The notes below the pieces were generated by a model. That model saw only the letters and a list, made by a program, of their open reading frames with translations, ran no database searches and was not told the origin of the DNA. Made by a program: the position numbers and the translations under genes. This document shows positions 1 through 53,312 of a stretch of 53,312 nucleotides of DNA, piece after piece. Source of the stretch: Rhodocyclaceae bacterium (GTDB lineage: Bacteria; Pseudomonadota; Gammaproteobacteria; Burkholderiales; Rhodocyclaceae); assembly GCA_026417115.1 (NCBI GenBank), contig JAOADW010000005.1, positions 1 through 53,312 on the forward strand, in the 5' to 3' direction. Positions within the stretch are counted from its first letter, which is position 1. Each line of letters starts with the position of its first letter.

Positions 1-1905
1 GCGCCCGCGCGCCTTGGCCTCGTAGGCGCCTCGATCGGCCTCACGAATCAGGCTATCGACATCGGGCGTGGCCTGGCTGCGGCTGGCAATGCCGACGCTG
101 ATGCTGCAGGTGATCACCTTACCTTCGCGCTCCCAAGACAAATCCGCGATGGCGCGTCGGATGCGTTCGGCGCAGCGGACGGCTTCGGAGAGCGAGGTTT
201 CCGGCGAGATGACGAGAAACTCATCGCCGGCATAGCGGCAGAGAATGTCGCGTGCGCGCAGATTCTTGCGCATCGTTTGCGCAATGTCACGCAAGACCAA
301 ATCGCCCACCTCGTGACCCCACGTGTCGTTGATGGTCTTGAAATAATCGAGGTCGATGAGCATGCACGACAACGCGGCGCCGGTACGGCTGGCTGCACGC
401 CATTCTTGTTCGAAGCGCTGCAAGGCGTAGCGCCGGTTGGGGAGACCCGTGAGGACATCGGTCATGGCCGCCTGCTGCAGTCGTCGATTGGCGACCGCCA
501 ACTCGGCAGCGAAGCGGCGAATCTCTTCTCGATCACGCTCTACTTCGCGCTGCAGAAGAATCAGGCGCTTGGCTGCGCGCAGGCGGGCCTGGAACACACG
601 GGACGAAATTTCCTTGGGCAGGGCCTCATCAACGCCGCTTTCATAAAAACGCACGAGCGAAGCTTCTTCGAGGGCATCGGCAAGCAAAAGAATGTATAGG
701 CCGCGCCCGATGCGCGTTTGCCGCAGGGAGGGCAAAAAACCACAGCAATCGGTCGCGGGCAGCGCAGCGTCGAGGATGAGAAGCTCGACCTGCCCATCCA
801 GCGCCAACGCCAGGGCCTGCTCACCGGAGCTTGCCCGTTGTAGGACAAAGCCGGCTTCTCGCAGCCAGGCTCCCAGCGTGTCCGCCCAGCGATCTTCCGC
901 CGTGAGCATCAGCGCGCGAAAGGGCGGCTCCGCGACTTGTTCCGGAAGCACCGGTTCATCGGCTGCGCGGGGTTTCGACGACTCGGAAAGCTCCGCAAAA
1001 GGCGGCACCTGCTGGCTGTCGACCGACAAAAGCGCCGCCCAAGCCTGCCACTCGCGCACGACCTGATCGCAGAGCGCCTCAAGCGCCTGGCCCGTAAGCG
1101 AAAACTGGGCGGCAGCCAGACGCAAAGGCGCCATAGACTGCGCCCGATCGCTTGCCGCCGCCACACAGACGTCGGCTATGTGACGCGCCAGGGCGAGCGT
1201 CCATAACGTGCCGAATAGGCGTGTGCCCGGCTCCGCGCCCGCCTCCTCCGGCCGCTCGTGATAAAAGACACTGGCGACGAAGAGCTCGGGCAGCCCCCAT
1301 TCCGACAGCATCGCCGCGGACAGTTCGCGATGATTCAAGGCAAATGCTTCGCTCTCGAGCTCGACCAGGAGCTTGCCGCTCTCTTTGGCCGCGCGCAATA
1401 CGTCGGCATAGCGGTCAGGGTGAACGGTCGCCAGCGCGAGTTCCCCGATGCGCGCAAGCAGCCCCAGAGAGAACATCTCTTCGGCCGGCGCACAACGCGT
1501 CTCGTTGGCGAAAACGCGCGCCGCCACGCCGAAAGCCAACGAGTGAGACCAATAGCGAGCGTAATCGAACGCCGTGCAGCCACCATGGCGATGTTCGGAA
1601 ATCAGCGAAAAACCCAAGGCCAAATAGCGCACGGTGCGCATGCCGAGCACCACGAGCGCATCGGGAACGGCCGCCACCGGCCGATGCGCTCCCATCTGTG
1701 CAGAGTTGGCGACCTTGATCAACCGCCCGACCAGAGCCGGATCGGTTTGGATCACGCGCGCCATCTCGGCCACGGTCACATCGTCTTTCTGCGCCAAGCG
1801 CAAAAGCGCAAGCGCCGCCCCCTTCGGGGACGGCAACCCGGTCATGCTCTCCAAGCGCCGAAAGACTTCCGGCCTGAGAAAGGAAATTGCCTGCTTCAAC
1901 GTCAT
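1..1905 (-). CDS. HDOD-receiver-GGDEF signalling protein (3' end cut by window edge)
   Basis: Probable diguanylate cyclase making cyclic di-GMP, fused to two sensory or regulatory domains. Of the protein, 635 residues are visible and only the extreme C-terminus is missing. An HDOD domain fills about residues 1-290 (motif HRELSAAML-WGLPE). A receiver-like domain spans about 325-445, with its likely phospho-acceptor Asp379 in LLILDAALP. The GGDEF domain runs from about 460 to the end. Its signature is AGDEF (559-563), which is compatible with activity, and an RxxD inhibitory site (R550-D553) lies five residues upstream. The start at 1905 is chosen because AAAGGAC precedes it. An in-frame ATG at 1920 has no ribosome site. 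The gene diverges from the Nudix gene. HDOD plus REC plus GGDEF in one chain is not a common order. The specific pathway is unknown. Confidence 0.9.
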   Translation of the reverse strand, partial: MTLKQAISFLRPEVFRRLESMTGLPSPKGAALALLRLAQKDDVTVAEMARVIQTDPALVGRLIKVANSAQMGAHRPVAAVPDALVVLGMRTVRYLALGFSLISEHRHGGCTAFDYARYWSHSLAFGVAARVFANETRCAPAEEMFSLGLLARIGELALATVHPDRYADVLRAAKESGKLLVELESEAFALNHRELSAAMLSEWGLPELFVASVFYHERPEEAGAEPGTRLFGTLWTLALARHIADVCVAAASDRAQSMAPLRLAAAQFSLTGQALEALCDQVVREWQAWAALLSVDSQQVPPFAELSESSKPRAADEPVLPEQVAEPPFRALMLTAEDRWADTLGAWLREAGFVLQRASSGEQALALALDGQVELLILDAALPATDCCGFLPSLRQTRIGRGLYILLLADALEEASLVRFYESGVDEALPKEISSRVFQARLRAAKRLILLQREVERDREEIRRFAAELAVANRRLQQAAMTDVLTGLPNRRYALQRFEQEWRAASRTGAALSCMLIDLDYFKTINDTWGHEVGDLVLRDIAQTMRKNLRARDILCRYAGDEFLVISPETSLSEAVRCAERIRRAIADLSWEREGKVITCSISVGIASRSQATPDVDSLIREADRGAYEAKARGR

Positions 1906-1944
1906 TGTTGTCCTTTTCATTTCTTTTTATACACGTTTTTCTCT

Positions 1945-1981
1945 TTGCATGGAGGATGCAGCCGCCGGCTAGAATCTCGCT
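1945..1981 (+). promoter_or_regulatory. Putative leaderless promoter of the Nudix gene
   Basis: A -10-like TAGAAT at 1970-1975 ends only six bases before the ATG at 1982, and no Shine-Dalgarno sequence can fit between them. A TTGCAT at 1945-1950 could be the -35 element, but the 19-base spacer is long. If real, transcription would start at or next to the ATG, giving a leaderless mRNA. The same spacing is seen at the zur start. Confidence 0.35.
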
Positions 1982-2542
1982 ATGGATCCGCCCATCAATT
2001 TCTGCAGCGTTTGCGCAAGCCCCGTCGAAGTCAAGATCCCGCCACTCGATCATTTGCCGCGTCATGTTTGCCCACGCTGCGGCGCGATCCATTACCGCAA
2101 CCCGCGTTTGGTCGTCGGCGCCCTCCCTGTGTGGCAAGATCGCATTTTGTTGTGCCGCCGCGCGATCACGCCACGGCGTGGCCTATGGACCTTGCCTGCT
2201 GGCTTCATGGAAAACGGCGAAAGCCTTGGTGAGGCCGCGATCCGCGAGACCCGCGAAGAGGCAGGCGCAGAAATCGAGCTCGGACCGCTGCTTCTCGTCG
2301 TCTCGCTGCCTCGCATCGATCAGGTGCATGTTTTTCATCATGCGCGTCTTCTCTCGACGTCATTTTGCCCAGGACCTGAAAGCCTGGAAGTTGCGTTGTT
2401 TTCCGAACACGACCTGCCTTGGGAGCAAATCGCTTTCCCCAGCGTTGCGCTCGCCCTGCGCCGCTTTTTTTCCGACCGGGCGCGCGGTTGCTTTTCCGTC
2501 TATAACGAAACGCTCGTGAGCGCCGAACTCATGACCGAGTAA
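1982..2542 (+). CDS. Nudix hydrolase with N-terminal zinc ribbon
   Basis: Hydrolyses a nucleoside-diphosphate-linked substrate; which one is not deducible. The protein has 186 residues. Cys8, Cys11, Cys30 and Cys33 form a zinc ribbon at the N-terminus, as in NudC-like and related Nudix proteins. The Nudix box is complete at residues 74-96 (G-x5-E-x7-REtREEaG), so the metal-dependent pyrophosphatase activity should be intact. It stands alone between a divergent signalling gene and the HNH gene. No ribosome-binding site precedes the ATG, and a -10-like hexamer lies six bases upstream, so a leaderless message is possible. The protein is shorter than NADH pyrophosphatase NudC (about 257 residues) and lacks its N-terminal domain. 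Confidence 0.88.
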   Translation: MDPPINFCSVCASPVEVKIPPLDHLPRHVCPRCGAIHYRNPRLVVGALPVWQDRILLCRRAITPRRGLWTLPAGFMENGESLGEAAIRETREEAGAEIELGPLLLVVSLPRIDQVHVFHHARLLSTSFCPGPESLEVALFSEHDLPWEQIAFPSVALALRRFFSDRARGCFSVYNETLVSAELMTE

Positions 2543-2735
2543 GCGGCGTGCTCATTCCTAAAGCCCCCTCGCGCTTTGGACGCTTGGATCGAGCTGGCGA
2601 GCCCGGCGAAGTCGTGCAACAATGTGAAATCATGGTGAAAATCGCGCCCTTTCGCGGCCTTCTTTGCCGCCTTGGCGCGAACTTTTCCCGCCCAAAATGC
2701 TCTCACGGGTTAGGCGCCGTCGAATGGATCATCGT

Positions 2736-3308
2736 ATGAGTCATCCGCTGATTTTGACGCTCGATGCGCATGGCGTGCCGCACCGCTGGGTGACGTGGCA
2801 GCATGCCTGCTTTTACTACGCCAAAGATCTGGTCGCTTGGGCTGCGGGAGAACATTGCATCACGATCCGGGGCGGCATCAACCGCAGCACCGGCCGTCGT
2901 TCGGAAATCTGCGCCAACAGCATCATCGCCATCAAAGGCCGCGCGCTCAGCGGAAAAGAGCAGCAGCGCATACCGCCGCTGTCGAATCGCGAGCTTTTCC
3001 GGCGTGATCGCCACATCTGCGCCTACTGTGGCGAACAGTTGCCGGGAGCCAGGCTCACGCGCGACCATATCGTGCCCGTTTCTCAAGGCGGTCTTGACTC
3101 ATGGATGAACGTCGTCACCGCATGTCGTCATTGCAATCAACGGAAAAGCGGCCGCACGCCGGAACAAGCGGGGATGGAACTCCTCTATGCCCCCTATGTG
3201 CCGAACAAGGCTGAATATCTGATTCTTTCCAATCGCAACATCTTGGCCGATCAAATGGACTTTCTCGCGCGCCACGTGCCCGAGAAAAGCCGCCTCTGGC
3301 CTCTCTGA
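2736..3308 (+). CDS. HNH endonuclease family protein
   Basis: A 190-residue protein of the HNH nuclease fold. The core is visible: Cys95-x2-Cys98, Asp110-His111, Asn125, then Cys130-x-His132-Cys133-Asn. The four cysteines probably bind a structural zinc, and His111 would be the catalytic base region. An N-terminal part of about 85 residues (LILTLDAHGVPHRWVTWQ) is typical of chromosomal HNH proteins of unknown role in proteobacteria. The start at 2736 is preferred because homologues begin near this point. An ATG at 2724 is also possible, and neither has a convincing ribosome site. It lies 9 bases ahead of ygiQ in the same direction. The bases between 2543 and 2735 show nothing recognisable. 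No restriction-modification partner is nearby, so a defence role cannot be claimed. Confidence 0.82.
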   Translation: MSHPLILTLDAHGVPHRWVTWQHACFYYAKDLVAWAAGEHCITIRGGINRSTGRRSEICANSIIAIKGRALSGKEQQRIPPLSNRELFRRDRHICAYCGEQLPGARLTRDHIVPVSQGGLDSWMNVVTACRHCNQRKSGRTPEQAGMELLYAPYVPNKAEYLILSNRNILADQMDFLARHVPEKSRLWPL

Positions 3309-3317
3309 GCCTTTGTC

Positions 3318-5300
3318 ATGCGTGAGTTCAAGCCCCTCACGGGCTACCGCCCCTATTGGGCCAAACGCTTCGGCGTCGCGCCCTTTTTGCCGATGAGCCG
3401 CGAGGAAATGGCCGCGCTCGGCTGGGATGCCTGCGACGTGATCTTGATCACGGGCGATGCTTACGTCGATCACCCGAGTTTCGGTATGGCTTTGATTGGC
3501 CGATTGCTGGAAGACCATGGTTTTCGCGTCGGCATCATCAGCCAGCCCGATTGGCGCAGCCTCGAGGATTTCTGCAAACTTGGCCGGCCCCATTTGTTCT
3601 TTGGCGTCACCGCCGGCAACATGGACTCGATGGTCAATCGCTATACGGCCGACCGCAAGATTCGCTCCGATGACGCCTATACGCCTGGCGGCATCGCTGG
3701 AAAACGCCCGGACCGCGCCGTCATCGTCTATGCACATCGCGCCCGAGAAGCTTATCCGGGCGTGCCGATCGTCATCGGCGGCATCGAAGCGTCCTTGCGC
3801 CGGATCGCCCATTACGATTATTGGTCCAACACAGTGCGCCGCTCCATCTTGCTCGACGCCAAGGCAGACCTCTTGCTCTATGGCAACGCCGAGCGCGCAA
3901 TCGTCGAGCTTGCGCACCGTCTCGCGCGCAAAGAGCCCATTGCCGCAGTGCGCGACCTCAGAGGCTCGGCGTTTGCCGTGCCGTTCGGCTGGCGGCCCGG
4001 CGACGATTGGAGTGAGCTCGACGAAACAAAACCTTCGCCCGAGGACGGGCTTGCGCGCGTCGCGCCTGGCCGTCTTTCGCGCGAAAAAACCGTCGTGCGC
4101 CTACCGAGCTACGAGGCAGTAAAAGCCGACGCCACTGTCTATGCTCATGCCTCACGCATATTCCATTACGAATCCAATCCTGGCAACGCGCGCGCCCTCG
4201 TGCAGCAGCATGGCGATCGTGACGTCTGGCTCAATCCGCCGCCGATTCCTTTGAGCACCCCGGAACTCGATTACGTCTATGAGTTACCTTATGCGCGCGC
4301 GCCCCATCCTGCCTATCGGGGCGCCAAGATTCCGGCTTGGGAAATGATCAAATTTTCGGTGGCGATCATGCGAGGCTGCTTTGGCGGCTGCACCTTCTGT
4401 TCGATCACCGAGCATGAAGGGCGCATCATCCAGAGTCGTTCGGAAGCGTCTATCCTGCGCGAAATCGAGGCCGTCCGCGACAAAACGCAGGGGTTTACCG
4501 GCGTCATCTCCGATTTGGGCGGGCCGACCGCCAACATGTATCGCATGGCCTGCAAGGACAAGAAGATCGAAGCGGCCTGTCGGCGGCTTTCCTGCGTCTA
4601 TCCTTCGATTTGTGAAAATCTCGACACCGACCATGCGCCGCTCATTCATCTCTATCGCCAAGCACGACGAATCCCAGGCGTCAAGAAAGTGCTGATCGGC
4701 TCGGGGCTTCGCTACGATCTTGCCGTGCGTTCGCCAGAATACGTCAAGGAACTCGCCACCCATCACGTCGGCGGCTATCTCAAAATCGCCCCCGAACACA
4801 CCGAAGAGGGCCCGCTTTCCAAAATGATGAAGCCGGGCATTGGCGCCTACGAACGTTTCAAGCGCCTATTCGATGCTGCATCGAAGGCCGCCGGCAAGGA
4901 ACAATACCTCATCCCTTACTTCATCGCCGCCCATCCCGGCACGACGGACGAAGACATGCTCGAGCTCGCCCTCTGGCTCAAGCGCAACGGCTTGCGTGTC
5001 GACCAAGTGCAAACCTTTTTACCTGCTCCGCTTGCGCTCGCCACCGCCATGTGGCATAGCGGCAAAAATCCGCTCAAACGACTGACAGGCGGCGGCGAAG
5101 AAGTCAGCGTCGTGCGCGGCGAGAAGCAACGCCGCCTCCACAAAGCGTTTCTTCGTTACCATGACCCCAAGAACTGGCCGCTCTTGCGCGCCGCGCTCCG
5201 CCGCATGGGCCGCGCCGATTTGATCGGCAATGGGAAACGCCATCTCGTTCCCGCCTGGCAGCCCAGCGCCAGCAGCGGTAAAGGCGCCGAGGCAGACTGA
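3318..5300 (+). CDS. ygiQ: YgiQ family radical SAM protein (UPF0313)
   Basis: Radical S-adenosylmethionine protein of 660 residues, a normal length for the YgiQ family; its substrate is not established. The radical SAM cluster motif is CFGGCTFC, with Cys354, Cys358 and Cys361 as ligands of the 4Fe-4S cluster. The N-terminal 200 residues ([32 protein letters not shown] region) are the family-specific B12-binding-like domain. The conserved stretch [20 protein letters not shown] lies in the TIM-barrel part. The start is the first ATG after the HNH stop. There is no obvious functional link to its neighbours. Confidence 0.93.
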
Positions 5301-5326
5301 CCGTCCGCGACGCCACCACGAACGAT

Positions 5327-5656
5327 CTAGACACAGCCGGTAGGCTTGGGCATGCCCGCATAGCGCGCTGCCTGCTTTGCCGGGCCATAGGGGAAGAGCT
5401 CGAAGAGGAACTTCTTGTCGCCGAACTCGTCTCCCAAATCGCTGCCGATCAGCTTGGTCATCACGCGTAGATTCGGCGCCGTGCCATTTTCTTCATAGTA
5501 GGCGCGGATCCAGTGGATGACCTGCCAATGCTTCTCGGTCAATTTAAGATCGTCTTGCGTGGCCAGAAATTCGGCCACCTCTTCGCTCCAATCGGATAGA
5601 TTCGCCAAATATCCTTCGGCATCGGTTTCAATCGCACGGCCATTGACTTCGATCAT
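5327..5656 (-). CDS. TusE/DsrC-family sulfur carrier with a single conserved cysteine
   Basis: A sulfur-relay protein of the DsrC/TusE/RspA family, 109 residues, full length. It ends in the family signature GMPKPTGCV, where penultimate Cys108 is the persulfide-carrying cysteine. The second cysteine of true DsrC, expected 11 residues earlier, is replaced by Ala97. This places it with the TusE-like group (tRNA 2-thiolation relay or general sulfur transfer) rather than with dissimilatory sulfite reductase partners. A good ribosome site (AAAGGTGA) precedes the ATG. No tusBCD or dsrAB is present in the window, so the partner is unknown. The gene converges on ygiQ. Confidence 0.85.
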   Translation of the reverse strand: MIEVNGRAIETDAEGYLANLSDWSEEVAEFLATQDDLKLTEKHWQVIHWIRAYYEENGTAPNLRVMTKLIGSDLGDEFGDKKFLFELFPYGPAKQAARYAGMPKPTGCV

Positions 5657-5691
5657 ATATTCACCTTTCTCTCGGAAGGGGTGGGGATGCG

Positions 5692-5706
5692 GAGGGGATT
5701 CCCCTC
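5692..5706. promoter_or_regulatory. Perfect 15-base palindrome upstream of the TusE-like gene
   Basis: GAGGGGATTCCCCTC is a perfect inverted repeat with 7-base arms around a central T. It lies 36 bases upstream of the TusE-like start and about 70 bases before the racemase gene. It could be an operator or a short RNA hairpin in the 5' leader. No T-run follows, so it does not look like a terminator. No known regulator is assigned. Confidence 0.35.
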
Positions 5707-5775
5707 TTATCTTGACTAATTTTGTCGGGAATTTAGCGGCATGATTTCATTGAGGCAAATAGAATTTGTCAATCG

Positions 5776-6855
5776 ATGATCTTGGCTTTTCCTATGAATC
5801 CTGCGCCGCTCCTACCGCTTTCCGGCATCCGAGTCGTTGAATTCGCTGCTCTCGGGCCTGCGCCGCTGGCCGGACAAATTCTGCGCCAGATGGGCGCCGA
5901 GGTCGTCCTCATCGACCGACCGCATCCCGATGCATTTTCGGCGCGCCTTGGCCCTCGAGATAACCCATTGCATGCCGGCAAGCAGCGCATCGTGCTGGAT
6001 CTGAAAAGCCCGCACGATCGCGCGCGTGCGCATGCGCTCGTCTGCGCAAGCGATGTCCTGCTCGAAGGCTATCGGCCGGGAGTCATGGAGCGCCTTGGCC
6101 TGGGTCCCGCGGCCTTCGCTGCGCAGCGGCCACAACTCGTCTATGCGCGCATGACCGGCTGGGGCCAGAGCGGCCCTTTGGCGCCCCGTGCAGGCCATGA
6201 CCTCAATTACGTCGCTTTGAGTGGGCTCCTCTCGCTTGCGCCGGATTGCGGCACGATCCCACCCGTGCCGCCCACGGCCCTAGGCGATGCGCCAGGCGCC
6301 CTGGGGCTTGCATTTGGCATCGTCTGTGCGCTGTTCCAGCGTCAACAGAGCGGACGAGGTTGCCTCGTCGATGGCGCCATCGTCGATGTCTTGGCCATGC
6401 TTTCTGGCATTCTGCATTGGCTCGCGGGAACGCCCGCACTCGGCGCACGCACCGCGTGCGGTCAAGGTCCGAGCCTCTTTCACGATGCGCCGTTTTATGC
6501 GCTCTACACCTGCGCGGACGGCAAAAAGATCAGTGTTGCCGCATTGGAGCCGGCTTTCTATCGGCGTTTGCTCGCCAAACTCGAGCTTGACGATGTCGAT
6601 CCCGAGCGGCAATACGAAAGCCAGGACTGGCCGTCTTTGCGCAAGCGTTTTGCCGAGGTTTTCGCGCGCCGGCCCCGCGACGAATGGGCCGCCTTGTTCG
6701 CAAACGAGGATGCCTGTGTGGCGCCCGTGCTCAGCTTCGAAGAAGCCCCGCATCACCCCCACCAGCTGGCGCGCGAAAACTTCCGCCTCGCGCCGGGCAG
6801 CCAAGCGTCCATTTCAGCCGCGCCGCGTCTCTACCCGTTGGCAGGGGAAGGTTGA
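5776..6855 (+). CDS. CaiB/BaiF CoA-transferase family protein, alpha-methylacyl-CoA racemase type
   Basis: A 359-residue member of the family III CoA-transferase fold. The subgroup is probably alpha-methylacyl-CoA racemase, which inverts the 2-methyl centre of branched acyl-CoA. Features seen: the N-terminal GPAPLAGQILRQMGAEV binding segment, EGYRPGVMERLGLG, and RAGHDLNYVALSG. His141 and Asp171 are 30 residues apart, the same spacing as the His/Asp acid-base pair of the mycobacterial racemase MCR. True CoA-transferases carry a catalytic Asp in a different context, so racemase is favoured. The start could be 5776 or the ATG at 5794. No other fatty-acid gene is adjacent. Confidence 0.83.
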   Translation: MILAFPMNPAPLLPLSGIRVVEFAALGPAPLAGQILRQMGAEVVLIDRPHPDAFSARLGPRDNPLHAGKQRIVLDLKSPHDRARAHALVCASDVLLEGYRPGVMERLGLGPAAFAAQRPQLVYARMTGWGQSGPLAPRAGHDLNYVALSGLLSLAPDCGTIPPVPPTALGDAPGALGLAFGIVCALFQRQQSGRGCLVDGAIVDVLAMLSGILHWLAGTPALGARTACGQGPSLFHDAPFYALYTCADGKKISVAALEPAFYRRLLAKLELDDVDPERQYESQDWPSLRKRFAEVFARRPRDEWAALFANEDACVAPVLSFEEAPHHPHQLARENFRLAPGSQASISAAPRLYPLAGEG

Positions 6856-6880
6856 TGACGCAAGCCAAGGCCTCACGGCG

Positions 6881-6970
<90 letters not shown>

Positions 6971-7010
6971 ATGGCCCGACATTATAGCCGCTGCGCCGTC
7001 GTCACGCCAA

Positions 7011-11059
<4,049 letters not shown>

Positions 11060-11093
11060 GTCTCCATGATAGCCGGCATGCGCCGGCGCGGCA

Positions 11094-11855
11094 TCAACGT
11101 CTGCGCAAAACGAAGCAGACGAGCGCGAGCAAGAGCGTGAGCGTCGGGCCAAATGGCTGGTCGAAGGAAAGCGCGGCCGCAAACGCCAGCCCATAGACGA
11201 AAAGGCCGAGACCCACAGCAAGCACGATGGCGGAAAAGCCATTGCGGGCGATACGGTAAGCCGCCCAAGGCGGCAAAAAAAGCAAGGCGAAACTGCCCAT
11301 CAAGCCCAGCGCGCCGATCGCTGCGGCGAGCAGGAAGGCCGTCAGCACGTCGAAACCCAGGCGCCAAGATCCGCCAGGCAGCCGGTTGGCCTTTTCGTGT
11401 TCGGGAAAGAAGCGCGCGACGACGAGCCGGTGCGCCCAGCGCGGCAAAAACACAGCGGCAGCGCTCGCGGCCAGCCAAGCAAAAGCCAGTTCGCGCCCCC
11501 CTGCGAAATACAGCTGACCATCGCTGATCGCCTTGGCCCAAGCCTCGCCGTGGGGCGCATTGGCGATCATCAACGTCGATGCCGCCCAGCCCAGCAGGAT
11601 CATCCCGGCATGAAAGGAATTGCCGCTCGCGGCGAAGATTTGCTTGCCGAGCACGGCCAGTAAGGCCAAAAGGCAGGCGCCCACCACGGCCGGCGCTTCC
11701 AAGGCTGCGGCAAGCACCGCCCCGAGACCCGCCCATTGGGACACTGCCAGCGCCGCCAACCATTCGTCTCGCAGGCGCAGATAATGGCCAAGCCAAGGCA
11801 GGGCGAAAGCCAATGGCAGGCCCACGAGAAAAGGCAACAAAAACAGCATGCTCAT
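11094..11855 (-). CDS. znuB: Zinc ABC transporter permease (ZnuB-like)
   Basis: Inner-membrane permease of the ABC-3 metal transporter family, 253 residues. It has about seven hydrophobic segments, beginning with MSMLFLLPFLVGLPLAFALP and ending in a long hydrophobic tail before FVLRRR. The ABC-3 features LTAFLLAAAIGALGLMGSFALLFLPPWAAYRIA are visible near residues 165-200. Its ATG overlaps the znuC stop in an ATGA, showing translational coupling in the order znuA-znuC-znuB. It would carry zinc delivered by ZnuA into the cytoplasm. It is the last zinc gene on this arm. Zinc rather than manganese is inferred from the zur gene in the same operon. Confidence 0.88.
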   Translation of the reverse strand: MSMLFLLPFLVGLPLAFALPWLGHYLRLRDEWLAALAVSQWAGLGAVLAAALEAPAVVGACLLALLAVLGKQIFAASGNSFHAGMILLGWAASTLMIANAPHGEAWAKAISDGQLYFAGGRELAFAWLAASAAAVFLPRWAHRLVVARFFPEHEKANRLPGGSWRLGFDVLTAFLLAAAIGALGLMGSFALLFLPPWAAYRIARNGFSAIVLAVGLGLFVYGLAFAAALSFDQPFGPTLTLLLALVCFVLRRR

Positions 11856-12409
11856 GGTGAAAGCGCGATCACCTCGTGGGCAACCGTCGCAAGAAAGTCG
11901 TGGTCGTGACTGACGATCAGTATCGCTCGCTCCTTTTGCACGTTTTGGACTTCCTCGATCGCCAATCCGATGTGCTCGTGATCGAGATGATTGGTCGGTT
12001 CGTCGAGCAGCACGAGCTCTGCTCCCTGCGTGAGCACTGCCCACAGCATGAGGAGCTGGAATTCTCCACCAGAAATCCTATCGAGGCGGCGCGGAAGCAC
12101 CTGGGCAAGCCGTTGCGGCGGCGCATGTCTTTGGCATGCATAGGCGGCGAGAAGCTCTTCGCCGCTATAAGGCGTTTCCTCGGGCCGCGCGGCATGCTGC
12201 GCAAGCCAAGCGATGCGCCAAGTCGGCGGCCGCAGCAGGACGCCGGAAAAAATCTGCGCCTCGCCTGCGATCGCCGCCAAGAGCGTCGATTTACCCACGC
12301 CGTTCGGCCCCTGGATGCCGACCGTCTTACCGCGCTCGAGCGTGAAGCTAAGCGGCGGGGTGAGCGGCCGTCGCCAGCCGACGACCACAGCGTCTGCGAT
12401 CAATTTCAT
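11852..12409 (-). CDS. znuC: Zinc ABC transporter ATP-binding protein (ZnuC-like, short)
   Basis: ATPase driving the zinc importer, 185 residues. Walker A GPNGVGKST, signature ISGGEFQ, Walker B LVLLDEPTNHLD and switch SHDHDF are all present in order, so the catalytic core is complete. It is clearly shorter than E. coli ZnuC (about 250 residues). It lacks the C-terminal extension and some spacing in the helical domain. It is coupled by ATGA overlaps both to znuA upstream (12406-12409) and to znuB downstream. The start MKLIADAVVVG follows directly on znuA. Confidence 0.9.
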   Translation of the reverse strand: MKLIADAVVVGWRRPLTPPLSFTLERGKTVGIQGPNGVGKSTLLAAIAGEAQIFSGVLLRPPTWRIAWLAQHAARPEETPYSGEELLAAYACQRHAPPQRLAQVLPRRLDRISGGEFQLLMLWAVLTQGAELVLLDEPTNHLDHEHIGLAIEEVQNVQKERAILIVSHDHDFLATVAHEVIALSP

Positions 12410-13284
12410 CGTGTTTGCGCCAAGACCTCGACCCACCGGTCGATCAAAGCGAAATACTCGGCGGCCGTGCTGCCGGCGGGCGGCTCGATGGGCAAACGCG
12501 CCACCCTCAGGCCCGTGAGGGCAGCAAGCTTCTCTGCGCCAGCAGACGGCTGATAAGGCGTATGGATGATCACGCCCTCCTTGCCTTTGAGCGTGGTGGC
12601 GAGACTTTCGAGGTGGCTTGCGCTGGGCGCAATCCCCGGCAGCGGCTCGAGTGTGCCCAGATGGGGCCGCTGCAAAAAAGCAAGGAGATACACGGCATCT
12701 TTGTGATAGGTGACGGCGCCCGCTGCGCTGGCCGCCTTTTGTCGCCAAAGTGGAGTTCTTCGCGCGACTTCCTGCGCAAAGGCCTCGGCGTTTTGGCGAT
12801 AGCTCGCCGCATGGAAAGCATCGAGCCTGGCCATACGCTCGGCCAAGGCTTGCGCGACCGTCGCCATGCGGCCAGGATCGAGATGGAAATGGGGATTGCC
12901 CGCGGGATGCACATCGCCCTGCGAACGATCCGCCGCGGCGCCTGCTTCCAACAACGCCACATGCGCCGCCGCTTCGAAATAGCCCGGACGGCCGGGCATC
13001 ACGCGTGCGTTGGCCGCGCCAGAGAGCGCGGCAGGCAGCCAACCGACCTCGAGGTCGGCGCCGACGGCGACGACGAGGTCGGCATCGCGCAACGCGCGCA
13101 TCATCGAAGGCTTGACCTGCAGGTGGTGGGCATCTCGATCCGGCGGCGCGAGCTCCACGACCCTCACCGCGGCGCCGCCGACGACGCGCGCCAGCATGCC
13201 CATGCTCGCCGTCGTGGCGACGACTTCGAGCGCCGCGGCCCAGGGGGTCCAAGCCAACAACAGCAAAAGAATCAGGCGCCTCAT
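12406..13284 (-). CDS. znuA: Periplasmic zinc-binding protein (ZnuA-like, cluster A-I)
   Basis: Captures zinc in the periplasm for ZnuBC. The protein has 292 residues with a signal peptide (RRLILLLLLAWTPWAAA). Candidate metal ligands are His53/His54 (DAHHLQ), His132/His134 (NPHFHLDP) and His194 (YHKDAVY). The fourth position falls near His241. The long His/Asp-rich loop found in E. coli ZnuA is absent here. The start at 13284 is preceded by a GGGGGAG ribosome site. It lies 10 bases downstream of the outer-membrane gene and overlaps znuC by ATGA. Zinc specificity is inferred from the zur context; sequence alone would also allow manganese. Confidence 0.9.
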   Translation of the reverse strand: MRRLILLLLLAWTPWAAALEVVATTASMGMLARVVGGAAVRVVELAPPDRDAHHLQVKPSMMRALRDADLVVAVGADLEVGWLPAALSGAANARVMPGRPGYFEAAAHVALLEAGAAADRSQGDVHPAGNPHFHLDPGRMATVAQALAERMARLDAFHAASYRQNAEAFAQEVARRTPLWRQKAASAAGAVTYHKDAVYLLAFLQRPHLGTLEPLPGIAPSASHLESLATTLKGKEGVIIHTPYQPSAGAEKLAALTGLRVARLPIEPPAGSTAAEYFALIDRWVEVLAQTR

Positions 13285-13294
13285 TGTCTCCCCC

Positions 13295-14722
13295 TCAAAA
13301 CGCATGCGCGCCATGCGCGCCTAAGCTGAGCTGGTATTGCAGGAAAAGCTGATTGGCTTTTTCGCGCACGCCATCGACCCAGAGATGCGCGCGTGACAAT
13401 TGCAGGCGCAGCCGCGAAAAATGATCGATCTCACGCGTCAGCGCCCACGTCCAGCGATCCGAACGCCGCCATTCCTGCAATCGCCCACTAGGCCCGCGGA
13501 CTTCGTTCTTCGTCAGCCCCAGGGCGTCATAGCGCAGGCCGATGCGCCAATAGGGCAACACGCCATAGGTCGCCTGAATGACCGCGCCATCCTGGACAAA
13601 GTCGCGTGGCTGACCGAGAAGCGCGCCGTCCTCATGGAAAGCGATGCGCAGGTCTTTACTGACGCGCAGGTATTCGGCGACGAACTTGAGGTTGCCCTGG
13701 CCGCCGTAACCATCGGCGTCGTAGCGATACACTGCGTCGAGCCCCCAGGCCCTCGCCTTGCCTTCGAGGGCGTGTACGAGCGATGCGGGATCCTCGGCCG
13801 TGTGATCATGAACCTCTTGATGCTGGCGGGCGCGTGCAAGCCAACCGCCCCATTGCAAGGCGTGACGCGTCCCGAGATCGGGCGCGAATTTCGCATAGAG
13901 AGTCCACAGACGCGGACCACCTTTCTGCGCGGAAAGCTGCCCGGCGGCAGTCGGCGCAAGAGGCTGGCCATCGGCGCGCGCGTTGGGAGTTGTAAGCCCG
14001 CTCGTGGCAAATGCCTGCTCCTGACCTTGCAACCATTCGACGCCAAACTGCGTATACCAACTGCCCGTCTTGGGCGTCCAGACCACTCGCAAACCCGTAT
14101 CGGTGAGGCCATGCTCTCCCAAGAGCGTCTGATAGGGCAGATTCTGGTCTACGAAATCCCACTGATGGGGATGCTGGGCGTTGAGATAGCCGATGCCGGA
14201 AAGAAATTTGCCGGCGCGCAATTTGAAGCCAGCAGGCAGGCTGCGTGTCTCGAAATAAGCTTCCTCGAGCGTCACTTCGCCTTTGCGCTCGATGCCAAGC
14301 TTGGCGGCGGCGTCGAAATGGGGGCTCACGGCGGCGGACAAGACGAGCTCCGTCGTGCGCAGATCGAAGCCACGCTCGAGAGCGCGCGCATGCTCGTCAT
14401 GCGCATGATGCGCGCCATCGATGCTTGCGTAGAGTGAAGCGCTTCTCCCTCCTCGGTTGTCGTGGAAATATACGCCATCGAGGATCAATGAAACGTTTGG
14501 ATTGAAGGCGCTGGCGGCGGCCGGCGACGCGGGCTCCGGCGCCTTTCTCGCCATGCCTTTCTCCTCCGCGGCCCGCAGGCGCGCCTCCAGCATCGCAATG
14601 CGTTCTTCATAGGCCTTGCGCAGCTGCGCGATTTCTTCCCGCAGCGCGCGCATGTCCTCTTGGGCAAACGCAGGGTATGCAAAACAGGCGAATGCAAGCC
14701 CTGCCGCCAATGGGTTGCGCAT
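13295..14722 (-). CDS. Putative outer-membrane beta-barrel protein with His-rich segments, zinc operon
   Basis: I do not recognise a named family. The protein has 475 residues. It has a signal peptide (cleavage after AYPAFA), a coiled-coil segment at about residues 22-58 (MRALREEIAQLRKAYEERIA), a Pro/Ala linker, and then alternating aromatic/hydrophobic strands typical of a porin-like barrel. Histidine clusters occur at 105-111 (HHAHDEH), 184-186 (HPH) and 301-307 (HQEVHDH), which could be metal-binding loops. The ribosome site AAGGAGG is strong. It precedes znuA by 10 bases in the zur operon. The inferred role is zinc passage across the outer membrane under starvation, taking the place of the TonB-dependent ZnuD of other bacteria. 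It lacks a TonB box and plug domain. Confidence 0.7.
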   Translation of the reverse strand: MRNPLAAGLAFACFAYPAFAQEDMRALREEIAQLRKAYEERIAMLEARLRAAEEKGMARKAPEPASPAAASAFNPNVSLILDGVYFHDNRGGRSASLYASIDGAHHAHDEHARALERGFDLRTTELVLSAAVSPHFDAAAKLGIERKGEVTLEEAYFETRSLPAGFKLRAGKFLSGIGYLNAQHPHQWDFVDQNLPYQTLLGEHGLTDTGLRVVWTPKTGSWYTQFGVEWLQGQEQAFATSGLTTPNARADGQPLAPTAAGQLSAQKGGPRLWTLYAKFAPDLGTRHALQWGGWLARARQHQEVHDHTAEDPASLVHALEGKARAWGLDAVYRYDADGYGGQGNLKFVAEYLRVSKDLRIAFHEDGALLGQPRDFVQDGAVIQATYGVLPYWRIGLRYDALGLTKNEVRGPSGRLQEWRRSDRWTWALTREIDHFSRLRLQLSRAHLWVDGVREKANQLFLQYQLSLGAHGAHAF

Positions 14723-14768
14723 AGCAATCCTCCTTGCTCGAAAAGGGAAAATGGGGCGAAAAAACTCT

Positions 14769-15059
14769 TCAGAGGCAAGGAAGCGCGGGTGGCGCACGCC
14801 CGTGGTAGGGCAGGCGCAGCGGCGCCGCGACGCCAAGCTGCGCTTTCCCCGCGGGGCGCATGCGCGGAAACAAAGGCTCGGGCAGCCTTGGGGAAGACGC
14901 TGGCGGCGCATTCCAGCCAGGCGCCGCGAGGCATTCGATGCAAGGGGTATCGGCAGAAGCCATCGCATGAGCGACGCCATGCTCGGCCAGCGCCCACTGC
15001 GCGCCCAGCAAGGCTATGACGAACGCGATCAGGCGCCAGATTTCCCCTTGGCTGCGCAT
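14769..15059 (-). CDS. Small exported protein with His and CxxC motifs
   Basis: A 96-residue product of unknown function. One N-terminal hydrophobic segment (IAFVIALLGAQWALA) acts as a signal or anchor. A short motif HGVAHAM followed by CIECL comes next, then a Pro/Arg-rich tail. The pattern of His near the membrane followed by CxxC resembles the DUF2946-type small proteins found near metal genes; this assignment is tentative. Its start lies inside the 3' end of zur (31-base overlap), and the outer-membrane gene follows 46 bases after the stop, so it belongs to the zur operon. No strong ribosome site is visible, which lowers confidence. It could bind zinc or copper in the periplasm. Confidence 0.5.
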   Translation of the reverse strand: MRSQGEIWRLIAFVIALLGAQWALAEHGVAHAMASADTPCIECLAAPGWNAPPASSPRLPEPLFPRMRPAGKAQLGVAAPLRLPYHGRAPPALPCL

Positions 15060-15463
15060 TGGGCGCACGTTCCTTTGACGTCGAACTCCGCCGCTTCGAG
15101 TCGAAAACCTTTGGGCAAGCGCGGCGGCTTTGGCGGCGGCGCGGTCAAACAAAACACGCCGCCGCATCCGAGGCAATGGAAATGGACATGCCGCTCATGC
15201 CGCCTGTGCGTATCGCGCGCGGAAAACCGGGCCACACCGCGTCGATCGACAGCCTTCGTCGCCAGCCCTGCCGCCGTCAGCGCCTCGAGCACGCGATAGA
15301 GCGTCACGCGGTCCGGCGGGGCATCCGCCTCTTTCCTTGCTAGCGCCTCGATCTCCGCATGCGAAAGGGGCTTGGTGGTTTCCGCCAGCAAGCGCAAGAC
15401 GAAAAGGCGCGCCGGCGTCGCCTTGAGCCCGGCATTTCGCAGTATGGATGCAATCGACTCCAT
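15029..15463 (-). CDS. zur: Zinc uptake regulator, Fur family
   Basis: Zinc-sensing repressor of 144 residues. The N-terminal winged helix includes the recognition helix region DRVTLYRVLEAL (51-62). Cys97-x2-Cys100 and Cys133-x2-Cys136 form the structural zinc site. HVHFHC (92-97) supplies regulatory-site histidines. The genes around it (ZIP, znuABC) identify it as Zur rather than Fur. It is the first gene of the minus-strand arm, divergent from the ZIP gene, with a long palindromic operator between them. The start at 15463 has no Shine-Dalgarno sequence. A TAGATT -10 element ends six bases before the ATG, so the message may be leaderless and autoregulated. Confidence 0.93.
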   Translation of the reverse strand: MESIASILRNAGLKATPARLFVLRLLAETTKPLSHAEIEALARKEADAPPDRVTLYRVLEALTAAGLATKAVDRRGVARFSARDTHRRHERHVHFHCLGCGGVFCLTAPPPKPPRLPKGFRLEAAEFDVKGTCAQCAAKGKSGA

Positions 15464-15469
15464 GGCGCG

Positions 15470-15498
15470 AATCTAACGCAACTTGTTTGCAAATGCAA
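15470..15498 (-). promoter_or_regulatory. Predicted zur promoter
   Basis: On the minus strand, TTGCAT (complement of 15493-15498) and TAGATT (complement of 15470-15475) are separated by exactly 17 bases. The -35 hexamer lies within one arm of the operator palindrome, so Zur binding would block it. The -10 ends six bases before the zur ATG. Confidence 0.6.
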
Positions 15499-15518
15499 CA
15501 TGATTGCATTTGCAAACA
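15484..15518. promoter_or_regulatory. Zur operator (perfect 15-base-arm palindrome)
   Basis: TGTTTGCAAATGCAA at 15484-15498 and its exact reverse complement at 15504-15518 flank the 5-base spacer CATGA. The inner 21 bases have the form AAATG-N11-CATTT, the same framework as the known Zur consensus of gammaproteobacteria (AAATGTTATANTATAACATTT). It sits between the divergent zur and ZIP genes and overlaps the -35 hexamers of both. A single occupied site could therefore repress both arms of the island. Confidence 0.85.
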
Positions 15519-15532
15519 TTTCATGCTTTAAT
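15504..15532 (+). promoter_or_regulatory. Predicted ZIP-operon promoter
   Basis: TTGCAT (15504-15509) and TTTAAT (15527-15532) are separated by 17 bases. The -35 lies in the right arm of the Zur palindrome. Only nine bases separate the -10 from the ATG at 15542, with no Shine-Dalgarno sequence, so transcription would start next to the start codon. Confidence 0.6.
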
Positions 15533-15541
15533 GCCTTGGCC

Positions 15542-16333
15542 ATGCTCGGCCTTCCTCTTTATTTCCAAATCGCGCTAGCTTGCCTGGCAGGCGGCGTGCT
15601 CTCGCTCTTCGCCGCCGCACTCGTGATGTTCGGGCTTTCGCGGCGTTGGCTGGCATACGCAGTGAGTTTTTCGATCGGCGTCTTGCTCGCGACGGCGCTT
15701 TTGCATCTATTGCCCGAGGCGCTGGAATCGGGACTCTCTCCGCATGAGGCATTTCCGACGCTACTTTGTGGCATCCTTGGTTTTTTTGCCCTGGAAAAGT
15801 TCGCCATCTGGCGCCACGCGCATGGCAATACGGACACGCATGTCGGCGCCCCCTCGTGTGAGGATCACACCCACGAGCATCATCACGCTCAAGGCGGCGA
15901 GGCGCTCGTGATCGTCGTTGGCGATGGTTTCCACAACTTTGTCGATGGCCTGATGATCGCCGCCGCCTTTCTCGCCGATCCCCATCTTGGCTGGCTCGCC
16001 ACAGCCGCGGTGGTCGCGCACGAAGTGCCGCAAGAAGCAGGCGACTTCGCCATCTTACTGGCTGCAGGCCTCTCACGCGCGCGTGCATTCGTCTGGAATG
16101 GGCTATCGAGCCTCGCTTCGCTCGGAGGTGGCGTCATCGGCTATATCGCGTTCGAAGAAGCCCAGCGCGCGATCCCCTATCTCGTCACCCTCGCGGCAGC
16201 AAGTTTCGTCTATATCGCGATCGCCGACCTGATGCCGCGGCTGAAACGCGAACAACGCGGCATCCTCGGCCATGCCGCATTGCTCGCGCTGGGCATCGTC
16301 ACGGTTCTCCTGCTCAATGGTCATCGCCACTGA
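15542..16333 (+). CDS. ZIP family zinc transporter
   Basis: Inner-membrane zinc importer of 263 residues. It has about eight hydrophobic segments with the cytoplasmic His-rich loop between the third and fourth (THVG-CEDHTHEHHHAQGG). Transport-site motifs are GDGFHNFVDGLMIAAAF (fourth segment, His-Asn-x2-Asp) and AHEVPQEAGDFAILL (fifth segment, HEx2QE). The start at 15542 gives the usual short N-terminus. Longer frames would begin inside the operator. It is the first gene of the plus-strand arm, directly downstream of the Zur box, so it should be induced when zinc is low. The DUF2796 gene follows after 10 bases. Confidence 0.92.
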   Translation: MLGLPLYFQIALACLAGGVLSLFAAALVMFGLSRRWLAYAVSFSIGVLLATALLHLLPEALESGLSPHEAFPTLLCGILGFFALEKFAIWRHAHGNTDTHVGAPSCEDHTHEHHHAQGGEALVIVVGDGFHNFVDGLMIAAAFLADPHLGWLATAAVVAHEVPQEAGDFAILLAAGLSRARAFVWNGLSSLASLGGGVIGYIAFEEAQRAIPYLVTLAAASFVYIAIADLMPRLKREQRGILGHAALLALGIVTVLLLNGHRH

Positions 16334-16343
16334 AACAGACGCC

Positions 16344-16868
16344 ATGAAGCCATTTCCCCTTTTCGCCATGCTTGCCCTTGCCGCCTGTCCAGTCCTCGCG
16401 CCACGCGCGCATACACATGGCGAAGGCCGGCTTGTCGCCCTGCTCGAAGGCGCATCCCTCACGCTCGAAATCGCCGTGCCCCTCGAGGCAGCCGCGGGCT
16501 TCGAGCGGCCGCCCAGAAATGACAAAGAAAAGGACCTGCTCGCCAAGGCGCGGCAAACGCTCGGCGAGGCAAGCCACTGGCGTATCAATGCGGAGGCTCG
16601 ATGCCAACTCGAACACAGGCAGGTGAGCGTTCCTTTCCTCGATTCTTTCGAGCAAAGCCAGGGGCCAGCACCCACCGGTGACGCCTCTCACGCCGACATC
16701 GAAGCGCGCTTCGTCTATCGCTGCGCCCATCCCGAGGCGTTGAAAAGCCTCGAGACGACGCTGTTTCGCTTATTGCCCCGTCTTTATCGCTTCGAAGCGA
16801 TCCGCATTGGACCGCGTGGCCAAGGCAAAGCGCGTCTGACGCCCAAGACGCCGACGCTTTCATGGTGA
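16344..16868 (+). CDS. DUF2796 family periplasmic protein
   Basis: A 174-residue exported protein with signal peptide (FPLFAMLALAACPVLA) and a mature N-terminus starting HTHGEG, a typical metal-ligand motif of DUF2796 proteins. The rest (LEIAVPLEAAAGFERPP) follows the family pattern. Function is not established. Family members sit in zinc-starvation clusters with an ABC ATPase, an FtsX-like permease and a DUF3299 protein, the same order as here and as in the Zur-regulated PA4063-PA4066 cluster of Pseudomonas aeruginosa. A role as periplasmic zinc binder or chaperone is inferred. A Cys residue in the signal region (AAC) could alternatively make it a lipoprotein, but the lipobox is poor. Confidence 0.82.
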   Translation: MKPFPLFAMLALAACPVLAPRAHTHGEGRLVALLEGASLTLEIAVPLEAAAGFERPPRNDKEKDLLAKARQTLGEASHWRINAEARCQLEHRQVSVPFLDSFEQSQGPAPTGDASHADIEARFVYRCAHPEALKSLETTLFRLLPRLYRFEAIRIGPRGQGKARLTPKTPTLSW

Positions 16869-16875
16869 GCGCCGC

Positions 16876-17562
16876 ATGATCGAGCTTGCCGAGGTTGTCT
16901 TTCGTTGGCCGGGACAACGAAAGCCTTGTCTTGCGATCGAGCGTTTTCATCTCGCGCCGGCAGAACGCGTGTTTCTCCATGGCCCCTCGGGCTCTGGCAA
17001 GAGCACGCTTTTGAACTTGATCGGCGGCGTCATGCGGCCCGCACAAGGGCGCATCGTGGTGCTCGGCCAAGATCTGGCGGCGCTGCGAGCCCGCCGGCGT
17101 GATCGATTCCGCGCCGACCACATCGGCTTCATCTTCCAGCAATTCAATCTGTTGCCGTGGTTGTCGGTCCTCGACAATGTCTTGCTGGCTTGTCGTTTCT
17201 CTTCTCGACGCCGAGAACGCGCCGGAAATGCGCGTGCAGCGGCCGAGCGGCTACTCGCAAGCCTAGACATGGCGCCCTCGCTCTGGCGCCGGCCGGCAGC
17301 CGAGCTGTCCGTAGGACAGCAGCAACGCGTTGCCGCCGCGCGCGCGCTGATCGGACGACCTGAAATCCTGATCGCCGATGAGCCCACCTCTGCGCTTGAC
17401 GCAGAGCGCCAGCTTGCTTTCATCGACCTCTTGCTCAGCGAGGCCAGGGCGACGGAAGCCGCCCTGCTGTTCGTCAGCCACGATCTCAGACTCGCACGCC
17501 ATTTCGACCGCATCGTCGAGATGCAGGCGATCAATCGCATGGCCGGGGAGGCAGATCGATGA
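16876..17562 (+). CDS. ABC transporter ATP-binding protein (MacB/LolD type), zinc cluster
   Basis: ATPase of 228 residues. Walker A GPSGSGKST, Q-loop FQQFNLLPWLSVLDNV, signature LSVGQQQRVAAARAL, Walker B ILIADEPTSALD and the H-loop FVSHD are all intact. The FQQFNLLP segment is typical of LolD/MacB-type ATPases that pair with FtsX-like permeases. These transporters act on periplasmic or outer-membrane substrates rather than importing solutes. It follows DUF2796 by 7 bases and overlaps the permease gene by ATGA (17559-17562). What it moves or powers in the zinc response is not known. Confidence 0.88.
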   Translation: MIELAEVVFRWPGQRKPCLAIERFHLAPAERVFLHGPSGSGKSTLLNLIGGVMRPAQGRIVVLGQDLAALRARRRDRFRADHIGFIFQQFNLLPWLSVLDNVLLACRFSSRRRERAGNARAAAERLLASLDMAPSLWRRPAAELSVGQQQRVAAARALIGRPEILIADEPTSALDAERQLAFIDLLLSEARATEAALLFVSHDLRLARHFDRIVEMQAINRMAGEADR

Positions 17563-18827
17563 AAGCCCTCTTTGCATTGGCCTTCAAAAGCGCTTGGGCG
17601 CGTCGCTTTCTGCTGACCATCACGCTCGTCGCCATCGCCCTCGCCACCAGTTTGCTGCTCGCCATCGAGCGCGTGCGGCTCGATGCGCGCACGAGCTTCA
17701 CGCAAGCCGTCTCAGGCGTCGATCTCGTCGTCGGCGCACGAGGCGGCGCCCTCGAGCTCATGCTCAACGCCGTGTTCCATGCTGGCGGTAGCTCCCACAC
17801 CATTCGTTGGGACAGTTTCGAAGCGTGGCGGCGCCATCCGGCAGTCGCCTGGGCCGTGCCCGTCTCGCTCGGCGATGCCTATCGCGGATTTCCCGTCGTG
17901 GGCACCACGCCGGATTATTTCCGTCATCTCCATCATGGCGATAAGAAACCCTTGACGTTTGCGGCAGGCCGTTCCTTCGCCGGCGACCTCGACAGCGTGT
18001 TCGAAGCCGTCGTCGGCCATACGGTGGCCTCTCAGCTTGGCTTGCGCACCGGCGAGCGCATCACGCTCTCGCACGGCATGACCGAGCTCTCGCCATTGCA
18101 CGCCGACAAGCCTTTCACGATCGTCGGCATCCTCGCGCCCACGGGCACGCCCATGGATCGCGCGGTCTTCGTTTCCCTCGAGGCGATCTCTGCGATCCAT
18201 CTCGATTGGGTCGCGGGCGCTCCCACCCCCGGGCTTTCGATTCCTGCCGAACTCGTCCGCAAATTCGACCTTGCGCCGAAAACGATCACGGCTTTCTACC
18301 TCGGCCTTCATCAGCGCGCCGATGTCTTTCGCCTCCAGAGAGCCATCCATTCTTACGTGCAAGAACCCTTGCTCGCCGTACTGCCGGGGGTTGCGCTCGA
18401 TGAACTCTGGTCGCTGCTCACGCAAGTCGAAACCACATTGCTGACGCTTTCCGCGCTGGTCGTCGTCGTAGGGCTTGCTGGCCTTTCGGCGACGATGCTC
18501 GCGAGCCTCGAATCCCGGCGCCGCGAGCTGGCCATCCTGCGCAGCTTAGGCGCGGGCGCGCCTGAGATTCTCCTCTTGTTGGCCACGGAAGGAATGATCG
18601 TCACGGCCGCCGGCATCCTGGCTGGCCTCGTCTTGCTGGCGCTCGCGCTCATTCCCCTTGCTCCCCTCGCCCACGGCTATGGTATTCATCTTTCATGGCG
18701 GCCTCCCGCTGCCTCGGAATGGATGATTCTCGGCGCCATCTTTCTCAGCGGTATTCTCTCGAGCCTCGTGCCAGGCTTGAGAGCCCTGCGCATGACGCTC
18801 GTCGATGGCCTCACCCCCCGCAGCTAG
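17559..18827 (+). CDS. FtsX-like ABC permease, zinc cluster
   Basis: Membrane partner of the preceding ATPase, 422 residues. It has one N-terminal membrane segment (about 12-32), a large periplasmic domain (about 40-290), and three C-terminal membrane segments (VVVVGLAGLSATMLASL; GMIVTAAGILAGLVLLALA; WMILGAIFLSGILSSLVPG), which is the MacB/FtsX topology. The segment SRRRELAILRSLGAGAPEI after the second helix is the conserved coupling region. It is translationally coupled to the ATPase. The DUF3299 gene begins 2 bases after its stop. It corresponds to PA4065 of the known P. aeruginosa zinc cluster. Confidence 0.88.
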   Translation: MKALFALAFKSAWARRFLLTITLVAIALATSLLLAIERVRLDARTSFTQAVSGVDLVVGARGGALELMLNAVFHAGGSSHTIRWDSFEAWRRHPAVAWAVPVSLGDAYRGFPVVGTTPDYFRHLHHGDKKPLTFAAGRSFAGDLDSVFEAVVGHTVASQLGLRTGERITLSHGMTELSPLHADKPFTIVGILAPTGTPMDRAVFVSLEAISAIHLDWVAGAPTPGLSIPAELVRKFDLAPKTITAFYLGLHQRADVFRLQRAIHSYVQEPLLAVLPGVALDELWSLLTQVETTLLTLSALVVVVGLAGLSATMLASLESRRRELAILRSLGAGAPEILLLLATEGMIVTAAGILAGLVLLALALIPLAPLAHGYGIHLSWRPPAASEWMILGAIFLSGILSSLVPGLRALRMTLVDGLTPRS

Positions 18828-18829
18828 CG

Positions 18830-19354
18830 ATGATCCGACAACTACTTTTTCTTTGCCTGTTTTGCGCCGCCCCACTCGCGGCGCAAACGTTCCCTGAAAT
18901 CAAATGGGAAGAACTGGTGCCGAAAAGCTGGAACCCAGCCGCCCTATTCAAGGATCTGGATCTTTCCAAACTCTCGGACGCCGACCCCCGCGCGATGGAA
19001 GCGATGGAACGCCTGAAGCGCGAATGGGATGCCGCACCCATCGAGCCTGCGCTCAGCGGTCGGCGCGGGCGCATCGCCGGCTTCGCGATCCCGCTCGAGC
19101 GTGCCGGTGAAAAAGTAAGCGAGTTCCTCTTGGTACCCTACTTCGGAGCCTGTATCCACACGCCTCCACCGCCCGCCAACCAGATCATCCATGCCCGAGC
19201 CAGCAAACCCTTGGCCGACGTGCGCATGATGGCACCGATCTGGGTCTTTGGCACGCTCGAAATCAAGCGTCGCGAAACGCAATGGGGAGTCGCCGGCTAT
19301 GCGATGCGCGTCGAGCGTATCGAGCCGTATCAGGGCGCGCCCGCGCCGCGCTGA
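18830..19354 (+). CDS. DUF3299 family exported protein, copy 1
   Basis: A 174-residue protein with signal peptide (LLFLCLFCAAPLAA) and the DUF3299 core: RIAGFAIPLER, then EFLLVPYFGACIHTPPPPANQIIH, then GTLEIKR and GYAMRVERIEPY. The Cys and His in GACIH are likely functional, possibly metal-binding; this is inference. It ends the plus-strand zinc operon, immediately after the permease, matching the last gene of the PA4063-PA4066 type cluster. Its 3' end is one base from the convergent rlmI stop. A paralogue lies at 20779-21402. Confidence 0.85.
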   Translation: MIRQLLFLCLFCAAPLAAQTFPEIKWEELVPKSWNPAALFKDLDLSKLSDADPRAMEAMERLKREWDAAPIEPALSGRRGRIAGFAIPLERAGEKVSEFLLVPYFGACIHTPPPPANQIIHARASKPLADVRMMAPIWVFGTLEIKRRETQWGVAGYAMRVERIEPYQGAPAPR

Positions 19355-19355
19355 A

Positions 19356-20543
19356 TCAAGCGACCTCGAGCAAAAGCCCCTTGAGGTATTCTCCTTCTGG
19401 AAAGGACAACGCCACCGGATGATCCGCCGCGGCGCCGAGCCTTCTGACGATGCGCGCTTCTCGGCCGCTTTCCAACGCCGCCGCGGCCACCATGCGCTGA
19501 AAAGCCTCTACAGAGACGGCGCCCGAGCAAGAAAACGTCATCAAAAATCCCCCTTGCGCCAGGAGGCGAAAGGCGAGCAAATTGATGTCCCGATAAGCGC
19601 GCAGCGCACGTGAAAGATGCGCTGCGCTCGGCGCAAACTTGGGGGGATCGAGAATGATGAAATCGAAAGATGCCCCGGCCTGCACAAGCCTTCTGAGCTC
19701 CTCGAAGACGTTGGCGCAGCGCCACTGCGCGCGCTCCAGAGGAAGCCCTGGATTGAGCTCGCCATTCGCCTGCGCGCGCGCAAGGGCCGGCTGCGAACTA
19801 TCGACGGAAAGCACCGAACGCGCGCCGCCCCGCAAAGCCTGCAGCGAAAAGCCGCCGGTATAGCAGAAGCAATTGAGCACACGCCTATCCGCGGAAAACT
19901 CGGCGACGAGGCGTCGATTCTCGCGTTGATCGAGATAAAAACCGGTCTTGTGGCCGCCGATGATGTCGATGGCGAGCTTCACGCCATGCTCTTCGATGAC
20001 GATCTCATCGCAAGCCACGCCATGACGCCAAGCGATGACGGGTTCGAGTCCTTCGAGCGCGCGTGTCTCGGCGTCCGATTTCTCGTAAAGACGGCGGCAG
20101 CCGCTTTCCTTGATCAGCGCTGCGACGATCGCCTCACGCCATTTTTCCGCACCCGCCGAATTCAATTGCAGCACCACGGTATCGTCATAGCGGTCGGCGA
20201 TCACGCCCGGCAACCCATCCGACTCGCCATGAATGAGACGCAGGCCCTGTTGCGAGGAGAGTTCTGGCAAACGGAACCGACGTTGCAAGGCCGCGGCGAC
20301 GCGACGCTTGAAGAAAGCATGATCGACGGGCTCATGCAAATCGAAAGTCCAGACACGGGCACGAATCTTCGAGGCAGGCGAATATGCGGCGTAAGCCAGC
20401 GCTTCGCCACGCGCGGATCTCACGACGACCGTCTCGCCGGCGCGCAGCCGCCCTTTCGTCTCGGCGATCGAAGTATCGTAGAGCCAAGGATGGCGTAAAA
20501 GCAGCGAGCGCTCCTTGCCCGGCTTGAGGGTCAATTCCTTCAT
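19356..20543 (-). CDS. rlmI: 23S rRNA (cytosine-C5) methyltransferase RlmI-type
   Basis: Methylates cytosine C5 (position 1962 in E. coli numbering) of 23S rRNA. The protein has 395 residues, the expected length. An N-terminal PUA domain covers about residues 1-75 (LKPGKERSLLLRHPWLY). The Rossmann methyltransferase core has VLNCFCYTGGFSLQALRGGA as the SAM-binding motif, and FIILDPPKF is the motif IV-type DPPKF typical of the RlmI family. LMTFSCSG supplies a catalytic-region cysteine. The start at 20543 matches the family N-terminus. The 235 bases upstream, before the DUF3299-2 stop, hold no recognisable gene. Confidence 0.92.
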   Translation of the reverse strand: MKELTLKPGKERSLLLRHPWLYDTSIAETKGRLRAGETVVVRSARGEALAYAAYSPASKIRARVWTFDLHEPVDHAFFKRRVAAALQRRFRLPELSSQQGLRLIHGESDGLPGVIADRYDDTVVLQLNSAGAEKWREAIVAALIKESGCRRLYEKSDAETRALEGLEPVIAWRHGVACDEIVIEEHGVKLAIDIIGGHKTGFYLDQRENRRLVAEFSADRRVLNCFCYTGGFSLQALRGGARSVLSVDSSQPALARAQANGELNPGLPLERAQWRCANVFEELRRLVQAGASFDFIILDPPKFAPSAAHLSRALRAYRDINLLAFRLLAQGGFLMTFSCSGAVSVEAFQRMVAAAALESGREARIVRRLGAAADHPVALSFPEGEYLKGLLLEVA

Positions 20544-20778
20544 GTCTTTCTTTTGTACGTCTACAGCGCTGAGAGCACACGCGCCGCTATTTCCGTGGCT
20601 CTGTCGCAAAAGCGCCCTTCTCGCCAGTCGGGTAGCGCACCATAGGACAAAACCCCACGCCCGCATGGCGGCAAAGCAGCGCTGACGAGCGCATTGTCTC
20701 TTACGGGCTCTTTGTTTGCATGGGCTCCCAGGCCATGCGAGAGTCTACTTCAGGCGCTTCTTTGCCACAATTGCGCCT

Positions 20779-21402
20779 TCAGCGTCGCCGGCGCCAGGGA
20801 TAGGGTTCGACTTCAGCACTCGCAATGCGATAGCCTGCCATGCCTTCTGACGTATGCGTCTGCGCGATGCGCAACACGCCTTTGACATAGACGGGGAAAA
20901 TCGCCGTCTCGAACGCCAACGGCTCCTTCGGCAGCACATGAATGATTTGATTGGCGGGAGGCGGCGGCATATGGATGCACGCGCCATAATAAGGCACGAG
21001 CAAAAATTCGGTGACGCCTTTGTCATTGCGTTCGAGCGTCACCACGAACCCTGCGATGCGCACCCGTTTGCCTTCCCACTCTTTGGCCACGGGCGCGCGT
21101 TCAAATTCATCCCGCAAACTTTGCAGGAGCGCCTTCGCGCGTGGGTCATTGTCCGAGAGCGCGGAAAGATCCACGCCCGCAAGCGCTTTCGCAGGCTGCC
21201 AGCCGGCTGGCGTCAACGCCGACCAATCGATTTCCAGGGCGCCGTCGGACGTAAGGCGGCTCTGCGGCGCTGGCAAACTCTCGCCGATGCGAAACTCTGC
21301 TTGCGCAGGCGCCACGGTCGCCAGCAAGGCCCACGCCGCGAACCAGCCGAGCCGCCGCAAGCGGCGTGCTTGCCTCTCAGCGCGGCAGCTCCTCGAAGAC
21401 AT
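20779..21402 (-). CDS. DUF3299 family exported protein, copy 2
   Basis: A 207-residue paralogue of the zinc-cluster DUF3299 protein. It has an N-terminal signal (LGWFAAWALLATVAPAQA) after a long Arg-rich n-region, then the conserved EFLLVPYYGACIHMPPPPANQIIH and GMAGYRIASAEVEPY. It overlaps the end of the beta-propeller gene by 26 bases, so the two are translationally coupled. The first codons may be over-extended; a later start within the signal region is possible. It is separate from the Zur-box operon, and no operator is seen upstream of its own operon. Function unknown; a joint role with the propeller lipoprotein is inferred from coupling. Confidence 0.82.
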   Translation of the reverse strand: MSSRSCRAERQARRLRRLGWFAAWALLATVAPAQAEFRIGESLPAPQSRLTSDGALEIDWSALTPAGWQPAKALAGVDLSALSDNDPRAKALLQSLRDEFERAPVAKEWEGKRVRIAGFVVTLERNDKGVTEFLLVPYYGACIHMPPPPANQIIHVLPKEPLAFETAIFPVYVKGVLRIAQTHTSEGMAGYRIASAEVEPYPWRRRR

Positions 21403-22618
21403 TGGTCCACACGTTCAGCACTTGTGAGCCGCCCGCCGCATCGCCCGTCTTGATTTCCTTGACATAGGCCAAGGTCGTCATGTCGATCTTATGGAGATTG
21501 CCATCGCCGGCGTTCGAGAGATAGCCGAAACGCCCATCGGGCGTAAACGCGATATGCCCCATGCGGCCCTTGCCGATCGCCAGATCCTTGACCACTTTGA
21601 AGTCCTGGCTGTTGTCGATGATCGATACCCAGTTGTTGCCATAGTTTGTGACGACTGCATAGCGGCCGTCGGGCGAGTTATAGGTATGGCCTATGCCCGT
21701 GGAGACGGTTTCGGTCCGCTTGACGAACTTCTTCGTCTGCGCGTCGAACACGGCCACCTCAGTACCCGCCAGTTGGCTGCCGGGGCCACGGTTGAGGATG
21801 AAAAAGTATTTGCCATCCTGCGTGAAATTACCGTGGTGTCCTTCGATCACCCCCTGTCCAATGAGCGGCATCCTGATCTGCGCGATCTGTTCGAAACTGC
21901 CGATCGCATAGACGAGCGCGCCGGGGTAGTTGCTGTCGCGATCCTTCCCTTCGACGACGAGCCAGACTTCCTTGCCATCGGGGCTGGGCACCGGATAATG
22001 CGGCTTCGAAGGCGTCTTGATTTTCCTCACCGACCAGTCCCGCGTATCGATGACGACGAAATGGTCATCGACGCGATCGACGGTAAAGGCATAGCGCGAA
22101 TCGTAGCTCCAGGCATTGTGCATCGAGGTGACGCCCGAGGCTTGCCCTTTGACCTCGAGATCGATGGTCTTCGCCACCGTGTCGCTCGCCGTGTCGATGA
22201 AAGAGACGCGCAGTTTGCCTTCATCCAGTCCCCAGTGATTGACCATGACCCATTTGCCATCGGGGCTCGCCAAGGGATGCTTGGGACGATTGCCGGTCTT
22301 GATCTTGCCGACGACAGCCCTCTTATCGAGATCGATCACCGTCACCGTCGTGCCGCCCTCGGCTTCTGCGCCGACATAGACCTTGCGTCCATCGGGTGTG
22401 GTGGTGCCCAAGGCGCCGCCTTTCTCGGTATCGAGCGCAGCCACGACCGTATCGCTCGCCGGATCGACGAGATAAGCCTTGCCATTGCCGGCATGCAAAT
22501 GCACGATCAAGTGGGGCCATTTGACCTCTGCTCGCTTGGTTGCCGTCGTCGTTGCACAGCCGGACAATCCCACGCCCACGGCAACGCCCGCGAGCGCGAA
22601 GAGCTTCGCAAGCCTCAT
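21377..22618 (-). CDS. Lipoprotein beta-propeller (YncE/YVTN-like) with recurring blade histidines
   Basis: A 413-residue lipoprotein. The lipobox is LSGC with Cys21, after a signal starting MRLAKLFALAGVAVG. The rest is a beta-propeller of YVTN/YncE type, with repeated TPDGR/SPDGK turns and DTASDTV-like strands, about seven blades. A histidine occurs four or five residues before the (S/T)-x-D-G/S turn of six blades: His114, His167, His207, His261/262, His311 and His355. His36, His40 and His42 lie near the N-terminus. Such a ring would face the central channel and could bind a metal or haem. A GGAGG-containing ribosome site supports the start. It is coupled to the second DUF3299 gene. Substrate unknown. 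Confidence 0.8.
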   Translation of the reverse strand: MRLAKLFALAGVAVGVGLSGCATTTATKRAEVKWPHLIVHLHAGNGKAYLVDPASDTVVAALDTEKGGALGTTTPDGRKVYVGAEAEGGTTVTVIDLDKRAVVGKIKTGNRPKHPLASPDGKWVMVNHWGLDEGKLRVSFIDTASDTVAKTIDLEVKGQASGVTSMHNAWSYDSRYAFTVDRVDDHFVVIDTRDWSVRKIKTPSKPHYPVPSPDGKEVWLVVEGKDRDSNYPGALVYAIGSFEQIAQIRMPLIGQGVIEGHHGNFTQDGKYFFILNRGPGSQLAGTEVAVFDAQTKKFVKRTETVSTGIGHTYNSPDGRYAVVTNYGNNWVSIIDNSQDFKVVKDLAIGKGRMGHIAFTPDGRFGYLSNAGDGNLHKIDMTTLAYVKEIKTGDAAGGSQVLNVWTNVFEELPR

Positions 22619-22696
22619 GATTGATGCCTCCTCCGAAAATTTTCTTGGCCATGGGGCGCCCCCGCGCCCACCCGCCGTTTGGCGGGCCAATCTATC

Positions 22697-23353
22697 TTAC
22701 CTTTGTTTTCCGTATTCGGAAAAGCGCGCCAACACACGTTGCATCTCTGCGCTCGACAAGAGCTTGGGCGCCCCGAGCTGCAACACGCGCCAATACTGTT
22801 CGCAGAGGGCCTCGAACTCGATCGCAAGCTGTAAAGCCTCATCGAGGTCACCGCCGAAGACGACCATGCCATGATGCGCCATCAGGCAAGCGCGACGATC
22901 AAAAAGCGCCGCGATGACCGCATCCGAAAGCTCTTGCGTGCCGAACGTCGCATAGCGCGCGCAGCGCACCGTCTCGCCGCCAAAACGCGCGATCATGTAA
23001 TGGAAAGGCGGAATTTCCAATTCCTGGCACGCCAACGCAGTCGCGAACGGCGCGTGCGCATGCAGCACCGCCCCAGCCTCCGGACGCGCGAGATAGAGGT
23101 CACGATGGAAACGCCATTCCGAGGAAGGCTTGCGCAAAGGCGCCGTCGCGCTGTCTGCCACCCTGCGCGTTGCGCCATCGAACCCGACCCAAACCATGTC
23201 CTCCGGACGCGAGCGCTCATAACGCATGCCCGTGGGAGTGATGATGAAGCCATCGCCATGACGCGCGCTGACATTGCCCGCTGCGCCTCGATTGAGGTGC
23301 GCCTCGTTCATCGCCCGTGCGGTGGCGAGCACTTGCGCGGCGAGCTCGATCAT
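22697..23353 (-). CDS. FucA-like class II aldolase, probable 5-methylthioribulose-1-phosphate aldolase
   Basis: A 218-residue zinc-dependent class II aldolase. It closely follows E. coli L-fuculose-1-phosphate aldolase: GAAGNVSAR, ITPTGMRYE, KPSSEWRFH, HYMIARFGGETV, CARYATFGTQELS and FSEYG. By that alignment Glu79 and zinc ligands His98, His100 and His161 are conserved. It overlaps mtnA by ATGA. FucA-like aldolases next to mtnA are known from the DHAP shunt, where they split 5-methylthioribulose-1-phosphate into DHAP and 2-methylthioacetaldehyde. The sequence does not look like MtnB dehydratase, which belongs to the same superfamily, so the shunt is favoured over the classical methionine salvage pathway. 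Confidence 0.82.
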   Translation of the reverse strand: MIELAAQVLATARAMNEAHLNRGAAGNVSARHGDGFIITPTGMRYERSRPEDMVWVGFDGATRRVADSATAPLRKPSSEWRFHRDLYLARPEAGAVLHAHAPFATALACQELEIPPFHYMIARFGGETVRCARYATFGTQELSDAVIAALFDRRACLMAHHGMVVFGGDLDEALQLAIEFEALCEQYWRVLQLGAPKLLSSAEMQRVLARFSEYGKQR

Positions 23354-24336
23354 CGGGGGATCTCGGCCAGGCGATCAGGGGGAAAAACGCCCTGCTCGGT
23401 GATGAAACCCGTGATCAGACGTGCAGGCGTGACATCGAAAGCGGGATTGAGCACCGGCGTTTGCATATTGCCGAACTCTTCGGCGCCACGCTCCTCGATG
23501 GGGATCGCGCGTCCATGCGCGCAGGAGAAATCGATCGTCGAAGTCGGCGCCGCAACATAAAAAGGCACGCCGTGGGCTGCCGCGGCCAGCGCCTTCAAAT
23601 ACGTGCCGATCTTGTTGGCGACATCGCCATTGGCGGCGATGCGGTCGGCGCCCACGAGCACGAGATCGACCCGCCCTTGCATCATCAACAGGCCCGCAGC
23701 ATTGTCCGCGATCAACGTATGCGGCACCTGGCTTTGCGCAAGTTCCCATGCCGTCAGCAAGCCCTGACAACGTGGGCGCGTTTCGGACACCCACACATGC
23801 ACCTGCACGCCTTTAGCATGGGCGGCGTAGATCGGCGCAAGCGCCGTGCCATGGGCGACGGTGGCAAGCCACCCGGCGTTGCAATGGGTCATGATGGAAA
23901 GAGGTCGGCCAAGCCCACGCGCCTGGCGCAAAAGGATTTCCAGCCCATGGCGAGCGATCACCGCATTGGCGCGCCGATCCTCCTCGGCAATGGCGCGCGC
24001 TTGCGCCCATGCTGCAGCGCGCGCAGCCTCTGGCGCCAAGCCGGATACGGCGTTTTCCATGCGCGTAAGCGCCCAGTGCAGATTCACCGCCGTCGGCCGC
24101 GTGGCCGCCAAGGTGCGCAGGCATTCGGCCAGCGGCTTTCCTTCCGCAAGGCCCAAGGCGACGCCAAAAGCCGCCGTCGCGCCGATCAGGGGGGCGCCGC
24201 GCACCTCCATGCGCCGGATCGCCTCGGCAGCGTCCTGCAGCGTCCTAAGCCGCCGAAACGCCATCTCTCGCGGCAATTTCGTCTGGTCGAGGATGACGAT
24301 CGCGCCATCCTCCTCACGGATCGGCGCATACTGCAT
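23350..24336 (-). CDS. mtnA: Methylthioribose-1-phosphate isomerase
   Basis: Converts 5-methylthioribose-1-phosphate to 5-methylthioribulose-1-phosphate. The protein has 328 residues and belongs to the eIF2B-related fold. Active-site residues are visible: Cys152 in THCNAG and Asp231 in GADRIAANGDVANKIGTY. RRMEVRGAPLIG is the conserved phosphate-binding RGAP segment. It begins 3 bases after the secA stop in the same direction and overlaps the aldolase gene by ATGA, forming a two-gene salvage module. No mtnP, mtnN or mtnK is in the window, so the source of the substrate lies elsewhere. Confidence 0.95.
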   Translation of the reverse strand: MQYAPIREEDGAIVILDQTKLPREMAFRRLRTLQDAAEAIRRMEVRGAPLIGATAAFGVALGLAEGKPLAECLRTLAATRPTAVNLHWALTRMENAVSGLAPEAARAAAWAQARAIAEEDRRANAVIARHGLEILLRQARGLGRPLSIMTHCNAGWLATVAHGTALAPIYAAHAKGVQVHVWVSETRPRCQGLLTAWELAQSQVPHTLIADNAAGLLMMQGRVDLVLVGADRIAANGDVANKIGTYLKALAAAAHGVPFYVAAPTSTIDFSCAHGRAIPIEERGAEEFGNMQTPVLNPAFDVTPARLITGFITEQGVFPPDRLAEIPR

Positions 24337-24339
24337 GCG

Positions 24340-27075
24340 TCAGCTCAGCTTGCCATGACAATGCTTGAATTTCTTGCCCGACCCGCACGGACAGGGATCG
24401 TTCCGCCCGACTTTCGGAAATGCGCGTTGCTGAGGCTGAGCTTTTTTGGCTCCCTCCTTTTGCGCCGCCGGCCCCAGCACTTCGTCATAATCGGCGTGAT
24501 GGTATTGCACGTTTTCGACGGTCGCAGCGGGCTTCACCTCCTCGATGGCCTCTGGCGCGCGAATCTCGACCGTCATCAATAGGCGCGTTACCTCGTTGCG
24601 GATGGCAGTCAGCATCATTTCGAATAACTCGAAGGCTTCGCGCTTGTATTCTTGCTTCGGGTTCTTCTGGGCGTAGCCGCGCAGATGGATGCCCTGACGC
24701 AAGTGGTCGAGCGCAGCGAGATGCTCGCGCCAATGCGTATCGAGGCTTTGCAGCATGACGCTGCGCTCGAATTGGCGCCACGCGGAAAGGTCCACCTTGG
24801 CGATTTTCTCGGCATATGCGGCTTCGGCAGCCTCGTGGATGCGCTTTTCCAAATCCTCGTCGGAAAGCCTGGGATCGTCCTTGATCCATTGCGCGATCGG
24901 CAATTTCAAGGCGAGTTCTGCCGCTAGCGCGGATTCAAGGCCATGCAGGTTCCATTGTTCTTCGACGGCGTCCTCGGGCACATATTCGCGGAACAGATCA
25001 TGAATCACGCCCTGCCTCATGGCGGCGATGGTGTCGGAGACGTCGACGGCGTCGAGCAGTTCGTTTCTCTGCTGATAGATCACCTTGCGCTGATCGTTCG
25101 CGACATCGTCATATTCGAGCAGTTGCTTGCGGATGTCGAAGTTGCGCTGCTCGACCTTGCGCTGAGCGGATTCGATCGAACGCGTCACGAGCGGATGCTC
25201 GATCGCCTCGCCCTCGGGCATCTTGAGCCTGACCATGATGGCGTTCAGACGCTCGCCGCCGAAGATTTTGAGCAAGGGATCTTCGAGCGAGAGATAAAAG
25301 CGCGACGATCCTGGATCACCCTGACGGCCGGCACGGCCACGCAATTGGTTGTCGATGCGCCGCGATTCGTGCCGCTCGGTGCCGATGATGTGCAAGCCGC
25401 CGGCTGCGATCACCTGATCGTGCAACGCCTGCCATTCCGCGCGCACGGCGGCGATGCGCTTTTCCTTCTCCTCGGCCGTGAGCGTCTGCTCGCCGCGAAT
25501 CGCTTCGATCCGTTTTTCGACGTTGCCGCCCAAGACGATATCCGTGCCGCGTCCCGCCATGTTCGTGGCGATCGTAATCATGCCTGGGCGCCCAGCTTGT
25601 GCGACGATCTCCGCCTCGCGCGCGTGTTGCTTCGCGTTCAGCACTTGATGCGGCAATTTCTCCTTTTCGAGGAGCCGTGAGAGCAACTCGGAATTCTCGA
25701 TCGAGGTCGTGCCGACGAGCACCGGCTGTCCGCGGCGATGGCAATCCTTGATGTCATTGATGACGGCGGCGTATTTTTCCTTTGCCGTGCGATAGATTTG
25801 GTCGTTGTGATCGATCCGAATCATCGGCTTGTTAGTGGGAATCACCACCGTCTCGAGGCCGTAGATCTGCTGGAACTCATAGGCCTCGGTGTCGGCCGTG
25901 CCCGTCATGCCTGCCAGCTTTTGATAGAGGCGGAAATAATTTTGGAAGGTGATCGACGCGAGCGTCTGGTTTTCCGCCTGGATCGGCACTCCTTCTTTCG
26001 CTTCGATCGCCTGATGAAGTCCATCCGACCACCGCCGGCCATGCATGAGCCGTCCCGTGAATTCATCGACGATGATCACCTCGCCGTCATGGACGACATA
26101 GTGCTGATCGCGATGGAAGAGATTATGCGCGCGCAGCGCCGCATAGAGGTGATGGATCAGGAGAATATTCGCCGGATCATAGAGACTCGACCCTGCCGGC
26201 AAAAGCCCCATCTCGACGAGGATGCGCTCGGCTTTTTCGTGGCCCTGCTCGGTCAACAAGACAGAATGGTTTTTGAGATCGACGATGAAATCGCCGGTAT
26301 CCGTCTCATCCGGGCTTTTCGCCGCCTCACCCTTTTCCAGAAGCGGCGCGACGGCGTTCATTTTGACGTAGAGGTCGGTATGTTGTTCGGCCTGGCCGGA
26401 AATGATCAGCGGCGTCCTCGCCTCGTCGATCAAGATCGAATCGACCTCATCGACGATCGCATAGTGTAGCCCTCGTTGGACGCGATCGCCCGCCGCATAG
26501 ACCATGTTGTCGCGCAGATAATCGAAGCCGAACTCGTTGTTCGTGCCATAGGTGATATCCGCCGCATAGGCCGCTTGTTTTGCCGCATGCTCCATCTGCG
26601 GCAGATTGCACCCCACCGACAGACCGAGGAAGCGATAGATCTTGCCCATCCACTCCGCATCACGGCTCGCCAGATAATCATTGACGGTGACGACATGCAC
26701 GCCTTTGCCCGTGAGCGCGTTGAGGTAGGCGGGAAGGGTTGCGACCAGCGTCTTGCCCTCGCCCGTCTTCATCTCGGCGATTTTGTTGTCGTTGAGCACC
26801 ATGCCGCCGATGAGCTGCACGTCGAAATGACGCAGGCCCAGGACGCGGCGGGAGGCTTCGCGTACGGTGGCAAACGCCTCCGGCAGCAAGCTTTCCAAGG
26901 GCTCGCCATTGGCCAGCCGTTGTTTGAATTCTGCCGTCTTGCCGGCAAGCTCTACGTCGGACAGCGCCAAAAAATTCGGCTCTAGCGCATTGATGCGCGC
27001 GACGATCGCGGAATAATGGCGCAGCAGCCGGTCATTACGGCTGCCAAAAATTTTTTTCAGTAAGCCTGAAATCAT
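24340..27075 (-). CDS. secA: Preprotein translocase ATPase SecA
   Basis: Motor ATPase of the Sec export pathway, acting at SecYEG. The protein has 911 residues, a normal length. Visible features: DEAD motor NBD1 with [24 protein letters not shown], the preprotein cross-linking region, NBD2 with [14 protein letters not shown] and [11 protein letters not shown], and a C-terminal SecB-binding zinc finger [14 protein letters not shown]. The start is the ATG at 27075 ([16 protein letters not shown]); an in-frame TTG at 27087 is less likely. A hairpin with a T-run lies in the 5' leader. secA is followed directly by mtnA. Confidence 0.98.
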
Positions 27076-27116
27076 CGCAATGGACAAGCGAAGCAGAAGC
27101 GCCGAGCGTAAAAGCG

Positions 27117-27139
27117 AAGCGGGGACTCAAACCCCGCTT
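27117..27139 (-). terminator. Hairpin between M23 peptidase gene and secA
   Basis: AAGCGGGG (27117-27124) pairs perfectly with CCCCGCTT (27132-27139) around a 7-base loop. Read on the minus strand it is followed by CGCTTTTACG, a short T-run. It fits a rho-independent terminator for the M23 gene. Because it lies between that gene and the secA start, it could instead be a leader element affecting secA. Confidence 0.5.
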
Positions 27140-27194
27140 GTATCCAGCGCATTCTATCACGCCTGTCCGCAAGCCGTCCGCTCGTCTATAGGCC

Positions 27195-28142
27195 TCAGCG
27201 GCGAGCCAGTTCGAGCCCGCCGGAGCGCCCCAGGTAGCGGGCTGGGTTCTGCGCCACGCCGTCTTTTCGGATTTCGAAGTGCAAATGTGGCCCGGTCGTA
27301 CGTCCGCTGCTGCCCACCGTCGCGATTTGCTGCCCGCGGCGGACGATCTCGCCGACTTTGACAAGCACGCTCTGGGCGTGCGCATAGCGTGTCGTCAACC
27401 CCTGGCCATGGTCGAGCTCGACGTAATTGCCATACTCCGGATGCTTTTCCACGCTCACGACGATGCCTGCCGCGGCAGCGAGGATTGGCGTGCCCACTTC
27501 GGCAGCGAAATCGATGCCCTCGTGCATCACGAGCTTCCCCGTGAAAGGATCAACCCTCGTGCCAAAACCGGACATCAATGCGCCTTCAACCACAGGCGCC
27601 GCGCTCGGCACCAGTTGGGCGCGAATGCGGCTTTCCATCAAGCGATCTTCGATCGTCGACAGCAGCTGACCGCGCATTTCCAACGCACGCGCAAGCTGAG
27701 CCGCGGCGTCTTCGATTTCCTGCGTCGTCGGCGCATCCCCACGGTTTTGCGCAGTCCGTCCCAGTTCAGCCCACCATGTCTTGGGCGACCAGTCCAACTC
27801 CTTGGGCTTTACGCCCGCCATGGCCGCAAGCCGCTCGCCGAGATTGTCGAGCTGCATCAATTGCGCCTGCATTTGACCAAGACGCGTAGCCAACTCGCTG
27901 AGATTATCCCGAACGAGCGCGCGCGTCTTGCTCGATTCCTCGAGCGTGATTTCTCGGATCACGTCTTGCAAGAACGGCAAGCGCAGTTGCGCCGCATGCC
28001 GGACGGTGAAATACGACATCGCGGAAGAAAGTCCCACGACGAGCAAAACAAAGGCGGTGGCCAGCGCCGCCAGATGCGTCTGCGTCATCGTGATGGTGCG
28101 GGTTGGCCGGCGATCGGAGATCAGAATAATATGCAGTCCCAT
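27195..28142 (-). CDS. M23 family metallopeptidase (LytM/murein hydrolase type)
   Basis: A 315-residue membrane-anchored zinc peptidase. It has a short cytoplasmic part, a membrane helix at about residues 20-45 (LAALATAFVLLVVGLSSAM), a coiled-coil stretch to about 175, and a C-terminal LytM domain. Zinc and catalytic motifs are MHEGIDFAA (HxxxD) and GPHLHFEIR (HxH). VDPFTGKLVMHEGIDF is the typical peptidase M23 entry. It is either an endopeptidase for peptidoglycan cross-links or an activator of amidases. An AGGAGA ribosome site supports the start at 28142. It is divergent from the DciA-like gene and upstream of secA, an arrangement common in betaproteobacteria. Confidence 0.9.
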   Translation of the reverse strand: MGLHIILISDRRPTRTITMTQTHLAALATAFVLLVVGLSSAMSYFTVRHAAQLRLPFLQDVIREITLEESSKTRALVRDNLSELATRLGQMQAQLMQLDNLGERLAAMAGVKPKELDWSPKTWWAELGRTAQNRGDAPTTQEIEDAAAQLARALEMRGQLLSTIEDRLMESRIRAQLVPSAAPVVEGALMSGFGTRVDPFTGKLVMHEGIDFAAEVGTPILAAAAGIVVSVEKHPEYGNYVELDHGQGLTTRYAHAQSVLVKVGEIVRRGQQIATVGSSGRTTGPHLHFEIRKDGVAQNPARYLGRSGGLELARR

Positions 28143-28237
28143 GTGCGCTCTCTCCTTCTCCATCCTCACCTTCACCCATCGGCTTTCCTTGCCCCTGTGC
28201 GAGGCGACCGAAAGCCCGATGCGCCCTGAAAGGCGCC

Positions 28238-28669
28238 ATGCGCGCTGACCGGGTGATCGATCATCTCGGCATGGCGCCGGCGTTTTCCCGGTGCAAGGAC
28301 CGGGTCGAGCGTTTGCACCTTCTCCAAACGCTATTAGAGGCAACACTGCCGGCCGAGCTGCTTCCCGGCACGCGCGTGGCGGGAATCCAACAAGGAAGGC
28401 TCGTGATTCACGCCAGCAGTGGCGCCGTCGCGGTCAAGCTTCGCCAGCTTGCGCCAAGACTTGCCGCGACGGTGCAACGACAGTCCCCGGAGATTAGCGA
28501 AATCGTCGTGCGCGTGCAACCCAGCGCCGGAAATTTTTTCCGGAGTCCCCCCAAGAAGCCTGTCGTTCTTAGCCCCAGAGCGAAGCGTGCGCTTACATCT
28601 TTGGCTGCGGGCCTGCCCGAGGCATCCTCACTGCGGCAGGCATTGCTTCGCCTCCTCGGCCGCGCCTGA
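28238..28669 (+). CDS. DciA-like protein (DUF721)
   Basis: A 143-residue protein with the DUF721 core at about residues 25-95 (LLEATLPAELLPGTRVAGIQQGRLVIHASSGA; ALKLRQL-like VAVKLRQLAPRL). This domain is found in DciA, which loads the replicative helicase DnaB in bacteria lacking DnaC. The rest of the chain is basic and Pro-rich. An AAAGG ribosome site lies just upstream of the ATG. It is divergent from the M23 peptidase gene and convergent with the small membrane gene downstream of lpxC, the usual neighbourhood for this family in betaproteobacteria. Confidence 0.72.
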   Translation: MRADRVIDHLGMAPAFSRCKDRVERLHLLQTLLEATLPAELLPGTRVAGIQQGRLVIHASSGAVAVKLRQLAPRLAATVQRQSPEISEIVVRVQPSAGNFFRSPPKKPVVLSPRAKRALTSLAAGLPEASSLRQALLRLLGRA

Positions 28670-28765
28670 CGAATCCCCTCCGTGGCTTTCCGCGTCGTTC
28701 CTCGCTTGAGCGGGCTGACGCGCAATGAGCGCCAAGCCTCCTCTTGCTTCGGCCTATGCCGAGAC

Positions 28766-28954
28766 TCACAGCGCGCCGATCAATATCCGCTCGGCGGCAA
28801 GCAACGCGAAAATGAACAAAGCCGCCAGCAATGCATATTTGGCGAGCTGCCCGGCAAAGGTGAGATAGCGCCGTTGGCCCGTGAACATCCAGGCCAGGAT
28901 CGCCGCCCCGATCACGGCGGCCAGCACGAGACCCAGAATGCGCAGAAGGAACAT
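28766..28954 (-). CDS. Small two-helix membrane protein downstream of lpxC
   Basis: A 62-residue protein with two hydrophobic segments (FLLRILGLVLAAVIGAAILAWMF and YALLAALFIFALLAAERILI) separated by TGQRRYLTFAGQLAK. Its ATG shares a base with the lpxC stop (TGATG), so it is translationally coupled to lpxC. Small membrane proteins of this kind recur after lpxC in betaproteobacteria; the function is unknown. Longer frames overlap lpxC coding sequence and are rejected. Confidence 0.75.
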   Translation of the reverse strand: MFLLRILGLVLAAVIGAAILAWMFTGQRRYLTFAGQLAKYALLAALFIFALLAAERILIGAL

Positions 28955-29880
28955 CAGGCGAAGCTCGCCTCGGGATAAAGCCGTGCAATGCGGCTCGGCA
29001 AAGAAGAGGCTTCCGCGAAACTCGCCCATTCCCAAGCCTCCTGGTTGCTGAGCAACGCGCGTAACAGGCGGTTGTTGAGCGCATGTCCCGACTTGTGCGC
29101 GACGAATGCGGCGAGCATCGGCGCGCCGGCCAGATACAGATCGCCCACGGCGTCGAGCACTTTGTGCCGGACGAATTCAGCCGGCGCACGCAGCCCTTCC
29201 TCGTTGAGCACGCGATACTCGTCCATGACGATGGCGTTATGAAGGCTCCCCCCTTGGGCAAGGCCCTGGGCGCGCAAGGCTTCGACTTCATGCACGAAAC
29301 CAAACGTCCGCGCGGGGGCGATCTCACGCACATACGATTGGTCGGCAAAATCGACCGTGATGCGGGCGCCGCTTTTATCGATCGCAGGGTGGTTGAAACG
29401 GATGGAAAAATCGAGCCGGAATCCTTCATAGGGCTCGAGTCTTGCCCATTTGTCCCCTTCTTCCACACACACGGTGCGCGCAACGCGAATGAATCGTTTC
29501 AAAGCCGGCTGCTCTTCGATGCCCGCCGCCTGCATCAAGAACACGAAAGGCATCGCCGATCCATCGAGAATGGGGATTTCTTCGCCATCGACATCGACGT
29601 TGAGGTTGTCGATGCCCAGACCCGCCGCGGCCGACATCAGATGCTCGACCGTCGAGATTTTGACGTCGCCGCGCACGAGACACGACGCCAGACGAGTATC
29701 GCCGACGGCATAGGCATCGGCGCGCACGGTCACGACGGGCGTAAGATCGACGCGATGGAAAAGAATGCCGCTATGGGGCGGCGCTGGACGCAAAACGAGC
29801 CTCACCCGCCTGCCGGAATGCAGGCCGATGCCGGTGGTGGCAATGGCCGAGCGAAGGGTGCGTTGTTTGAGCATCGGCAT
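28954..29880 (-). CDS. lpxC: UDP-3-O-acyl-N-acetylglucosamine deacetylase
   Basis: Committed step of lipid A synthesis; a zinc deacetylase in the cytoplasm. The protein has 308 residues. Zinc ligands lie in STVEHLMSA and in the KSGHALNN segment (HKSGHALNN), with the Asp of the [10 protein letters not shown] segment as the third. TTGIGLHSG is the conserved N-terminus. The start at 29880 (MPMLKQRT) is used; the second ATG at 29874 is equally possible. It carries the small membrane gene behind it. Its presence confirms a Gram-negative outer membrane. Confidence 0.97.
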
Positions 29881-29942
29881 ATTTTACTCTCGCCGCCGTT
29901 TCTGTGCCCCAACACCCAGCAAGGGCGCAAAAAAGCCCCCGC

Positions 29943-29960
29943 CATGACGACACGGTCATG
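29943..29960 (-). terminator. Possible terminator between DUF2892 gene and lpxC
   Basis: CATGAC and GTCATG pair around a 6-base loop. On the minus strand a run of six T follows 14 bases later, after a G-rich stretch. The stem is short, so this is a weak candidate. Confidence 0.3.
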
Positions 29961-29993
29961 ACGGAGATAGGCGCAAAGGTTTGTGCGAGGCGA

Positions 29994-30185
29994 CTATTGC
30001 TTGTCGCGCGCGCAGGTATTGACGCCGATGAGCGGATAAAGCGGACAAAAGCCGATGAGCCCGGTCGCAAGCGGCACGATGCCGATCCACGCCCATACGG
30101 GCCCACCCATCAACGCCCAAATGACAAGGGCCGCCCCCACGACGATGCGCAGCATGCGATCGATTCCACCCACATTGGTTTTCAT
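29994..30185 (-). CDS. DUF2892 membrane protein
   Basis: A 63-residue protein made almost entirely of two membrane helices (LRIVVGAALVIWALMG and WAWIGIVPLATGLIGFCPLYPLIG). MKTNVGGIDRMLRIV at the start and CPLYPLIGVNTC at the end are diagnostic of DUF2892, also found fused to rhodanese domains in YgaP. The two Cys residues may be functional, as in sulfur-handling relatives, but no rhodanese is present here. A GAGAGGAGA ribosome site precedes the ATG. It follows the Crp-like gene by 72 bases. Confidence 0.85.
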   Translation of the reverse strand: MKTNVGGIDRMLRIVVGAALVIWALMGGPVWAWIGIVPLATGLIGFCPLYPLIGVNTCARDKQ

Positions 30186-30257
30186 GCTCGTCTCTCCTCT
30201 CTACTCTCCGGAGCCACGATTAGACCATCGAACCGGAGTTTCCTTCAGTAACCAAGG

Positions 30258-30899
30258 TCACAGATCGGCGATGCGCCGCAAACCTGCCGGATCGAGGATC
30301 TCGATCTCGTTGCGCGCCAAGCGCACGAACCCTTGGTCGGCAAACCCTTTGAGCAGCCGGCTCACCATTTCGCGCACGGTGCCGAGTTCGTCCGCCAACT
30401 GCTGATGCGTCAGATGCACGTGTCGTCCTCGTCCGAGCAAGCGCGCCGCCAGTCGAGCGTCGAGCTTGCGAAAGGCGATTTCTTCGACGAGTTGCATGAG
30501 CTCTGCCAAACGCTCGCTGAACGTGGCAAAGACGAAGCGGCGAAACGGGGCGTGCGCGAGCAGTCGCTCGAACGTCTCGAGCGGCAGCAGGCCGATCGTC
30601 GTGGCGCCGACGGCATAGCCTCGTGCCTGGTAAGACGCCTTGCCCAAGAGGCAGCCCACGCTGATGATGCAGCTCTCGCCGGGCAAGACGTCATAGAGCG
30701 GCAATTCGCGTCCATTGGGGGCAGGTTTGACGACGCGGATGGCGCCCTCGAAAAGAAATGGAAACCCGCGACAAGGATCCCGCTCATCGAACACGATGGC
30801 GCCGTTTGCCACCTTCCATGAATGCAAGGCGCCGGCAAGCCGATCGCGCTCCTTTTGCGGCAATTCATCGAGCGCTGGATAAAGCTCGCTTAGCGTCAT
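30258..30899 (-). CDS. Crp/Fnr family transcriptional regulator
   Basis: A 213-residue regulator. The N-terminal cyclic-nucleotide-binding-like beta barrel spans residues 15-120 (FPFLFEGAIRVVKPAPNGRELPLYDVLPGESC). A dimer helix and a C-terminal winged helix follow, with HLTHQQLADELGTVREMVSRLLKGFADQGFV as the HTH. The barrel lacks the four N-terminal cysteines of Fnr, so an oxygen-sensing iron-sulfur cluster is unlikely. Cys residues in ESCIISVGCLLG are conserved in some relatives and could be redox-active. It overlaps xthA by ATGA and ends the operon prlC-xthA-crp. The ligand is unknown. Confidence 0.9.
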   Translation of the reverse strand: MTLSELYPALDELPQKERDRLAGALHSWKVANGAIVFDERDPCRGFPFLFEGAIRVVKPAPNGRELPLYDVLPGESCIISVGCLLGKASYQARGYAVGATTIGLLPLETFERLLAHAPFRRFVFATFSERLAELMQLVEEIAFRKLDARLAARLLGRGRHVHLTHQQLADELGTVREMVSRLLKGFADQGFVRLARNEIEILDPAGLRRIADL

Positions 30900-31666
30900 C
30901 GCTCGTCAAGCTCGACGATCACGGGCGCATGATCGGAGGGGCGTTCCTTGGCGCGCAACCGCTTGTCGATGCGCGCCGCCCGACAACGCGTTGCAAGCTC
31001 GTTCGACAGCAGCACATGGTCGATGCGTAGGCCGTGATTGCGGCGGAAAGCGAGCATGCGATAGTCCCACCAGGTATAACTCTTTTCCGGCTGTTCGAAA
31101 AGGCGGAATGCATCGACGAACCCCGCCGCCAAGAGCGCGCGAAAAGCAGCCCTTTCCTCGCTTGAACAAAGGACTTGCTCGCGCCATCCCTCGGGGTCAT
31201 AGACATCCCGATCTTCGGGAGCGATATTGAAGTCGCCGGCCACCACGAGACGAGGATGACGCCTTTTTTCCTCGTCGAGCCACGCCTGGAGATGGGCAAG
31301 CCACGCAAGCTTATAGGCGAACTTTTGCGATCCCACGGCCTGCCCATTGGGAACATAGACGCAAACCACGCGCACATCCTCCACGGTCGCGGCGAGCAAA
31401 CGCTTTTGCCCATCGTCCATACCCGGCAGATCATAATGCGGCGAAAAGAGCGCTCGCCGCGAGAGGATGGCCACGCCGTTATAGGTTTTCTGGCCGCTGT
31501 GCAGCGCGTGGTAGCCGATGTCGGCCATTGCCGCATAGGGGAATCCCGCATCCTCGGTCTTCGTCTCCTGCAGGCAGACGACGTCGGGCGCCTCCTCATT
31601 GAGCCACTCGAGAAGCTGGCCCCCTCTCGCTTTCAATGAATTGACGTTCCAGGTGGCAAGCTTCAT
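30896..31666 (-). CDS. xthA: Exodeoxyribonuclease III
   Basis: AP endonuclease and 3'-5' exonuclease of base-excision repair, 256 residues. Motifs of the exonuclease-endonuclease-phosphatase fold are in order: ATWNVNSLKAR, LQETK (catalytic Glu), GDFNIAPEDRDVYDP, and the terminal SDHAPVIVEL with the catalytic His. It overlaps prlC upstream and the Crp-like gene downstream, each by ATGA, so the three are co-translated. It is complete, with normal length for the XthA group. Confidence 0.96.
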   Translation of the reverse strand: MKLATWNVNSLKARGGQLLEWLNEEAPDVVCLQETKTEDAGFPYAAMADIGYHALHSGQKTYNGVAILSRRALFSPHYDLPGMDDGQKRLLAATVEDVRVVCVYVPNGQAVGSQKFAYKLAWLAHLQAWLDEEKRRHPRLVVAGDFNIAPEDRDVYDPEGWREQVLCSSEERAAFRALLAAGFVDAFRLFEQPEKSYTWWDYRMLAFRRNHGLRIDHVLLSNELATRCRAARIDKRLRAKERPSDHAPVIVELDER

Positions 31667-33741
31667 GGCGTCACGACGCTTGCATCATGCCTACGGTTCA
31701 TCCCCCCGCCTGCATCTTCCACCAGTCCTGCATGGCGCAACAACGCCTCGAGGGAAGGCCTGCGGCCCCGGAAAGCCAGGAAGGACTCCAGCGCCGGACG
31801 CGAGCCGCCGACGGCAAGGATTTCTCGCCAGAAACGCTCGCCCAGCGTGGCGTCGAGCACGGATCCGGTCAGTGTCTGCCGCTCTTCGAATGCTGCATAG
31901 GCGTCGGCCGAGAGCACCTCCGCCCATTTGTAGCTATAGTAGCCCGCCGCATAACCGCCGGCGAAAATATGGGAGAAGCTCTGAGGAAAGCGATTCCACG
32001 CCGGCGGGCGAAACACCGCCACTTCCTCACGGACCTCTTCGAGCACAGTCAGAAAATCGCGACGGTTTTCCCAGTGCAAGCGTAAATCGAACAGCGCAAA
32101 CTCGATCTGGCGCAGCATCAAGAGGCCGCTCTGGAAATTCCGCGCCGCCCACATCTTGTCGAAAAGCGCTCGCGGCAAGGGTTCGCCCGTTTCCACATGC
32201 GCGCTCATCGCCTGCAGCACGTCCCAGTCCCAGCAAAAATTTTCCATGAACTGGGACGGCAGCTCGACGGCGTCCCACTCCACGCCATCGATGCCCGAGA
32301 CGCCATATTCATCGACTTCGGTGAGCAGATGATGCAACGCATGCCCCGTCTCATGGAAAAGGGTTTGCACGTCGTCATGGGTGAAGAGGGCGGGCCTTCC
32401 GCCGACGGGCGGAGAAAAATTGCAGCAGAGATAAGCAACCGGCGTCTGCACCGTTTCCCCCTTGCGCCGCCGGCAAATGGCGTCGGCCATCCACGCGCCG
32501 CCGCGTTTGCTTTCCCGCGCATAAAGATCGAGGTAGAAGCGGCCGACCAAGCGGCCTTCGCGCAGGATGCGGAAGAAGCGCACGTCGGGATGCCAGGCCG
32601 GCGCACGGTCGGGCTCGATCTCGACCTTGAATAAGGCGCCAATGCAGCGAAAAAGCCCTTCGAGCACTTTGGGTTCTGGAAAATACTGCTTGACCTCGTC
32701 ATCGGAAAAACCGTGGCGCGACTGTTTGAGTTTTTCCGACGCCCAGGTGAGATCCCAACTCTCGAGCGTGGCAAGACCGAGTTCCTCTCGCGCGAAAGCC
32801 GTGAGTTCCGCTAGCTCGCGCTCGGCGAAAGGACGCGCGCGGCGCGCGAGCTCACGCAGGAAATCAGCAACCTCGGCAGGCGTGGCGGCCATCTTGGGTT
32901 CGAGAGAAAGCTCGGCATAGTTGGCAAAGCCCAGAAGCTTGGCTTCCTCTTCTCGCAGCGTGAGGATCCTCTCGATCAGAGGGCCGTTGTCGCGCGTCGC
33001 AGGGCCAAATTCCGAGGCACGCGTGGCATAGGCGCGATACATCCTTTCCCGCAGGGCGCGATCATCGGCATATTGCATCACGGGCAAATAAGACGGCGCA
33101 TGCAGCGTAAATTTCCAGCCGGTCTTTCCCTCGCGCTCGGCAGCTTCCGCGGCAGCCTGCTTGACATCCTCAGGAAGACCGGCAAGGCGCGCTTCGTCGA
33201 CGACCCATTCGGTATAGGCGTTGGTGGCGTCGAGGAGATTCTCGGAGAATTTGGCGGCCAGCTGCGAAAGCTCTTCCTGGATGGCCATGAAGCGAGGCTT
33301 CTCTGCTTCGCTCAATTCGGCGCCCGACAGGCGGAAATCCCGTAGGGCTTGCTCGATGACGCGGCGACGTGCAGATGAGAAAGCCGAGAAAGCAGGGCTT
33401 TCCGCCAACGCTTTGTAATGCCGATACAGCCCAAGATTTTGCCCGAGTTCCGTATAGTAGCGCGTCACCTCCGGCAAAAGGGCGTTATAAGCCGCACGCC
33501 AGGCAACGACGTCATTGACGCTATGCATGTGGCTCACCACGCCCCAAGCGCGCGCCAAGCGCTCCGCGGCATCCATCAAGGGGGCGACGAAATCATCCCA
33601 GGTCGCGGGCGTGTTCTGGCTCGCAAGGCGTGCGATCAAGGCCCTGTTTTCTTCCAATAGGGACTGGATCGCAGGCGCCACATGCTCAGGCTGGATCGCA
33701 TCGAAACGGGGCAGATCGGAAAAGTCGAGCAAAGGGTTCAT
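31663..33741 (-). CDS. prlC: Oligopeptidase A (M3 family)
   Basis: Zinc metallopeptidase degrading short peptides, including cleaved signal peptides, in the cytoplasm. The protein has 692 residues, the usual length. The HExxH zinc motif is FHETGHALHH, with the third ligand Glu in the following segment (SQFMENFCWD). The family pattern LPRFDAIQPEHVAPAI is at the N-terminus. The start at 33741 (MNPLLDFSDLP) fits homologues, although no clear ribosome site is present. It is the first gene of the operon prlC-xthA-crp. Confidence 0.95.
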   Translation of the reverse strand: MNPLLDFSDLPRFDAIQPEHVAPAIQSLLEENRALIARLASQNTPATWDDFVAPLMDAAERLARAWGVVSHMHSVNDVVAWRAAYNALLPEVTRYYTELGQNLGLYRHYKALAESPAFSAFSSARRRVIEQALRDFRLSGAELSEAEKPRFMAIQEELSQLAAKFSENLLDATNAYTEWVVDEARLAGLPEDVKQAAAEAAEREGKTGWKFTLHAPSYLPVMQYADDRALRERMYRAYATRASEFGPATRDNGPLIERILTLREEEAKLLGFANYAELSLEPKMAATPAEVADFLRELARRARPFAERELAELTAFAREELGLATLESWDLTWASEKLKQSRHGFSDDEVKQYFPEPKVLEGLFRCIGALFKVEIEPDRAPAWHPDVRFFRILREGRLVGRFYLDLYARESKRGGAWMADAICRRRKGETVQTPVAYLCCNFSPPVGGRPALFTHDDVQTLFHETGHALHHLLTEVDEYGVSGIDGVEWDAVELPSQFMENFCWDWDVLQAMSAHVETGEPLPRALFDKMWAARNFQSGLLMLRQIEFALFDLRLHWENRRDFLTVLEEVREEVAVFRPPAWNRFPQSFSHIFAGGYAAGYYSYKWAEVLSADAYAAFEERQTLTGSVLDATLGERFWREILAVGGSRPALESFLAFRGRRPSLEALLRHAGLVEDAGGGMNRRHDASVVTP

Positions 33742-33819
33742 CGGCGTCAATCGGTTGGCAAAAATATACGGTATGGGCAGTCGACGGCGAAAACCCACAC
33801 AAGCCGGGCACCGTCCGGG

Positions 33820-34704
33820 CTAAATGCCCACAAGGCGCGCCAAGGCTTCGCGATACTTCGCAGCCGTCTTCTCGATCACCTCTGCCGGCAGATGTGGAGC
33901 CGGCGGCTTTTTGTTCCAGGCGAGCGCCTCCAGGTAGTCTCGCACGAACTGCTTGTCGAATGAGGGCGGATTTTCTCCTGGACGATACGCATCGGCAGGC
34001 CAAAAGCGCGAGGAGTCTGGGGTCAAGACTTCGTCGATCAGATGCAAGCGGCCCGCCTCATCGAGGCCGAATTCGAATTTGGTGTCGGCGATGAGGATGC
34101 CGCGCGACTCGGCATAGGCAGCCGCTTCACGATACAGGTTCAGGGCGGTGCTGCGCACGGCCTCTGCCATCTCTACGCCGATCATTTTTTCCACCGTTGC
34201 ATAATCGATGTTTTCGTCATGTGCGCCAACGGCTGCCTTGGTCGAGGGCGTAAAGAGGGGTTGCGGCAATTTCTCGGCGAGCGCAAGGCCCACCGGTAAC
34301 GGGATGCCACAGACCTTGCCGGTCTGCTGATATTCCTTCCAGCCTGAGCCCAGCAGATAGCCGCGTACCACCGCCTCGATCGGCAGAGGCGCAAGCCGTT
34401 TGACCACCAATGCGCGATGTCGCACCACGCAGGCTTCCTCCGCCGCGACGACCCGTGTGGGATCGATGTCCGTGAGCTGGTTGGGCACGATGTGCGCGAG
34501 TTTGCGCAGCCAGAATTCCGTCATGCGCGTGAGCACTTCGCCCTTACCCGGAATGGGATCGGGCAAAACGACATCGAAGGCGGAGAGCCGGTCGGTGGCG
34601 ATGACCAGCAGCTTGTCTTCGCCCACGGCATAGATGTCACGCACCTTGCCACGTGAGACGAACGGCAGACTTTTGAGATGGGATTCGAACAGGGGCGAGA
34701 TCAT
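33820..34704 (-). CDS. purC: Phosphoribosylaminoimidazole-succinocarboxamide synthase (SAICAR synthetase)
   Basis: Joins CAIR and aspartate with ATP in purine synthesis. The protein has 294 residues. Conserved segments are [30 protein letters not shown] (nucleotide loop), [24 protein letters not shown] and [12 protein letters not shown]. The start at 34704 ([13 protein letters not shown]) is favoured because homologues begin here; an ATG at 34719 is possible. It starts one base after the PsiE-like stop, suggesting a shared transcript. Confidence 0.96.
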
Positions 34705-34705
34705 G

Positions 34706-35155
34706 TCATTCGCGCACATAGGGTTTTTCCGGCGAGCTCGTGGCGATGTCTTGCTCGTAAGGAAAGCGCACGTGGCCGTAACGAATGATGAGCACCCCCA
34801 GCGTGAGCAAAAAAATCGCCAACGCGACGGCAAGCATGCGCCATTCCGACATGTCCTTGATGTCGAGAATCAGATAACGCGCCAAGGCCACCATCGCGAT
34901 ATACATGGGAAAACGCACCGGCATGTGGCCTGCCTTCAGATACTGGCCAATCATGGCCAGCACTTCGAGGTAGAGAAACATCAAAAGCAGATCGGCGAGT
35001 TGCACGCGCTGTGCGTCGAGCATGAGCCGCACCTCTTCGATCATGGCGAGTGCGGTAGCGATGCCGATGGCCATCAAGCCGAAAAACTCGACGGCGTCGA
35101 GGCCATGCCCTGCCCAGCGGCGCAAGCGTGCAACGGTATGGGAATGGACATCCAT
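34706..35155 (-). CDS. PsiE-like phosphate-starvation-inducible membrane protein
   Basis: A 149-residue inner-membrane protein with four hydrophobic segments ([80 protein letters not shown]). Segment order and the motif [11 protein letters not shown] match the PsiE family, whose function is unknown. The ATG at 35155 is used; an in-frame TTG at 35173 is less likely. It lies just upstream of purC and downstream of the tRNA-Thr terminator. Confidence 0.82.
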
Positions 35156-35174
35156 GGCGGCTTTATAAACCAAA

Positions 35175-35198
35175 ACGGCCTTCGCTGGCGAAGGCCGT
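35175..35198 (-). terminator. Rho-independent terminator of tRNA-Thr
   Basis: ACGGCCTTCG and CGAAGGCCGT form a perfect 10-base stem around a 4-base loop. Read on the minus strand, TTTGGTTTAT follows the stem. It lies 8 bases downstream of the tRNA-Thr 3' end. Confidence 0.85.
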
Positions 35199-35206
35199 CG
35201 GGATTC

Positions 35207-35282
<76 letters not shown>

Positions 35283-35311
35283 GCATCGCGCGCATTATAC
35301 CGCGCTTGCCG

Positions 35312-38300
35312 TCAGCGCGTGAGCTCGCGCCACTGCAGACGACGAATCTGCCGTGCTGCGGCGGAGGGAGGATTGCCATAGGTCGGATACTTGGCGTCCG
35401 AGGTCGTCACGATGGTCACTACCTTGCCTGAAGGAAGTTTGACGATGTTGATACCGACGATCAGCGAATTACCCGTATTGATGGTCTGCTCGGGCGTCGA
35501 AACCTTGTTTGCCTTGGGCCAGGGATCGACGAAATAGAGCCAGCTCGAACCGCCGATGTTACAGACGTTGGGTTCAGGGATGTTCGCCGGCACAACCCAC
35601 CATCCGAGTTGATATTTCGCATCGACATCGACGCGCTCGCCGAGCTTGACGTCGAAATCCATATACCAGGCGACGCTGTTGTCGGCCATCGCCGTATAGG
35701 TGATGGTGCGCAAACCGGTGTTGCCCGAGAGATTTTGCATCACCGTCTGCGGGTGCGCACGGATGAGGCCATAGGTGGTGGAAAGATCGTCTTTGATGCC
35801 GTAAAGCGACATCATGTCGGTGGAGGCCACATCCGATTGCCCAAGATACTTGCCCGTCGCAACCAGGATCACGCGCCTGGACACGCCGTTGATCTTGATT
35901 TCGGCAAGCTCGGGGCGCGTGGTCACCGGCTGGGTGCCTGCCCCTGCAGTCTTACCAAGCGTCGCCAGTTTGGTGGCCGTACCGGCGATGATGTCGAACC
36001 GCCAGACATTGCCATCGAGGTCACCGGCATAGACATGCTGGGTCGAATTGTCGAGTTTGGCGTTCTCGACCCAGTTGGCGATCTTGGCGATCCCTGATTT
36101 CGCTGGATCGGTGACCGTCATGTCGGTGACGATCTCGAGGAGCTTGGCGCCCGTGGCGGCATTGAGCACGTAAAGCCGCCCGCGGCCATCGCCGGGCGAG
36201 GCGTTGTTGTAGCCCGAGGCGACAATCACCACCCATTGGCCGTTGCGCTTGGTGATCAGCGCATTGCCGAAGGTATAGCCGAGATTCGCATCCGAAAACT
36301 CCCAGAGAAGCTGTGGGCTCGCGGGATCCGTGATGTCGAGGGCATAATAGGCGCGTCCGCCCTTGCCCAGACCGCCGACGAGGATGGTCTTCCACTGGTT
36401 GGCGTTACAGCTCGTCGTCGGACAGATGTCGCCCACCGTGATGGGGCCATCGACGAAGTAGCGATGATTGGTGGCGTAATTGAAATCGGCGAGTTTATAG
36501 AGCTGCGGGATCACGGCGGAGGGCACGAAGGCCCAAAGCTCGACGCCCGTATCGGCGTTGAAGGCGTGCAGCATGCCGTCATTGGCAGCAGCATAGACCA
36601 CGCCCTGCCGCGTGGCCTTGTTGCTGGCGAAGGTCGCGTAATTGTCGTCACTATAGTTGAAGATCGGTTTTTTCACATAGACCGGCGCGCCATGCACGAT
36701 GTCACCCAGCACATGCTTGCGGTCGCGAAAGAGGCGCCAGGTGTTGCCATCCTGATCTTCATGCTGATACTGGCCGCGCAAATAATTGATCATCGCATTT
36801 TGCGTCGCTTGCGCCTGTTCGGCGGGCGAGAGCGTCGCCCAGTGTGAAAGCGCGCCGTTAGGATTATCCGTCCCGGGGCTGAAGTTCTTGGCCGAGACAT
36901 ACGCCGAGAGATTGGCCGGCGTAAATGGTTTCAACGTGCCGCCGGAAGCAAAATAGATCGTGCGCGCATCGCTCGAGGCCGAGACTTGGGTATCGAGCCG
37001 CTCTTTGGCCGACCAGATCTTCTCCGAAGAAACGGCGCCCGTGACGAGATCGATGCTGCGCGCCTCGATGTCGCCATCCCAATCGACGGTCGTATACATC
37101 GCGACATAGGCATAGTTGTCCCCTGCCACCGGCTCGAGGTTCGAAGTCGCCGCCGCGGCGGCCGAGGCCAGGCGCGCCGAGACGCCTGCCAAGGCCTTCG
37201 AGAGGCCACTGGCCATCGACTCCGGATTCTTGGCGGAGAAATACTTGCCGCGCCCATTGACGGCGGCATGCCAGAGGTCATCGACGCGATGCAAGTCTTC
37301 TGTATCCATCGGGTCTGGCCATTTTTTCGTGCCGTTCTTCAAGGCCTCGAAATCCGGACAGGCGCCTGCCGTGTCGTAATTCTCGCAATACTTGAGCGAA
37401 CCATCGATGCCCAAGCCCAGCGTGAAAGTGGTCATATGCTGATGGGTTGCCTTGTCCTCGCCCGCGCCCGGCACGTTGTTCTCACAGACATCCAGGCCGA
37501 GGCTGCCCGTGCAATTACCGAGAGCAGGCGTGCGCAAATCGGTTTGATAGTAGTACATCGCGACGTCGGCGAGGGAATTGGCGGTACCCAAGCCGGTGGT
37601 CGTCGTCGACGAGATCAGCACCGCATTCGTGGGATTTGGATTCGGAATCAAGCTATTCCAGTTCGATACGCAGGTTGCGACTGTTTCTTGCGAGCCGTAA
37701 TTGCTCCAGGCGCTGGTCACGGCGCTACCGGGTGGATCCAACGGCGTGGTCACCGTTTGCCGTTCCTCTTGCCGGCGCACGGTACGCCTCCCACTGGAAC
37801 ATCCGCTGCTCGTGGTCGTGTAGTTATAGCGTTGATAGGTATCGACGCGAATGACGGAGGTGCCATCCCACATCGGTGGCGGCGCCGAGCCGTCCTGATT
37901 GCCGATCTCGGAGGTCCCATCGAGCTTGTAGCCCGCCTCGGAGTTCCAAAAGCCGTCAGTCGTCAGAATGGCGAAATTCTGCTGACAGGAATACTGCACG
38001 GGATCATCGCCGATCTTGCCTGCATAGATGCGGCCCACCTTGGAAAGCGCCGCGCGCAGTGGCGTGCCGCCGGAGGCGCTCGCCTTGTAGATCTTCTCGA
38101 AAATCTTGCTGCGTTGCGTGCAGCCGGGCAAGGCTGCGCAAAAGGCATCGATCTTTTGGAACTCGTCATGATTGGTGTCCGTGCCGGTATAGCTGTGGGT
38201 GGTGAAGCCAATCCGGTAATTGCCGGGATTCACGATGCCTGAGAGGGCCTCTCCGAGCGCCGCCTTGGCCATGTAAAGCCGCGTGCGGTAGTAGCTATAC

Positions 38301-38899
38301 CAGTTGGCGAAATTTTGCCTTTCCGCCGCCGCCACCGTCACCTTCGTGAAACGGGAAGGAAATTCGCCGTTGCACTCCTGGTAAAACGTGGTCGAGGTAT
38401 CGACGTTGCCATCGGCCAGATAGGCATAGGACATCGCCGGCTGGGTGCCGGAATAGGTGTAGTAATACGCGGCCTGCGGCGTATCGTCGCCGCCATTATA
38501 GCTCGTGGTGTTGTCATAGGCCTTGAAAGACGTCGAAAGATTGACCTTCGTCGAAGACGCGTTGTAGCCATCATAGGGGGCATTGAAAAAATCGACATTG
38601 GGGTATCGGGTCCCATCCGCCTTGAGCGGCGGTAAGTAGGTGACGTTCGGGTTGTAATAGACGCCATTGCACTGCGCGGATTTGTAGCCCACCGTGGTGC
38701 GCAAACCGCGCACGTGATCTGGCAGATGGGTCCAGCCCATCGAGCCGGAATCGTCGAGGATGATCATCACGTTGGGCTTGACCTCCCCGCTGGTGCCTGA
38801 AGCAAGTGGCTTGTCGGCGAGATCGACATTGCCTGCACTTGCAGGAAGAGAAACCCCGCCAAGAAGACTCATCGCGACGATCAAAAACACGCGTTTCAT
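35312..38899 (-). CDS. pilY1: Type IV pilus tip adhesin/assembly protein PilY1
   Basis: A 1195-residue exported protein with signal peptide (VFLIVAMSLLGGVSLPASA). The N-terminal von Willebrand A domain carries an intact MIDAS motif DDSGSM at about residue 50. The C-terminal beta-propeller, typical of PilY1, starts near residue 740 (GVVYAAANDGMLHAFNADTGVELWAFVP). Several Cys pairs lie in the middle. PilY1 sits at the pilus tip with the minor pilins, promotes pilus extension and can act in adhesion and surface sensing. A GAGGAGATCG ribosome site supports the start. It is the last gene of the minor-pilin operon, 11 bases after pilX. Confidence 0.95.
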   Translation of the reverse strand: MKRVFLIVAMSLLGGVSLPASAGNVDLADKPLASGTSGEVKPNVMIILDDSGSMGWTHLPDHVRGLRTTVGYKSAQCNGVYYNPNVTYLPPLKADGTRYPNVDFFNAPYDGYNASSTKVNLSTSFKAYDNTTSYNGGDDTPQAAYYYTYSGTQPAMSYAYLADGNVDTSTTFYQECNGEFPSRFTKVTVAAAERQNFANWYSYYRTRLYMAKAALGEALSGIVNPGNYRIGFTTHSYTGTDTNHDEFQKIDAFCAALPGCTQRSKIFEKIYKASASGGTPLRAALSKVGRIYAGKIGDDPVQYSCQQNFAILTTDGFWNSEAGYKLDGTSEIGNQDGSAPPPMWDGTSVIRVDTYQRYNYTTTSSGCSSGRRTVRRQEERQTVTTPLDPPGSAVTSAWSNYGSQETVATCVSNWNSLIPNPNPTNAVLISSTTTTGLGTANSLADVAMYYYQTDLRTPALGNCTGSLGLDVCENNVPGAGEDKATHQHMTTFTLGLGIDGSLKYCENYDTAGACPDFEALKNGTKKWPDPMDTEDLHRVDDLWHAAVNGRGKYFSAKNPESMASGLSKALAGVSARLASAAAAATSNLEPVAGDNYAYVAMYTTVDWDGDIEARSIDLVTGAVSSEKIWSAKERLDTQVSASSDARTIYFASGGTLKPFTPANLSAYVSAKNFSPGTDNPNGALSHWATLSPAEQAQATQNAMINYLRGQYQHEDQDGNTWRLFRDRKHVLGDIVHGAPVYVKKPIFNYSDDNYATFASNKATRQGVVYAAANDGMLHAFNADTGVELWAFVPSAVIPQLYKLADFNYATNHRYFVDGPITVGDICPTTSCNANQWKTILVGGLGKGGRAYYALDITDPASPQLLWEFSDANLGYTFGNALITKRNGQWVVIVASGYNNASPGDGRGRLYVLNAATGAKLLEIVTDMTVTDPAKSGIAKIANWVENAKLDNSTQHVYAGDLDGNVWRFDIIAGTATKLATLGKTAGAGTQPVTTRPELAEIKINGVSRRVILVATGKYLGQSDVASTDMMSLYGIKDDLSTTYGLIRAHPQTVMQNLSGNTGLRTITYTAMADNSVAWYMDFDVKLGERVDVDAKYQLGWWVVPANIPEPNVCNIGGSSWLYFVDPWPKANKVSTPEQTINTGNSLIVGINIVKLPSGKVVTIVTTSDAKYPTYGNPPSAAARQIRRLQWRELTR

Positions 38900-38910
38900 G
38901 GTCGATCTCC

Positions 38911-39537
38911 TCAAAACGCGACTATGCCTTGCACAAAGCTTTCGGTGTTGCGCGGCCCGACGATGCGCGCAGTGATGCGATAGTATTGCTGTGCCTCATT
39001 GCTCAAAGCCCAATAGCCATAGTCGCTGCCGCCTTTCGTGCTCGGCGAAACGGTGCCACCTCCCCCCTGATAGGCCGAACAGACGACGCCCGCATCGTTG
39101 GGAAGCCCTGGCTGACTGCACATGCGATTGATGACGAAGGAAGCGGTATATCCCTGCGGCAGACGGTCGGCGCCGACGGCCATCGCCACCATCTGACAAT
39201 TGGCTCGGGCAGCACCGCCCGGCTGCCATTGCACGTCATCGTCCGCAATACTGGCCGTCGCCGCGCCCGTGAGATCACAGCCGTCCCGCCAGCTCGAGTA
39301 GTAGCCAGCCGCTGGCTGATCGCCAGCCAACGCATTCTGATTCTGCGCCGCAAGCCATTCGATCGCCTGCTCGAGCGCCGCATCGCCCGCAGCGATCGTC
39401 GCTTGCTTGAAGGCGAGATTGCCGGCGATCACAAGACCGGTATCGACGGCGCGCATCAAGGCGATGCCCGCCAAGGTGATCCCCACCAATGCGATCAGGG
39501 CCACGAGCAGCACCACTCCACGCTGGTTTCGCTTCAT
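38911..39537 (-). CDS. pilX: Minor pilin PilX
   Basis: A 208-residue minor pilin. The prepilin leader MKRNQRG is followed by VVLLVALIALVGITLAGIALMRA, the hydrophobic N-terminal helix of PilX-type proteins. The usual Glu5 of major pilins is absent, as is normal for PilX. Cys residues in DGCDLTG, RANCQMV, RMCSQPG and VVCSAY probably form disulfides. The ATG overlaps the pilW stop (39534-39537). The order pilW-pilX-pilY1 supports the call. Confidence 0.88.
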   Translation of the reverse strand: MKRNQRGVVLLVALIALVGITLAGIALMRAVDTGLVIAGNLAFKQATIAAGDAALEQAIEWLAAQNQNALAGDQPAAGYYSSWRDGCDLTGAATASIADDDVQWQPGGAARANCQMVAMAVGADRLPQGYTASFVINRMCSQPGLPNDAGVVCSAYQGGGGTVSPSTKGGSDYGYWALSNEAQQYYRITARIVGPRNTESFVQGIVAF

Positions 39538-40610
39538 GGCGCCATCCCCCAAATCACGTTGCGCAAGGGCACGATGGTGGAATAGACCTTGTAGCGATAA
39601 TGGCGCTCGTCGGCCGTGAGGTTGAAGACGGGCGGAGGATCGCCGGCACCCTCGTTTGCCCAGAGCATGAGCGCGGCAGGACTGACTTCCTCCCGCTCGT
39701 ATTGCGTGCTGCGCGCGACGACGGCGATGCGCACGGCGCGGATGCGCGGGATGTCGTTCGCCGTGGGGTTGCTCCAGTTCCCACACGCCGAATCGGCACG
39801 TGCATTGCACCATTGCACCACTTGCGTGCTACCCGCATTGGCGAGGCCATACTGCGCCTGCAGCGTCACGATCTGGTCGACGAGTGGGGTATTTGCTCCC
39901 GTGATCGGATTCGTTTCCTGCAGGCGTTGATTCACGATCTGATAGCGGCGGGAGACGAAGCTACCCAAGTTGATGACGATGTCGCCGATCGTATAGGCCG
40001 GCGCCGTGGCGAAAGCTTGGGAGGGGTTGGGGGGATTGTAGAGGAAGCCTGCGCCTGAATTGTGCTGGAGATTCCATCCATTGCCCGTCAGTTGCGGATC
40101 CTGTGACATCTGCATCAATGTACAGACCTTGTCGGCGTCCTTGCCGGCGACGATGAATACCTGCCCTTCGCGCAATCCTCCCGGATTATCGGCGGTGACG
40201 ATCGAAGAAGGCGTGGGCATATTCTTGACGACGATCGTCGGCACGGCGCCGAAAGAGGTACTCGCATAGACAAGCTCGATGGCGTCGGCGCCATCGCCGC
40301 CGTCGATGATGCGCACAGGCAAGACATTGCCGCCATTGGAAATCGTCGCGCCGCTGTAATAGATATTGACGCCCAAGGGACAAAGCAACCTATTGTTCGC
40401 GAATAGGCCAAAGCCCGCCTGCCGGATGTCGCGCTCGAGCGTCATCAGCGCAATCGCCCCATTGACCTGCGCATCGGCGCCCGCAGAGCTCGTACGCTTG
40501 ACGCCTTCGAAGAGGGCCATCACCTGCTGGATCACGAGAGCGGCAACGAGGCCGATGAGCAAGGCCACCATCAGCTCGACCAAGGTGACGCCGCTTTCTC
40601 TCCGCTTCAT
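39534..40610 (-). CDS. pilW: Minor pilin PilW
   Basis: A 358-residue minor pilin. The class III signal MKRRESG ends before VTLVELMVALLIGLVAALVIQQVM, with Glu5 retained. FEGVKRTSSAGADAQVNGAIALMTLERDIRQAGFGLF is the PilW-type continuation. It is longer than other pilins, as expected for PilW, which with PilV, PilX and FimU/FimT primes pilus assembly. It lies 9 bases after the pilV stop and overlaps pilX by ATGA. Confidence 0.92.
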   Translation of the reverse strand: MKRRESGVTLVELMVALLIGLVAALVIQQVMALFEGVKRTSSAGADAQVNGAIALMTLERDIRQAGFGLFANNRLLCPLGVNIYYSGATISNGGNVLPVRIIDGGDGADAIELVYASTSFGAVPTIVVKNMPTPSSIVTADNPGGLREGQVFIVAGKDADKVCTLMQMSQDPQLTGNGWNLQHNSGAGFLYNPPNPSQAFATAPAYTIGDIVINLGSFVSRRYQIVNQRLQETNPITGANTPLVDQIVTLQAQYGLANAGSTQVVQWCNARADSACGNWSNPTANDIPRIRAVRIAVVARSTQYEREEVSPAALMLWANEGAGDPPPVFNLTADERHYRYKVYSTIVPLRNVIWGMAP

Positions 40611-40619
40611 CTCGCACCT

Positions 40620-40976
40620 CTAGTCGTTTGTGCCAATGACGCCGACGACGGTGAATTCATGCTCGTCTTCCGTACCAGGAATCCGCCAGGCGATCGTTAC
40701 CGTCACACGGCGGCCCTCGACGCTGACGGTGCGCTTGCCCTGCGGCAGGTCGGCAATCGGTGTCTGGGTCTCCACGAGAGCCGAGAGATTGGCGGGATTG
40801 CCCCAGGCTCTTGCCAGGACTTGATTGGCAAGGAAGCTCGCGTCAGCGCGGTATTTGGCGTCGGTCACCGTACGGATGGCCACCCCCTGCATGCCCAGCA
40901 CCGCCAGGATGCCAAAGGAAAAGATCAGCACTGCGATCAAGGCTTCGAGCAACGTTGCGCCCCCTTCTCGCTTCAT
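40620..40976 (-). CDS. pilV: Minor pilin PilV
   Basis: A 118-residue minor pilin with prepilin leader MKREGG, then ATLLEALIAVLIFSFGILAVLGMQ. Glu5 is in position. The segment GMQGVAIRTVTDAKYRADASFLANQVLARAW is the normal PilV continuation. The protein is short for the family. The start overlaps the fimT stop by ATGA (40973-40976). Longer frames through fimT do not resemble pilin and are rejected. Confidence 0.9.
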   Translation of the reverse strand: MKREGGATLLEALIAVLIFSFGILAVLGMQGVAIRTVTDAKYRADASFLANQVLARAWGNPANLSALVETQTPIADLPQGKRTVSVEGRRVTVTIAWRIPGTEDEHEFTVVGVIGTND

Positions 40977-41503
40977 GGGCACCTCCGCACATCGTCGGCC
41001 GCAGTGACATTCGGATCGCAAAAGACGATCTGGCCGCCCATGCCGACCACGAGCCGGAGATTTCGCGTGCGCTCGGGCGGCAGCACGGCGGCAGGCAGAT
41101 CGAGATCGATGCGGTCGATGGAAGGACTCCCGTCGAGGTTCGCCACGCGCCGTCCGAGGCCATCGAAGCTCACGATGCTCGTGCCATTGGGTGTAGTCGT
41201 CGCCACCACGTCGGCGCTGCCCTCCGCCGCCGCCCGCTGCTGGATCACTTCTCCAGCCTGCGTGCGCACGACAAAGCCCGTTCCTGGCCCCAACGCGAAT
41301 TCGACGATGGCGTTGCGCCGCACGGCTTCCATGCGCGCCAGCTGCAAACCCGCGAGCAGGCTTTCGCCGGCCGTGCGGATGCGGCTGTTGGCGAGCCAAT
41401 CGCCGATCGCCGGCGCAGCGAGCACGAGCAGGATCGCCACGAGCGCCACCACGATCAAGCCCTCGATCAACGACACGCCCCGTGGTCGGGTTTCGTTCAG
41501 CAT
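40973..41503 (-). CDS. fimT: Minor pilin FimT/GspH type
   Basis: A 176-residue minor pilin. The leader MLNETRPRG is followed by VSLIEGLIVVALVAILLVLAAPAIGDWL. The LASRIRTAGESLLAGLQLARMEAVRRN-like segment (here ANSRIRTAGESLLAGLQLARM) is the conserved region of the GspH/FimT domain. It overlaps pilE by 7 bases and pilV by ATGA. It probably initiates pilus assembly together with PilVWX and PilY1. Confidence 0.9.
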   Translation of the reverse strand: MLNETRPRGVSLIEGLIVVALVAILLVLAAPAIGDWLANSRIRTAGESLLAGLQLARMEAVRRNAIVEFALGPGTGFVVRTQAGEVIQQRAAAEGSADVVATTTPNGTSIVSFDGLGRRVANLDGSPSIDRIDLDLPAAVLPPERTRNLRLVVGMGGQIVFCDPNVTAADDVRRCP

Positions 41504-41892
41504 TGCCCCCCCGCGCGTATCACCCAGCAGGTGGCATTGTTGCCCCAGGGCGTGTTCGAAGAGCGAGTGTTGGCCTCATTGATCGAATAGCTAAACCCGT
41601 TCATCACGCCTTGGCCTGTGGCCGTGATCGTGAAGGTGTTGGCCGTCGTCGTGCAGGCGAAGGTGAAACGCGGCGTGTTCGCTGGGCAGGGGGCGCCCAC
41701 ATAGGTGCGGTTGTCTTGGAACCATTGTTCCATCGCGATGCGCCCCTGGCCAAGCGCCGCCGTCGCTTCCGGCACATAGCCCCGCCGCACGTAATCGCGA
41801 TAAGTCGGATAAGCGATCGAGGCGAGAATCGCCACGACGACCACGGCGATCATTAGTTCGATGAGTGTAAACCCGCGCTGAGTGTTTCGCAT
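41497..41892 (-). CDS. pilE: Type IV pilin PilE-like minor pilin
   Basis: A 131-residue pilin with leader MRNTQRG and N-terminal helix FTLIELMIAVVVVAILASIAYPTYRDYVRR, the classical Phe1, Glu5 pattern. TEAT-like PEATAALGQGRIAMEQWFQDNRTY follows, as in PilE-type minor pilins. Cys residues near the C-terminus (CTTT and TCWVI) could form the D-region disulfide. A GAGGAGGAC ribosome site supports the start. It is the first gene of the minor-pilin operon. Because it sits with pilVWXY1, it is more likely the minor pilin than the main subunit. Confidence 0.9.
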   Translation of the reverse strand: MRNTQRGFTLIELMIAVVVVAILASIAYPTYRDYVRRGYVPEATAALGQGRIAMEQWFQDNRTYVGAPCPANTPRFTFACTTTANTFTITATGQGVMNGFSYSINEANTRSSNTPWGNNATCWVIRAGGQC

Positions 41893-41981
41893 CACAGTCC
41901 TCCTCTTCGCAGGATAGGCATCCCATCGCTGCATGCAAGCCCATGCCGACGAGCGGCGCCTTTCGCCCGACGAACGGCGCC

Positions 41982-42899
41982 TCAATCGAAGCGCGGCATG
42001 GGAAAAGCGACGTTTTCTTCCACGCCGGAAAGCGTCTCGATCGTCTGCGCGCCGAGCTTGCGCAGCATGGCGGCGACCTCTTCCACCAAGGATTCCGGCG
42101 CGGAAGCGCCCGCCGTGACACCTACCGTTTGACAACCCGCCAACCAGGCGGGGTCGATGTCATGTGCGCCATCGATCAGGTAAGCGCGCGTGCCCATGCG
42201 CTCCGCGGTTTCCCGCAGACGATTGGAATTGGAGCTTGCGCGCGAGCCGACGACTAGAATCACTTCGCAAAGCCGCGCGAGCTTTTTCACGGCGTCTTGG
42301 CGGTTTTGCGTCGCATAACAAATGTCGTCCTTTTTGGGCCCCTGAATCGCGGGATAGCGGCGCTTCAAGGCCGCGACGATCTCGGCCGCATCATCGACCG
42401 AAAGCGTCGTCTGCGTCACATAGGCAAGCGGTGTCGCCGCGTCGAAAGGGAGTCTTTCCACGTCGGCCAAGGTTTCGATGAGATGCGCATGTCCTGGAAT
42501 CTGGCCCATGGTGCCTTCGACTTCGGGATGCCCCCGATGGCCGATCATGATCACCTCGCGTCCGTTGCGCACGTGCCGCTCGACCTCGATATGCACCTTG
42601 GTCACGAGCGGGCAGGTGGCGTCGAAGACGCGCAATTTTCGCCGCGCTGCTTCCGCGACCACCGCCTTGGGCACGCCATGGGCGGAAAAGATCACGGTTG
42701 CGCCGTCCGGCACGGCGTCGAGCGTCTCGACGAATACCGCTCCTTGGGCCCTGAGGCTATCGACGACGAAGCGGTTATGGACGACCTCATGGCGCACATA
42801 GATGGGCGCACCTAGCTTTCGAAGCGCGGTCTCGACGATTGCGATGGCACGTTCGACGCCGGCGCAAAACCCCCGCGGTTTGGCGAGCAAGACCTTCAT
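41982..42899 (-). CDS. ispH: 4-hydroxy-3-methylbut-2-enyl diphosphate reductase
   Basis: Last step of the MEP isoprenoid pathway, making IPP and DMAPP; an iron-sulfur enzyme. The protein has 305 residues. It has Cys12 in [14 protein letters not shown], a Cys in DATCPLV and the conserved FeS-ligand region [11 protein letters not shown] followed by [17 protein letters not shown] and HRGHPEVEG are also diagnostic. It overlaps the FKBP-type gene upstream by ATGA and is followed after 89 bases by pilE. The operon order lspA-fkpB-ispH is widespread in proteobacteria. Confidence 0.97.
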
Positions 42900-43324
42900 G
42901 AAAGGACTCCAATGACTTCGACCTCGAAGCGGATCGCGCAACCGGCAAGGGGGTGATTGAAATCGACGAGCGCGCACTCTGCGTCGAGCGCGCGGATCAG
43001 CCCCATGTATTTTTCGCCATTTGGCGCCGCAAATTCGACGAAAGCATGAAGACTTGCCTCCGCAGGCAGTTCGCGCCTGGCGATGCGCTGCGTCAGTGCG
43101 GGATTTCTCACGCCGAAGGCCTGCTCGGGTTCGAGGAGGAAAACGAAACGCTCGCCAACCGGCAAATCGATGAGGCAGGCCTCCAAGGTGGGCGCAAGCT
43201 CGCCGGCCCCCAGCTGCAACGTTGCCGGCGCCGCGTCGAAAGTCGACAGGAACTCGACGCCCTCGGTGGTAGCGATCCGATAATGCAGCGTGATCAGGCT
43301 ATGGGGGCGCACGCGTTCGCTCAT
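42896..43324 (-). CDS. fkpB: FKBP-type peptidyl-prolyl isomerase, SlpA/FkpB type
   Basis: A 142-residue peptidyl-prolyl cis-trans isomerase and chaperone of the SlyD/SlpA group. The FKBP part is split by an inserted IF domain: [13 protein letters not shown] ... [35 protein letters not shown] is followed by the chaperone flap and then [22 protein letters not shown], ending the FKBP fold. No signal peptide is present. It is coupled by ATGA overlaps to lspA and ispH, the standard context. The frame is open far upstream inside lspA, but translation should begin at MSERV. Confidence 0.92.
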
Positions 43325-43806
43325 GAGGAAGGCCCGCGGCGGGCGTTGAGAAACGCATGCAAGAAGAGCAAGGCGACGCCGAGGGTGATCGCGGCATCGG
43401 CCATGTTGAAAGCCGGCCAGTGCCAGCCCGCGTAGTGGAAATCGAAAAAATCGACGACGGCGCCAAAGCGCAGCCGATCGATGAGGTTGCCCACCGCACC
43501 GCCCAGGATCAGGGCAAAGGCCGCCGGTTGGAGGCGCTCCTCTGCATGTCGGCGAATCAAGAGGCCAAGCCAGAGAGACACGCCGATGGCGAGCGCGCTG
43601 AAAAACCATCTTTGCCAGCCGCCTGCATCGGCGAGCAGGGAAAACGACGCGCCCGGATTCATGACCAGTACGAGGTTGAAGAAAGGAGTCAGCGTCAGCG
43701 TTTCGCCGTCATGGAAACGCGCGAGCACCCAAGCCTTGCTTGCCTGATCGAGGCAAACGACCGCCCCTGCCAGGCCATACCAACGCAAACTTGCCCGCTT
43801 ATGCAT
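43321..43806 (-). CDS. lspA: Lipoprotein signal peptidase
   Basis: Cleaves the signal peptide of diacylglyceryl-modified prolipoproteins; an aspartyl protease with four membrane helices. The protein has 161 residues. The catalytic Asp pair is in [11 protein letters not shown] and [20 protein letters not shown] corresponds to the NxGAAFS motif, with Ser in place of the usual Ala. It overlaps ileS by 8 bases and fkpB by 4. The start at 43806 ([11 protein letters not shown]) matches family length. Confidence 0.95.
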
Positions 43807-46594
43807 AATGGCGCTGTTCGCCTTCGCCGAAGAGATTTTCCGCGCAACGCGCGCAAAGCTCGGGATGTTCCCCGGCATGCACATGACGGCCAACGTCCGC
43901 GCGCCAATGCCAGCAGCGCGCGCATTTGCGATGGGCGCTCGGTGCGACCTGGATCGTCAGTCCCCCGGCCTCCTCGACGACTTTGGCCTGCGAGGTGATG
44001 AATACGAATTTGAGATCCTCGCCCAGGCGAGAAAGGATCGCGTAGGCATCGCCATACGCCCTGATCTCGACCTCGGCCTGCAGCGAAGAACCGATGCGTC
44101 CCTCCGCACGCACCGTTTCGATCGCCTTCATGACTTCGTCGCGAACGATGCGAATCGTACGCCAGCGGGCCTTGAGGTCTTCCGCCTCCTCGATCTCGGG
44201 CAGTGCATGCCAGGTTTCGAGCATCACGCTCTCGCGCCCGAGAACCTGCCAGACCTCCTCAGCGGTAAAAGCGAGGATCGGCGCCATGAGCTTGACGAGG
44301 GACTGCACCAGATGCCACAGCGCCGATTGCGCCGAGCGCCGCGGTTTTCCCTTCGCTGGCGTGGTATAGAGCCGATCTTTGAGGACGTCGAGCCAGAAAG
44401 CCGAGAGATCTTCGCTACAGAAATTGACGAGCCGCTGCACGACCTTGTGGAATTCATACCGCTCGTAGTCGGCTAGGCATGCCTGTTGTAGCTCGTGCGC
44501 GAGCGCCAATACATAGCGATCGATCTCGAGCCATTCGGAAACCGGCAGCATGTCGTGCTCGGCATCGAAATCGGCGGTATTGGCGAGCATGAATTTCAAG
44601 GTATTGCGCAGCCGACGATAGGCTTCCACGACACGATCGAGGATTTCCTTCGAGATCGAGAGTTCGCCCGCATAGTCGGTCGCCGCCACCCAAAGGCGCA
44701 GGATCTCAGCGCCGAGCTTGTCGGCCACTTCCTGCGGCGCGATCACGTTGCCCTTCGATTTCGACATCTTCTGGCCCTTCCCATCGACGACGAAACCATG
44801 GGTGAGCAAGCCCCGATAAGGGGCACGGCCATCGAGCGCGCAGCCGGTCAAAAGGCTCGAATGAAACCAGCCGCGATGCTGGTCGGAGCCTTCGAGGTAG
44901 AGATCCGCCGGATACGCACAGTCGTCTCGATGGGAGCCGCGCATCACGGTGCGATGGGTGGTGCCCGAATCGAACCAAACGTCGAGCGTGTCATGCATTT
45001 TTTCGTAACGCTCGGCCTCCTCGCCGAGGAGTTCGCGCGCATCGAGCGCGAACCACGCCTCGATGCCCTCACGCTCGACCCGACGTGCGACCTCTTCGAT
45101 GAGCTCCAAGGTGCGCGGATGCGGTTCGCCCGTCGTCTTGTCGAGGAAGAAAGGTATCGGCACACCCCAATTGCGCTGACGCGAAACGCACCAGTCCGGA
45201 CGATTGGCGATCATCGCGGCAAGCCGCGCCTTCCCCCATGCGGGATAGAAACGCGTCGCCTCCACCGCCGCGAGCGCGAGATCGCGCAGACTCTTGCCGT
45301 CCGCCGCCGGCCTATCCATGCTGATGAACCATTGCGTGGTCGCGCGCAACACGACCGGCGTCTTGTGCCGCCAACAATGCATATAGCTGTGCTGGATCTC
45401 GCTGGATGCCAAAAGGCGTCCCTCTAACGCCAGCCTTTCGATGATGGCGGCGTTGGCCTCCCAGACATTCATGCCGCCGAAATATTCGAGCTGCGGTGAA
45501 AAACGTCCATCGCCTTCGACCAGGACGAGAATTTCGTCGTTGCGACGGCCGGCGCGGCGCCAGCACTCATAGTCTTCGACGCCATGCGCAGGCGCGGAAT
45601 GGACGATGCCCGTGCCTGCGTCGAGCGTCACGTAATCGCCGAGATAGACGGGAGAAATCCGCTCATAAAGCGGATGGCGGAATTCCAGGCGATCGAGTGC
45701 GAGCCCGCGGCAGGCGCCGAGCACACGGCCTGCGAGGCCATAGCGCGACAGCGCCGTCTCGCGCAGTTCCGCCGCGAGGAGCAAGACGCCTTTTTCCGTT
45801 TCCACCAGCTCATAGACGAAATCAGGATGAACGTTGAGCGCTTGATTGCCTGGGATGGTCCACGGCGTGGTGGTCCAGATCACGGCGAAAACGGGCTTTT
45901 TCGGTGGCGCCGCAAGCTCGAAGGCCGCGGCAAGCCGCGCGCTTTCCTCCTCCCTGAGCGGAAACGCGACGTCGATCGCCGGGCTCTTCTTGTCAGCGTA
46001 TTCGACCTCCGCTTCGGCAAGCGCCGAGCCGCACTCAAAACACCAATTGACGGGTTTGAGCCCCTTGAACAAGAAACCGCGGCGGTAAAGCTCTGCCAGT
46101 GCGCGAATCTCGTCGGCTTCGACCTTGAACGCCATCGTCTTGTAGGGATGCTCCCAGTCGCCCAGCACGCCAAGACGGATGAAGTCCCGCATCTGCCGCT
46201 GGATCTGCTCCTCGGCATAGGCGCGACAAAGCCGACGCGCTTCGGAAGCCGGCAAGTGTTTGCCATGGATCTTCTCGATTTGATGCTCGATCGGCAAACC
46301 ATGGCAGTCCCATCCCGGCACATAGGGCGCATCGAACCCAGCCAGGGTCTTCATGCGCACGATGATGTCCTTGAGGATCTTATTGACCGCATGACCGATA
46401 TGGATGTCGCCATTGGCATAAGGCGGACCATCATGCAGGACGAACCGTGGTCTGCCGCGGCAGACCTCGCGGATGCGCGCATAGAGTTTTTTCTCTTGCC
46501 AAGCACGCACCCAACCGGGCTCGCGGCGAGCGAGGTCGCCGCGCATCGGAAAAGGCGTATCGGGCATGTTGAGCGTGTGTCTGTAATCAGCCAT
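43799..46594 (-). CDS. ileS: Isoleucyl-tRNA synthetase
   Basis: Charges tRNA-Ile. The protein has 931 residues, the expected bacterial length. The class I signatures are [11 protein letters not shown] (HIGH) and [12 protein letters not shown] (KMSKS). The C-terminal zinc finger [12 protein letters not shown] ... CARCAENL is intact. The CP1 editing domain ([19 protein letters not shown]) is present. It overlaps the end of ribF by 8 bases and lspA by 8, so the four genes ribF-ileS-lspA-fkpB are tightly coupled. Confidence 0.98.
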
Positions 46595-47528
46595 GATGCA
46601 TTTGCGCCTGCGAAAAATAATGCCTGACGGCGTCGATGTCACGCGCGATCTGCACAGCAAGCGCCTCCAGCGAAGCGAACTTCATCTCGTCGCGCAGTTT
46701 GTGCAAGAAATGCACGGTAACATGAGCGCCATAAATGTCGCGATCGAAATCGAAAAGATGCACTTCCAAGATGGGCGCGAGCCCCTCTCCCAAGGTCGGG
46801 CGCACGCCCAGGCTCGCAGCGCCCGGCAAATGGCGCTTGTCGAGGCCAGAAACGGTAACGGCAAAGACGCCTGAGAGCGCTAGCCGCTTTCTTTTGAGCT
46901 GGATGTTGGCCGTCGGCCAGCCTAGCCTGCGGCCGAGCTTCTCGCCGTGAATCACGCGCCCAGAAATGCCATACGGGCGGCCCAGCAAGCGCGCCGCATG
47001 CGCCAGATCTCCCGCCGCCAAGGCTTCCCGCACGGCCGAGCTCGAAACGCGCTCGCCATCGATTTCGATCGTCGACATGGATTCGACGGCAAACCCGTAA
47101 CGCCGTCCGGCCTCGACGAGCATCGCGAAATCGCCGCGCCGTCCCTGGCCGAAACGAAAGTCGTCGCCGACGATCAGGTAACGGACTGCCAGCCCCTTTA
47201 CGAGCACGCGCTCGATGAAGGCCTCGGCCGAAAGCGAGGCCAACCTGCGCGAAAAATGCAGAAGGAAGACCTCATCGACGCCACATGCGTCGAAAAGGCC
47301 CAGCTTTTCCCGCAGGCTCGTCAGGCGCGCCGGCGCTGCCTCGGGATTGATGAGTTCGCGCGGATGCGGCTCGAAGGTCATCACTGCTGCGGGCAGCGTG
47401 AGTTCACGTGCTTTCGCCGCCAGTCGCGCAAGCAAAGACTGATGTCCCAGATGCACGCCATCGAAATTGCCGATGGCAAGCACACGGGACGAGTGGGCGA
47501 CAGAAGGGATCGTGCGATGCAGCAACAT
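46587..47528 (-). CDS. ribF: Bifunctional riboflavin kinase / FAD synthetase
   Basis: Makes FMN and FAD from riboflavin. The protein has 313 residues. The N-terminal FAD synthetase half has [16 protein letters not shown] (nucleotidyltransferase HxGH motif) and [17 protein letters not shown]. The C-terminal kinase half has [20 protein letters not shown] with the PTAN motif. It precedes ileS with an 8-base overlap, the common order. The start [18 protein letters not shown] is at the usual place. Confidence 0.96.
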
Positions 47529-47563
47529 GGGAGCGCCGAAGGGGAAATGCGGATTCTATCCCC

Positions 47564-48805
47564 TTACAAGCGCGCAAGCTTGCTCCTCGCCAATTGGGGA
47601 TTGTCTGCGAGATAGCGGCGCATGCCGGCAAGCAAGGCTTCCGCCATGCGTTCCTGGTACCCTTCGTCTATGAGCCGCCTTTCCTCTTCTGGGTTGGAAA
47701 TGAAGGCCGTCTCGACGAGGATCGAAGGAATGTCGGGCGCCTTGAGCACGGCAAATCCTGCTTGCTCGACGTAGTTCTTGTGCAAGGTGTTGATGGCGCC
47801 GATTTCTTCGAGCACCGCGCGCGCGAGCTTCAAGCTATCGTTGATCGTGGCCGTCTGCGAAAGGTCGAACAAGGTCTTCGCCAAATGCGCATCTTTGCTC
47901 GCGAGATTGACGCCGCCGATGAGATCCGCCGCGTTTTCGCGATTGGCGAGCCAACGCGCGGCCGACGAAGAGGCCCCCGTCTCGGACAAGACGAACACCG
48001 AAGAACCCCGCGCGCTCGGCTTGAACCAGGCATCGGCATGGATCGAGACAAAGAGATCGGCTTTCACGCGCCGAGCCTTCGCCACGCGCTCCGCGAGCGG
48101 CACGAAATAATCGCCATCGCGCGTAAGATACGCGCGCATGTTGGGCAGTGCGTCGATGCGCGCCTTCAAACGCTTGGCGATCGCGAGCGTCACGTCCTTT
48201 TCACGGCTGCCGGCGGCGCCGATCGCGCCGGGGTCTTCGCCTCCGTGGCCAGGATCCAAAGCGACGAGAAAAGTCGGCGTCGCCGCAGGCGCACCGGCGG
48301 AGCCGAGCTTGCCCTCCTTCTCGAGAAACGCCATCAAGGGATCGATCGGTTCGCTCGGGTAAAGATCCATCACCAGGCGGTGGCCATATTGGCCCGCCGG
48401 CGGCGCCACGAAAAGCTGCGGCTTCACCTCGCCTTTGAGCTCGATCACCAAACGCGCGACCCCTGGTTTGAAGCGGCCGGCACGGATACGCTTGATATAG
48501 GGATCGCTCGCGGAAATCTTCTCCGGCAACGAAGCCAACACCGAATCGAATTCCACCTCGGCGAGATCGACGACGAGACGGTCTGGATCACGCAGGGTGA
48601 GGAACGAGTAACTCACGGGACGATCGTATTCGAGCGTCACGCGCGTGTATTCGGCAGCGGGCCACACGCGCACGGCAAGCAACGCCGGAGCTCTTTCCAA
48701 CATGCGCGCGCCCACAGGGCGCAGCGCAATCAGCAAGCTCACGCCGAGCAATCTCGCCAGCCAAGCGCGTCGAGCCGCGCCTTCAGCGCCGAAAGCCATG
48801 TCCAT
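47564..48805 (-). CDS. amiC: N-acetylmuramoyl-L-alanine amidase AmiC type
   Basis: Splits daughter-cell peptidoglycan by cutting the lactyl-amide bond. The protein has 413 residues. A signal region with a twin-Arg (ARRAWLARLLGVSLLIA) suggests Tat export, as known for AmiC. An AMIN domain covers about residues 40-145 (VRVWPAAEYTRVTLEYDRPV). The zinc-dependent Amidase_3 domain follows (LVALDPGHGGEDPGAIG; SIHADAWF; ILVETAFISNPEEE). The start at 48805 overlaps tsaE by 67 bases. This is long, but it is needed for the signal peptide; a start at 48703 would lose it. It follows tsaE as usual. Confidence 0.93.
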   Translation of the reverse strand: MDMAFGAEGAARRAWLARLLGVSLLIALRPVGARMLERAPALLAVRVWPAAEYTRVTLEYDRPVSYSFLTLRDPDRLVVDLAEVEFDSVLASLPEKISASDPYIKRIRAGRFKPGVARLVIELKGEVKPQLFVAPPAGQYGHRLVMDLYPSEPIDPLMAFLEKEGKLGSAGAPAATPTFLVALDPGHGGEDPGAIGAAGSREKDVTLAIAKRLKARIDALPNMRAYLTRDGDYFVPLAERVAKARRVKADLFVSIHADAWFKPSARGSSVFVLSETGASSSAARWLANRENAADLIGGVNLASKDAHLAKTLFDLSQTATINDSLKLARAVLEEIGAINTLHKNYVEQAGFAVLKAPDIPSILVETAFISNPEEERRLIDEGYQERMAEALLAGMRRYLADNPQLARSKLARL

Positions 48806-49272
48806 CCCCGCTCGCTGACGGCCTCGATGCGCGCTCGACGCCCGCCGCCCTCATACGCAAGGCGCACCACGAGATCAGCGCCCGGCAAATAAGGGCGCGC
48901 TTTCTCGGGCCATTCGACGAGACAAACCCCCGCGCCGCTGAAACAGTCGTCAAGCCCCGCATCGAGAAACTCTTCTGGTTTGCTGAACCGATAAAAATCA
49001 AGGTGATAAAAGTGTAATCCAGAAATTACGTGAACTTCAAGCAGTGTATAGGTCGGGCTCTTGACGGGCTCGCTCGCGTTGATTTTGCGCAACAATCCAG
49101 TCACGAGCGTGGTCTTGCCAGCGCCCAGATCGCCTTCGAGATAGATCACGGCCGGCGGCGCCGGCTGCGGAGGCAAGACCGACGCCAGGGCGGCGCCCAA
49201 GGCGACGGTGGCCTCTACATCGGCAAGCACACAGGCAAGGGCGTTATCATCGGTTGAATGAGAGACTGGCAT
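48739..49272 (-). CDS. tsaE: tRNA threonylcarbamoyladenosine biosynthesis ATPase TsaE
   Basis: ATPase supporting t6A37 synthesis with TsaB and TsaD. The protein has 177 residues. Walker A is LEGDLGAGKTT, with SPTYTLLEVH and HLDFYRF as the other conserved stretches, followed by LVEWPEKA. The start at 49272 overlaps the start of the divergent queG by 15 bases, so a slightly later start is also possible. It lies directly upstream of amiC, the classical neighbourhood. Confidence 0.95.
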   Translation of the reverse strand: MPVSHSTDDNALACVLADVEATVALGAALASVLPPQPAPPAVIYLEGDLGAGKTTLVTGLLRKINASEPVKSPTYTLLEVHVISGLHFYHLDFYRFSKPEEFLDAGLDDCFSGAGVCLVEWPEKARPYLPGADLVVRLAYEGGGRRARIEAVSERGWTWLSALKARLDALGWRDCSA

Positions 49273-50292
49273 GCGCTCAAAGAAAACATTCGCGCCTGGG
49301 GCTACGAGCTCGGCTTTACCGCCATTGGCTTCGCCGGCCTCGAGTTGGGCGAAGCCGAGGCAAGGCTCATGGCATGGCTAGCCGCCGGCCGCCATGGCGA
49401 AATGGATTATATGGCCGCGCATGGCGCGCTGCGTGCGCACCCACGAGAATTCGCGCCGTTCGCGAAGTCGGCGATCATATGCCGTTTGGATTACAATGGA
49501 AAACCAATCGACTCTGACGACAGCAAGTGCAAAGAACTGGCCGTGATCGCACGCTACGCGCAGGGCCGCGATTATCACAATGTCATGCGCAAACGTCTCG
49601 CCAGACTGGCTAAGCGCATCGAAACCGAAGTCGGGCCTTGCGATCATCGCGCTTGTGTCGATTCCGCACCGGTCATGGAAGTCGAGCTCGCTCGCCTGGC
49701 AGGCCTCGGCTGGCGGGGCAAGCATACCCTGCTGGTATCGCGCACGGGCTCCTGGTTCTTTCTGGGCGAATTGCTCGTCTCCTTACCCTTGCCGCCCGAT
49801 GAGCCCATAGCGGATCACTGTGGCCGCTGCGCCCGCTGTCTGATCGCCTGTCCGACGCAAGCCTTCGTCGCCCCCTTTCAGCTCGATGCGCGCCGCTGCA
49901 TCGCCTACCTCACGATCGAGCACAAGGGGCCAATCCCGCTCGAACTGCGGCCGCGAATGGGGCTACATGTCTTTGGTTGCGACATCTGCCAAGAGGTCTG
50001 CCCCTGGAATCGCTTCGCCCCTCTCGGCGCACCCGAATTCTCTCCGCGCGCCGGCCTCAACGCCGCACGGCTCGTCGAGCTCTTTGCCTGGAGCGAAGAA
50101 GAATTCGCCACGCGTTTCACCGGCAGCCCCATCCGACGCATCGGTTACGAGCGCTGGCTGCGCAACCTCGCCGTCGCGCTTGGCAACGCAGCGCCCTCTC
50201 AGCGCATCAAGGCCGCTCTCGCTAGCCGCCTCGACCACCCCTCTGCCCTCGTGCGCGAACACGTGCGTTGGGCGCTTTCCCGCCATGCATGA
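49258..50292 (+). CDS. queG: Epoxyqueuosine reductase
   Basis: Reduces epoxyqueuosine to queuosine in tRNA; a cobalamin and iron-sulfur enzyme. The protein has 344 residues. Two 4Fe-4S motifs are visible: CGRCARCLIACPTQAF and CDICQEVCPWNRF. CVDSAPVMEVELARLAGLGWRGKHTLLVS is the cobalamin-side signature, with the conserved Asp of DSAP. The C-terminal HEAT-like tail is present. The ATG at 49258 overlaps the divergent tsaE start. It is the last clear core gene before the accessory-looking right end. Confidence 0.95.
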   Translation: MRDWHALKENIRAWGYELGFTAIGFAGLELGEAEARLMAWLAAGRHGEMDYMAAHGALRAHPREFAPFAKSAIICRLDYNGKPIDSDDSKCKELAVIARYAQGRDYHNVMRKRLARLAKRIETEVGPCDHRACVDSAPVMEVELARLAGLGWRGKHTLLVSRTGSWFFLGELLVSLPLPPDEPIADHCGRCARCLIACPTQAFVAPFQLDARRCIAYLTIEHKGPIPLELRPRMGLHVFGCDICQEVCPWNRFAPLGAPEFSPRAGLNAARLVELFAWSEEEFATRFTGSPIRRIGYERWLRNLAVALGNAAPSQRIKAALASRLDHPSALVREHVRWALSRHA

Positions 50293-50487
50293 AACCCTCC
50301 GCACGCAACTTAGCTGAAAAAGGGCATGGCGGAATCCCCTTCCTCGCGGATGCAGGCGCAATGCACTGAGAGGAAGCGCATTGGATCGAATCGGCGAAGG
50401 CCATTACTTGACATAACTACTGTCGCCTTTTCCCAAGGGCGCAGACCATCGACTATCATGCCTGCATCGAAATGACCAAACGCGATC

Positions 50488-50772
50488 ATGCAAACCGAAT
50501 CTCGCGCAAAACAAATCGTTCGCATGCTCGATAACTGGCCTCTTGCCGATACCGCGACGCCAATGCAGCCTCAGCGTTTCGGCAGAAGGGCCCGGCAGGT
50601 GCTGATCATGCGCTATCTTCACGACATGACACTTGAACAGGTCGGACAGGCGCTTGGCATCACCCGAGAGCGGGTCAGACAGATCGAGGGGAAAGCGCTG
50701 CGGATGATTCGCAGCAAACCGGAACTGATGCGAAAGATTCGCGACATGCTCAATGAGATCGACGCCCAGTAG
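50488..50772 (+). CDS. Orphan sigma-70 region 4 protein
   Basis: A 94-residue protein whose C-terminal two-thirds is a sigma factor region 4: RARQVLIMRYLHDMTLEQVGQALGITRERVRQIEGKALRMI. This is the -35 recognition helix-turn-helix of primary-type sigma factors. Regions 1-3 are absent, and the 195 bases upstream do not encode them. It may be a remnant of a sigma gene, a phage- or element-borne regulator, or a small DNA-binding protein. A TTGACA at 50408-50413 lies upstream but has no good -10 at the right distance. No ribosome site precedes the ATG. The gene sits between core genes and the helicase locus. Confidence 0.65.
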   Translation: MQTESRAKQIVRMLDNWPLADTATPMQPQRFGRRARQVLIMRYLHDMTLEQVGQALGITRERVRQIEGKALRMIRSKPELMRKIRDMLNEIDAQ

Positions 50773-50847
50773 CACGCCGCACAGAAACTCATTTATCATT
50801 TCTATACGCCATGTTCCGATCGGCATAGCCCGTGACAAGGAAGGTTC

Positions 50848-51081
50848 ATGTCGGATGCGATCACCGAAGAGGGCGCGGGCACCCAGCTCACCGGTCAGAT
50901 GGCAAGCAGGCTTCGAGCCAGTCGTCGACGAAACTGCACTGCCGCCAAGTTTCCCGCTTGCCGCATTGCCCCCACTGCCGGTGCCTGGCTCGCCCACACC
51001 CCTGATGTTCAATGGCTAGGCCAGATTGGATCAGCCAGCCTTCCCGACGCATGCACTGCGGCCAAAGAGTTGGCGGAGTGA
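50848..51081 (+). CDS. Short hypothetical frame
   Basis: A 77-residue open frame preceded by AAGGAAGGTTC, which is a good ribosome site. The translation (MSDAITEEGAGTQLTGQ...) has no recognisable domain, and its Ala/Arg/Cys-rich composition could be random. It is kept only because of the ribosome site, at low confidence. Confidence 0.2.
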   Translation: MSDAITEEGAGTQLTGQMASRLRASRRRNCTAAKFPACRIAPTAGAWLAHTPDVQWLGQIGSASLPDACTAAKELAE

Positions 51082-51254
51082 CGCGTCTATAGCCATCGTG
51101 ATCGAACTCAGCGCTGGCCAGAACATTCCGACGGGGCGGATGTGCAACAAAGCGCTGGGGAGAAGGCCCGCCTGCTCCGGATCAGCCCTCGGGAGCCGAA
51201 GATTACGAGCGGCGCTTCCGGCTTGGGCATTGCCCTTTCGCGCTCGAGAAGCAC

Positions 51255-51283
51255 TGGACGTCCTTGCCGATGCACTGTATAAT
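51255..51283 (+). promoter_or_regulatory. Predicted sigma-70 promoter of the helicase operon
   Basis: TGGACG (51255-51260) and a perfect TATAAT (51278-51283) are separated by 17 bases. Transcription would begin near 51290, giving a leader of about 140 bases before the helicase GTG. It is the best -10 match noticed in the window. Confidence 0.65.
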
Positions 51284-51427
51284 AAGATCGGATCCGGGTA
51301 CGTGTAGAGAGGAGAGTTATGCCCAGCTTCCCGGAGTCTGTCACACGGCCACCGCCTTCGATATCTGCAACGACTTGCTGCAGGCAGCGATCGACCCCTC
51401 CACCGCACACGAGATCAGAGTGGCACC

Positions 51428-53312
51428 GTGCTCAAACTCGAACAGATCGAGAAGAATGCGGCTATCTCGGGCCTGGAGCCCGGGCAGGTGGTGCGCATCG
51501 TCACGACCGAGCCGGTCGGTGACAATGCCCTGACCGTCTACTACAAGACCGCCGACGGCAAGCTGCTGGAGCGGATGCTGTTCCGCACCGACGAAGCCAA
51601 GCTGTCGTTGGCCGAGGCAGGACGCCCCTGGGCATTCGATGCACCCGGCGAAGACTTCAAGCTGGCCGTAGAGGCCTTGCGCATCGATCTGGCATACCTG
51701 TTCGACCCCATGATGGCGGTGCACACGTCGAACGTGGAGCCGCTGCCGCACCAGATCACCGCAGTCTACGAGTCGATGCTGCCGCGCCAGCCGCTGCGCT
51801 TTGTGCTGGCCGACGACCCTGGCGCCGGGAAGACCATCATGGCCGGCCTGTTCATCCGCGAGCTCTTGATGCGCGCCGATGCCCAGCGCGTGCTGATCGT
51901 TGCGCCCGGCAGCCTGGTGGAACAGTGGCAGGACGAAATGTTTGAAAAGTTCGGCCTGTCGTTCGCGCTTTTTTCGCGCGAACAGGTCGAACAATCCCGC
52001 AGCGGCAATCCTTTCGACGACATCGACTTGCTGATCGCCCGGCTGGACCAACTGGCCCGCGCCGAAGACCTGCAAGAGAAGCTGCTTCTCACACACTGGG
52101 ACCTGGTGGTCGTCGACGAAGCGCACAAGCTCTCGGCCAACTACTTCGGCAACAAGGTCAACAAGACCAAACGCTTCCAGCTCGGCGAGCTGCTGGGGCG
52201 AATCACGCGGCACTTCCTGCTGATGACCGCTACGCCACACAACGGCAAGGAGGAGGACTTCCAGCTGTTCCTGTCGCTGTTGGATGCCGACCGCTTCTAT
52301 GGCAAATTCCGCGATGGTGCGCACAAGGTCGACGTCACCGATCTGATGCGCCGCATGGTCAAGGAAGATTTGCTCAAGTTCGACGGTACCCCCCTGTTCC
52401 CCGAGCGCCGGGCCTACACCGTCAACTACAAATTGTCCGACCTGGAGGCTGCGCTCTACGCTGCCGTTACTGAATACGTCAAAGAGCAGTTCGACAAGGC
52501 CGATCAACTCGACGATGGCGGCCGCAAGGGCACCGTCGGTTTCGCGCTGGCCGCGCTGCAGCGCCGCCTCGCCTCCAGCCCCGAGGCCATCTACCAGTCG
52601 CTCAAACGCCGGCGCATCAAGCTCAAACGCCGCCTCGAGGAAGAAAAACTGGGAGCGCGGGCGTCTCGCCCGCATCCCGATGAAATCGCGGCCAACATGG
52701 CCACGATCCCGGACATTTGGGAGTCGGCCGACGCGCTGTCGCCCGACGAATACGAGGACTTCGAGGAAGCCGTCGTCGACCAGGCCACCGCCGCGCAGAC
52801 CATCCAGGAGCTCGAGGACGAGATCATCCTCCTCGAAGCCTTGGAGGAGCAGGCGCGCCAGGTCGTCCACTCCGGCCAGGACCGCAAGTGGGAAGAGCTC
52901 TCACGCCTCTTGCAGGACACGCCCGAGATGCACGACGAGGCGGGCCGCCAGCGCAAGCTGATCATCTTCACCGAGCACCGCGACACGCTCAACTACCTGG
53001 CCGCCAAGATACGCGGGCTCACCGGCAGCGAGGAGGCCGTGGTGACCCTACATGGCGGTGTCAGGCGCGAGGAACGCCGCAAGGTGCAAGAGCTGTTTCG
53101 CAACGACCACGCGGTGCGCGTGCTGGTCGCCACCGATGCCGCTGGCGAAGGCGTGAACCTGCAAAACGCCAACCTGATGGTCAACTACGACCTGCCCTGG
53201 AACCCGAATCGCATCGAGCAGCGCTTCGGGCGAATCCACCGCATCGGCCAGACCGAGGTCTGCCACCTGTGGAACATGGTGGCCGTCGAGACGCGCGAGG
53301 GCGATGTCTTCC
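51428..53312 (+). CDS. HepA/SNF2-type superfamily 2 helicase (3' end cut by window edge)
   Basis: The first 628 residues of a large helicase or translocase. Motifs in order: Q-like [14 protein letters not shown], Walker A DPGAGKT (about residue 128), DEAH box VVVDEAHKL (about 229), LMTATPHNG (about 268), and the SNF2 C-terminal motifs [17 protein letters not shown] and [15 protein letters not shown]. The N-terminal start [20 protein letters not shown] fits homologues. It uses GTG at 51428, with only a weak ribosome site. This family occurs in bacterial defence and restriction-type clusters (relatives include DrmD-like SNF2 proteins of class 1 DISARM), so the next genes, outside the window, may be a methylase or nuclease. 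The class is not certain. A REP-like element interrupts residues 408-417. Confidence 0.85.
52651..52678 (+). repeat. REP-like palindromic element inside the helicase gene
   Basis: GCGGGCG (52657-52663) and CGCCCGC (52667-52673) form a perfect 7-base stem with loop TCT, in the context GGGAGC...ATCCC. The element is read in frame as GARASRPHP. This DNA pattern and its RASRPH translation are familiar from dispersed palindromic repeats in many environmental bacteria. It falls in the variable linker between the two helicase lobes. No second copy was noticed in this window. Confidence 0.6.

Follow-up and report, generated by a model that had tools for sequence, protein, structure and literature searches.

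The window, i.e. the whole 53,312-nt stretch of Rhodocyclaceae DNA that was analysed, carries at positions 11094–19354 two arms of tightly packed genes diverging from a common spacer. Six genes are read from the minus strand. Closest to the spacer is a Fur-family gene, the candidate zur (15029–15463, Pfam FUR), whose end is overlapped by the gene of a small protein with a CIEC motif (14769–15059). They are followed by the gene of an outer-membrane porin of OprO/OprP-like type (13295–14722), assigned from its coiled coil and modelled barrel, and by three genes of an ABC transporter: a ZnuA/AztC-type zinc-binding protein (12406–13314), an ABC ATPase of ZnuC/AztA type (11852–12409), whose own ATG overlaps the znuA stop, and an ABC-3 permease of ZnuB type (11094–11855), whose own ATG overlaps the stop of the ATPase gene. 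Five genes are read from the plus strand, encoding a ZIP-family metal transporter (15542–16333), the periplasmic zinc-binding protein ZrgA, also known as DUF2796 (16344–16868), an ABC ATPase of ZrgC/PA4064 type (16876–17562), an FtsX/MacB-type permease of ZrgB/PA4065 type (17559–18827) and a DUF3299 protein of ZrgE/PA4066 type (18830–19354). Pfam supports the ABC-3 permease, both ABC ATPases, ZnuA, FUR, ZIP, ZrgA, FtsX/MacB_PCD and DUF3299, and NCBI models add to the assignment of both ATPases, the binding protein and the ZIP transporter. No Pfam match was found for the small CIEC protein or for the outer-membrane protein; stretches resembling the small protein are present in some relatives. 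Inside both arms neighbouring genes overlap or are separated by no more than 10 nt, with the sole exception of the 46 nt between the small-protein gene and the porin gene. The original prediction described two divergent operons that share an operator, and the open genes with their common spacer bear this out; the count of ten genes given there has to be corrected, since its named list totals eleven.

The spacer contains a perfect inverted repeat (15484–15518), detected by an inverted-repeat search, with 15-nt arms that are 100% complementary and lie 5 nt apart. The operator core within it, AAATGCAAC-ATG-ATTGCATTT (15491–15511), is a Zur-box candidate: the core AAATGCAACnnnGTTGCATTT (21–23 nt) is kept in relatives, while the outer bases of the palindrome beyond the core-adjacent one have diverged. 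A palindromic candidate site is present upstream of the zinc importers. At up to three mismatches the 33-nt palindrome form was matched in none of 100 shuffles of the window. The own genome (62 contigs totalling 2.27 Mb, completeness 87%) returned a single site at up to three mismatches both for the 25-nt form and for the 21-nt core. A loose version of the core, ATGCAACnnnGTTGCAT, occurs in the window at three sites against 2.3 expected, which is chance level, so that weaker boxes elsewhere are possible. Zur boxes of the gamma/alpha type have the form GTTATRNNATAAC, and none was found in the own genome. The Vibrio Zur box, in the available part of its description (PMC9817125), is a palindrome of equal size with different letters.

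Among 395 genomes of the family the core was found at up to two mismatches in 83, against 5 of 395 for a reversed-pattern control (hand count of rows). Within the genus 13 of 19 genomes carry it, one site apiece; at this threshold none was found in the remaining six (G187, G231, G286, G331, G352 and G362), G187 having one core site at three mismatches. Outside the genus, 11 of 12 hand-picked, and hence non-random, operator stretches contain a ZIP gene.

Promoter-like elements flank the core on both sides. On the plus strand the −10-like hexamer TTTAAT (15527–15532), preceded by TGn, lies 9 nt ahead of the ZIP ATG and 17 nt from TTGCAT (15504–15509) in the right half of the operator. On the minus strand TAGATT (15470–15475) lies 6 nt ahead of the zur ATG, again 17 nt from TTGCAT (15498–15493), which there belongs to the left half. 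Only 5 nt separate one −35 position from the other, so that the promoters are probably mutually exclusive even without Zur. This geometry was followed through 28 distinct divergent zur/ZIP spacers aligned on the core. In 27 of them, the exception being L091, the zur ATG stands exactly 6 nt past the −10-like hexamer, at +27 from the core edge. TGn precedes the −10 element in 26 spacers on the zur side and in 25 on the ZIP side; the window itself has CGn at zur where relatives have TGn. On the zur side mean pairwise identity amounts to 75% across the −10 region, compared with 38% for the spacer and 41% for the 6 nt that precede the ATG. In 10 of the 28 spacers, including that of the window, the ZIP side too has an ATG where a leaderless start would place it.

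Based on the constant distance between the −10-like element and the start codon in 27 of 28 spacers one can assume that the zur mRNA is probably leaderless, because a transcript that starts at or about the zur ATG leaves no room for a ribosome-binding site. A real, if minor, possibility is that the conserved TGTGGTTTCAT is not the −10 element of zur and that its promoter lies further upstream. The −35 element is weak (TTGCAT matches the consensus at three of six positions) and the promoter scan reported no site for either arm at its stricter threshold. Moreover, zur genes from other layouts, which were read by eye, retained the spacing in just two of eight cases, L135 (ATG at +29) and L139 (GTG at +28). 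An operator-like site precedes zur in L041, L045 and L046 without the conserved −10/ATG spacing, and in L122, L160 and L173 no close operator was found upstream of zur (5 to 8 mismatches). Against an upstream promoter stands the 6-nt distance itself, held in all spacers except one although adjacent positions diverged. Leaderless mRNAs do exist in Burkholderia cenocepacia, with regulators over-represented among them, according to the part of that study available (PMC4603805). For zur of the island the locus thus yields a clear prediction, that of a leaderless, autoregulated metal sensor.

The putative sensor is assigned to the Fur family by PF01475 (39 bits, cut-off 23.1). It matches the listed curated Fur, PerR, Irr and Zur models weakly, reaching 21 of 167 bits with the NCBI Zur model. 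A second Fur-family protein encoded elsewhere in the genome scores 155 bits versus 38 for the island candidate, which leaves the latter free to be Zur. Weak likeness to the curated models would also suit a sensor of some other metal (manganese, nickel or iron), with the island serving that metal; the ZnuA-type protein matches a manganese model as well, with 74 bits, and ABC-3 and ZIP proteins are able to carry Mn or Fe. We consider this very unlikely, given that three zinc-linked families (ZrgA, ZIP and AztC/ZnuA) come together at the island and that the strong Fur-family protein is a separate one. Zinc is also the metal to which the Zrg systems studied in the literature respond, and the Vibrio zrg genes, in the available parts of two reports (PMC9817125, PMC9820375), are Zur-repressed and required for growth without zinc.

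That the locus is a Zur-controlled zinc-starvation island appears, on sequence evidence, quite probable; our confidence in the zinc-island reading is slightly lowered by the failure of the zur spacing in most of the other layouts examined. When zinc is plentiful, zinc-loaded Zur would occupy the 21-nt core and cover the −35 region of both promoters, silencing the importers and zur itself together, and zinc shortage would open both arms. Zinc would then pass through the porin across the outer membrane and be retained in the periplasm by the ZnuA/AztC-type protein and by ZrgA; ZIP and the ABC-3 transporter would take it on into the cytoplasm. In this sense the zinc response would be complete from the outer membrane to the cytoplasm.

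Relatives were sampled as 80 named loci, the best 80 of 541 that contain a relative of the FtsX permease. The top of these best 80 is occupied by metagenome genomes of Rhodocyclaceae, with Candidatus Accumulibacter regalis in third and Sulfuritalea in seventh place. For the genus 13 loci besides the window were counted; locus L095 yielded no row in the layout listing. In all 13 the ZIP–ZrgA–ATPase–FtsX series diverges from zur, and for these fetched loci the neighbourhood comparison proposed with the original prediction thus supports the combined arrangement; in other genera the arms are often separate. DUF3299 follows the series in 11 of the 13 loci, or in 10 by a stricter distance rule. The island of G019 lacks it, the sole DUF3299 gene of that genome being of a type linked to a beta-propeller gene, and L085 ends too early. 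The plus arm is flanked in the window by a gene of an RlmI-like methyltransferase (PUA_3 and Methyltrans_SAM; 19356–20543, minus strand), and the same flank was registered in 12 of 13 genus loci, L085 again ending too early. The minus arm is more variable. Porin, ZnuA, ZnuC and ZnuB are complete in 3 of 13 (L033, L035 and L083, at 48–72% identity), in six other loci the porin, the binding protein or both have diverged (27–41% identity), and four show neither. Genome G231 has a full plus arm (L188, 4943–8744), with zur and the operator absent within the adjoining ~1.7 kb. In L035 (G159) an additional ZnuA-like and ATPase-like stretch (15711–17131) lies just past the ABC transporter.

Among the best 80 of 541 loci the ZrgA–ATPase–FtsX block is present in 67 and is followed by DUF3299 in 60. 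ZIP stands ahead of the block in 23 of these 80 loci, 16 of which have a divergent zur and three a zur gene of the same direction. Many other genera have the Zrg block without porin or Znu neighbours in the stretch examined. Three loci, namely L122 (a genome from a proteobacterial metagenome), L173 (Thiobacillus) and L168 (Hydrogenophilus), have porin, ZnuA, ZnuC and ZnuB downstream of the Zrg genes in the same orientation, which indicates that the gene set coheres in more than one layout; no zur match was found at the Hydrogenophilus locus. As judged from its genes and their neighbourhoods, the locus of the window is a real, conserved and most likely Zur-controlled zinc-uptake island, whose parts are known and whose arrangement is a variant. 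In the main texts of open-access papers (the Zur logos of PMC2770081, for instance, stand in a supplement) we found no published Zur motif of Rhodocyclaceae and no ZIP–zrg–zur arrangement.

By its gene content the plus arm belongs to the Zrg type. ZrgA reaches 126 bits with PF10986 (cut-off 27.4) and matches the solved PA4063 and the V. cholerae protein, the structures matched being 7ahw (PA4063) and 8ezw; it adjoins an ATPase and an FtsX/MacB-type permease, and DUF3299 comes next. The DUF3299 protein itself matches structure 4hsp, listed as “hypothetical protein”, and the ZIP protein, compared by sequence, had no match among solved structures at E 0.001. The likeness to the PA4063–PA4066 cluster of P. 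aeruginosa that had been proposed for this arm is thereby substantiated, the four gene kinds being the same and in the same order, and the ZIP gene said to be joined to them indeed stands ahead of zrgA. No ZIP gene belongs to the Pseudomonas operon in the part of its description available. The zrgABCDE operons of Vibrio cholerae and V. parahaemolyticus likewise combine ZrgA, a MacB-like permease, an ATPase and DUF3299, as far as the accessible text of two reports goes (PMC9817125, PMC9820375). In contrast to them, the island has ZIP ahead of zrgA instead of the DUF2607 gene (zrgD), adds a divergent zur, the porin and the ABC-3 transporter, and uses an operator of different letters. The His-rich central loop of PA4063 is missing from the ZrgA of the island; for V. 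cholerae ZrgA this loop is described as dispensable in the available text of PMC9820375.

Two questions remain unsettled in this field: the route by which zinc gets past the outer membrane when no TonB receptor is involved, and the job of the MacB-type pair in zinc uptake. The original prediction regarded the substrate of the ATPase/permease pair as not known. Two published roles exist for such pairs, a role of the Vibrio Zrg pair in zinc uptake (PMC9817125, PMC9820375) and cobalt–pyochelin export, as which the pair of PA4063–PA4066 was read from genetic data in P. aeruginosa (PMC11481552), all three sources being available in part. The model of the island permease (pLDDT 83.6) is nearest to MacB and LolCDE in Foldseek (5gko, E 2.1e-15; 7arh, E 3.9e-15), with a best TM-score of 0.54 that places it at the family level only. 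The same likeness has been published for PA4065, as the accessible portion of PMC11481552 states. A MacB tripartite pump was considered and rejected: ATPase and permease are two chains, and no adaptor family occurs among the eleven genes.

The MacB-like fold and the P. aeruginosa genetics would be in line with a pair that exports a metallophore, making the island a unit of metallophore secretion and zinc uptake. We hold this unlikely. Among 199 genomes drawn from the family, 6 of the 19 genus genomes included, NRPS condensation domains were found in 17 of 59 genomes with ZrgA versus 37 of 140 without it (p=0.73, no association), and in none of the six genus genomes; in addition, neither a TonB receptor nor a MacA-like family was found by Pfam among the eleven island genes. 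The search for opine dehydrogenase (PF10100) gave no match in the 199 genomes, nor in the controls, and so carries no weight for opine-type metallophores. Since the pair is kept in genomes without condensation domains, pyochelin export is unlikely to be its general role, as we argue here, which leaves the P. aeruginosa data unaffected. Mechanical work at the periplasmic face, by which ZrgA would be loaded or unloaded, is the most likely task of the MacB/Lol-type pair of the island, more so than siderophore export.

The gene kinds of znuA-C-B were named correctly for the minus arm, which encodes a zinc-type ABC-3 transporter; by score, though, it is nearer to AztABC than to ZnuABC. The binding protein scores 80 bits with AztC against 39 with ZnuA, and the ATPase 94 bits with AztA against 56 with ZnuC, all below the NCBI cut-offs. 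With AztABC and ZnuABC it shares an ABC-3 permease, an ATPase and a ZnuA-family binding protein in one operon, and as the curated cut-offs of both are not reached, it is filed here only as a zinc-type ABC-3 transporter.

The structure model of the porin comprises a coiled coil and a 16-strand barrel of OprO/OprP type; a profile search against solved structures found nothing below E 0.1. Identity to the OprO/OprP phosphate porins (and DcaP) is 13%. The title of structure 2o4v names an arginine ladder for phosphate. The island porin differs from OprO/OprP in standing in a zinc operon and in having an invariant His/Asp stretch in the loop between strands 5 and 6, the set N-x2-H-x-H-x-W-D-F-x-D, which is a candidate zinc eyelet. 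One can go further and suppose that the porin is zinc-selective owing to a constriction-loop eyelet of N181, H184, H186, D189 and D192, and that the ZrgBC pair drives the passing of zinc, within the periplasm, from the porin to ZIP and the ABC transporter; this would be an ATP-driven relay without metallophore or TonB, with one operator also setting the leaderless zur mRNA. As a whole this combination is rather unlikely.

The component gene kinds are known; what deserves attention is how they are packed, the channel of the outer membrane and the mode in which zur appears to be read. The strongest additions are the NRPS result, the loop of the porin and the geometry of the promoters. A compact locus with porin, ZrgA, MacB-type pair, ZIP and ABC transporter around a single operator, in genomes in which no NRPS condensation domain was found, offers a clean place to test both questions named above.

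A second DUF3299 gene lies outside the island (20779–21402, minus strand). Its product is 49% identical to the island copy, and the gene overlaps the end of the gene encoding the beta-propeller (21377–22618, minus strand). The zinc chaperone AztD was considered as a counterpart of this propeller and the assignment was dropped, the best matches being other propellers with no AztD model or structure listed. Membership of the propeller in the island was rejected as well, its copies in relatives lacking a nearby operator: no operator at under 6 mismatches was found near propeller and DUF3299 in the genus genomes G019, G080, G159 and G260. In these four, which are all that were fetched, DUF3299 (62–63%) again follows the same propeller (82–85%). 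DUF3299 apparently has, therefore, a second partner that is independent of zinc.
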